The notes under the pieces were generated by a model. The model was not told where the DNA came from. It searched no databases and saw only the letters and a program-made list of their open reading frames with translations. A stretch of DNA of 36,383 nucleotides, taken from a virus. This document shows, one piece after another, positions 1-36,383 of this stretch. The position numbers were made by a program, and so were the translations under genes. The stretch covers positions 1 through 36,383 of IMG/VR virus record IMGVR_UViG_3300031857_000615; one strand, written 5' to 3'. Position 1 is the stretch's first letter; every line of letters starts with the position of its first letter.

Positions 1-107
1 GCAATGTCTTTCTTCGTACGAGCGTCTGACAGGTCTACGTTGTTAGACTGGTAGTTAGCCAAGCCGCCGTTGGAGCGGATAGAAGCGCGAAGTTGTGTGC
101 TGTCATC
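1..107. repeat. 107-bp terminal direct repeat, left copy
   Basis: These bases are identical to 36277-36383. The copies lie in the same reading frame of the tail-fibre gene, so joining them restores one uninterrupted gene. The simplest reading is assembly overlap of a circular or circularly permuted (headful-packaged) genome of about 36,276 bp. A genuine short terminal repeat cannot be excluded, but physical ends inside a tail-fibre reading frame would be unusual. Confidence 0.95.
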
Positions 108-2285
108 ACAATACAAAAAATTATTTGTTGTGTTGTTTGGAGTGGCATTGTTATACAGCACTCTAATACCACGAACAGTTCCATCTAATGAATTCGCTGT
201 ATTTGTTACAAATGCAATAGTTTCGTCTGCACTTTGTCGCAGTTCGTGATATGAGCCTGTACTGCCCTGATACGTCCCCGCATTACTAAACTTGCTGTAA
301 CCCCCCGCCGTGATGCGTGCGCGTTCAAGAAGCGAAGACCCGTTGTGCGTCAGAAACGCTATATCTCCAGTTCGGCTTGCATGGTTGACGTTGATGAAGT
401 CAATCTGTGACACCACCAAACCGTTGCTGTTGTACGCACCGATGTTTGAGAAGTTTCCGTCCGTGGCAGAACTGTTAATTAGATTTAGCGCGGCACCATT
501 ATTAGTTGCAAGATTCGTTGAAGTGCTTGATGCCGTCGCCGCATAAAGTCCGCTTGATATGGCAATTCCGGGGGTTGTATTGGTTGTAACCGTCTTGCCA
601 ACCAGCAGATTACCCGACGCATCCAGCGTTAGAGCCTGCGTGAACGTGATCGCGTTGCCTGCGGTGCCGGAGGCTGCGTTGTACCAAACGTGTGCGCCAG
701 CCTGCTGACGGTACTGGTTTGCGGCGCCGTTGGAGATGTATTTGAAATTACTGCCGTCATAATAACTATTGGCACTCAAATACATCGCTGTCTTGTCGGA
801 AGTCCAACCAGCCAATGACGCATTTTCAACTTGTATTGCTTTTAACCCACTCCACGCACTCGGCGTCACGCCCAGACCGAGGTTGCCGGAGGAGTCAAGC
901 GTTAAGCGAGTTGCGGAAGCAGTGAAATCATAAAATCTCATGCTGCTATCGGCAAAGATTCCAAACTCGCGAGAACCCGTGGAATTCATGCGTATTCCAG
1001 CCGCATAGCCGCCAGCAGTAGTCGTCGTTACTCGTATATACTGGTCATTTGTTCCGGATACATCCAACTTATACGCCGGACTGCTCGTCCCGATGCCGAC
1101 GTTGCCGGAGGAGTCTATGACTGCACGCTCCGTTCCAGCAGTCTGAAAACGCAGATAGCCGCTTTCCTCGTTTGACAGCGTAGCGTTTGCACCGTTGAGG
1201 TACATCAGCAATCCATCTGACGCTCCTGATCCAGATGTTGAATTGGCAATTTGCAAAATCGGCAACGATGCTTTGTACATCGTCATTAAATAGTTCGGAC
1301 TGCTCGTCCCGATGCCGAGATTTCCAGACGTATCTAGCCGTGCTTTTTCCGTAGTTCCGGTATAGAACAAAAGACTGCCAGAGTTTACGCCCGCTCGTAA
1401 CGCTGCGATGGAACCTGCGGTGTCTGATCCGTCGTTTGACTTGAAGTTTAAGAATCCGTAGTCGTTGGAACTTCTCGCCCGAATGTTGATGCCGTTTGAG
1501 CCAGAGTTGGAAACAACATCAAGCGGGACAGCCGGACTGCTCGTGCCGATGCCGAGGCCGGTGGAGGTGAGGCGCATACCTTCTGAACCATTTGCGCCAA
1601 AAGCAAGAGACACCCCGCTACGCGCCAGCAGCGTCATCAACGAGGAACTGTCTATGCCCGTGTAGAAAATATTGGTGCCGTTGTACGCATACTCAATTCG
1701 GCCATCCGCCGCAGCGCCAGTATCAAAGCCGCCAAAAGCGCCGCTTCCCTTTACAGCAAAACGACTTCCATTTGTGGCTCCGCCAACCGAAAGTAACGTT
1801 CCATCAAACGTCAGCGCACTCCCACTCGTCGCCACCTTGCTGCCGTTCAAATACAACACGCCGTTGGCGGTGCCGCCGGAGAGGATGGGGTTAGCAGAGA
1901 GCGAGACAATGCCAGTCGAGTCGGCAATCGTGGCAGCAGCCGTGCCATCCTTCGCCTTAATGTTCGTAACTTCTACGTTCGTCGCATCTACGGTCGTCGC
2001 GTTGACCGCCGTGGAGGTCAACGTGTTGATCGTGATGGCGTTGATCGTGCCGCCTTCGACCTTATCGCCGCTGATTTGGTTGTCGGCGAGGGTGAGCGTG
2101 CCAGAGGAGACATTGAGCGTCTTGCCCGAGCCGACGTTCAACCCTACCGATGTGCCATTTCCGCCGGGGGCGAAGATGCCATCAATCGTGTCGAGGTTGG
2201 TGTTGAGTTTCCCGCCCCAAGTATCAGCAGAGGCGCCAACCTCCGGCTTGACGAGGGAAAGGTTGGTGGTATTCGTGTCAGCCAT
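1..2285 (-). CDS. Tail fibre protein, N-terminal and central part (runs off the left edge)
   Basis: Receptor-binding tail fibre. The ATG is at 2285 and the frame stays open to base 1; across the circular junction it continues to the stop at 35988, giving about 857 residues. The N-terminus ([19 protein letters not shown], then [16 protein letters not shown]) is the attachment-type start common in phage fibres. The shaft carries several copies of a module ending [10 protein letters not shown] or [16 protein letters not shown], typical of trimeric beta-helical fibres ending in an S74 chaperone. At DNA level this gives near-identical blocks at about 1077-1100, 1296-1319 and 1533-1555. It follows the adaptor and two tail-associated genes, fitting a tail tip role. 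Receptor specificity cannot be read from sequence. Confidence 0.9.
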
Positions 2286-2296
2286 GTTTCTCTACC

Positions 2297-2962
2297 TCAA
2301 GCGGCCTGCAAATAGGCCGGATGTGTTTTCTCTGTCCAACTCTTCGCCGTATCACTTGCCGGCGTCCATGTCTCTGCCGTGTCACTCACCGGAGTCCACG
2401 CAACCACCGTGTCGCTCGCTGCCGTCCAGCTCTCCGCCGTATCCGGCAGCGCCGTCCAACTCTCTGCGGTATCCGGCACCACCTCCCACTTGAGCCGTCC
2501 AGAGACGACCACCGAGGAGGTTGCCAAGATGGCGCAGGATGCAAACTGCACCCGGTTGCCTGTCGCCGTCAGCGTCGTCTCAGCGAGCAGCGCAGCCGCA
2601 CCCCTGTGGATACGCTGCCCCGACGCCAAGAGGCTGCTGGTCGCGTTAAGCGCCGCAGCGCCTTGCTGGATACGCTCCGCCGCAGCGGTTAGCGTCGCCG
2701 CAGCGGACAAGGCAGCCGCCGCGTTCTGCACCCGATTGGCGGTCGCTGTGAGCGTTGCCGCCGCGCTAAGGGCCGCAGCACCCTGCTGCACCCTCACCGC
2801 ACTCACCGCGACCGTAGCCGCAGCATTTAACGTCGCCGCACCCTGCTGGATGCGTACCCCGGCAACCACCAAAGTCGTCGAGGCATTTAGCGTGGCTGCC
2901 CCCTCTTTGGGGTCTATGCCATAGTTGCCACGCCCGTATAAGCCGCTGCCGTAACCGGCCAC
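2297..2962 (-). CDS. Repeat-built tail-associated protein
   Basis: 221 residues, built almost wholly of repeats. After MAGYGSGLYGRGNYGIDP come seven 20-residue units of the type (I/V)QQGAAxLxAxxTLxxxxxR, then five 10-residue units of the type (P/S)DTAESWTPx. The DNA periods are 60 and 30 bases. The start codon is GTG at 2962, four bases past the previous stop, with no clear ribosome binding site, so translation is probably coupled. Its place directly before the tail fibre suggests an extended fibre, spacer or adhesin-like virion part. That is inference from position; I do not recognise a named family. Confidence 0.7.
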   Translation of the reverse strand: MAGYGSGLYGRGNYGIDPKEGAATLNASTTLVVAGVRIQQGAATLNAAATVAVSAVRVQQGAAALSAAATLTATANRVQNAAAALSAAATLTAAAERIQQGAAALNATSSLLASGQRIHRGAAALLAETTLTATGNRVQFASCAILATSSVVVSGRLKWEVVPDTAESWTALPDTAESWTAASDTVVAWTPVSDTAETWTPASDTAKSWTEKTHPAYLQAA

Positions 2963-2965
2963 GTC

Positions 2966-3349
2966 TTAGGCCAACGTAATGTCTAGGTCGCCAGCAGGCA
3001 CTCGGAACACGTCCCCAGAGGCAATCGTCTTGCTGGCAGTGAGGTTGCCGTATGCGAGCAGGTTTCCGCTCGTCAACTGGTCGAACACGCCCACCGCAAC
3101 AATCGTGCCCCACGAAGAACCTGCGGTCGGAAACTCCACCGCAGACGTGTTGCTCGCCGTGTCATTCGTCACCGTGAAGGCGACGGTCTGGCGCGCATAC
3201 GCCGTGCCGCTCACCTCAGTGCCACCGCCAGTGTCGGTCGGTGCAACGGTGTAAAGAGCCAGGTACAGCGTTGACGGCGCAGTATATGCGGTGCCGCCAA
3301 ACACATGCAGCATGACCTTGTTTTCGAGATAGTCTGAAAATGCACTCAC
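2966..3349 (-). CDS. Small tail-associated protein of the GGTEVSGxAYARQ family
   Basis: 127 residues. The signature order YLENKVMLHVFGGTAYTAP, LYLALYTVAPTD, GGGTEVSGTAYARQTVAF and a C-terminal GDVFRVPAGDLDITLA is one I have seen repeatedly in phage genomes close to tail-fibre genes, where it is usually annotated as a tail or hypothetical protein. It looks beta-rich with no membrane segment. It overlaps the adaptor gene by ATGA, so it is co-translated in the late operon. The likely role is a structural component of the tail tip or fibre base, but no biochemical function is known to me. Confidence 0.7.
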   Translation of the reverse strand: MSAFSDYLENKVMLHVFGGTAYTAPSTLYLALYTVAPTDTGGGTEVSGTAYARQTVAFTVTNDTASNTSAVEFPTAGSSWGTIVAVGVFDQLTSGNLLAYGNLTASKTIASGDVFRVPAGDLDITLA

Positions 3350-3978
3350 GGGATCACCCTCGTCGGTTTAACGGTCATGGCTGCGCGGCCCTGACTAAAC
3401 GCCGCACGCTCGTTTTGCAACATCATGTCTTCAATCGCAGACTGGTACTGGTTAGCCCAAAGCCCCACGCGCTCATCGTCGCGCAGGTACGGGGCGGCTT
3501 GCAGAAGCGATCCGTATAAGTACACGTCAGGATGCCGCTCGAGCACCCAGTTTGACGTGTTGCTGTCGGATAACTTTGCCAGCGTCGCCACATAGGTCAA
3601 TTCTGCCGTGTAGCTCGTATCCGGCGCGGGCAGCACTTCGATCTGGTTTCCGATCAGAGCGAAATACTGCGGCTTGCCCGTCGTGCGATAGACGTATTTT
3701 TTTGCGTCCAGTTCATCTTCGGTGAGAAACACCAAAGGCTGCACCGGAGCCGTGGAGGTCAACACCAGCGACTTGGCGGACAGGAAGTCAGACGGCAGCG
3801 CAGAGAACGGCGTGTCGATGGTGGCGTTGGCACGCTTGACCATCTTTTGCGTCGGCAGGCGACGCTCCATCTGCGCCTCGGCAAGCGAGATAAAGTCGGG
3901 AATGACTGCCGTGAGGTCGTCACGGTTGAGCCAGTCGCCGATGCTTGTCCTAAGTGCGCTGTATGAGTTTAGGGCCAT
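3346..3978 (-). CDS. Head-tail adaptor protein (SU10-type)
   Basis: 210 residues. The opening SYSALRTSIGDWLNRDDLTAVIPDFISLAEAQMERRL is split by a helix break and matches the phage adaptor family typified by phage SU10, which docks under the portal ring and joins it to the short tail. The conserved core continues with LPSDFL, KPQYFALIGNQIEVLPAPD and an alpha-helical C-terminal third. It sits three genes after the major capsid gene, the usual adaptor position. Its ATG at 3978 lies 29 bases inside the end of the glycosyltransferase gene; a slightly later start is possible, but the conserved N-terminus argues for this one. Confidence 0.82.
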   Translation of the reverse strand: MALNSYSALRTSIGDWLNRDDLTAVIPDFISLAEAQMERRLPTQKMVKRANATIDTPFSALPSDFLSAKSLVLTSTAPVQPLVFLTEDELDAKKYVYRTTGKPQYFALIGNQIEVLPAPDTSYTAELTYVATLAKLSDSNTSNWVLERHPDVYLYGSLLQAAPYLRDDERVGLWANQYQSAIEDMMLQNERAAFSQGRAAMTVKPTRVIP

Positions 3979-4615
3979 CTAACTCTTCCTTCATCGCCCA
4001 AGCACCCTCGTGGGAGTACTCAAACGTGCCGATGTGTTTAACATGCTGCGAAAGGTCGTGATCTAAAAGCACCTCAAACCCGGCCTCTTTGGCCTTGCGG
4101 CAGAAGAACACGTCCTCGCCGATGTAGTGATTCCCGACTGTGGAGTACGGGATTGCAAACCACGGTGCCTCTAACTTCTCGAACACCTCTCGCTTCGTCA
4201 TCATCACACCCATGCCGACATAATCGACAGGCTGTAGCCCTTCGGACTCTGGGCCGGTATATACCCGGTCAATCTTGCCGCCACCGTCCATCATCGCCAC
4301 CGGCTTGACCGGCATACGACGTGTCGAATAGTTAGCAGCCACGATGGGCTTGTCGCGCAGAATCAGGTGCCCGATGGTTTCCTTCGGGAACCGCATGTCT
4401 GAGTCAAGCCAGAGGAGAAAGTCCGCCTTCTCATCTAGTGCTTGACGCGCAAGCTCCATTCTCTGAGAGGCGATCAGAGTTCCGTGGCTCGTGAAGAGCA
4501 GAACACGGTCATCTGTTGTCGCTGTGTGAAAACTCATCGCTCGCGCTAGGTCATAGGCGAACGAGGTCATCACCGTATCCCGAGCAGGCACCAATATCGC
4601 TATTGATCTGCTCAT
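3950..4615 (-). CDS. GT-A-fold glycosyltransferase
   Basis: 221 residues. The N-terminal SIAILVPARDTVMTSFAYDLA and a later LLFTSHGTLIASQRMELA resemble nucleotide-sugar-binding Rossmann-like halves of GT-A enzymes. The metal-binding DxD is visible in FLLWLDSDMRFP, and the C-terminal GEDVFFCRKAKEAGF plus HVKHIG supplies the usual acidic and histidine ligands. Such phage enzymes transfer a sugar from a nucleotide donor to virion protein, DNA or host surface glycan; the acceptor cannot be told. It is embedded between the post-capsid protein and the adaptor, overlapping the former by ATGA and the latter by 29 bases, so it is expressed with the late structural genes. That position hints at virion glycosylation. 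Confidence 0.8.
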   Translation of the reverse strand: MSRSIAILVPARDTVMTSFAYDLARAMSFHTATTDDRVLLFTSHGTLIASQRMELARQALDEKADFLLWLDSDMRFPKETIGHLILRDKPIVAANYSTRRMPVKPVAMMDGGGKIDRVYTGPESEGLQPVDYVGMGVMMTKREVFEKLEAPWFAIPYSTVGNHYIGEDVFFCRKAKEAGFEVLLDHDLSQHVKHIGTFEYSHEGAWAMKEELDGPKLIQRT

Positions 4616-4932
4616 ACACGCCCCGCGCGTGTTCGGAAGAGTTGGTTGTCTCTATCGTTCAACCAAGCCTTCATTTTCTTTGGATCGTCAACGATCCCTT
4701 CATTCTTGAGTCGGTAGAAAAGCGCCATCGGAATAGATGCCACCTTGCTCCACTCGCCGTACCGAGCACGTTCGTCCGTGTTCGCGTACTCTCTTTTGTT
4801 TCGCTCAATCAGGTCGCCAACTTCAAAGACCGTCTCAATCGTGGCCTCATCTTTGTCGGCATCGTAATGCCACCACTTTGTCGTACCCGTTAGCGGGTCA
4901 TAGTCAAAAAGGCGCTTTCCTGACGAATTCAT
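4612..4932 (-). CDS. Small conserved protein after the major capsid gene
   Basis: 106 residues, soluble, rich in charged and aromatic residues. Recognisable blocks are LFDYDPLTGTTKWWHYD, a middle VFEVGDLIERNKREYAN and the C-terminal WLNDRDNQLFRTRAGRV. Similar endings occur in small proteins next to capsid genes of other short-tailed phages, which is why I treat it as a real conserved gene. It lies between a terminator-like hairpin and the glycosyltransferase gene, with ATGA coupling to the latter. The function is unknown; a capsid- or connector-associated role would fit its position but is only inferred. Confidence 0.65.
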   Translation of the reverse strand: MNSSGKRLFDYDPLTGTTKWWHYDADKDEATIETVFEVGDLIERNKREYANTDERARYGEWSKVASIPMALFYRLKNEGIVDDPKKMKAWLNDRDNQLFRTRAGRV

Positions 4933-4946
4933 GCGTTCCTCAACTC

Positions 4947-4976
4947 AGGGGCGACGGCCCTATTGCCGCCGCCCCT
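4947..4976 (-). terminator. Terminator-like hairpin after the major capsid gene
   Basis: Arms at 4947-4958 and 4965-4976 can form a 12-bp GC-rich stem with one G-U pair in the minus-strand RNA and a 6-base loop. It lies 19-48 bases past the capsid stop. There is no U tract after it, so it may be a partial terminator, an mRNA-stabilising 3' structure or a processing site that sets capsid expression above its downstream neighbours. Confidence 0.5.
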
Positions 4977-4994
4977 AAGTTTATACCACTACAA

Positions 4995-5975
4995 TCAAGT
5001 CGTGGTGAGGTCAGCGGCGAGGCCGTGCGCGGCTTCGGTGTTGACCTTCAAGCCCCACTCCACAACGATCATGCGCTTCTCGGCGTCGCCGGTCTTCGCA
5101 AGTTCAACCGTCTGGAAGGGACGCAGGAAGGCGACGCTGGCGTACTCAGGATCGAGCACGAAAGCATCACGCTCACGCTGGAAGCGGTTGGGGACAACCG
5201 ACACCGCGCCGAAGTCCGAAACGTACACGTCGGCAGCGCCGATGATGACGCCGGGCTTGTTGCCCGTGACTTCGCGACGAATCTCCGCGATACCCGCGAA
5301 GCCCGACACGCGCTGCTTGTTGACCGGGCCGACCATGAGAATCTTCGGCGTGCCACCGGCAGCCCACACCTTCTGGATCACGCTCTTGAGGATCGTCTCA
5401 GAGAACGTGCGGAGGTTGGCGTCGGTCGCGTCCGTGCGGGTCGCATCCGGCTTGGCAGTGTAAACCGGGTCAGCGCCGCCCGTACCCTTGTCCGTGTTGG
5501 ACTTCAGGAACGCGAGGAGCGAGCCAGTCTTGCGAAGAGCCGTCGAGACACCAGCCGAGCCGGCAGCAGCCGCTTGGTTGGTGAGCATGATCGACTCCAT
5601 GTCGCGCTTCAGTTCGGCAGAACGCTTGGCAAGCTGGTAGGCCAGTTCCGAGCGACGACCAGCCTTGTCCACCGACTCGAGCGTGCCCGAGATGAGGACG
5701 GTCTTGCGGCTGACCTGCGTGTAGTTGCCGATGCGGGTCGTGGCGGCGGTCGAGTCGTAGGACGACACGTCGTCACCTTCAACCTGCGCGTTGGTCGTCG
5801 AAGCGGCGGCGAGCGAGTCCGTCTGCCACTCAAAGTAAGTGTTCTTGACGTTCTCACGACCGATGTTCGACATAAACGGAGTCTCTTCGGGCGAGATGTT
5901 GTAGATAACATTCGAGAGAGACTCACGGATACCCTTGGCGGCAAAGGTATCGAAAGTATTTGCTGTCTGGGACAT
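4995..5975 (-). CDS. Major capsid protein, SU10 type (DUF5309-like)
   Basis: 326 residues, normal size for an HK97-fold major capsid protein. The diagnostic SU10-family opening is present: TFDTFAAKGIRESLSNVIYNISPEETPF, broken here at the turn before MSNIGRENVKNTYFEW, then GNYTQVSRKTVLISGTLESVD and AYQLAKRSAELKRDMES. The C-terminal half contains the beta-rich P-domain-like ending AEKRMIVVEWGLKVNTE. It polymerises into the icosahedral head. The scaffold gene lies directly upstream and a strong hairpin directly downstream, the classic arrangement for a highly expressed capsid gene. No protease gene is evident nearby, so maturation may be cleavage-free. Confidence 0.93.
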   Translation of the reverse strand: MSQTANTFDTFAAKGIRESLSNVIYNISPEETPFMSNIGRENVKNTYFEWQTDSLAAASTTNAQVEGDDVSSYDSTAATTRIGNYTQVSRKTVLISGTLESVDKAGRRSELAYQLAKRSAELKRDMESIMLTNQAAAAGSAGVSTALRKTGSLLAFLKSNTDKGTGGADPVYTAKPDATRTDATDANLRTFSETILKSVIQKVWAAGGTPKILMVGPVNKQRVSGFAGIAEIRREVTGNKPGVIIGAADVYVSDFGAVSVVPNRFQRERDAFVLDPEYASVAFLRPFQTVELAKTGDAEKRMIVVEWGLKVNTEAAHGLAADLTTT

Positions 5976-5986
5976 TTGAAATTACC

Positions 5987-6958
5987 TCAATCTATAAACT
6001 GTTCAAACACAGCAGCCGCATCTCTGTGGCTACCACTATTTGCGAGTCTAGAAAGAGCCGCCTTGGATGCTACGACCTTGGAAGATTGCGGGTTGGAAGT
6101 GGCGCCAGCCCTCATCGGCTTCGCCTTCTGCATGATCTTTGGACGCATCTGATCTCGTTTGCTCATCAGTTCGTCAAAGAGCATCGCCTTGCGCAGGGCC
6201 ACCACGGCTCTTGCATCGTAAATGTCCGAAATCTCTTCGACCGTAAAGCCGAGTCTTTCGGTTGCATAAGATACGATCTTCGCCTTCTCAGCGCGCGCCT
6301 TATCAGCGTCGCGCCATTCCGGTAGTGCTTCGAACAACTTGGCACGCTCAGCCTCAAGGGTCTGCGCCTGCTCAATCTGCTCTTCCTGCTGCTGCTTCTC
6401 AACCAGAGCCGCGCGCTGGGCTTGCACCCAACTTGCCTGCTCTTGCCTGGTGCGATGAATTTCGCGCTGTCTCACCCACTCGACCGGGTTCTCTTTGTAG
6501 AGACGATCCCAGTCGATGTCAGGCGGTTGCAGCGTGCGCAATTGCGCATCAAGCACTTCCAATGTCTGCGCATACCGTTGCCGCTCTTCCCGCGCTGCTG
6601 CCGCTTCTGCTTCAGCCTGTCTTCGGGCCTCAGCAATAGCCTGCGTCTTGCGCGTGTAATCCGCGGTGCGTGAATAGCCCTTCAGCAGCTCATCCAGCGG
6701 CACCTCGACTTCTTCCCCGTCAACCTTGACGCGGAATGTCTGGCCCGACTGTGGCGCCTCATCGGCTTCCTCATCGCCTTCGGTTTGCTCATCGCTCTCG
6801 GCATCGGACTCGCTAGCCTCTGCCTCAAGCACCTCATCTTCCCCACCTTCAGTTTCGATCAACTCGTTTTCGCCTTCATCGGCGGCGAGCATTTGTTCGA
6901 AAGCATCCTGCGGAGATTGTACGTTTCCCGGGGGTACACCCGTGCCGGTTTCGCTCAT
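5987..6958 (-). CDS. Capsid scaffolding protein
   Basis: 323 residues immediately upstream of the capsid gene. The first 75 or so residues are extremely acidic (runs of E and D), followed by a small beta segment FRVKVDGEEVEVPLDELLKG, a long charged coiled coil (about residues 95-235, rich in E, Q, A and R) and a basic C-terminal tail with KPKIMQKAKPMR-type residues. This layout of acidic N-terminus, coiled-coil middle and basic C-terminal capsid-binding region is typical of scaffolding proteins. They template procapsid assembly and then leave. The segment DELLKGYSRTADYTRKTQ is a signature widely seen in phage scaffolds. Confidence 0.85.
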   Translation of the reverse strand: MSETGTGVPPGNVQSPQDAFEQMLAADEGENELIETEGGEDEVLEAEASESDAESDEQTEGDEEADEAPQSGQTFRVKVDGEEVEVPLDELLKGYSRTADYTRKTQAIAEARRQAEAEAAAAREERQRYAQTLEVLDAQLRTLQPPDIDWDRLYKENPVEWVRQREIHRTRQEQASWVQAQRAALVEKQQQEEQIEQAQTLEAERAKLFEALPEWRDADKARAEKAKIVSYATERLGFTVEEISDIYDARAVVALRKAMLFDELMSKRDQMRPKIMQKAKPMRAGATSNPQSSKVVASKAALSRLANSGSHRDAAAVFEQFID

Positions 6959-6984
6959 AATTCTATTTTGCGGTATTCAAGCGG

Positions 6985-7254
6985 TTATTTCCTACCGCTT
7001 AACTTATCTATGTCACGCTTTGCCATCGTGCCGTTCTCAACCACGATCCGCAGATGGCGCTGGATTTCCTCAAGAAGGCACACGGCAAGCCATAGCCGCT
7101 CGCGCTCTTCTTGGTCGGCGGGCTTACTCTGCCGCCACGCCTTGAGGTACTCGCCCTCCAAGACGGCAAAAGCCTCCACGAGAATCGGGTTCTCGAGGAG
7201 GTCTTTGGCTTCTTGCCCCTTACGGGCGTCGATGTAGGGGTTGCGCTCGCTCAA
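6985..7254 (-). CDS. Small helical protein upstream of the scaffold gene
   Basis: 89 residues, predicted mostly helical: NPYIDARKGQEAKDLLENPILVEAF, then AWRQSKPADQEERERLWLAVCLL and a C-terminal RIVVENGTMAKRDIDKL. Small helical proteins with the same layout recur in the head module of short-tailed marine phages. The start is TTG at 7254, overlapping the preceding stop as TTGA, so translational coupling is the best explanation for the non-ATG start. It probably assists head assembly or completion. That comes from position, not from a recognised domain. Confidence 0.65.
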   Translation of the reverse strand: MSERNPYIDARKGQEAKDLLENPILVEAFAVLEGEYLKAWRQSKPADQEERERLWLAVCLLEEIQRHLRIVVENGTMAKRDIDKLSGRK

Positions 7255-7430
7255 GCGAGAAGGCCGCTCTTAGGCTTCTTTCTCATCGCCTTCTTCAAGA
7301 GCTTGCCGCCCTTGTCGGCCTTGTTAAATTCTTTGGCGACTTTCATGGGCACGCCGACGCGCTTGGCGAATTCTGGGTCGTGAGCGGCTGCGGCCATAAG
7401 GCGGGCTTGTTTGGCGGATTTGCTTGGCAT
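7251..7430 (-). CDS. Small basic protein (59 aa) in the head module
   Basis: 59 residues starting MPSKSAKQARLMAAAAHDP and ending in a strongly basic tail (KGGKLLKKAMRKKPKSGLLA). The block DPEFAKRVGVPMKVAKEFNKADKGG is a motif I recognise from many environmental phage small proteins without assigned function. It starts with a TAATG overlap and ends with a TTGA overlap, so it is locked into the operon. Its high Lys content suggests nucleic-acid contact, perhaps DNA inside the head, but nothing more can be shown. Confidence 0.7.
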   Translation of the reverse strand: MPSKSAKQARLMAAAAHDPEFAKRVGVPMKVAKEFNKADKGGKLLKKAMRKKPKSGLLA

Positions 7431-7753
7431 TAGTCTTTCCTCGACTTGTATTGCTTCAATAGCCTTCGGCCTTTAGCCACGGCGCTTGCTTTGTCGCCTT
7501 TGTGACCCCACGCCTCAAGCGAAAGTTTCAAGCGTGTTTTATCGCCTTGCTCGTCAAATAGCAATCCCGGCATCGACCCCATGCGCGTCAGAAACGATCC
7601 CTTCCGACGCAACTGCTCTGGCGTCTTAGCCTCGCCCTTGACGGGTGGCTTCAACGTACCGCCGGTCTGCGCCTTGTACGACGCACGCCCTTTGGCGTTG
7701 AGGCCGCCCTTCTTGGACTTGCCCTCAGCGCGCTGCCAAGCCGGCGTCTTCAC
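7430..7753 (-). CDS. DUF6321-like small basic protein
   Basis: 107 residues. The sequence TPAWQRAEGKSKKGGLNAKGRASYKAQTGG is split across two conserved blocks and, with LKPPVK and RRKGSFLTRMGSMPG, matches a small phage family I know as DUF6321. It is basic, soluble and lacks membrane segments or obvious catalytic motifs. The start is GTG at 7753, overlapping the previous TGA as GTGA, and the stop overlaps the next ATG as TAATG. It belongs to a run of four small, mostly basic genes between the Gly/Pro-rich protein and the scaffold. The function is unknown. Confidence 0.72.
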   Translation of the reverse strand: MKTPAWQRAEGKSKKGGLNAKGRASYKAQTGGTLKPPVKGEAKTPEQLRRKGSFLTRMGSMPGLLFDEQGDKTRLKLSLEAWGHKGDKASAVAKGRRLLKQYKSRKD

Positions 7754-7899
7754 TTGCGCTTCTTCGCCGTCTTCGCCGCTGCCTTGAAAGCCTTGGCCGA
7801 CGGCGCGCCCTTTGTACCAGGCTTGCGCATCTTCTCGCCGCTACCGGCTGCAATGCGCTCACGCTTGGCCCAAATGTTTGCGTAAAGACCTTGCTTCAT
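7750..7899 (-). CDS. Tiny basic protein (49 aa)
   Basis: 49 residues: MKQGLYANIWAKRERIAAGS, then GEKMRKPGTKGAPSAKAF and a Lys/Ala-rich tail. About a third of the residues are Lys or Arg. The core block YANIxAKRxRIAAGSGEKMRKPGxKGAP is a pattern I recognise from small proteins in many environmental phages, which supports it being a real gene despite its size. It starts in a TAATG overlap with the Gly/Pro-rich gene and ends in a GTGA overlap. A role in condensing or contacting DNA is plausible from charge alone. Confidence 0.7.
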   Translation of the reverse strand: MKQGLYANIWAKRERIAAGSGEKMRKPGTKGAPSAKAFKAAAKTAKKRK

Positions 7900-9500
7900 T
7901 ATCCTATCCTCCTGTTGCGGCTGCCTCTTGCGCCGGGGAATTCTGCCAAATCAAAGTTTGACATATTCATTGGCGCAGCGGAAATATCCGGCGGCAACAT
8001 CGGCGGCGCTTCAACCATCGGAGGCGGCATCATCGGCACATTCGGCGGAAGTTGCTGCATCGGAGGCTGTTGCAGCATCGACGGCGTGAAAGAAGCCGGT
8101 GGCAACGGCATCGGCATCTGCGGGGCAGGTGCAGGTGCAGGTGCAGGTGCAGGCGCTTGCGGCGTCATCTCAATAGAAATCGGAGCAAACTGCTGCGATT
8201 GAAACGGCGTCAAGATTCTCGATGACGGCTGAGGCGTCGGCTCAACTGACGACGGCGGAATGATGGGCGCAGCAGCGGGCGCTGCAACCGACTTTGAGCC
8301 TGTCGCCGTTACTCTCGCCCTAGACGGCGCGGGCTGAGGAGCCCTTTTAGCAGGCGCTTTTGCTGCTTTGGGAGCAAGAATAGACTGCGCAGGAGCAACC
8401 GCCGGAGGCGGAGCAACTGGCGCAGGGGCCGGTTGAGGCTCGGGCTGCGGACGCATCATAGGCCGCTGCGCCAACTCTTCCGGCATTGCTTGGAACGGCG
8501 GCGGCAACGAAATCGGCGCCGCAGAGAACTGCGGAGGCAGCGGCGGCGGGGGCGGCATTTGCGGCGGGGGCGGCAAAGGCTGCGGAAGAGGCTGCGGAAG
8601 AGGCTGCGGCATAGCCTGCTGAGGTTGGGGCGGAGGCGGAAGCACAGCAGGAACTTCAGGCGTAGGCGCCGGAGTCGGCTGCGGCATGTATCCGCTTGCA
8701 GCTCCGCCAGGAAGAGAAATCGGCGGAATTTGCCCAATGGCGGGCGGGATCATTTCAGGCTGCTGCGGTATCTGCTCAGAGAAAGGCGATGACGGACGAC
8801 CGCCGCCCGTCGGCACTTCTTCAGGCATTCCTTGAGCGCCGCCAGTCGGCCCCATTGGGATGTTCGGTGCGCCGCCTTGAGCAGGAGGCGGTGCTGGCTG
8901 TTGAGGGTTTAGGCTATTGATAATCGCATCAATGTCTAAGTCGCCAAGGTCAAAGCCAGAGAACTGCTGCCCGCCGCCGCGACCACGGCCACCCATGCCA
9001 CGGCCACCGCCCATACCGCGACCGCCGCCCATGCCACGACCGCCGCCGAATCCGCCCATACCGCCCATGCCGGACGGGTCAAACGGATTGAAGGCGCCGC
9101 CGCCATAGTATTGCTGCCCAAGGTACTGGCCCATCATTACGTTTGGATCAGCGCCACCAGCCATACCGCCGAAGTCGCCCATGCCGCCAGCGCCAACACC
9201 GCCGAAGGACGTGCCGAAGCCGCCCATTCCGCCACCACCGTAAGGGTTGAAAGTGCCGCCACCAGCGCCGAATGGGTCGCTATAGCCGCCCATGCCGCCG
9301 CCCATACCCATCCCCATGCCACCGGCAAATGGATTGTATGCGCCAGTGCCTACGGCAAATGGGTTATACCCGCCACCGCCATAAGCCTGCCCATATCCGC
9401 CCATTACCGAAGCAAACGGGTCGCCCTGATAGCCTTGCAGCGGCTGCAACACCTGCTCCTGCTGGCTGCTCCTGCTCTTGCCCTTAAAAATCTTGCTCAT
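7899..9500 (-). CDS. Very low-complexity Gly-rich/Pro-rich virion-module protein
   Basis: 533 residues, with almost no globular sequence. Residues 1-20 (MSKIFKGKSRSSQQEQVLQP) form a basic leader. Residues about 20-180 are Gly-rich with repeats of YNPFA/FNPFD/FNPYGGG and four tandem GMGGGR units. A short acidic helix (GFDLGDLDIDAIINSLNP) follows, and about residues 195-510 are Pro/Gln/Ala-rich with LPQPLPQPLPQPLP and an APAPAPAPAPAP run. The tail ends AEFPGARGSRNRRIG. It lies between the 454-aa structural gene and the small-protein cluster of the head module. I do not recognise a family. An intrinsically disordered internal or surface virion component is a reasonable inference. The reading frame is intact and flanked by coupled genes, so it is not spurious. 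Confidence 0.75.
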   Translation of the reverse strand: MSKIFKGKSRSSQQEQVLQPLQGYQGDPFASVMGGYGQAYGGGGYNPFAVGTGAYNPFAGGMGMGMGGGMGGYSDPFGAGGGTFNPYGGGGMGGFGTSFGGVGAGGMGDFGGMAGGADPNVMMGQYLGQQYYGGGAFNPFDPSGMGGMGGFGGGRGMGGGRGMGGGRGMGGRGRGGGQQFSGFDLGDLDIDAIINSLNPQQPAPPPAQGGAPNIPMGPTGGAQGMPEEVPTGGGRPSSPFSEQIPQQPEMIPPAIGQIPPISLPGGAASGYMPQPTPAPTPEVPAVLPPPPQPQQAMPQPLPQPLPQPLPPPPQMPPPPPLPPQFSAAPISLPPPFQAMPEELAQRPMMRPQPEPQPAPAPVAPPPAVAPAQSILAPKAAKAPAKRAPQPAPSRARVTATGSKSVAAPAAAPIIPPSSVEPTPQPSSRILTPFQSQQFAPISIEMTPQAPAPAPAPAPAPQMPMPLPPASFTPSMLQQPPMQQLPPNVPMMPPPMVEAPPMLPPDISAAPMNMSNFDLAEFPGARGSRNRRIG

Positions 9501-9527
9501 TTCAACACCCTACTATCAGGTCAATGG

Positions 9528-10892
9528 TTAAGGATCGGTCAAGTCCCAATAAGACAACGCACCGATTCCGTCTCCGGTGCCGGTAATCACTCGCGCTGCG
9601 AGTGTAAAAACGTCGCTCGTCCCCGCAATCGTGGAGCCGAGCTGCAAGTCAAAGTTATACGTTGAAGGATCGTTGATCGTGTTTCCTGACAGCACGCCGG
9701 ATGACGTGAAGTCTGACTTTACAATTTCACCGCCTGTGAGCGCGGTTGCTGCGACATCGTATTCCACATTCGTCGAAAGACTTGAATAAGACGCGCCAGT
9801 GAGTGTCGCGTTCCTAATCAATGCCACCTCAAAATAGTCTGATGCCGAGGTCGGCATAAATGAAAAGCCGTTTGGAATGACCACTGCGCCAAGGTTCGCA
9901 GATTTCATGCGAATTGACACAATCGGCACAAATGACGTTCCAATGCCCGTCAATTCCGTCGTGCGGCGTGCCCAAGTCAGCGCAGACTTTTGCTCATAGC
10001 CACCTTCAGAGATGACCGTTGAGCAAATCTGCTTGAGGGTCTTTGAGGCAGCCAGAGCACCCGTCGCTCTGATTTCATAGCGCACCGGCAGGATCGCGGT
10101 CTGCATGTACACCGACGACAGCGAGTTCGCATTGTTGAACGTGTGAGCAACAATGTACTGACCGTCGATGACGAAGCCGCAGCGCACCGTGCCAACACCC
10201 AGCCATTCTAAGTCGATGAAGAATATCTGGGTCTTGGTGACATCAAGCGTGATCCCACTTGCACCGCTGCCGTCTAATTTATCGCCATTCCAGTCGGCTT
10301 GCGCGACCGCTCTCGCATCGCTTGCAGAGCCGCTCGTGTAGGTGCGAATAATGAGCGACAGCGCGTTGTTGTTCTGCTGCAAAAATATGCCATTATTCGC
10401 ATTGAAATACCCAACCCGCTGCCGCAAGTTTGTCGCGCCTGCCGCCATGGCAAACGTGCACATGATGAGCATCGACTTGCCAGGCTGGTACGGGAACACA
10501 CGCTTGCTCTGCCGTATCACCTCATCGCCAGAGGCCGTCGTCACGTTCATCGCAACAGACGACTCGTTCGCCAAATGGGTACACGTCGCCGATCCCGCAA
10601 GCGATTCGCTAAATTGCGGGTCTTTGGCGTAACGGTTCTGGCTGTCAAACAGCGTGTGCGGTGTTGACGTGCGCAGACGACCGAAAGCGTCGAAGTTCGT
10701 CTTGTTGAGCAAGTTTAAGTCCGTCAGACTGTTAATAAATTTGACGATTTCAAACTGATTTGAGGCCAACAGACTCAAATACAGTTTGAGCTGATTGTTC
10801 GCTTGGTTTAGATACTGTGCCGAATATGCCGCAGGCGCCACGTTGGGATTCGGCGGCTGTGGTACAAAAACTCCCTCAAGTGGTGCTGCCAT
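9528..10892 (-). CDS. Phage structural protein with FGRLRTSxPxTLFDSQ motif
   Basis: 454 residues directly after the portal gene. The N-terminal 80 residues are helical (YLNQANNQLKLYLSLL), followed by the signature FDAFGRLRTSTPHTLFDSQN that I recognise from structural proteins of other environmental phages. The rest is beta-rich: FPYQPGKSMLIMCTFAM, IFFIDLEWLGVGTVRCGFVI and VAHTFNNANS resemble a concanavalin-like or jelly-roll sandwich. The C-terminal part repeats short Thr/Ser/Gly strands. Candidate roles are head fibre, capsid decoration or connector-associated protein. The family name is uncertain to me; virion location is well supported by neighbours. Confidence 0.7.
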   Translation of the reverse strand: MAAPLEGVFVPQPPNPNVAPAAYSAQYLNQANNQLKLYLSLLASNQFEIVKFINSLTDLNLLNKTNFDAFGRLRTSTPHTLFDSQNRYAKDPQFSESLAGSATCTHLANESSVAMNVTTASGDEVIRQSKRVFPYQPGKSMLIMCTFAMAAGATNLRQRVGYFNANNGIFLQQNNNALSLIIRTYTSGSASDARAVAQADWNGDKLDGSGASGITLDVTKTQIFFIDLEWLGVGTVRCGFVIDGQYIVAHTFNNANSLSSVYMQTAILPVRYEIRATGALAASKTLKQICSTVISEGGYEQKSALTWARRTTELTGIGTSFVPIVSIRMKSANLGAVVIPNGFSFMPTSASDYFEVALIRNATLTGASYSSLSTNVEYDVAATALTGGEIVKSDFTSSGVLSGNTINDPSTYNFDLQLGSTIAGTSDVFTLAARVITGTGDGIGALSYWDLTDP

Positions 10893-10896
10893 GGCA

Positions 10897-13152
10897 TCAC
10901 ATTACCTGCGGAGGCGGTTGCTGCGGAGCAGCACCTTGCGGAGCCATCGGAGGAGCCTGCGGCGCCGGTTCAGGCGCCATCTGCTGCGGGTTGAACGGCA
11001 CGATCTCCGGCAACACCGGCTGCTGTATCGAAGGCGATGCGGTGCGCTGACGATCCATCATCGCCGTAATCATCGCCGTATCTACCGCCGTTCCGCTCTT
11101 CAACTGAATTTCATAAGCGCGCAGCATGATGTCCGCTTCTTGCTTGTCGCGCGCGCGGTCATCCTCGAGCAGCATCGACTGTCGCTTGAGTTCCAGTTCC
11201 GCCTGCTTGTTCTGAATATCAGCCATGATCTTCTGCTTCTCAACTTCGGCGAGAATTTGCGCCGGATCAGGCGGAGGCGGAGGCGGAGGCGGCGGAGGCG
11301 GAACCTGCGCCGGGTCTTGGAAGAAGTCTGCGCCGTTCTTGAAGCCAGACAACTCCGCGATCTTGACGAGCGTGTTGCGATACTGCGACGGTGTGACGAG
11401 CGGATTCTGCGGCCCCATCTGCTGCATGATCTGCTCTTGCTTCTGCGAAATCGTGGTGAGCACGCCGAGTTTCTGCTCTTCGGTGCCACCACCGAGCGCC
11501 ACGTCAATTTCAACGTCCATATCCGACTGCCATGATCGTGGGTCAATCGGCACCCACTGATTGCGGAGGCGCACCACACGCGGGCGGTTTTGATTTTCTA
11601 CGACCAGCTTGAGAATGCCCTTGAACAGGGCGCGCATCCCGGTTTCAGCGAAAATCCGGGCGATCAGCTCAAGATGCTGCTGCGCAGCCGTAACGGTCGC
11701 GGCAACCGCCGCGCGTGTGGTGCTCTGTAGTGCGTTGGCATCGAGGCCCATCGCCGCTTTGCTCATGCCGGTGCGGTTTTCACGCACACTGTCGAGATAC
11801 TCGAGCATGGGGAATGCGGCTTGCCCAACAAAAGGCACGGAGAAGGGCTGCACGGCGCCCGCTTGGCGCATACGAATCACGCCGCCCACTTCCGTGTTCA
11901 GCACGTCGTCCATGTTGGCCTGCCCCTCTACCACGCCGACTCGCGGGTGGATGGCAAGGGAGAGCGAGTCCATCATGTTGCGCATGATGGCTGACTTAAT
12001 GCGCTGCAAGTCTGCGGTCATGTCAAAGATTGACATGCCAATCAGCGCGTGCGGCTCTGGGTCTGGGCAGAAAAGCGCAAACGGCGCGTGCGAGCATGGC
12101 TCGTTCATCACCATCTTATAGCCGGGGCCGATGGTGCACACCTTGCGCAACTCAGAGATGCCGTCTTTGTCGTAGTCGATGCGCATGTACGCTTCGCAGT
12201 AAAGGACGCGCTTATCGTCTTGCGTGCCGCCTGGGCCGTAAGACTGGGCATACGGGTTGCGCGCCAAATACTCATCATTGGTGTCTAGTTCATAGACGCC
12301 CATTTGCGCGCTGACTTCTTCTTCGTCGTAGCCAAGCGCCACAAGGTCAGACACGCGCATCATGCGGCGATGCGCCACAAGCGTTGCATCTTCGACGGAT
12401 CGCGCGCGGCGATCCACCAAAAACTCTTCCGGCGGAATGGCCTCAACTCGCACGCGACCGTCTTTGTACTCGCGCTTGAGTTCTACGTTATAAATCTTCG
12501 GCGCCTCAAAAGGCTGACCCGTCGCAGGGTCAACCTCAAGCGGCTGCTGTGTCTGCGGGTCAACAGGCGGCTTGAACGACGGATCATCCATCGACTCAAT
12601 GGCACTGCCCACTACGTCACGCTCGCTCAAAAGCAGCGTCAGCGCAGCCTCATCAAGGCCCGTGTAATACTCGGTCTTGATCTCAACCTTTTCTTCCCAA
12701 ACGTACTTGGCAATACCGAGCGCGCTGCGCAGCGCGTCTTTGAAAACGCTGTGCAGGACTAGGAAGCCGTTGTTGTCGTTGTTGAAAATATAATTGACGT
12801 AATCAGTCGCCTGCTCTGCGCTTTGGATGTCCTCAACGCTGCGCGGCGTGAACTGCACCGTCTTGCGCGAACCAAAGAAGACGCGCATAAGCGAGGGCAT
12901 GATGCCAGCGATGGTGTCGCGCACATCGGTGCTGACAACCTGCGAACGTCCCTCTTCTTCGTTGCCAAACGGCTCGCCACGGTAATACTGGATAGCACGG
13001 GCGCGAACCGGAGAAAGTTCGGCGTCAATGAACGACGTTGCGTCGGTCAGCTCACCGCCAACCAACGACTCCACCTCCTCATCGGACATTGGCTCAATAG
13101 CGCCAATCTCCGCTTCGGACTTTTCAATCATCGAACCGTCTTGGTTATACAT
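10897..13152 (-). CDS. Portal protein (P22/SU10-like)
   Basis: 751 residues, the size of P22-type portals. The N-terminal third carries the family pattern: RAIQYYRGEPFGNEEEGRSQ, VVSTDVRDTIAGIMPSLMRVF, QATDYVNYIFNNDN. The wing/stem region includes PHALIGMSIFDM and the crown helices RTGMSKAAMGLDANALQST. Residues from about 630 on are Pro/Gln-rich, with an uninterrupted run of 11 prolines and a coiled coil (EKQKIMADIQNKQAELELK). It forms the dodecameric DNA gate at one capsid vertex and binds the terminase during packaging. A small inverted repeat abuts its start codon. Start alternatives exist (M8), but ATG at 13152 gives the full-length protein. Confidence 0.93.
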   Translation of the reverse strand: MYNQDGSMIEKSEAEIGAIEPMSDEEVESLVGGELTDATSFIDAELSPVRARAIQYYRGEPFGNEEEGRSQVVSTDVRDTIAGIMPSLMRVFFGSRKTVQFTPRSVEDIQSAEQATDYVNYIFNNDNNGFLVLHSVFKDALRSALGIAKYVWEEKVEIKTEYYTGLDEAALTLLLSERDVVGSAIESMDDPSFKPPVDPQTQQPLEVDPATGQPFEAPKIYNVELKREYKDGRVRVEAIPPEEFLVDRRARSVEDATLVAHRRMMRVSDLVALGYDEEEVSAQMGVYELDTNDEYLARNPYAQSYGPGGTQDDKRVLYCEAYMRIDYDKDGISELRKVCTIGPGYKMVMNEPCSHAPFALFCPDPEPHALIGMSIFDMTADLQRIKSAIMRNMMDSLSLAIHPRVGVVEGQANMDDVLNTEVGGVIRMRQAGAVQPFSVPFVGQAAFPMLEYLDSVRENRTGMSKAAMGLDANALQSTTRAAVAATVTAAQQHLELIARIFAETGMRALFKGILKLVVENQNRPRVVRLRNQWVPIDPRSWQSDMDVEIDVALGGGTEEQKLGVLTTISQKQEQIMQQMGPQNPLVTPSQYRNTLVKIAELSGFKNGADFFQDPAQVPPPPPPPPPPPDPAQILAEVEKQKIMADIQNKQAELELKRQSMLLEDDRARDKQEADIMLRAYEIQLKSGTAVDTAMITAMMDRQRTASPSIQQPVLPEIVPFNPQQMAPEPAPQAPPMAPQGAAPQQPPPQVM

Positions 13153-13157
13153 AAAAC

Positions 13158-13171
13158 CGGCACCCGTGCCG
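13158..13171. repeat. Inverted repeat abutting the portal start codon
   Basis: CGGCAC at 13158-13163 and GTGCCG at 13166-13171 form a perfect 6-bp inverted repeat with a 2-base centre. In the minus-strand message it ends five bases before the portal ATG and is followed by GUUUUAU. No ribosome binding site is visible in the 40-base gap, so the hairpin could affect initiation or act as a weak attenuator. Chance is possible. Confidence 0.35.
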
Positions 13172-13192
13172 AAAAAAGGGGTCTATCTATTG

Positions 13193-14206
13193 TCACTTGA
13201 GAAGGGCCGCAACCTGGCTCGCCGTAAGAGAAACTAGCCAAGCCTCACGATCCTTGACGCCAAACGATAGGACATGGCGCCCATCATGCTCTACCAGCCC
13301 GGGGCAGAACTCAATTTGCTCGCCACGGAAATAAAACTCACGGCCAGCGTGGAAGGGCTCGAGGTTGCCGTTATAGCGCACCAGTCGGTGAACGTAATAC
13401 ACCCGATTTTTGTGCTTGCGGCGCTGGTGGACGACGCCAAGGTAGGCGCCCTCAAACGGAATCAACTGCGAACCGCCAGACCAACCAGCAAGCGGCGGGA
13501 AGCCGCCCATCCATATCCGGCGCTTCTGCGGGGCATACTCGTAAGACTCCGACGGGTGGTGCATGTACACCACCGACAACTGATCGCCCTCGGCAAGCGG
13601 CATCCAGTTCTTCTCAATTTCACGGCCATGCGGGCTGTGCAGGAACTCTAGGCCCGATACCGTGGTCTTATCTAGTTTGCACAGCGCCATTGTGCCGCGT
13701 ACACGGGGGCCGTGGTGCAGGGCGGTTGCGGTAAACCACCAACCGTCGCGCCACCAAAAGAGCCGCCCATCCTCTAGGCCATCCCGGGCTGGTGTTCGGG
13801 TGTTGCGCACCATCAAATCGTCCACCCACGCAACCGACTGTTGGCTCAAATCTTGACCCAGTGTGATGAAGTAGTTGCGCGTGTTCGGCGCAGAGTCGCC
13901 ACGGAACCAAATGCCGTCTTCCTCGCCGAGTTCATAGTTGACGGTGCGGACTAAGCAACTTAGTCCACCGCTGCCGTCTTTGGCAATCGACGGGTTACAC
14001 GGCAAATACTTTTCCGACTCCGGCACAGAGAGGCGCACGAAGGCGCTCTCTGGCAAATGCTCCGATAGAACTAAGCGGCCTTCGGCGGGGAGGGCGGCTT
14101 CGGGTCGCGCGGCTCCGGCGCTTTCTTGGGTTCCGGCTTCGCGGGGGCTTTCTTGTCGAGACGCTTTTGGAACAGCGCGACGTCGCTTGGCTTTAACATC
14201 CATCAT
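13193..14206 (-). CDS. GH130-like five-bladed beta-propeller, glycan-active protein
   Basis: 337 residues from the ATG at 14206, preceded by GAGGAG; the reading frame extends 13 codons upstream into the previous gene, but that start is unlikely. The first 50 or so residues are a basic, disordered leader. After it come propeller-type motifs: NPSIA, LEDGRLFWWRDG, EKNWMPL, GGSQLIPFEG, VVHQRR, then IEFCPGLV and LSFGVKDREAWL. This motif order matches glycosyl hydrolase/phosphorylase-like propellers that often accompany or are fused to glycosyltransferases. The substrate is unknown and the catalytic acid is not certain. It closes a three-gene glycan cassette between the terminase and portal genes. 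Confidence 0.7.
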   Translation of the reverse strand: MMDVKAKRRRAVPKASRQESPREAGTQESAGAARPEAALPAEGRLVLSEHLPESAFVRLSVPESEKYLPCNPSIAKDGSGGLSCLVRTVNYELGEEDGIWFRGDSAPNTRNYFITLGQDLSQQSVAWVDDLMVRNTRTPARDGLEDGRLFWWRDGWWFTATALHHGPRVRGTMALCKLDKTTVSGLEFLHSPHGREIEKNWMPLAEGDQLSVVYMHHPSESYEYAPQKRRIWMGGFPPLAGWSGGSQLIPFEGAYLGVVHQRRKHKNRVYYVHRLVRYNGNLEPFHAGREFYFRGEQIEFCPGLVEHDGRHVLSFGVKDREAWLVSLTASQVAALLK

Positions 14207-14210
14207 CTCC

Positions 14211-14819
14211 TCACATGTGTATCGTTGACGGCATCGGCACCGCAAGGTCTTGCGTGGCCTGGATGACTAGGGGCGGCACGGCGGTCAGTACGCGCAGGTG
14301 TGGCAGGGCGTACCACTCAAGCAGAATATCTACCGGCGTGTTGGCGGGCTTCGTGTACTGCTGCAAAGTCGGCACGGCGCGACGGCGGTGCCAGATCGCG
14401 GCAGTGCAGAGCGGATACTTAATCTCCCACAGATTCTCCGACTCCTTTTTCGCAGGCTTCTGGTCGGTGCAGCAAGAGTTGAGGTACACGAGGTCGCACC
14501 AGTCAGGAATCTCTGCGCGAATCTTGGCCCAGCGTTCGTTAAAGTTATCGGGCAAGATAAAGTCATCCTCAAAGATCACAAACTCCTCGTGACCTTCGCG
14601 CCACGCAATCTGCCACGCAATGTGCCACGACAAGACGAGACACGTCGCGCCGCGTGTGACGTAATAATCCGTGTGCATCGGAATCTCGGACTTGACCTGC
14701 ATGGTCTTGCCGAAGATGCCTTGGATGAAGTCCAACTCAATACCGGCCTTCGCGGCCTGCGCCTTGGCGTGCTCGGTGCGCTCTGGAGTCTCCGCGAGTG
14801 TGATGCAGTAATACTTCAC
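14211..14819 (-). CDS. Glycosyltransferase family 25-like protein
   Basis: 202 residues from GTG at 14819, chosen because it overlaps the methyltransferase stop as GTGA and follows AGGGAG. The protein then begins with the family-typical KYYCITLAETPERTEHAKAQ. The metal/nucleotide-binding acidic motif is FVIFEDDFILP; the block GATCLVLSWHIAWQIAW before it is the usual GT25 'S-H-x-x' helix. GT25 enzymes commonly add galactose to lipo-oligosaccharide in Gram-negative bacteria. In a phage the acceptor could be host LPS (to exclude competitors) or virion protein. The C-terminus is shorter than bacterial LPS enzymes. It is coupled to the methyltransferase upstream and to the propeller gene downstream. 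Confidence 0.78.
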   Translation of the reverse strand: MKYYCITLAETPERTEHAKAQAAKAGIELDFIQGIFGKTMQVKSEIPMHTDYYVTRGATCLVLSWHIAWQIAWREGHEEFVIFEDDFILPDNFNERWAKIRAEIPDWCDLVYLNSCCTDQKPAKKESENLWEIKYPLCTAAIWHRRRAVPTLQQYTKPANTPVDILLEWYALPHLRVLTAVPPLVIQATQDLAVPMPSTIHM

Positions 14820-15376
14820 GACTCCCTCACGAAGAAGAGCAGCGTGGGGCGGCCCCAACCAGACCCCTGACGCTTATCCGTATCACGGAATCTGCAAGAC
14901 GTAACCCAGTCACATTTGAAGTTGTTTTCGTAAAAACGGTCAATCCAATACTCGGTCAACTGTTCGTTGACGTGGTGGTGCCCACCCTGCCCCGGGATGG
15001 CGTGGCACATGAGCACATACTTGCAGCGCGCCATGGTTGCAAACCAGTTCGGCTCGCAGCGTTGCTCGACGTGTTCGACAAACTCGGTGCAAATGGCAAG
15101 GTCATACTCGCGGCCCGGGTCGTATGGCCCCTTTTCGTAGTCGTGCGCAACCAAAATCTCCTTGACCGGGCTTTCGGCAAGCGCAACCGGATGACCTTCC
15201 ACGCCACGCGCATCAAAGCCTAGGTCGTGCCACCAGCGGATGTTATGACCCATCCCGGCGCCAATGTCGATCACCGACTTGATGTTGTACGTCAGCGCAA
15301 GGTATCCCCAAATGTCAGGCATCCACGTTGCGCGGTCGCCCTCTGGAATGTAGCCGCCTAAGTGCTCAATGCTCAT
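14816..15376 (-). CDS. Class I SAM-dependent methyltransferase
   Basis: 186 residues from ATG at 15376, which overlaps the terminase stop as ATGA; an upstream in-frame start inside the terminase gene is less likely. The SAM-binding motif I is SVIDIGAGMGHN, the ribose-binding acidic residue is in GVEGHP, and motif II/post-II is YDLAICTEFVEHVE. His-rich GQGGHHHVNEQ followed by YWIDRF resembles small-molecule or glycan methyltransferases more than DNA methylases, and no DPPY/NPPF catalytic motif is present. It is followed by two glycan-related genes, so methylation of a sugar is a sensible inference. The acceptor is unproven. Confidence 0.78.
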   Translation of the reverse strand: MSIEHLGGYIPEGDRATWMPDIWGYLALTYNIKSVIDIGAGMGHNIRWWHDLGFDARGVEGHPVALAESPVKEILVAHDYEKGPYDPGREYDLAICTEFVEHVEQRCEPNWFATMARCKYVLMCHAIPGQGGHHHVNEQLTEYWIDRFYENNFKCDWVTSCRFRDTDKRQGSGWGRPTLLFFVRES

Positions 15377-16770
15377 ACCACTCCCCGAATCTGTCTCTTG
15401 ACCGGCTTTGTCCACGTCGGCGCGTATACGCCGCCACCTGTCGCCGCCTCGCTCGCAAAGGTCAGCACGAACGCATCGGCCACGTCGGGCGAGCGCAGCC
15501 CGCGTCGCTTCATGTCGTCCTTGCTCTCAAGTTTGAGTTTGCCGTTTGACATGAACGAATACCGTGGCGAGGATAATTCATTCACAAGGCGCTCGTCACG
15601 CGGCAGTTTGCAGTCGCGCGCCTCAAGCCACGCCTTGGCCTTGCTCCACAGCTCCGCGCGCAGGTTCATGTACTGCCCCTTGAAGGCGGGCGACTCGCCG
15701 ACGTTGATGCCACGGGCGGGCAACTTCAACTCGCGCAGACGATCCACCACACCTGCGCCCAAGCCGATGCTGTCAATCAGGATTTCAGCAGGGCGGTCTT
15801 TATGGTCGGTGGACTCGTACTCGTGCAGCACCGCGCCGGTCAGCGCCATGAGGTCAAGGTTCTTCCACGTCTTGACCGGCTCCAGCACGACGTTTGACTG
15901 ACGCTTGCAAAGCGCCGATGAGTCGGTGCCGAAGCGGGCCACGTCCAAGCCCCAGAGGATGGGGGCGTTGGGGTTTTGGACAACATCGCGATCAATGGCG
16001 CTTTGGGCCAACTCCAGCCCAATTAGCGTGTCGTCGTCGGCGACGGGGAACTCGCCCAGGACGCGCACACGGTAGGCGTTTGACCCTTCGCCGTACCGGC
16101 TTGACATCTCCTTGACGTAATCCTCACTCACCCGGGGCGAGTCGAGGCAACTGACGTGCAGGTTTTTCCACTCGCCGGAAAGACGGTGGAAGGTGTCGTA
16201 GAAGTACCCGGTGGTACGGGTGGGGTTGCCGAGCAGGAGCGTCGTGGCGTTGTGGCCGGACATGCTGCCGCCTGCGGATTCAAAGACGGCCTCCGATACG
16301 CCGGGGGCTTCGTCCACGACCAGCAGCACCCACTCGGCGTGGATACCTTGCAAGGCGTCGGGCTGCTCGGCGCGACTGGTACGGGCTGAGATAAACGACT
16401 CTTCGGGGCTGGCTTTTAGTTCAATTCGGTCGGACTTGATCTCGAGCAACTCCCCCACGGCGGGGGGTAGCAGTTTGGCCCAGCGGCGGCATTCGCCGAA
16501 GAGGGCGTCGAACAACTGGCTTGCCGTCGGGGCGGTGACGACCACTTTGACGGGTACGCGGGTGAGCATGAACCAGAGCATGGCCCACGAGGCGACGGTG
16601 GATTTGCCCGTTCCGTGGCCCGACCTGACCGAGACTTTGCGTTCTCCCGCAGCCAGAAGCTCTAGGAGCCGTTTTTGCCATGGGTCTGGTGTCACCCCAA
16701 GGACTTCCTCCACGAAGGCCACAGGAGCCTTGTGGTAGCGTTTAACGAAATCGAGGTACGGATTCTGCAT
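15373..16770 (-). CDS. terL: Terminase large subunit
   Basis: 465 residues. It powers DNA translocation into the prohead and cuts the concatemer. The ATPase domain shows Walker A GHGTGKST (51-58) and Walker B VLLVVDEA (148-155) with the catalytic Glu after Asp, and coupling motif LLLGNPTRT (178-186). The RNase H-like nuclease domain has GLDVARFGTD (274-283), ILIDSIGLG (330-338) and the C-terminal acidic SPDVADAF (427-434). These are all the residues expected of an active enzyme. It is preceded by the small subunit and a 284-base leader, and followed by the methyltransferase (ATGA overlap). Circular permutation of the genome suggests headful packaging, as in many P22-like phages. Confidence 0.95.
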   Translation of the reverse strand: MQNPYLDFVKRYHKAPVAFVEEVLGVTPDPWQKRLLELLAAGERKVSVRSGHGTGKSTVASWAMLWFMLTRVPVKVVVTAPTASQLFDALFGECRRWAKLLPPAVGELLEIKSDRIELKASPEESFISARTSRAEQPDALQGIHAEWVLLVVDEAPGVSEAVFESAGGSMSGHNATTLLLGNPTRTTGYFYDTFHRLSGEWKNLHVSCLDSPRVSEDYVKEMSSRYGEGSNAYRVRVLGEFPVADDDTLIGLELAQSAIDRDVVQNPNAPILWGLDVARFGTDSSALCKRQSNVVLEPVKTWKNLDLMALTGAVLHEYESTDHKDRPAEILIDSIGLGAGVVDRLRELKLPARGINVGESPAFKGQYMNLRAELWSKAKAWLEARDCKLPRDERLVNELSSPRYSFMSNGKLKLESKDDMKRRGLRSPDVADAFVLTFASEAATGGGVYAPTWTKPVKRQIRGVV

Positions 16771-17054
16771 TTTTTCAAATCGGCCTATGTGGGGTTAGCC
16801 GCGCGCCGCCCCCGGCAGGGGGTACCCCCGGGGGGGGTGGTTTCGCGGGCTGTCGCGCCGGTCGCGCGGGCTGTTTCGTTAGGAATCAACGGGTTACGCT
16901 CGCGCTGACCGCAGAGTGGACGACTTTACATAATGGGTATTATACGCACTGCCGCGCACAACCCTATACAAATCAATAACTTGCGCGTTGTGTAATTTCA
17001 CAGGTTGCATAGTTTTTGCGGATCGGTGCATAAAATCTGTGTTATGTTATAACA
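16771..17054 (-). promoter_or_regulatory. 284-base leader between terS and terL with candidate promoter
   Basis: No gene is supported here. On the minus strand a perfect TATAAT box lies at 16939-16944, but no convincing -35 box sits 16-18 bases upstream, so a phage activator would be needed. A 12-bp perfect palindrome (ATGTTATAACAT) at 17044-17055 overlaps the terS stop. Nearer terL, 16811-16837 is a cluster of overlapping G/C palindromes, and CGCGGGCTGT occurs twice (16844-16853, 16865-16874). This is the longest gap in the leftward arm and a natural place for a late promoter or a pac region. Confidence 0.4.
16811..16837. repeat. Overlapping G/C palindromes in the terL leader
   Basis: GGGGGTACCCCC (16818-16829) is a perfect palindrome that overlaps CCCCCGGGGG (from 16825) and a CCCCC-GGCA-GGGGG hairpin (16809-16822 region). 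The elements are mutually exclusive in RNA, so the terL leader could fold in alternative ways about 40-50 bases before its start codon. Confidence 0.5.
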
Positions 17055-17570
17055 TTACTCGGATTCTGAAGATGCGCGCGCCTGTGGCGACGCGCCTTCC
17101 GCTGTGTCGCGCGTCAGGTTTTCAGGCTCCACGACGCTCACCGTTCGCATGAGGTCACGCACCGCTTGCAGATGCAATTGCGTGGTGTCAGTGATGCGCA
17201 CGTCTTGCTGCACCTTGTTGCCCCATCGTTTTGGATCCATTCGCTCAGCAAGCCACTGCCTCGCACCCATCGCTACCTTCGCAGCGTTCGGATCAATCTG
17301 CTCTGTCTCAACCTTGTCAGCCAGCGCCTCGATGCGCTCGGCATTCGCAAGCGCCCTGGCGTTGCGCACGATCTCGTACCGCTCCATCAAGACTGGATCA
17401 GACTGCATCTTTCGCCATAGCACGCCGTAAGGCACATCACTGCCGCTCACGAATGATCGCAGCGTGTTGCCTTCAGCCAGATGCTCCCAAAGTTGCTCCC
17501 AGAAATCTGGCTTGGAAAGGATCGCCAGTGCCTTCTCTTGCCGCGCTCGCTTGATTGGTGTGCCTGCCAT
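17055..17570 (-). CDS. terS: Terminase small subunit
   Basis: 171 residues. The N-terminal region has an HTH-like arrangement (LWEHLAEGNTLRSFVSGSDVPYGVLWRKM is divided by its turn), followed by YEIVRNARALANAERIEALADKVE, a helix found in terminase small subunits of the Terminase_5-like type, then QWLAERMDPKRWGNK, a motif typical of this family. The C-terminal 30 residues are acidic and disordered and would contact the large subunit. It recognises the packaging site and loads terL, which follows after the leader. The gene starts in a TAATG overlap with the zinc-ribbon gene. Confidence 0.85.
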   Translation of the reverse strand: MAGTPIKRARQEKALAILSKPDFWEQLWEHLAEGNTLRSFVSGSDVPYGVLWRKMQSDPVLMERYEIVRNARALANAERIEALADKVETEQIDPNAAKVAMGARQWLAERMDPKRWGNKVQQDVRITDTTQLHLQAVRDLMRTVSVVEPENLTRDTAEGASPQARASSESE

Positions 17571-17869
17571 TAGTCGTCACTCACATGCACATAGGTTGAA
17601 ACGTCTTCGTAGTCCAAGTCATAGCCCTCCAAGGCGACGACATCAAAGTTCGAGTAGGTCTTTCTCGGTCGCTCCGTTTGATCCACCTTCCTCGAGAGGC
17701 GCACCTGATTCTTGGCCTTGACCTCTTCGGCGTAGACTCGCCGCCAGACGCGCTCGCTCGTGGAGAATCTGAGCCCGCAGCTCATACACTCGCGCCGTCT
17801 TCTCGCCTCGGTCGGGAACTGGTAGACCTTCACGACCTCGCTCGGCTTCCCACACTTTGGGCATTTCAT
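17570..17869 (-). CDS. NrdR-like zinc-ribbon protein without ATP-cone
   Basis: 99 residues. The first 40 match the zinc ribbon of the NrdR repressor: CPKCG (3-7), then RRRRECMSCGLRFSTSE with the second Cys pair. Full NrdR is about 150 residues and has an ATP-cone that senses nucleotides; here the ribbon is followed by a basic linker and an acidic C-terminus (YDLDYEDVSTYVHVSDD), so the nucleotide-sensing part is absent. It could bind DNA as a small regulator or packaging accessory next to terS, with which it overlaps as TAATG. It overlaps the nuclease gene upstream as ATGA. Confidence 0.72.
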   Translation of the reverse strand: MKCPKCGKPSEVVKVYQFPTEARRRRECMSCGLRFSTSERVWRRVYAEEVKAKNQVRLSRKVDQTERPRKTYSNFDVVALEGYDLDYEDVSTYVHVSDD

Positions 17870-18195
17870 CTGTCCGGTAACTCTTTCTTCGCCATCTTCA
17901 TCCAGTCCTCAAGGCGCTGAATGACGAGGAACTCTCGCTTGTCGCCACGGCAGATAACGACAGGCACTTCGTGAGGCGGCGCACAGGCAGCCGTTGCTTG
18001 GTCGATCCACTCGTACACGGCGATGCTCTTTCGTCGCTTTACCTCAAGCACGAACTGCGCAAGGCGAATGTCGCAGCCGCCATCTCTGGCCTGCCCAAGT
18101 TCACGCTTGACGATCCAGCCGGTTCCTTCGGCTAACTTCTCACAGACTTCCCGTTCTGTCTCAGCCCCTCTCTGCCGTTGTCGTTTGCCCATCAT
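17866..18195 (-). CDS. PD-(D/E)XK nuclease, Holliday-junction-resolvase-like
   Basis: 109 residues, about the size of archaeal Hjc. The catalytic series is visible: an early Glu in GAETEREVCEKL, Asp in GGCDIRL, then ExK in FVLEVKRRK and a following Gln in DQATAAC. The C-terminal half carries VPVVICRGDKREFLVI, a strand pair usual in this fold. It probably resolves branched replication intermediates before packaging, which fits its place two genes before the terminase. A different PD-(D/E)XK specificity, such as VRR-nuc-like trimming, is possible. The start has two adjacent ATGs (18195, 18192). Confidence 0.75.
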   Translation of the reverse strand: MMGKRQRQRGAETEREVCEKLAEGTGWIVKRELGQARDGGCDIRLAQFVLEVKRRKSIAVYEWIDQATAACAPPHEVPVVICRGDKREFLVIQRLEDWMKMAKKELPDR

Positions 18196-18196
18196 C

Positions 18197-18571
18197 TCAC
18201 CACGTTGCGCTAATCCTGCCCAAGTCTACCGCATGACACAGGTCATCAATCAAGGGCTTCAGTTTCTTGCGCATCATCTTGCTCGTGACTCTCTGCTGCC
18301 GTCGGATCACGACGTGCCGCCAATAGTATTCACGATGATATTTCTTGCGAGATTTTTTAGGGTTTGAGCGCCAATCTGTAGGCTGTCTTGCTAAATCGAC
18401 CGCTTCGCAAATAATCGCTTTAATTTGATTTTGCTCAAGAACTTCTTTCACCATATTGGAAATCTGGTCTGTCGTATATCCTTTTTTCTTGTGCCCGCTT
18501 TTATGCCACTCGTGCGGTTTTCCTCCGACGCTTTCGGTCAGGCAGATCGGGCAGCGTTTCATTTCGGCCAT
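18197..18571 (-). CDS. Small basic protein with N-terminal Cys/His cluster
   Basis: 124 residues, unrecognised. The N-terminus has CPIC, then HEWHKSGHKKKGY, a spacing that could bind one zinc ion with two Cys and two His. The middle is helical (NMVKEVLEQNQIKAIICEAVDLA), followed by a very basic segment (NPKKSRKKYHREYYWRHVVIRRQQR). The C-terminus has a second helix with the repeated phrase AVDLxR (about residues 58 and 115). It is probably a nucleic-acid binder of the early-to-middle region. It overlaps the upstream gene by 13 bases and lies one base before the nuclease start. Confidence 0.6.
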   Translation of the reverse strand: MAEMKRCPICLTESVGGKPHEWHKSGHKKKGYTTDQISNMVKEVLEQNQIKAIICEAVDLARQPTDWRSNPKKSRKKYHREYYWRHVVIRRQQRVTSKMMRKKLKPLIDDLCHAVDLGRISATW

Positions 18572-18843
18572 GTTGGCTTCCAGTCGTAGATCGGATTACG
18601 TTTCGGAGGGTCACGGTACTTATGCTCGTCAGCCTCGGCAGCAGCCTGCTCGAACGTGTCGAAGACCCCGAGTTGCTTTGGGATCACCCTGCCGTCAGGG
18701 CCGCGACGCCACAGGACGAACTCCTGCTTGCCGTTGATTTGTTGGCCACGGATAGAGAACCGACGGCACGCTGAGGTCTTGCCCCAGAAGTCTGAGTCCT
18801 CCCAGACGAGAGGCCCGGTCAGGTTGAGTTTACCTTGGCTCAT
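18559..18843 (-). CDS. Hypothetical protein (94 aa)
   Basis: 94 residues, not recognised. It reads as a small single-domain protein: a beta-rich start with WEDSDFWGKTSACRRFSIRG, a central VLWRRGPDGRVIPKQLGVFDTFEQAAAEAD in which the last part is a helix, and a Trp/Pro-rich end (DPPKRNPIYDWKPTWPK). The layout of strands leading into FDTFEQAAAEAD resembles small phage proteins that bind a ligand or nucleic acid with one helix packed on a sheet. No catalytic motif is visible. It overlaps both neighbours by 13-14 bases. Confidence 0.6.
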   Translation of the reverse strand: MSQGKLNLTGPLVWEDSDFWGKTSACRRFSIRGQQINGKQEFVLWRRGPDGRVIPKQLGVFDTFEQAAAEADEHKYRDPPKRNPIYDWKPTWPK

Positions 18844-19060
18844 CGGCCCACCCAGGCTTCTTGCCTGCCTCGCCTTGCGCGTCTTGGTAGTGAGCCATCT
18901 TGGCGCCGAAGACTTGCTGGAAGGTACGGATCACTTGAAAGTCATCCGTCCCCATGGCCTCGAGCATACGCTTCGCCATGTCCGTCTCTGCCACCGGATC
19001 AGCCAGCTTGATGCGCTTCTGACTCGTACTGTGGTTTTTATGCAACTTGGGGAGTTTCAT
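18830..19060 (-). CDS. Hypothetical small protein (76 aa)
   Basis: 76 residues, basic at the N-terminus (MKLPKLHKNHSTSQKRIKL) and helical thereafter (AETDMAKRMLEAMGTDDFQVIRTFQQVFGAK). No known domain is recognised. The ATG at 19060 overlaps the stop of a possible FPQ-repeat reading frame as ATGA, and GGGG of the G-tract region already begins inside its first codons. The end overlaps the next gene by 14 bases. It is the first well-supported gene after the G-tract region in the leftward direction. Confidence 0.55.
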   Translation of the reverse strand: MKLPKLHKNHSTSQKRIKLADPVAETDMAKRMLEAMGTDDFQVIRTFQQVFGAKMAHYQDAQGEAGKKPGWADEPR

Positions 19061-19260
19061 ACCGCCCCCACGTCAACTGGGGAAAAACTGGGGGAAAGAC
19101 CAAAACGTGCGTAAGTCATTGATTCTTCGTTCCCCCAGTTGGATCGGGTATATATAACTGGGGAACTGGGGAACTTGGGGAAGAACCCCAAGATTCCCTC
19201 CCCCAGTTGCTTGAGCAACATGGGGAAGACTTGGGGAAACTGGGGAAACTGGGGGAAAGT
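19049..19260. repeat. G-tract (TGGGGAA) repeat region with G-quadruplex motif and hairpins
   Basis: On the + strand, runs of four or five G recur within the shared context ACTGGGGAA at 19049, 19079, 19090, 19160, 19168, 19177, 19222, 19233, 19242 and 19251. The last four (19222-19255) have loops of 7, 5 and 5 bases, a canonical G-quadruplex motif. Inverted copies occur at 19132 and 19200. Two hairpins lie within: CTTGGGG/CCCCAAG (19174-19192) and GTTGCT/AGCAAC (19206-19219). The spacing of 8-11 bases places many tracts on one DNA face. The region directly follows the primase-helicase gene. An origin, an operator array or an mRNA structure are all possible. Confidence 0.75.
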
Positions 19261-19281
19261 TTGTTGCTCAGAACGGCACAT
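19057..19281 (-). CDS. Possible FPQ-repeat small protein read through the G-tract region
   Basis: An open frame of 74 residues runs from ATG at 19281, just inside the primase-helicase end, to a TGA that overlaps the next ATG as ATGA, the coupling seen throughout this genome. It would start MCRSEQQTFPQFPQFPQVFP and contain FFPKFPSSP and SPSFSPVD, simply the translation of TTTCCCCAG repeats. An internal ATG at MLLKQLGEG is also possible. The coupling favours a real gene, while the low complexity favours a non-coding repeat with an accidental frame. I cannot decide from sequence alone. Confidence 0.35.
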   Translation of the reverse strand: MCRSEQQTFPQFPQFPQVFPMLLKQLGEGILGFFPKFPSSPVIYTRSNWGNEESMTYARFGLSPSFSPVDVGAV

Positions 19282-21472
19282 CGTCAGCCTCCTCGACCGC
19301 CTCACCGGCCTTGTACGCCGTGAAGTACCTGCCCTTCGCATGATCCCGCGCCTGCACCTTGGTAATGCTGCCGGCCTTCTCCCACTCATCCAGCACCCGC
19401 CTGACCGTCGCCCTAGCGCCAGCGTCGTTGATGTCCAGCTCCATGTGCTTCGCCACGATACGCCCAGCCCACTGCGTGCTGCGCACATCGGCCCGAACTA
19501 GCAGCGGGTCTTTCGCATACGCCGCCTCAAGTTCGCGCAATACGATTGCCTTCTGCCCCTGCGTCAGTTGCGTGTCAGCCGTCGGTGGGTTCCACTCCTC
19601 AACCACGCCAACCTTGTCGCCCTCGGTATAGATGCCGTCGGCGTTGCCCAACTCCACGCTCACCAACTGCCGCCACAGCCGCTCGTCCGTCGGCGGCCTC
19701 ATGTTGGCCTTCGGGTTCTGTAACCAGAAGTACCGCCGCCGCTCCTTCACGTCGATGCTGTACCGCTCGGCCTCGCCTTGGCTCATGGGTGATGCGATCC
19801 GCACGCTACGGCACGCGCCAAGTAGCGCCGAAGCACCGCGCACGTCCTCGCTTGACGCTTCGTTGCCGTTGCCCTTACGGAAATGATGGACAATCTCGAC
19901 CGCTATATTCCCTTGATCTGCGATGGCGCGCCATTCCCACATGACCTTTTCCATTGCCGGGTTATCGTTCTCGTTCACGCCATGGGTAGCGATGAACGGG
20001 TCAAGGATCATCACGTCGATGCCGAGCGCGTTGATCTGCTCGACGATCTGCTCACGCACTGCCGGCACCTGCATCACCGTGCCGTCAACCGTCTCTGCCA
20101 CGATGATCCGCGTGTCGCGTCCGCTCGTGATAAAAAGGTTGTTGGCGACCTCGTGTGCGTCTAACTCATAGTTCATGCAGATCGCGCCGAGCCTGCGCTG
20201 CAACTCCTCAAGCGGGTCTTCGCCGTTGTGCACCCAGACCTTCAGCGGCCCGGTCGGTAACTGCCACTTGCCGCGGAAGAGATCGCGCCCGAGTGCCATG
20301 CTCACCGCCTCAACCATCGTCATCGACGATTTACCGCCACCACCCGCACCGGCAGTCATGCCTACCATGCGGCGCATGTAGTGGAAGCCATACAGCCATT
20401 GCCGTGGCGGTATTGACCTCGGGTCGATCGGTTCCCAGCGCCGCGCGGAAATGCCGCCACCTGTCGGCGCGACGCTCTGCACGATACTGAACTCAGGCTC
20501 AAATGATGGTGCCATGCCCTGCGCCTCCGGCAGGTTTTCGTAACTACGAATATCCACCTCGGGCAAGTCCTTCGGCAGCTCCGGCACCACGTTGATCCTT
20601 ACGTCTGGCATAGTGCCGCCAAACTTACGCACCGCACTCGCCGCCATCGGCTCAATGCGGCTGCGCAAGTCCACGCCATCGGCGTTGCGACTGCTGCCGC
20701 TGCTGTCAAGCAGTTCGGTGAGCGCCGCCACCACGTCGTCGTAATCCATGCCCCGTGCGGCCCAGCGGCTTGACAGTTTCAGCATCGCCTCGTACCGCCC
20801 CTCGCCACGGGCAAACGCCTCCACGAGCTGCTGATTACTACGAGTGTCACGCCCTGTCTTCGGGTCAGTGCCTTGCGCCTGGTGGTACACCAGCGCCAAG
20901 TCCACGGCCTGATCTACGCACCTGCCATGCGACTCAAACCACTTGTACTTCGCGCCACGCACTGCGCCAAAGTAGAAGCTCTGGCTCAGTGTGAAGCTCT
21001 CGCGGCTGGCAATACCACCGAGCGCGAAGTTGGCACGCGCGACATAGACTGCCCTTTGCGCCGGGACTGCCGGCTCAGAGAGTGGCAGCAGCGCACGCCA
21101 CCTTGGCGCCCCCTCGGTGTAACTCGCAGACGTGTAGATCAGCGCGACAAGCCCTGCCGCCTGAAGGCGCAGGATGCCCTCCTCTGGCGTAACCTCCTCG
21201 CCGTCGTAGTCCACCTCGATGCCGTATACACGCTTGACGTTTGCCGCATGCCGCAGCCCACCGCCGTCGCTTACGAGGTCGCCGTACTCACAGAGCGAGA
21301 GCAGCGGGCACGACTGCTTGGACATGTGCGCGACCGGCTGCGCAATCATGCGCACCACGTCTGTCCATGCCGCGTCGGCGTATTCCTTTTTCTCTTTGGC
21401 CTGTACGTTGGGGAAGACGGTGTAGGTAATCAGCGGCCCACTATCGTCAACCCGTGTCATGCTTTTCATCAT
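19268..21472 (-). CDS. Bifunctional primase-helicase (AEP-like N-terminus, RepA/AAA_25 ATPase)
   Basis: 734 residues. Residues about 1-200 look like an archaeo-eukaryotic-type primase: acidic VDYD (87-90), YTSASY, RWRALLPL (124-131). A linker leads to a RecA-like hexameric helicase of RepA type: Walker A AGAGGGGKSS (374-383), Walker B VMILDPF (487-493) and sensor VHHFRKG (528-534). A winged-helix-like C-terminal segment follows (about 640-715). The last residues, EEADDVPF, mimic the acidic tip of bacterial SSB, which recruits replication partners. It would open and prime the phage origin for host DNA polymerase. It overlaps the HNH gene by ATGA and is followed by the G-tract region. The start could be M1, M2 or M5. 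Confidence 0.85.
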   Translation of the reverse strand: MMKSMTRVDDSGPLITYTVFPNVQAKEKKEYADAAWTDVVRMIAQPVAHMSKQSCPLLSLCEYGDLVSDGGGLRHAANVKRVYGIEVDYDGEEVTPEEGILRLQAAGLVALIYTSASYTEGAPRWRALLPLSEPAVPAQRAVYVARANFALGGIASRESFTLSQSFYFGAVRGAKYKWFESHGRCVDQAVDLALVYHQAQGTDPKTGRDTRSNQQLVEAFARGEGRYEAMLKLSSRWAARGMDYDDVVAALTELLDSSGSSRNADGVDLRSRIEPMAASAVRKFGGTMPDVRINVVPELPKDLPEVDIRSYENLPEAQGMAPSFEPEFSIVQSVAPTGGGISARRWEPIDPRSIPPRQWLYGFHYMRRMVGMTAGAGGGGKSSMTMVEAVSMALGRDLFRGKWQLPTGPLKVWVHNGEDPLEELQRRLGAICMNYELDAHEVANNLFITSGRDTRIIVAETVDGTVMQVPAVREQIVEQINALGIDVMILDPFIATHGVNENDNPAMEKVMWEWRAIADQGNIAVEIVHHFRKGNGNEASSEDVRGASALLGACRSVRIASPMSQGEAERYSIDVKERRRYFWLQNPKANMRPPTDERLWRQLVSVELGNADGIYTEGDKVGVVEEWNPPTADTQLTQGQKAIVLRELEAAYAKDPLLVRADVRSTQWAGRIVAKHMELDINDAGARATVRRVLDEWEKAGSITKVQARDHAKGRYFTAYKAGEAVEEADDVPF

Positions 21473-22062
21473 ACCGCTGGCCTCGCGCCCTTCTTGCTGT
21501 TACAGGATCGGCAAAGGATACCGAGTTTTGCCCTGACCATGTGATAGTCCTGCCATCGGCGTTCGTCTTCTTTGTTGCTGAACTTGAAGCCAGAGCCTTC
21601 GTGTTCTTCTATTTGCAAGGCCCCGACTTCGCTCAGGTATTCAGACGCCAGACTTGAGAACGGGGGCCAAGCGTGGTCAACCGTCAAAAGCTCCGTCGTT
21701 GCACATTTCTCGCAAGCCTTTTCTGCGGTCTTAGAGAACTCAATCATTTGCTCTCTAATGGCATCCCGCATGACTTGGTTATATCGCGCACGGATATGCT
21801 GCGCGATGTCTTCCTGCCCAATCTGAATGGCTTTGCGCCACGACCAGCCCTGCGGCTCGACCCAATCGTAGGCTAGAACTACCACATGCCGATCGTTTGT
21901 GGCATAGTGTGGGTCGATAGCGCGACATGCGTACCGAAGTTCGCATCCAGTGACTATCGAAAACTCTGCTAAGTCATCGTCATTGAAAGGAATGCCGTAA
22001 TCATTCCGATCAATAATCTCCCGGGCCCGCTCAATGCGGGCCTTTTTTGTCATCTTCGTCAT
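21469..22062 (-). CDS. HNH endonuclease-like protein
   Basis: 197 residues. The C-terminal half has a zinc-bound HNH arrangement: CEKCATTELLTVDHAWPPF with the catalytic DH, then after about 50 residues LGILCRSCNSKKGAR with the second Cys pair and the Asn. This resembles phage HNH proteins with a DUF3223-like lead-in. The N-terminal 110 residues are helical and may bind DNA or a partner. It may be a homing-type or replication-linked nicking enzyme. It is coupled to the primase-helicase (ATGA) rather than inserted in a gene, which favours a phage function over a free-standing homing endonuclease. Confidence 0.72.
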   Translation of the reverse strand: MTKMTKKARIERAREIIDRNDYGIPFNDDDLAEFSIVTGCELRYACRAIDPHYATNDRHVVVLAYDWVEPQGWSWRKAIQIGQEDIAQHIRARYNQVMRDAIREQMIEFSKTAEKACEKCATTELLTVDHAWPPFSSLASEYLSEVGALQIEEHEGSGFKFSNKEDERRWQDYHMVRAKLGILCRSCNSKKGARPAV

Positions 22063-22077
22063 CGTCTCTCTCCTTCG

Positions 22078-22260
22078 TCATTTGCCTCGGAAGACCATCT
22101 TCCAAGTGCGCTCAACTCTGTCCAACAGGTGGTCAAGCCAATCCTTCTCTTCCTCCGGCTGCCACACCACCACCGGATCAACCGGCAGGCTCTTAGGCTT
22201 GCGCGGCTTGGCGGCCTTGCTCTGGCGTTTGGCTGGGGTTTTCTTGATTGCTTTCTTCAT
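22078..22260 (-). CDS. Small bipartite basic/acidic protein (60 aa)
   Basis: 60 residues from ATG at 22260, which overlaps the regulator stop as ATGA; the longer frame upstream belongs to the regulator gene. The first half is a Lys/Ala/Pro-rich histone-like segment (MKKAIKKTPAKRQSKAAKPR), the second half an acidic, Trp-rich amphipathic helix (EEEKDWLDHLLDRVERTW). The family is not recognised. As the second gene of the leftward operon it is expressed early together with the regulator. A DNA-binding accessory is plausible from its composition. Confidence 0.6.
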   Translation of the reverse strand: MKKAIKKTPAKRQSKAAKPRKPKSLPVDPVVVWQPEEEKDWLDHLLDRVERTWKMVFRGK

Positions 22261-22466
22261 GGGTATAAGTCCGGTCGCAGTTTGTGCCGTGATATCCCGC
22301 TTGCGACTTCTAACGGGATGGCCTTCAAGGCAGGAACCCTGCCCCTCTTGATCCAATATTGAACGGCTTGCTGGGTTACGCCTAGCTTTTTCGCCGTCGC
22401 CGTTTGTCCGCCCAATACGTCCACTGCGTGGACAAGGGCGATAGTCTCAGATGGTGGTTTTTTCAT
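22257..22466 (-). CDS. Cro/YdaS-like helix-turn-helix regulator
   Basis: 69 residues from ATG at 22466; two in-frame TTG codons lie just upstream. The core LGGQTATAKKLGVTQQAVQYWIKRGRVPA is a textbook Cro/CI or YdaS-type HTH with recognition helix QQAVQYWIKRG, and the ending RHKLRPDLYP is a hallmark of the YdaS_antitoxin/Cro group. It is the first gene of the leftward arm and faces the divergent control region, so it very likely represses or balances the two arms. Its own promoter leaves almost no 5' leader. No partner CI or integrase gene is found, so whether the phage is temperate is open. Confidence 0.85.
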   Translation of the reverse strand: MKKPPSETIALVHAVDVLGGQTATAKKLGVTQQAVQYWIKRGRVPALKAIPLEVASGISRHKLRPDLYP

Positions 22467-22474
22467 GGCCAACA

Positions 22475-22503
22475 AGGATATTTTGTCTGTCGTTTTGTGT
22501 CAA
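22475..22503 (-). promoter_or_regulatory. Promoter of the Cro/YdaS-like gene
   Basis: On the minus strand TTGACA (22503-22498) is followed by exactly 17 bases and TATCCT (22480-22475), a strong sigma-70 arrangement. Only 8 bases separate the -10 box from the ATG at 22466, so the message would have a leader of about 2-3 bases, or none if one of the upstream TTG codons is used. Confidence 0.7.
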
Positions 22504-22521
22504 CAATTCGATCTGACAAAA
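22481..22521. promoter_or_regulatory. Candidate operator: TTTTGTC/GACAAAA inverted repeat
   Basis: TTTTGTC at 22481-22487 and its inverse GACAAAA at 22515-22521 flank a third, direct TTTTGTG at 22493-22499. The elements cover the spacer and -35 box of the leftward promoter and approach the rightward one, the position expected for binding by the Cro/YdaS-like protein. Confidence 0.45.
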
Positions 22522-22526
22522 AGTGC

Positions 22527-22555
22527 TTGTATTATTTTTTTACCCGAACTAGGAT
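22527..22555 (+). promoter_or_regulatory. Candidate rightward promoter for the early + strand operon
   Basis: TTGTAT (22527-22532), a 17-base spacer and TAGGAT (22550-22555) give a moderate sigma-70 match, starting transcription near 22562 with a leader of about 48 bases before the gene at 22610. An alternative -10 TATTAT at 22530-22535 lacks a good -35. Some promoter is required here because the + strand operon has no other upstream gap. Confidence 0.35.
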
Positions 22556-22609
22556 TGCACCCATGGACGGCATGGTGCCGGACAGAAGCGATAAAAGAGG
22601 TACATTCAA

Positions 22610-22819
22610 ATGCTCAAGCAAATTCAGAACTTAATCGACAACGGTTTTAGCGCCTACCGCATCAGCCAACTGCTAAAGGCAAATGGTAAGCGCGTTTTCT
22701 GTTTCGGTAGTTACTACACGGTTGGCAATAACTCAGCGAATCGAATTTGCTTTTATGAGACTGACAACGGTGTGAAGTGCCGATTCGTCAACTCCTCAAA
22801 TAATGAGGTGGCGGCCTAA
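22610..22819 (+). CDS. First gene of the early rightward operon, hypothetical (69 aa)
   Basis: 69 residues, preceded by AGAGGT at a good distance from the ATG. The N-terminal half is a helical pair (LKQIQNLIDNGFSAYRISQLLKANG) that could be a small HTH-like unit; the second half is beta-rich (VFCFGSYYTVG, RICFYETDNGVKCRFVNSS). No family is recognised. It is less GC-rich than most of the window, as is the control region before it, which may mark recent acquisition. The first-gene position in an early operon often holds host-takeover or anti-defence proteins; that is inference only. Confidence 0.6.
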   Translation: MLKQIQNLIDNGFSAYRISQLLKANGKRVFCFGSYYTVGNNSANRICFYETDNGVKCRFVNSSNNEVAA

Positions 22820-22844
22820 GCCGCCCCTCACGGGAGAAGCGATC

Positions 22845-22961
22845 ATGTTAGAAATTATTTCCGGCTACGCCACCCCCGCCGACTGGATGATGGCCGCACA
22901 AGGTCTCGCCATCTTCGCCGCCGTCTGCTTTGTCACGGCGTGGATCACGGGTGAGTGGTAA
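22845..22961 (+). CDS. Single-span membrane microprotein (38 aa)
   Basis: 38 residues, with a ribosome site (GGGAG) upstream and a TAATG overlap with the next gene. After MLEIISGYATPADWMMAA, residues about 18-34 form one hydrophobic span (GLAIFAAVCFVTAW), and the end is ITGEW. The size and the coupled arrangement match other early-operon microproteins here. The function is unknown; it would sit in the inner membrane. Confidence 0.55.
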   Translation: MLEIISGYATPADWMMAAQGLAIFAAVCFVTAWITGEW

Positions 22962-23518
22962 TGAGCCTCTACACTCACAGCGGCCCACTGCCGCAACACA
23001 AGTACGTCTGGATCGAGCCCAACTCCTGTGGCCGCCACGACTGGCTCAAGTGCGTCTGGTTCGGCATCACGTCATTCCCCGGTCGCGCCTGGGGCTGCCA
23101 CGTCATGCTCGAGAGTGGCGCCGTATACCGCAACGTGCCGCTGCACCAACTCGCCTCGGACTGCACAGTTGACGAACCATGGACGCCAGCACAGGCGCAG
23201 ACATGGGACTGCTACGGCTGGCAGTTCAGCACGATTGAATATCCGTTCTTGCAGAGCATGAATTGCCGTGTCCGTCTGCAAGACCGCGACGAACGAAAAG
23301 GCATGTACCTCTTCACGGCGGTGCCGGTGGGCGATGCCTTCAGCGCCGCGCCAGAGCAGAGCAAGGAGTTTTATTTCATCCAGTTGGAGAATGGGCGCTT
23401 TACCGCGCAGCCCACGAACCACGTCTTAGTAGAGGATCGCTCATTCGTGCGCAAGGAGATGGGCTGGCCCGACTTCCTGCGCCGACAGAGCGACTGGCAC
23501 TCAGCGGAGGAGACATGA
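22961..23518 (+). CDS. Conserved-looking early protein (185 aa), function unknown
   Basis: 185 residues from ATG at 22961 (TAATG overlap), avoiding a longer frame that would run into the previous gene. It is rich in Trp, Cys, His and aromatic residues: HDWLKCVWFGITSFPGRAWGCHVMLESGAVYRNVPLHQLA reads as two adjacent conserved blocks, followed by WDCYGWQFSTIEYPFL and a beta-rich YLFTAVPVGDAFSAAPEQSKEF. I have a weak memory of similar proteins in other environmental phages, but no name. It lacks membrane segments and classic enzyme motifs. It is the largest unassigned protein of the early operon. Confidence 0.68.
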   Translation: MSLYTHSGPLPQHKYVWIEPNSCGRHDWLKCVWFGITSFPGRAWGCHVMLESGAVYRNVPLHQLASDCTVDEPWTPAQAQTWDCYGWQFSTIEYPFLQSMNCRVRLQDRDERKGMYLFTAVPVGDAFSAAPEQSKEFYFIQLENGRFTAQPTNHVLVEDRSFVRKEMGWPDFLRRQSDWHSAEET

Positions 23519-23694
23519 CAATCTTAGGCGGCATCGCCGCGACGATCTTCTTGCTGTGGGCCATCCACGGCATCATCGAACACCTGCGCGACCGCCGGTT
23601 TACCCGCGCGACGCGCAACCATTTACATGAGAATTGGCGGTCGGTTCCCCCGCCTAACTGGCGCTCCGCACGGGGCGGTAGAGATTACTGGTGA
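23515..23694 (+). CDS. Small membrane protein (59 aa)
   Basis: 59 residues from ATG at 23515, which overlaps the previous stop as ATGA. Residues about 3-22 (ILGGIAATIFLLWAIHGII) form a membrane span; the rest is a basic cytoplasmic tail (RDRRFTRATRNHLHENW, then PPNWRSARGGRDYW). By the positive-inside rule the tail would face the cytoplasm. No family is known to me. The neighbour downstream is the SSB-like gene with its own ribosome site. Confidence 0.6.
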   Translation: MTILGGIAATIFLLWAIHGIIEHLRDRRFTRATRNHLHENWRSVPPPNWRSARGGRDYW

Positions 23695-23719
23695 ACCGTA
23701 AACAGAAGGAGTATTGAAA

Positions 23720-24355
23720 ATGAGTCTGATTATTTCTGAGTCTGGTGGTGGTAAGTACCCTGAGCGCAAGCCTCTGGAAGCTGGGGCCTACAGTGCGGTT
23801 TGCGACATGATTATCGACCTCGGCGTGCAGCCCTCGCCGGGTGGGCAGTTCGCACCGAAGCGCACGCTGATGGTTCGCTTCCAGATTCCTAGCGAGCGCG
23901 TAGAGATCACGAAGAACGGCGAGACGAAGAGTCTTCCGGCTGTGATTTCCCGCACACTCGGCCTCTCGTTAAACGAGAAGGCGACGCTGCGGCAGTTGCT
24001 CCAGTCGTGGCGCGGTCGTGCGTTCACGCCGGACGAACTCAAGCGATTCGACCTTGCCAACGTCCTCGGCAAGCCGGCCTTTATCAACGTCACGCACAGT
24101 GTCAAGGGAGACAAGACCTACGCCAACCTCACCAGCATCATGCCGCTGCCGAAGGGCATGCCGGCGCCGACGCTGGAAGGTGACGCGCTGATCTACTCGA
24201 CCGACGCGCCAGATGCGGCAGTCTTCGACCAGCTCCCGCCCTGGGTGCAGGACAAGATCGCCAATCGCATCGTGGACATTCCGAAGGCGGCCCCCGCTGC
24301 CAAGGCTGCACCTGCTGCGGCTGAGGAGTTCAAAGACGATGAGGTGGCGTTCTAA
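23720..24355 (+). CDS. Phage single-stranded-DNA-binding-like protein with acidic tip
   Basis: 211 residues from ATG at 23720, eight bases after AAGGAG; a TTG two codons earlier is possible but less good. The body is a single beta-rich domain (EAGAYSAVCDMIIDLGVQ, RTLMVRFQIPSERVE, KPAFINVTHSVKGDKTYANLTSI), consistent with an OB-like fold. An Ala/Pro-rich flexible linker and the acidic ending EEFKDDEVAF follow, close to the SSB tip (DDDIPF). The architecture of OB domain, linker and acidic tip is that of SSB. It would protect ssDNA and recruit partners. It is coupled by TAATG to the nuclease gene. Homologues are often annotated only as hypothetical. Confidence 0.72.
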   Translation: MSLIISESGGGKYPERKPLEAGAYSAVCDMIIDLGVQPSPGGQFAPKRTLMVRFQIPSERVEITKNGETKSLPAVISRTLGLSLNEKATLRQLLQSWRGRAFTPDELKRFDLANVLGKPAFINVTHSVKGDKTYANLTSIMPLPKGMPAPTLEGDALIYSTDAPDAAVFDQLPPWVQDKIANRIVDIPKAAPAAKAAPAAAEEFKDDEVAF

Positions 24356-25062
24356 TGCCTACTCCACGCCAAGGTTACAAGGCGGCAGACGGTAAGAAGA
24401 TTCCGTCCGTCACCACTATCCTCAAGATCAAAGACCCCGGTGCATTGATTAACTGGGCCTATAAAACTGGTCGTGAGCATGGCGTGCTGGAGGGGCAGGG
24501 CAATCCTGCCCCCTCTGGTCTATACGAAGGCTCCGACATCCTCGCCATCGGCACCTGCGTGCATAGCATGTGTGAGGCATGGGTGAAGGGCGACGACCCG
24601 CATATCGTGCTCGAGAAGGCGCTGGAGGCGAAGACCGTAGTTGACCCCAAGGTGTTCCGCGCCCAGGCGAGTTCGGCTTACTCGGCCTTTGAGTTCTGGG
24701 TCAAGGGCACGCAGCTCGAGATCGTGGACTGCGAGGTTGCCGTGATTAGCGAGACGCACCGTTACGGCGGCACGCTCGACTTCATCGGCAAGCTCAACGG
24801 TAAGTTGGTGCTCGGCGACTTCAAGACCAGTAACGGCGTCTGGCCCGAGTACCTGTGCCAGTTGGCGGCGTATGCCAAGGCTTATGAGGAGTGCACGGGC
24901 AGCAAGATCGACGGCGGCTACCACTTACTCAGATTCAGCAAGGAGAACGGCGACTTCGGCCACCACTTCTACCCATCGCTCGACGACGACGCATGGCCGG
25001 CGTTCCTGCACCTGCGTGCGCTGCACGACCTTAACGAGAAACTGAAGAAGAGGGCAGCATGA
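24355..25062 (+). CDS. PD-(D/E)XK exonuclease (RecB/Cas4-like)
   Basis: 235 residues. The catalytic order is clear: a His in GTCVH (66-70), Asp in GGTLDFIG (D142), then GDFKTSN (D155, K157) and the QxxxY helix CQLAAYAKAY (Q169). These are the hallmarks of RecB-type nuclease domains, also found in Cas4 and phage exonucleases, which process DNA ends during recombination-dependent replication. The N-terminal KKIPSVTTIL is also typical of this phage subgroup. With the SSB-like gene immediately upstream (TAATG), the pair may act as a recombination module, though no annealase is recognised. A Cas4-type Cys cluster is not seen. Confidence 0.82.
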   Translation: MPTPRQGYKAADGKKIPSVTTILKIKDPGALINWAYKTGREHGVLEGQGNPAPSGLYEGSDILAIGTCVHSMCEAWVKGDDPHIVLEKALEAKTVVDPKVFRAQASSAYSAFEFWVKGTQLEIVDCEVAVISETHRYGGTLDFIGKLNGKLVLGDFKTSNGVWPEYLCQLAAYAKAYEECTGSKIDGGYHLLRFSKENGDFGHHFYPSLDDDAWPAFLHLRALHDLNEKLKKRAA

Positions 25063-25202
25063 ACGACAAAGACCTAATCAAAGACATGATAGGTGTGACG
25101 GTGTATATCGCCGGATGGCTGCTCGCCGTGGTATCTGTTGCCGTGGCGCTCGGCCTGTTCTTCGGCATTGTCACCAAGGTAGCGCGAGCGGTAGCAGGAT
25201 GA
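25059..25202 (+). CDS. Single-span membrane microprotein (47 aa)
   Basis: 47 residues, overlapping both neighbours by ATGA. MNDKDLIKDMIGVTVYIAGW leads into a long hydrophobic span (residues about 13-38) and a short basic end (TKVARAVAG). It is one of several tiny membrane proteins in the early operon, none of which resembles the late holin. The function is unknown; host membrane perturbation, superinfection exclusion and anti-defence are all possible roles. Confidence 0.6.
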   Translation: MNDKDLIKDMIGVTVYIAGWLLAVVSVAVALGLFFGIVTKVARAVAG

Positions 25203-25486
25203 GAGACATGGACTTTGCCGACGAACTACGTGGCGATGACCCAGTATGCAGCCCATCCCATTACCAGTTGGTACTACCAACCGGCGAGGATGTGGAGGCC
25301 ATCGACATCATCCGCGCCGTTCTCGGTGAGCAAGGTACGGTAGCGTACTGCCGTGGCTCGGCGCTCAAGTATCTACTGCGCGCTGGACGGAAGGATATCA
25401 GCCCTGAGTCGCAAGACCTGCGAAAAGCGGCATGGTTCCTGACGTATTGTGCGCAACTACTTGAGGCGATTAACCATGAAGATTGA
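25199..25486 (+). CDS. DUF3310 protein
   Basis: 95 residues from ATG at 25199 (ATGA overlap). It carries the complete DUF3310 signature: SPSHYQL, then GEDVEAIDIIRAVLG, YCRGSALKYLLRAGRKD and LRKAAWFLTY. This small helical family is widespread in phages and is sometimes called a nucleotide-kinase-like or MazG-like protein, but no activity is firmly established. The length and motif spacing are normal. Its location among replication genes fits a role in nucleotide metabolism. Confidence 0.88.
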   Translation: MRDMDFADELRGDDPVCSPSHYQLVLPTGEDVEAIDIIRAVLGEQGTVAYCRGSALKYLLRAGRKDISPESQDLRKAAWFLTYCAQLLEAINHED

Positions 25487-25688
25487 AGTCTGCGGCTGCT
25501 GCATCGAGGAGGTCGTGCGCGGAGATTTACGCTCCACGCTCGAGAACCTGGAGGATGACCGCAAGAGGCGCAAGAGCAAGGCTGGCGGCACTGCCATCTT
25601 TGACCTTGACCGGGAGCGTGATCTTGAGATACTCGATGAGCACATTGCAGCAATGAAGTTGGTGTTGAGGTATTACGGCGAAACCTGA
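25476..25688 (+). CDS. Small helical protein with N-terminal CxxC (70 aa)
   Basis: 70 residues from ATG at 25476, 11 bases inside the DUF3310 end; the frame extends upstream but that part is overlap. It begins MKIEVCGCCIEEVVRGDLRS, with three closely spaced Cys, followed by a charged helical body (LENLEDDRKRRKSK, DLDRERDLEILDEHIAAMKLVL). It could bind a metal through its Cys cluster. No family is recognised. Confidence 0.6.
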   Translation: MKIEVCGCCIEEVVRGDLRSTLENLEDDRKRRKSKAGGTAIFDLDRERDLEILDEHIAAMKLVLRYYGET

Positions 25689-25753
25689 TCCATAACCCGA
25701 GGCGCGCGCCATACACTTCGGAGAACCGGCCCCGTCGCGCCAGCCGGATTTAT
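25689..25753. other. 65-base gap in the early operon
   Basis: No gene is visible. It contains the palindrome GGCGCGCGCC at 25701-25710 and a GC-rich stretch before the next start, with no clear ribosome binding site. Confidence 0.4.
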
Positions 25754-26065
25754 ATGCCTACAATCGACACAGAAAGCCCGCCGCGTGCTTGGCTCAACGA
25801 ATGGGTCGAGAATGCGCACAATAAGCAGCAACTCAAGCAGGTGATCTACGAGCAGCAGGATCGGCTTGATACCTACATCAAGCAGATTGAGAAACTAGAG
25901 GCCGAGCGCAGCGAGATGATCCGCTGGCAGGTGGAGACGACGTACATGGACATGATGCAGAAAGCGATCATCCAGCGTTATAAGAATGCGCTGGAGACGA
26001 TTGCCAAGGCTGAGTATTCCGCAGAGTGCGCAGCCATCGCTGAGACGGCGCTGAGGCCCACATGA
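25754..26065 (+). CDS. Coiled-coil protein (103 aa)
   Basis: 103 residues, almost wholly helical. The central part (KQQLKQVIYEQQDRLDTYIKQIEKLEAERSE, read as consecutive heptads) is a clear coiled coil, and the C-terminal AEYSAECAAIAETALRPT ends in a short Ala-rich helix. It follows a 65-base gap and has no obvious ribosome site. No enzyme motif is present. It could be an adaptor or an oligomeric regulator; the function is unknown. Confidence 0.6.
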   Translation: MPTIDTESPPRAWLNEWVENAHNKQQLKQVIYEQQDRLDTYIKQIEKLEAERSEMIRWQVETTYMDMMQKAIIQRYKNALETIAKAEYSAECAAIAETALRPT

Positions 26066-26169
26066 CCGACGCCACACTAGCCTTCGGCTTCGGTGTCGGC
26101 ATGGGTATGCTCGTCACCCTGCTCTTTATCTGGCCCGCTATTCGCTGGCGCGACAGCGACGAAGACTAG
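26062..26169 (+). CDS. Single-span membrane microprotein (35 aa), last gene of the rightward operon
   Basis: 35 residues: MTDATLAFGFGVGMGMLVTL, then LFIWPAIRWRDSDED. One Gly/Met/Leu-rich span is followed by a charged tail. It starts in an ATGA overlap. Its TAG stop overlaps that of the convergent metallophosphoesterase gene on the sequence CTAG, which reads as TAG on both strands. It is the fourth tiny membrane protein of this operon. Confidence 0.5.
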   Translation: MTDATLAFGFGVGMGMLVTLLFIWPAIRWRDSDED

Positions 26170-26909
26170 CCGTACTTGCGGCGCAGGTAGTCCATGCGCA
26201 GCGGCATGAGGTCGTAGTCGCCTTTTCGCACGCCGTTGAGCACGACGATGCCGTTCCACTCAGACGTTTGCACGTCGTCGGGGCGGTAGCCTTCGTGTTC
26301 TAGGTAGAAGCGCCCCGCGACGAGGCCGTGCTTGACGTGATCGGGGTATTGCTTGCTGGCGTACAAGAAGCCCTGCTGGTGCCCCTGCACGAATGACTTG
26401 CCGATGTTGTTGAGGCGCGACACGATGGTACCGCCAATGGGCTTGCCACTGAACGGATTAGGGAAGTAGTGGCAATATGCGATGTCGTCGATGTTGATGA
26501 TTTTTAGGAATCGGTGCCGCTCCCAGTCCAGCGTCTGGCAGTTCTGTGAACCGATAATCCCTTTGAACTTTGGGTCGTTGTTGGCGACACGGTTGGCGCG
26601 GTTCTCGTGGTTGCCCTCGAGAAACACCTTTCTCGGCTTCCACGTCTTGCTGCGCGTCTTCTTAAAGTAAGAATTTAGAAGATGGAAAGCCTCGTTCCCA
26701 GCGTCCACGTCAGCCTGATAGCGCCTGCCCTCCACCTCAATGCTGCCCTTCTCGGCGTGGCTGTTGAGGCTTGGGAAGTCCCACCAGTCGCCCAAGCACA
26801 CGACGACATCTGGCTTGTATTCTAGTATGGCCTCTCCGGCCCACTTGATGTGCTCTGTACGCGACTCAGGCTTCACCTGCGCGTCAGGGATGATGAGATG
26901 TCGCTTCAT
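26166..26909 (-). CDS. Calcineurin-like metallophosphoesterase
   Basis: 247 residues. The metal site is complete: D9 in LIIPDAQ, GDWWD (40-44), GNHE (99-102), H147 in CHYF and GHQQG (176-180). This is the standard calcineurin-like phosphoesterase series. Family members cut phosphoesters in nucleic acids, nucleotides or proteins, and the true substrate cannot be chosen here. The length is normal and no fused domain is present. It is the final gene of the leftward arm, coupled by ATGA to the HExxH peptidase gene, and ends tail-to-tail with the rightward operon. Confidence 0.85.
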   Translation of the reverse strand: MKRHLIIPDAQVKPESRTEHIKWAGEAILEYKPDVVVCLGDWWDFPSLNSHAEKGSIEVEGRRYQADVDAGNEAFHLLNSYFKKTRSKTWKPRKVFLEGNHENRANRVANNDPKFKGIIGSQNCQTLDWERHRFLKIINIDDIAYCHYFPNPFSGKPIGGTIVSRLNNIGKSFVQGHQQGFLYASKQYPDHVKHGLVAGRFYLEHEGYRPDDVQTSEWNGIVVLNGVRKGDYDLMPLRMDYLRRKYG

Positions 26910-27232
26910 TCCATGGTCGTGAGCATCTGCTGCAATAGATGCCCAAGACGATCAACAAACTGCTCATCACGCGACAGGTCTTCGGTCTTTGGGATAGGCC
27001 CATAACCTGCGATGTCGAGCATGGCGTGAATAGCCTCGTGCGCCCAAACTTGCTGGCGCGCCGACCCCTTCACGCTGCTGATAATTTCAATGCGGTTCTT
27101 TTCCGGCAGCCAAATGCCGATACAGTCCTTGCCATGCCGCCATTTGCCGCGCGGCACGGTGCGCACCTCGATGGTGTGCCCTGCTAGTTGGAACTTTTTT
27201 GGGATTCCGTCGTCGCGGACGGGGATACCCAC
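26906..27232 (-). CDS. Small HExxH metallopeptidase (ImmA/IrrE- or SprT-like zincin)
   Basis: About 108 residues if it starts at GTG 27232, which follows GAGGGGG at a suitable distance; an ATG at 27271 would overlap Rz by 88 bases and seems less likely. The active-site helix is QQVWAHEAIHAMLDIAGY with HExxH, preceded by beta strands (CIGIWLPEKNRIEII) and followed by DEQFVDRLGHLLQQML, which can supply the third ligand Glu. Relatives include ImmA, which cleaves phage repressors, and other phage zincins. It has no HTH. It lies after the lysis genes, so it is expressed late. Confidence 0.68.
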   Translation of the reverse strand: MGIPVRDDGIPKKFQLAGHTIEVRTVPRGKWRHGKDCIGIWLPEKNRIEIISSVKGSARQQVWAHEAIHAMLDIAGYGPIPKTEDLSRDEQFVDRLGHLLQQMLTTME

Positions 27233-27681
27233 TTCTGCAACCCCCTCAACTGCGCGCTTAGGGCGTCGCATTGGTAGGCGAGCTCTCGGAGGGCCGCAAG
27301 ATCGCCTCGAGGCGCTCCTGAAACGCTCCCGGCGCTGGGGGCGGGGCCATTAGCACTGCTGGAGGCTGCGCTGGCTGCGGGCACGTCAGGGGCGTCTGAG
27401 AAGCACACCCGCACAGGGCCACGGTCGCGGATAACGCGACGAAGGCCAGCGATTTCTTTCGTGTAGGCATTGACGGCTTCCTCTGCTTTCTTTGCATTGG
27501 CCCGCTCAAACTCCAACGTGGACGCGAGGTTATCACGTTCTGCTAATGCTCTGTCAAGGTGCGGCTGCACCTGTTCGCGCCCTATGCCGATGAGCCAATT
27601 CCCGACCGTGAGGCTGACCGCAAGGAGGGCCAGCGAAATGATGATGTACGGCGCCTGCCGCAGCAGCCACGCCTGGATCAT
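27184..27681 (-). CDS. Rz: i-Spanin (Rz-like)
   Basis: 165 residues (lambda Rz has 153). An N-terminal signal anchor (residues about 8-32, YIIISLALLAVSLTVG) places the rest in the periplasm, followed by a coiled coil (HLDRALAERDNLASTLEFERANAKKAEEAV as heptads), an Ala/Ser/Pro-rich stretch and a C-terminal helix (LAALRELAYQCDALSAQL). It pairs with the outer-membrane lipoprotein Rz1 to fuse the two membranes and finish lysis. The Rz1 gene is nested inside it in another frame. It follows the holin by ATGA overlap. Confidence 0.85.
   Translation of the reverse strand: MIQAWLLRQAPYIIISLALLAVSLTVGNWLIGIGREQVQPHLDRALAERDNLASTLEFERANAKKAEEAVNAYTKEIAGLRRVIRDRGPVRVCFSDAPDVPAASAASSSANGPAPSAGSVSGAPRGDLAALRELAYQCDALSAQLRGLQKWVSPSATTESQKSSN
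27258..27470 (-). CDS. Rz1: o-Spanin lipoprotein (Rz1-like), nested within Rz
   Basis: 70 residues from ATG at 27470, wholly inside Rz in a different frame; an in-frame ATG further upstream is less likely because it would precede the signal peptide. MPTRKKSLAFVALSATVALC is a lipoprotein signal, with the lipobox ALCGC providing the Cys that is lipidated. The mature part is short and Pro-rich (CPQPAQPP, APPPAPG), as in lambda Rz1 (60 residues). It anchors to the outer membrane and binds Rz in the periplasm. The Cys two before the lipid Cys is slightly unusual. Confidence 0.85.
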   Translation of the reverse strand: MPTRKKSLAFVALSATVALCGCASQTPLTCPQPAQPPAVLMAPPPAPGAFQERLEAILRPSESSPTNATP

Positions 27682-27872
27682 TTCTCAGAGAGCGGCTGGG
27701 TCGTGATGGCGCGCAGGGCGATGTTCGCCATCGCACCGGCAGCGAGTACCGCAGCGGCGACCTGAGCGCCGAATAGCGTGGTCAGATGGGCGCCGATGAG
27801 TTCCAGCCCACCGAGTACGGCGAGCAGGACGTTCCACCAGACGGTCTTTGATTTCAATGCACCTTTAATCAT
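27678..27872 (-). CDS. Holin-like protein
   Basis: 64 residues. After MIKGALKSKTVWWN come two hydrophobic spans (VLLAVLGGLELIGAHL and QVAAAVLAAGAMANIALRAI) and a short polar tail TTQPLSEK, a layout common to small phage holins with two membrane segments. It permeabilises the inner membrane at the set time so that the endolysin reaches peptidoglycan. It lies between endolysin and Rz, overlapping both by ATGA, the usual lysis cassette. Confidence 0.8.
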   Translation of the reverse strand: MIKGALKSKTVWWNVLLAVLGGLELIGAHLTTLFGAQVAAAVLAAGAMANIALRAITTQPLSEK

Positions 27873-28216
27873 TTGATACCCTCATGCTCTAAGCTGTAGT
27901 GATTACCGTCGTTAAACCGACCGCCCCAGCGGGCGTCCGGCGCTTGCTTCTCCCACCACTCCCCGAGCGGCTTGTGGTCTTCCGTGCCTTGCAAGAACTT
28001 GCCGTCCTTAAAGAGGTTAAGATCAATCGCAAGACGCTGCTTGTGCGCGCTCCTCGGATGCCCGTAGCCCATCTTGACCCCAAGCGCGCCATGCACTCGC
28101 GGGTCGCGGAAGGCATCGCCCAGCGTCACCTCAAAGCCCAACTCGTGGGCCTTATCGATAAGCCGCGCGACAAGCCGTGCGAAACGGCGCTGCTTTTGGC
28201 CGAGGGATTCGCTCAT
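27869..28216 (-). CDS. Endolysin, M15 family peptidase (L-Ala-D-Glu peptidase type)
   Basis: 115 residues, slightly short for the family. Zinc ligands and neighbours are in place: SAHKQRLAIDLNLF gives H58 and D65, and the C-terminal DGNHYSLEH gives the last His (106). An early GDAFRDP contributes the usual substrate-side residues. Such enzymes (T5 endolysin is the model) cut the peptide stem of Gram-negative peptidoglycan. There is no signal peptide or cell-wall-binding domain, so release depends on the holin. Confidence 0.9.
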   Translation of the reverse strand: MSESLGQKQRRFARLVARLIDKAHELGFEVTLGDAFRDPRVHGALGVKMGYGHPRSAHKQRLAIDLNLFKDGKFLQGTEDHKPLGEWWEKQAPDARWGGRFNDGNHYSLEHEGIK

Positions 28217-29853
28217 TCTTCATCTTCCGGCAGTAGCAAGCCAGCCGACGGCCCGTAAGTCATCATGCCACGCGCAGTCGGCCCCATAAGCGCACGACGC
28301 GCCATTGGCGACCCAGCGCCCTGCAAGATGTACCGCCGCATGGCAGGGTTTTGATAAGCGCGCGCCAAAGCGCTTGGGGCAAGCAGTCCAGCCGCGCCAA
28401 GGCCAAGGGCCGCCATCGTTTGCTCGCTTGGCGTCTCGCCCTGCGAAAGTCCAGCCGCTACGCCAAGCGCTCCCGGCCCGAGCAGCGTGCCATAACGCTG
28501 CAACGCCTGACGCGGGGCCGTTCCAGACTGCCCGAGCGTCTCTTGGAACGTGCGCGCACTACGCGCCAGTCGTGCCAATTCCGCATCACCGCGATCCATT
28601 AGCGCCGCGCCGCGCTCTGCTTTGCGCGACGTTGCAGCGGCCAATTTCGGAATGCTGATGTCGCCAAGTTCGGTCGTGCCGATGGACTCTTGGATGCGCA
28701 TCAAATTGCGATATTGTTTTCGCGCCGTCTTAATCGCATCAACCTGAGCCTTCGGAACTGAGTTTTGCAAAGCCTCATCAAGCGCTTCGCGTAACTGCCG
28801 CCCGAGCGGGCTTACTCCAGGCTTAGCCGCCAACTGGCTCGCAAGCCTTCTTGCGTTCTGATAAGCCTCTCCAGATATAGAATCGTCCTTGCCAATTTTG
28901 CTCAGGATGCTATTGAGTTGCTGGCGTAGCGGCGCGGCCTCTGCATCCGAAAGTACCATCGCCGCGTCACGCTCAACTTGCGCCATCGTGTCGAGCAACT
29001 TTCCGGGTACTTTGATCCGAGTATTCTTGGCGATGTCGTCCATCACGCTGCCGATGCGTTGGTCTGCGCGACTCAGCACTTCAGGAATCGCTGCCTCGCC
29101 TTGCTCTCCGATGGTCTTGAGCGCAGCACGGTTAAAGGCAGCCTGTCGCGCCTCTTCTCCCTTTTTCATGGCAGCGGCAGAAATCGGATTGTCCGTCAAG
29201 AAACGACGCACGGCTCTCAGGTTTTCAGAGCCCGCCTCTTCGGCAAGGTCAACAGGTATGCCTTCGGCCTGCAAGCGCTTAATCGCCTTTGCGGCCTGCG
29301 GTGATGGCGCGCTACGGCTTGGTTGCAGCGCACGACCAATGCCTCGAGATACGGCTTGCCCAGCAAGGCCGCCAGCAGCACCTAATGCAGCAGACGTGGC
29401 TCGGCTTTCCTCACCCTGAAGAGGCTGCAAAGCGCCAAGGAGGCCGCCGCCAGCAGCAGCGCCGCCAAACGTGGCAGGCGCAGATAGGCCGCGCGCAGCG
29501 GCCCCTGCAATCCCGGGAACTCTGCCTAACGCAGCGCCGGGGATCAACATTGAGCCGACAGAGCCAGCCAAATATCCAGCCTTGCCCGCGCCAGTGCCCA
29601 TGAATGCCTCGGCCTCAGCCGCGCGCTTGGCCTGCTCATCTCTCAATCCGCGTACTGTTTCAGGCTTAACCAGCCCAGCAGCAGCGCCAAGTTCAGCGCC
29701 AAGTTGTTGTGCGCCAAACCCGATATCTCTGACGGATTGCAAGGCGCCACGGCCAAAAGCCTCAAGTCCGCCCATTTCAGGCTCTTGCTTCTTTTGCAGC
29801 CTTGCGCGCGCATTGGAAAGCGCCTGCTGCTGCTCTCTGGTCATCTGTGCCAT
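28213..29853 (-). CDS. Large internal virion (ejection) protein
   Basis: 546 residues from ATG at 29853, preceded by AGGAA; the longer frame reaches into the previous gene. It is dominated by Gly/Ala-rich amphipathic segments (GYLAGSVGSMLIPGAALG, TFGGAAAGGGLLGAL, GPGALGVAAGL, LGLGAAGLLAPSALA) alternating with charged helices (DTMAQVERDAAMVLSDAEA). This pattern is typical of proteins ejected from the head to form a channel across the host envelope. It resembles annotated internal virion proteins of other short-tailed phages in composition. No lysozyme-like domain is seen. It directly precedes the endolysin gene (ATGA). Confidence 0.7.
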   Translation of the reverse strand: MAQMTREQQQALSNARARLQKKQEPEMGGLEAFGRGALQSVRDIGFGAQQLGAELGAAAGLVKPETVRGLRDEQAKRAAEAEAFMGTGAGKAGYLAGSVGSMLIPGAALGRVPGIAGAAARGLSAPATFGGAAAGGGLLGALQPLQGEESRATSAALGAAGGLAGQAVSRGIGRALQPSRSAPSPQAAKAIKRLQAEGIPVDLAEEAGSENLRAVRRFLTDNPISAAAMKKGEEARQAAFNRAALKTIGEQGEAAIPEVLSRADQRIGSVMDDIAKNTRIKVPGKLLDTMAQVERDAAMVLSDAEAAPLRQQLNSILSKIGKDDSISGEAYQNARRLASQLAAKPGVSPLGRQLREALDEALQNSVPKAQVDAIKTARKQYRNLMRIQESIGTTELGDISIPKLAAATSRKAERGAALMDRGDAELARLARSARTFQETLGQSGTAPRQALQRYGTLLGPGALGVAAGLSQGETPSEQTMAALGLGAAGLLAPSALARAYQNPAMRRYILQGAGSPMARRALMGPTARGMMTYGPSAGLLLPEDEE

Positions 29854-29864
29854 GTTAGTTCCTA

Positions 29865-31007
29865 TTATTGAAACAGTGAGCGCTCTGCTGGGGTCATCGC
29901 ATCCCATTCTGCTTGACTAATTCCAGGCGGAGGGCCGCCAGAAACGTCTCCGCCGCCAGCAGCACGGACTTGCTCCTTGAGGCTTTCAAGAATTTGCAGG
30001 TTGTTATCTTTACTCAACCCGAGTTCTGGCAACTGAAGCCCATATTGGCGCTGCTCAAAATCTGACAGCGCGCCTTCGCCCGGAATACGCAGCGCAGCGC
30101 GAATGGCGCCAGAGAGTTGCTGCCTGTAAGACTCGAACAACTTTGCATCTTGCGAATCAAAGACTCGGCTCAAAGAGCCGACCACGCCCAAAAATCCACC
30201 AGTTGAAACTTTATCAAGTTGCTTCTCAATTCTAGAAGCGATCACTTCAACACGGTTCAGGGTTCTTTCTTTACCAGCCAAAGATGTCCTCTCTGACGCT
30301 GGAACGGCGGACAACACCTTAACCTCTCCGGTTGCTGAGTTGCGCTGCAAAACCGTTCCCTTCGGGAATCCAAGCGCCTCAGCGTCAGCACCCCTCAAGA
30401 CGCTAAACTTAGGCTCGCCAGCGGCACCTCCGCCACTCGCGCGCGCTTGAGCCGCTGGCCTGGCCTCTTCCGGCCTGCTGAACTGCCCCGTAAGCGGGTT
30501 ATACACTGCACCGCCCACCGTGCGCCCTGTCGTGCCCTCCTGCGCCAACTCGAGCAGCCCCGGCGCCATCTGCGCGACATCGCGCCCAGCAGCCGTGCCG
30601 TACATTCTACGCAGCGCCTCCTTCGGGTCTTGCCGGAAGTAGCGCATCATCTGATACGGCTCTTCTCCCTCAACCAAAGTCTCAAGTTTTTGCCCGGTAG
30701 GGCCAGCGCCGCCAAAGGTCATGGCAGATATACGCTGCATCTCCTCTTCTGCCGCCTTCTGCCTGCCTTGTAGGCGCTTCTGCTCAAGCCGCGCGCCAGC
30801 CATCTGCGCCACCCCGGCAAGTCCTTGAGTCGGCGTGGTGCCACGCGCCATGGCGTCAAACACTGCGCTCATGCCTTGACGGCGGATTTGCTTTCGCTCT
30901 TCCTCCGACAGTTGCGAGAGGTCTTCGCCCAGCAAGCCGCCGATGTAGTTTTCGAGGTTCTTTCCGGCACTCTTGGCGCCGCGCTTAAACATATCAAGAA
31001 GTGCCAT
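29865..31007 (-). CDS. Internal virion protein (380 aa)
   Basis: 380 residues, mostly helical. It opens with MALLDMFKRGAKSAGKNLENYIGGLLGED, a short basic amphipathic region and break, then a charged coiled coil (KRLQGRQKAAEEEMQRISAM). The second half carries QLPELGLSKDNNLQILESLKEQVRAAGGG, a phrase I have seen in internal virion proteins of related environmental phages, and ends PPPGISQAEWDAMTPAERSLFQ. It lies between two other putative ejection proteins, so delivery with the DNA is likely. The exact role in the channel is unknown. Confidence 0.65.
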   Translation of the reverse strand: MALLDMFKRGAKSAGKNLENYIGGLLGEDLSQLSEEERKQIRRQGMSAVFDAMARGTTPTQGLAGVAQMAGARLEQKRLQGRQKAAEEEMQRISAMTFGGAGPTGQKLETLVEGEEPYQMMRYFRQDPKEALRRMYGTAAGRDVAQMAPGLLELAQEGTTGRTVGGAVYNPLTGQFSRPEEARPAAQARASGGGAAGEPKFSVLRGADAEALGFPKGTVLQRNSATGEVKVLSAVPASERTSLAGKERTLNRVEVIASRIEKQLDKVSTGGFLGVVGSLSRVFDSQDAKLFESYRQQLSGAIRAALRIPGEGALSDFEQRQYGLQLPELGLSKDNNLQILESLKEQVRAAGGGDVSGGPPPGISQAEWDAMTPAERSLFQ

Positions 31008-31008
31008 G

Positions 31009-31326
31009 TTATTCCCCTAACAATCCACCGCGAACCTTTTGGCCGCCGTACATGGAAAAGAAGCCACCATATAAGTCTTTCGGGCTGTACTTCGGCGCCT
31101 TCGCCGCCTTTCCGTCTGGGATCAGGCTTTGAGAGATTTTACTCTCGCCGCCCTCACCCTCATCTTCATCGCCGCCAGCAAGTTTTTTCAGCACCTCAAG
31201 CGCCTTATTCTTGCTCATCTTTTTGCCAAAGATGCTGAACGAATCGTCACCTGCTGCGGCTTGCCGGATGTACGGGTTGGTTTCGCCAGAGAAAATCACT
31301 GGCGCGTTTGGATCACCGTACATCAT
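31009..31326 (-). CDS. Small virion-module protein (105 aa)
   Basis: 105 residues, unrecognised. The N-terminus MMYGDPNAPVIFSGETNPYI is followed by a Lys-rich helix (KKMSKNKALEVLKKLAGG), an acidic loop (DEDEGEGGES) and a Gly/aromatic C-terminus (YGGFFSMYGGQKVRGGLLGE). It sits between the 805-aa and 380-aa internal proteins, with an ATGA overlap upstream. A minor virion or assembly role is inferred from the context. Confidence 0.55.
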   Translation of the reverse strand: MMYGDPNAPVIFSGETNPYIRQAAAGDDSFSIFGKKMSKNKALEVLKKLAGGDEDEGEGGESKISQSLIPDGKAAKAPKYSPKDLYGGFFSMYGGQKVRGGLLGE

Positions 31327-33740
31327 GCTTTTTTACCTTTTTTCTTCCCCACCTTGGCATCAAGTTCTTTGACGGCCTCGGTGAGCAGTCCTATCATCTT
31401 GGAGGTGTCATATTCCATCATGCCGTCAGGTCGCTTTCTGGTTGACCCAGGCATGACCTTCTCGGCGTCCTGCGCGATGATGCTCGAGTCCTCATCGCCG
31501 CCGTATTCGTCCTCCCACTCAAACTCAATGCCCTTGAGCCGGTTGACCTTATCAAGAGGATTCTTGATCTTCTTGATGTTCTTTTTCATGCGCTCATCCG
31601 AGGGCAAGAACGGCGTGGCGAATGAAGCGACCTGCCCAGCAATTTGCATATAGCTCGGGCGAGAAGTCGAAGTCGCGCTTGTCTGCTGGTTGATCGGCGC
31701 CGCCGCAATCGCGCCCTGTCGCACTGCGAGCTGCTGAAGCGGATAGTTAATCCGCCGCATGAACTCCTGCTGCTGCGCGTTCATCAACTGCTGAGCAAGT
31801 TGCTGCTGAGCCGAGCCAAGGCCCATCATAGATTGAGCGGCACCGTAGCGGTTCTGGAGCGCCTGCTGCCCAAGCCCGGACAACTGCTGCGCCGCGCCGA
31901 GTCGGAACTGCGCGCCCTGCAAACCTGTCGCCTGATTGGCAAGACCGGCCTGCATGGCCTGCTGCGCGTTGAACTGCTGCGCGGTGAGTCCCATTTGGGC
32001 AGCCTGCTGGGCAGCGGCTTGGTTCGCCAACTGCGCCTGCATACCCTGCCCGACGTTGAATTGCTGCGCCTGCTGGCGCATCTGCTGCGTCTGCAAGTTG
32101 GCCGCCTGATTGGCTTGCTCGGCAGAAAGCCCCATCTGCATGAAGCGTTCTCGAGCCTGCTGGTTGGCCTGCGCCGCTTGCAAAGCAGCCTGCTGATTGG
32201 CCTGAGAGGCGGTAAGCCCCATCTGCTGCGCCTGCATGGCGACAGCCTGATTGGCCTGTTCCGCGCTGAGGCCCATCTGCATAAAGCGCTCACGCGCCTG
32301 CTGATTAGCCAGTTGCGCTTGCATACCCTGCTGCACATTGAACTGCTGGGCCTGAGTACCCATCTGCTGGGCTTGCAACTGCGCCGCCTGATTCGTGCGC
32401 GCCGCATCGAGCGAAGCCTGCTGATTCGCCTGCTCCGCCGTGAGGCCCATGCGCATGTAATCCTGCACGGCTTGCTGGTTAGCGAGCGCAGCCTGCGTGC
32501 CCTGCTGCACGTTAAACTGCTGCGCCTGCGAGCCCAACTGCTGCGCCTGCAACTGCGCGGCCTGATTGGTGCGTGCCGCATCCAAGGCGGCCTGCTGGTT
32601 GGCCTGCTCGGCAGACATGCCCATCTGCATGTACTGCTGGCGCGCCTGCTGGTTGGCAAGCGCGGCCTGCATTCCCTGCCCCACGTTGAACTGCTCGGCA
32701 GTCATGCCCAACTGCTGGGCCTGCTGACGCGCCGCTTGGTTGGCAAGTTCGGCCTGTTGCGCGCGGCCCACATCGGCCTCTCGCAACTGCGCAGCCTGCT
32801 GGAAGCCGCGTGATCGCTGCTCAGCGACAAACCGATTGCGCTCGCGGGCAGCCTCGCCCGCCGCGATGCCTTCCTGAATGGCAGCACGAGAGCCGCCGAA
32901 TGCACGCGCCGCCGTCGCGCGCTGTGCACGCTGCTGACGCGCCAACTCATCCTGTCGGCTAATATCCGAAAGCCCAGCCTCGATGACATCGCGCTGGTAT
33001 GGATCCATATATTGCCCAAGCGAGGCGTCCGTAAACTGCGCTGCGCGCGCGGTCGGTGCTTGGAACTGCGTACCAACTTGCTGCGCACCGACTCGCTCTG
33101 GCCCACCTGCCAAGGCTGCACCGACGCGCTCAGCACCAATGTCGCGCGCGCCGAAGGTGGTGCCGATCTGACCGGCTTGCACCTGCTGCGGGCCGCGTCC
33201 AAGAGCTCCGCCAACACGCTCTGCGCCAATCCCTGCCGCGCCAAACTGCGTGCCAATCTGGCCTGCCTGTACGTTTTGCGGGCCACCCTGAAGTGATGCG
33301 CCGACATTCTGAGTGCCAAACTGCGTGCCGATCTGCTGCGCGCCAATGCGCTCAGGGCCGCCTGCCAAGGCTCCGCCTACATCGCGCGATGTGAACTCAG
33401 TGCCCGTCTGCCCCGCCTGTACGCGCTCCGGCGCAAACTGCGTGCTCACCTGCCCCGCTTGCACGGCAGCAGGCTGGAATCCAAGCGCCGCCTGCGTAGC
33501 ACGCGCGGCCTGCTCAACCTCCGGCACATAGCCGCCCTGCGCGGCAATCGCGCGCGTCATCTGTTCGCCCGTCATGTAATCGCGGGTGAACGGCGCGACC
33601 ATCGGGCCACGGTACTGCTGGAACGGGATTGCAGCGACCTGCTCGGCTAGCTGCAAGTTTTGCAGCGACTCGCCATAGATGCGCGGGTCGTAAGCGGTGG
33701 ATGAGGTCTGCTGACTCTTGGATTTGAACAAATTGCTCAC
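31323..33740 (-). CDS. 805-aa Gln/Ala repeat virion protein with C-terminal S74 chaperone
   Basis: Residues about 90-230 repeat a 30-40-residue unit built from QAGQIGTQF, IGAERVG and ALAGGPERV. Residues about 235-340 form a charged helical region (YMDPYQRDVIEAGL, ARQQRAQRATAARAFGGSRAA). Residues about 340-660 repeat an approximately 58-residue Gln/Ala/Asn helix unit (QQFNVGQGMQAALANQQAR, then MGMSAEQANQQA). The last 100 residues are an S74 chaperone: PSDERMKKNIKKIKNPL with the cleavage Ser, FEWEDEYGG, IAQDAEKVMPG, then MIGLLTEAVKEL. It is large, and its place among ejection proteins suggests an elongated, oligomeric tail or ejected protein that matures by self-cleavage. Its start MSNLFKSKS resembles that of the Gly/Pro-rich protein. 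Confidence 0.78.
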   Translation of the reverse strand: MSNLFKSKSQQTSSTAYDPRIYGESLQNLQLAEQVAAIPFQQYRGPMVAPFTRDYMTGEQMTRAIAAQGGYVPEVEQAARATQAALGFQPAAVQAGQVSTQFAPERVQAGQTGTEFTSRDVGGALAGGPERIGAQQIGTQFGTQNVGASLQGGPQNVQAGQIGTQFGAAGIGAERVGGALGRGPQQVQAGQIGTTFGARDIGAERVGAALAGGPERVGAQQVGTQFQAPTARAAQFTDASLGQYMDPYQRDVIEAGLSDISRQDELARQQRAQRATAARAFGGSRAAIQEGIAAGEAARERNRFVAEQRSRGFQQAAQLREADVGRAQQAELANQAARQQAQQLGMTAEQFNVGQGMQAALANQQARQQYMQMGMSAEQANQQAALDAARTNQAAQLQAQQLGSQAQQFNVQQGTQAALANQQAVQDYMRMGLTAEQANQQASLDAARTNQAAQLQAQQMGTQAQQFNVQQGMQAQLANQQARERFMQMGLSAEQANQAVAMQAQQMGLTASQANQQAALQAAQANQQARERFMQMGLSAEQANQAANLQTQQMRQQAQQFNVGQGMQAQLANQAAAQQAAQMGLTAQQFNAQQAMQAGLANQATGLQGAQFRLGAAQQLSGLGQQALQNRYGAAQSMMGLGSAQQQLAQQLMNAQQQEFMRRINYPLQQLAVRQGAIAAAPINQQTSATSTSRPSYMQIAGQVASFATPFLPSDERMKKNIKKIKNPLDKVNRLKGIEFEWEDEYGGDEDSSIIAQDAEKVMPGSTRKRPDGMMEYDTSKMIGLLTEAVKELDAKVGKKKGKKA

Positions 33741-34117
33741 AGTCTTTTCTCCAGTACCACCGCAGTTCTGCGGTAGCCTTCAAGCGCCCGCTGCCAACCG
33801 GGGCGGCCCATAATTAACAACGTGTCACACTGAATATGTCTCGCCCACTCTTCGACGACCGGGCGAATGATGGTGTCAATCTCATTCAAGTCCCCGGCGC
33901 CGATCACGATGGTCAGTTGCTTTAGGCGTGGGAAAATATCTATCGTCGTAATGACGCAGGAATTTTCCGACGACCAAAACTGAAACTCACCGCTTTTGAT
34001 GTGGTCAATAACATCCTGATAGTTCATTTGCCCATAGCCTTCCTGCAAGGCACGCTCAATGGGCTCCCTGAACTTGGAGACGTACTCGAGCCCTTCCACC
34101 TCTTCGTGCTGGCTCAT
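33737..34117 (-). CDS. GNAT-like small virion-module protein (126 aa)
   Basis: 126 residues. The order of strand and helix (FQFWSSENSCVITTIDIFP, LTIVIGAGDLNEI, VVEEWARHIQCDTLLIMGRPGWQRAL, YRRTAVVLEK as a final strand) is reminiscent of the GNAT acetyltransferase fold. T7 and related phages carry a GNAT-like protein (gp13 type) in the internal-protein region, so the position fits. An acetyl-CoA pyrophosphate loop is not clearly present; GAGDL is the nearest match. An enzymatic role is therefore uncertain and an assembly role is as likely. It overlaps both neighbours by ATGA. Confidence 0.6.
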   Translation of the reverse strand: MSQHEEVEGLEYVSKFREPIERALQEGYGQMNYQDVIDHIKSGEFQFWSSENSCVITTIDIFPRLKQLTIVIGAGDLNEIDTIIRPVVEEWARHIQCDTLLIMGRPGWQRALEGYRRTAVVLEKRL

Positions 34118-35592
34118 CGCATACCACCCGGTACGGCATCTAACCTAAATGTGCCCACTCGCCAATCGGTCGCGGGCTGTGCCCCAGTGATCTTCATTTC
34201 TATCTGGCGTCCTGTGAAGCGTACCGGCGTGTAAATAGAGTCTATTGTATAGTTTTTCGTCGTTTCAGACCCATTCGGCGCGAACTTGGTGATGAACTGC
34301 AAACTCACCGAGCCAAGCGTGTCCTCATCGGCAATCAACTGCCGCGCGACTAGCAATCGCTCCCCGTCGCCCAACTCAATCGGCCCAGAGCGCGCGTAAG
34401 GCTCTGCGCCGTCGTAGGCCACGCCGACTTCGTGCTCGTACACATACCCGTCTGGCGATACCATGATGGGGTAAATAAACACGCCACGGTCAGTACCGGC
34501 AGTGCGCGCCATCGTGCCAATCGTCCAGTGGTTCTCGCGGTAGTTATAAACCGCATACGAGTCGCACTCGGTGGAGTTGACGCTCGGGTAGAACCACCAA
34601 ATCTCACCATATTGGTTATTGGCGACCGCATACACCTTTGAGCGCTGCGTCTGGGAGATGTTCTCCTTCAGGTAATCGAGCACCTCACACTTGATGGGGC
34701 GCACGAAGCCGTCGTAGGTGAAGAAACCCGAGGGCGACCACCAATAGGCGACCGACTCCACCGCCGCGACCGCTTGCGCGCTAACTAGCCCGCATCCGGT
34801 CGCAATACGCTCAAAGCCGTACACAAACGGCGGCCCCTGATACTGGGCGGTGTGTACGTCCACGTCGGTGAAAATGAGGTTGACGCCACGCAGCCGCTTG
34901 CCAGCGATGATTGAGCCGTTCGTCTCAAGTTCCTGATCGCCCGCTTGGTTGGTGATGGAAGGCGTCCATGAGGTATTGTCCTCCTGATCGCACCACGCCA
35001 CCTTGCGCGCGTTGCCGCCTGCGCCGAGCGCGAACACGAACCGCTCCGCAGTCACCAGCACCGCCTTGTTGTCAATCGGCGCATTGGCGAGCACTACGGC
35101 GTCATTATTCGTGTCCAAGTCCCATTCGTATATCTTGCCGTCCTTGCTGGCGCAGGCAATCAAATACTCGCCCCAGTTGTCCAGACTCCACGTCGTGGCG
35201 GGCGTTACCGTGCCGGTGTCGGCTCGAGCGGTGCCGTAGGCGAATAGCCCGTAGCCACCGCCGCCATAACCAAGATTGAGCACAGCATCGGGGTCGCCGA
35301 CGGTGTAGCCGCTTGGGGTGATGTCCGTAAGCGTGCCGGATTCGGACATGGCATACAGTTTGGTATGCGTGCCAATGCCGATCCAGCGCACGTTGGAGTT
35401 GTTGCGCCACGCCAAAAGGCCACGACACTTGCCATTAAATGCGGTGCTGGATCGCTTACGCCAGCCGCCTATGGGGCGCATCGTGTTCTCATACCAGCGC
35501 ACAAGGCTGGCATCGCGCCACCGCCCCTTGCTCTGGTAGTCAGTGCCGTTCCGGTATATACCGGGCGGCAGATTAAGCGGAATTAACGCCAA
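34114..35592 (-). CDS. Tail protein of the ALIPLNLPPGxYRNGTDY family (P22 gp10/nozzle-like)
   Basis: 492 residues from TTG at 35592, which lies seven bases after AAAGGAG; the longer frame with ATG at 35670 would overlap the preceding gene. The N-terminal ALIPLNLPPGIYRNGTDYQS and RWRDASLVRWYENTMRPIGGW are strongly conserved in many short-tailed phages. The body is a beta-propeller-like series of repeats (LLAWRNNSNVRWIGIGTHTKLY, WGEYLIACASKDGKIYEWD, VAYWWSPSGFFTYDG). By position and fold it is probably the tail hub, stabilisation or nozzle component below the adaptor. It is coupled by ATGA to the GNAT-like gene. Confidence 0.75.
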   Translation of the reverse strand: MALIPLNLPPGIYRNGTDYQSKGRWRDASLVRWYENTMRPIGGWRKRSSTAFNGKCRGLLAWRNNSNVRWIGIGTHTKLYAMSESGTLTDITPSGYTVGDPDAVLNLGYGGGGYGLFAYGTARADTGTVTPATTWSLDNWGEYLIACASKDGKIYEWDLDTNNDAVVLANAPIDNKAVLVTAERFVFALGAGGNARKVAWCDQEDNTSWTPSITNQAGDQELETNGSIIAGKRLRGVNLIFTDVDVHTAQYQGPPFVYGFERIATGCGLVSAQAVAAVESVAYWWSPSGFFTYDGFVRPIKCEVLDYLKENISQTQRSKVYAVANNQYGEIWWFYPSVNSTECDSYAVYNYRENHWTIGTMARTAGTDRGVFIYPIMVSPDGYVYEHEVGVAYDGAEPYARSGPIELGDGERLLVARQLIADEDTLGSVSLQFITKFAPNGSETTKNYTIDSIYTPVRFTGRQIEMKITGAQPATDWRVGTFRLDAVPGGMR

Positions 35593-35596
35593 GGCG

Positions 35597-35821
35597 TTAC
35601 TCCTTTGTTGGTATGACGAAGCCCTTGAAAAAGGCAACCAATAGGCCGATGCCAGCCGCAAGGCCAGCAAGCCACTTCACAAAAGCCACAAGATTTTCTG
35701 CCGTAGACCAAGCGTCGGCGAGTTTTTTAAGGTCGCCCTTCACCTCTGCCATGTCGCTCTGCAAGAGCTCCAGGTCTTTGCGCAAGAGGGCTAGTTCCAC
35801 GGTCTGATCCTGCTCGGACAT
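35597..35821 (-). CDS. Small coiled-coil/membrane protein (74 aa)
   Basis: 74 residues. An N-terminal coiled coil (TVELALLRKDLELLQSDMAEV) leads through KGDLKKLADAW to a C-terminal hydrophobic span (residues about 46-68, VKWLAGLAAGIGLLVAFF) and the short tail KGFVIPTKE. This layout resembles XhlA-like haemolysin/holin accessory proteins. The main holin candidate lies far away with the endolysin, so this may be a second holin-type or a membrane-docking tail protein. It is four bases ahead of the tail gene. Confidence 0.6.
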   Translation of the reverse strand: MSEQDQTVELALLRKDLELLQSDMAEVKGDLKKLADAWSTAENLVAFVKWLAGLAAGIGLLVAFFKGFVIPTKE

Positions 35822-35822
35822 G

Positions 35823-35981
35823 TCACGCTTCCTTACTCTCTTCTTTCGGCAGGTGCGGCTTGACCTGCTCCAACAGTTTCGCCCACAACGGATGCGCCCC
35901 CTGCGCCGTCGGGAGTGACCCCAACAGGTTCACGATGGCAACGGCTTCTTCTAGCGAGACTTTCAATTCAACGTCGGACAT
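35823..35981 (-). CDS. Small hypothetical protein (52 aa) after the tail fibre
   Basis: 52 residues: MSDVELKVSLEEAVAIVNLL, then GSLPTAQGAHPLWAKLLEQV and a charged end. It begins six bases beyond the fibre stop. It is predicted helical, with one turn at LPTAQGAHP. Similar small helical proteins follow fibres in other phages. No function is recognised. Confidence 0.6.
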   Translation of the reverse strand: MSDVELKVSLEEAVAIVNLLGSLPTAQGAHPLWAKLLEQVKPHLPKEESKEA

Positions 35982-35987
35982 GGTTTA

Positions 35988-36383
35988 TCAGGCTCCTTTT
36001 AGTGCGGCCATTTCCGCTTCCAGTTTCTCAATACGCGCCATTGCTTCCTGTAGGGCTTTAATGGCGGCGAAGGTGATGTCTTTGGTGTAGACCGTTTTGA
36101 GCGGTTCTTCGCCTTCCGGTGTTTCGCCAAAACCATCTGTGTCTACCCATACAGGCTCCACGCTTTCTACTTGCTGCGCGATTACACCGACGTTCACATC
36201 ATCGTGCGTCTGGTCGTTGTACTTGTAGGTGACAATTTCCAACGCGCCGATCTTGTCCCACATGGACGCAGCGGGAGCAATGTCTTTCTTCGTACGAGCG
36301 TCTGACAGGTCTACGTTGTTAGACTGGTAGTTAGCCAAGCCGCCGTTGGAGCGGATAGAAGCGCGAAGTTGTGTGCTGTCATC
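35988..36383 (-). CDS. Tail fibre protein, C-terminal S74 chaperone part (continues from the left edge)
   Basis: This is the 3' end of the fibre gene whose start is at 2285; 36277-36383 duplicates 1-107 in the same frame. The last 110 or so residues form a peptidase S74 intramolecular chaperone: the motif [10 protein letters not shown] with the self-cleavage Ser-Asp, then KYNDQ, VGVIAQQVE and a C-terminal coiled coil (ALQEAMARIEKLEAEMAALKGA is split by heptads). Known S74 domains assist trimer folding and then cut themselves off at the Ser. The ATG at 36338 is internal and not the true start. A 52-residue gene ends the preceding cluster 6 bases from the stop. Confidence 0.9.
   Translation of the reverse strand, partial: DDSTQLRASIRSNGGLANYQSNNVDLSDARTKKDIAPAASMWDKIGALEIVTYKYNDQTHDDVNVGVIAQQVESVEPVWVDTDGFGETPEGEEPLKTVYTKDITFAAIKALQEAMARIEKLEAEMAALKGA
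36277..36383. repeat. 107-bp terminal direct repeat, right copy
   Basis: Exact copy of bases 1-107. It closes the map into a circle and carries the same stretch of tail-fibre coding sequence as the left copy. Confidence 0.95.

Follow-up and report, generated by a model that had tools for sequence, protein, structure and literature searches.

A G-run array behind a RepA-type helicase gene as the likely iteron part of a phage replication origin

Genes and repeats at the locus

The window analyzed here is the whole 36,383-nucleotide stretch of viral DNA deposited as IMG/VR record IMGVR_UViG_3300031857_000615 (positions 1 to 36,383). Its minus strand carries a helicase gene followed by a dense array of G- and C-runs, which extends from just past the helicase stop codon to the start of a 76-residue gene whose first codons overlap the last iteron (Table 1). 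The helicase comprises an N-terminal part without a recognized domain, an AAA_25/RSF1010-RepA-like ATPase (residues ~350-610), and a C-terminal winged-helix domain. A frame of FPQ repeats also runs through the array as part of an open reading frame at 19057-19488 (minus strand). Upstream of the HNH and helicase genes sits a small YdaS/Cro-like regulator (22257-22475, minus strand), a position that recalls the lambdoid replication operon of temperate phages.

The initial annotation had singled out an array of G-tracts directly after a replication gene, and both the array and its placement are borne out. Positions 19049-19255 hold ten G-runs and four C-runs with a length of at least four, giving 14 runs in 241 bases, whereas the next densest 241-base stretch of the window has six such runs. 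The real count lies far above that of shuffled sequences: the densest 241-base stretch contained nine runs when the window was dinucleotide-shuffled 100 times, and shuffling the array itself gave a mean of 5.9 runs and a maximum of 10. A repeat of the [A/C][C/T]TGGGG type contains 12 of the 14 runs, nine on the plus strand and three inverted; the exceptions are the run at 19065, outside any such repeat, and that at 19222, which has the degenerate form ATGGGG. Plus-strand copies of [A/C][C/T]TGGGG[A/G]A are located at 19046, 19076, 19087, 19157, 19165, 19174, 19230, 19239, and 19248, and inverted copies start at approximately 19130, 19183, and 19198. Read in the orientation of the helicase gene (minus strand), the repeat is TTCCCCAGT.

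Table 1 Coordinates of the array, its neighboring genes, and candidate functional elements in the window.
Feature	Position	Strand	Basis or remark
Iteron array	19046..19256	.	Repeat coordinates; conserved in 16 relatives
Helicase gene, 734 aa	19268..21472	-	AAA_25, E=4.6e-33; PDB match RSF1010 RepA 1g8y
Downstream 76-aa gene	18830..19060	-	Counterparts 3′ of the array in relatives
FPQ-repeat frame	19057..19281	-	Open; judged not to be a gene (even substitutions, frame-shifting indels)
AATCAATGACTTA, exact match to IHF consensus WATCAANNNNTTR	19112..19124	-	Consensus match; candidate IHF site
TATATATA, candidate DNA-unwinding element	19149..19156	.	TA-rich; flanked by closely spaced iterons and, facing it, an inverted copy
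C-terminal winged-helix domain, residues ~640-723	19304..19555	-	AlphaFold2 model; putative iteron reader
Codon 664 (Arg)	19481..19483	-	Putative reader of iteron bases 1-2; top of 364 columns
Codons 714 (Gly) and 715 (Arg)	19328..19333	-	Putative readers of base 8 (714) and bases 5-6 (715)

The array in close and distant relatives

Scanning viral contigs with the helicase yielded 21 loci, with identities of 68-99% in their best segments. The array lies 3′ of the helicase stop codon wherever the fetched DNA includes the end of the gene (L019 ends inside the array), and the window could be aligned across the array with 16 relatives that share this placement. The array DNA is 83-90% identical to that of L015, L003, L011, and L004, while four-fold sites in the helicase gene are 52-55% identical. 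In L012, the most distant of the close relatives, an array occupies the same place but is built from a different repeat, TTTGGGGAA.

Searching with a profile built from the ATPase core plus the C-terminal domain extended the family to 80 viral loci, some of them on contigs already found, and 32 genome loci, which are alphaproteobacterial as far as their record titles name them; most loci are metagenomic fragments. Most of the approximately 90 distant relatives carry an array directly 3′ of the helicase gene or at most ~1.7 kb downstream, and none was seen in the DNA fetched around some helicase homologs. Arrays in the distant loci were first detected without any pattern constraint, and a second, pattern-based pass then assigned one 9-bp consensus to each locus. 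The 85 sequences with a clear array were kept for comparison of repeat and protein. With few exceptions, their repeats fit the 9-bp form [A/G][C/G]TG-NN-G-N-A, of which the window repeat, ACTGGGGAA, is the NN = GG version; related arrays display the same layout with other repeats (ACTGGAGCA, ACTGACGCA, and GGTGTCGCA). A search of viral contigs with the pattern TCCCCAAATTCCCCAAA returned mostly unrelated matches.

The N-terminal part of the helicase varies across the family. It has no recognized domain in the window, and contains a Prim-Pol with PriCT_2 in L015; the plasmid relatives have a separate upstream Toprim gene. The C-terminal domain and the array remain linked while this primase part is exchanged. 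Among the annotated proteins and ten scanned proteins of pVL1_6, a circular plasmid, no replication module was recognized apart from the Toprim-helicase pair.

Two circular plasmids, L259 (NZ_AP024151.1) and L262 (NZ_LR026982.1), are probably phage-plasmids because they carry phage genes (tape measure; terminase, portal, and capsid) together with the helicase-array module. At six loci (L204, L210, L211, L213, L219, and L225), a lone AAATCAATGACTTAC box is found ~1365-1406 bases past the helicase stop codon, more than 1 kb from an array of three to four iteron copies directly behind the helicase gene. Other short repeats, GCCGTGGA, occur near the lone box in several of them.

Repeat bases and helicase residues

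Pfam identifies AAA_25 alone in the window helicase. When searched against PDB sequences, the profile of core and C-terminal domain matches only RSF1010 RepA (1g8y, E=1.4e-20, 234 profile positions), which shows the RecA-type core to be homologous, and neither Pfam nor the PDB sequence search detected a DUF927, D5/Primase_Cterm, or P4 alpha-type core in the window protein. For the C-terminal domain, a Pfam scan of 70 members returned no convincing family. An AlphaFold2 model of residues 612-734, with a pLDDT of ~95 over model residues 31-111, predicts the order H-H-H-E-E, in which three helices precede a two-stranded wing as expected of a winged-helix fold. Comparison with PDB folds gave weak winged-helix matches, among them TFE-alpha, PadR/LmrR, and DnaD-N. 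A model of the full-length helicase (mean pLDDT 46) was too poor for use.

For the 85 sequences, we computed how much mutual information every base of the repeat shares with every one of 364 protein columns. The top column is 664 for bases 1 and 2, 714 for base 8, and 715 for base 5; 715 also leads for base 6, though weakly. Base 6 excepted, these columns stand about six standard deviations above the remaining ones. All three residues fall within the C-terminal domain, and in the predicted structure 714 and 715 map to the wing tip, between model strands 92-98 and 105-111. Arg664 occurs with C at base 2 in 55 of 56 cases and Gln664 with G in 26 of 26. Arg714 accompanies C at base 8 in all 54 cases, while other residues at this position accompany A, G, or T (29 of 31). 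At position 715, Asp or Glu is found with C at base 5 (6 of 7), Arg, Lys, or Asn mostly with G, and His, Met, or Gln with A or T. The loci L171 and L179 have identical aligned ATPase cores but different repeats (ACTGACGCA versus ACTGGAGCA), and six changes separate their C-terminal domains, four of them in the wing.

Kinship was controlled for by counting independent pairs on a tree built from the core, with the C-terminal domain left out. Such pairs link residue 715 to base 5 (two groupings, median p 0.008 and 0.016) and to base 6 (0.03), the groupings having been picked after the tables were seen. Pairs for 664 and 714 never run in the opposite direction and are too few for significance. When whole clusters were held out, base 2 was correctly predicted from residue 664 in each of the 21 (accuracy 1.00, compared to 0.73 for the nearest relative), and base 5 from residue 715 with an accuracy of 0.78 (nearest relative, 0.38). 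The exact letter at base 8 was predicted there no better than by the majority letter; residue 714 distinguishes only C from not-C.

The rule derived from the 85 arrays was also applied to seven further annotated records. Five contain an array: plasmid pVL1_6, two Microvirga plasmids, a Rhodoplanes plasmid with phage genes, and a Microcystis phage. All 14 callable bases of these new arrays fitted the rule (5 of 5 records), and one Microvirga array mixes GGTGGGGA and GGTGAGGA. L263 has neither the wing nor an array, and L265 has a wing-like end with no array within 1.6 kb downstream. On the strength of these sequence comparisons, we strongly infer that the adjacent helicase would bind the array directly via its C-terminal domain. 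The suggestion that the array represents an origin or an initiator-binding site gains support, because the repeats co-vary with the putative DNA-reading residues of the neighboring protein.

Origin function and rival explanations

All 15 window-family arrays and 30 of the 45 other viral arrays contain the IHF consensus, which there always lies on the strand coding for the helicase; among control stretches its frequency is 2-4%. The consensus is found in none of the 25 alphaproteobacterial arrays, where TA runs are nearly absent too. TA runs of at least six occur in 46 of 85 arrays versus 112 of 1700 control stretches, and L166, L189, and L226 arrange the TA element and iterons much as the window does. 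The window contains no DnaA boxes or Rfam elements, and its GC skew gives no origin signal.

The position of the array is fixed, its DNA is under selection, and its repeats co-vary with helicase residues. As in iteron origins, several short repeats adjoin the gene of a putative initiator. We consider it very probable that the array forms the iteron part of the phage replication origin, with its iterons bound by the winged helix at the C-terminus of the neighboring RepA-type helicase; analogy and genomic context make the origin role itself likely. Under this model, the winged-helix domain would bind each 9-bp iteron, residue 664 would read bases 1-2, and the wing tip would read base 8 (via 714) and bases 5-6 (via 715). 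Many helicase copies would gather on the iterons. By analogy, IHF would bind at AATCAATGACTTA and bend the DNA there, and the TA-rich element TATATATA would open, where the helicase may load and begin unwinding.

Several known replicons share parts of this arrangement. RSF1010 has a related helicase core in RepA and iterons at its origin, but there the work is divided among three separate proteins, RepA, RepB′, and RepC, whereas here one polypeptide combines the helicase with the putative iteron-reading domain. In SaPI Rep and SCCmec Cch2, both self-loading helicases, the C-terminal domain recognizes an iteron origin just downstream of the protein's own gene (PMC7581432). The present family likewise has short iterons directly 3′ of its own helicase gene and a C-terminal domain predicted to read them; however, the SaPI Rep and Cch2 cores are of the DUF927 or D5/Primase_Cterm type rather than AAA_25/RSF1010-RepA-like, and the viral members here add the IHF-like site. 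In P4 alpha, one protein binds origin repeats through a winged-helix domain and then unwinds and primes (PMC4234260). A winged-helix domain for origin repeats appears to be common to both, but P4 alpha has a Toprim-type primase, whereas the present helicases have a core that matches RSF1010 RepA and a primase part that differs from relative to relative. PLE RepA from Vibrio cholerae satellites offers a parallel for co-variation, as its initiator DNA-binding domain and origin change together and are exchanged as a module (PMC8263062); it differs in using an N-terminal RepA_N domain and semi-palindromic repeats of ~30 bp in place of a C-terminal winged helix and 9-bp iterons. The family described here combines another helicase core with a readable recognition code. 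The open-access literature contained no description of it that we could find, and one may exist elsewhere.

The same bases had also been proposed to encode a peptide or to fold into a quadruplex. The FPQ frame is indeed open and its stop is coupled to the next gene (its TGA overlaps the ATG of that gene, at 19060, as ATGA), an overlap that some relatives retain; in L003 the stop lies past the next start, and in L011 the frame continues into the next gene. Its openness means little because C-run repeats seldom give stops, and as a protein the frame does not stand. Substitutions in relatives are spread evenly over its codon positions (for example 9/8/10 and 18/18/14), tract lengths vary by single bases that shift the frame in L003, L011, L016, and others, and neither PHROG nor Pfam gives a family match. 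We rejected the frame as a gene, and translation of an FPQ-repeat peptide through coupling to its neighbors is extremely improbable. Because substitutions are even and the array is so much better conserved than the four-fold helicase sites, selection acts on the array DNA and not on a peptide. Scarcely more credible is that the G-runs act as a DNA or RNA G-quadruplex regulating replication or expression. The canonical motif noted at 19222-19255 is present, the sole one in the window, and the closest relatives conserve the G-runs. However, a canonical motif is found in only 7 of the 15 window-family arrays, in 3 of the 25 from alphaproteobacteria, and in 0 of the 45 other viral arrays, and the architecture persists in homologous arrays whose repeats lack G-runs. 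Since the letters of the repeat change with three helicase residues, the G-runs represent the form that the repeat takes in this phage, a base choice of NN = GG, rather than a conserved quadruplex. A literature search on phage quadruplex origins and on the box sequence found nothing relevant.

A further possibility accepts the binding but not its purpose: the helicase, or a partner protein sharing its domain, might use the array as an operator of the downstream operon or as a copy-control site, with the origin elsewhere. The array abuts the downstream gene, plasmid iterons also serve copy control, and binding evidence alone does not establish origin activity. We nonetheless regard this explanation as unlikely. 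No promoter or terminator was found at the array, which lies downstream of the helicase gene; its IHF-like and TA-rich elements fit an origin; the window holds no further iteron cluster of this kind; and in the SaPI and Cch2 precedents the origin occupies exactly that place (PMC7581432).

Taking the array as an origin, we think it probable that widespread phage and phage-plasmid replicons rely on RepA-type helicases that bind their own origin, with the 664/714/715 code predicting the repeat and changes in the wing switching specificity, perhaps so that replicons sharing a cell do not interfere with one another. The code would provide a sequence-level route to the origins of phages and phage-plasmids that have not been cultured, as well as natural data on protein-DNA recognition by replication initiators. 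This reading also accounts for a striking array of G-runs with no need of a quadruplex. The near-identical helicases of L171 and L179, with their different repeats, make the evolution of origin specificity directly testable.

In many viral contigs (L035, L042, L058, L062, L083, L095, L116, L117, L127, and L129), the 15-mer AAATCAA[G/T]GACTTAC sits within iteron-like arrays whose repeats differ widely in sequence, and 22 of its 123 occurrences score at least 20 for local repeats versus 19 of ~1200 control stretches. AAA_25 helicases lie near it in L042, L083, L116, and L117, and it may mark a common origin layout of an IHF site combined with phage-specific iterons. In the window, two exact IHF-consensus matches (16884-16896 and 16971-16983), 87 bases apart, fall in the interval that separates the terminase gene (15373-16770) from the gene after it (17055-17570) and are possibly related to a packaging site.
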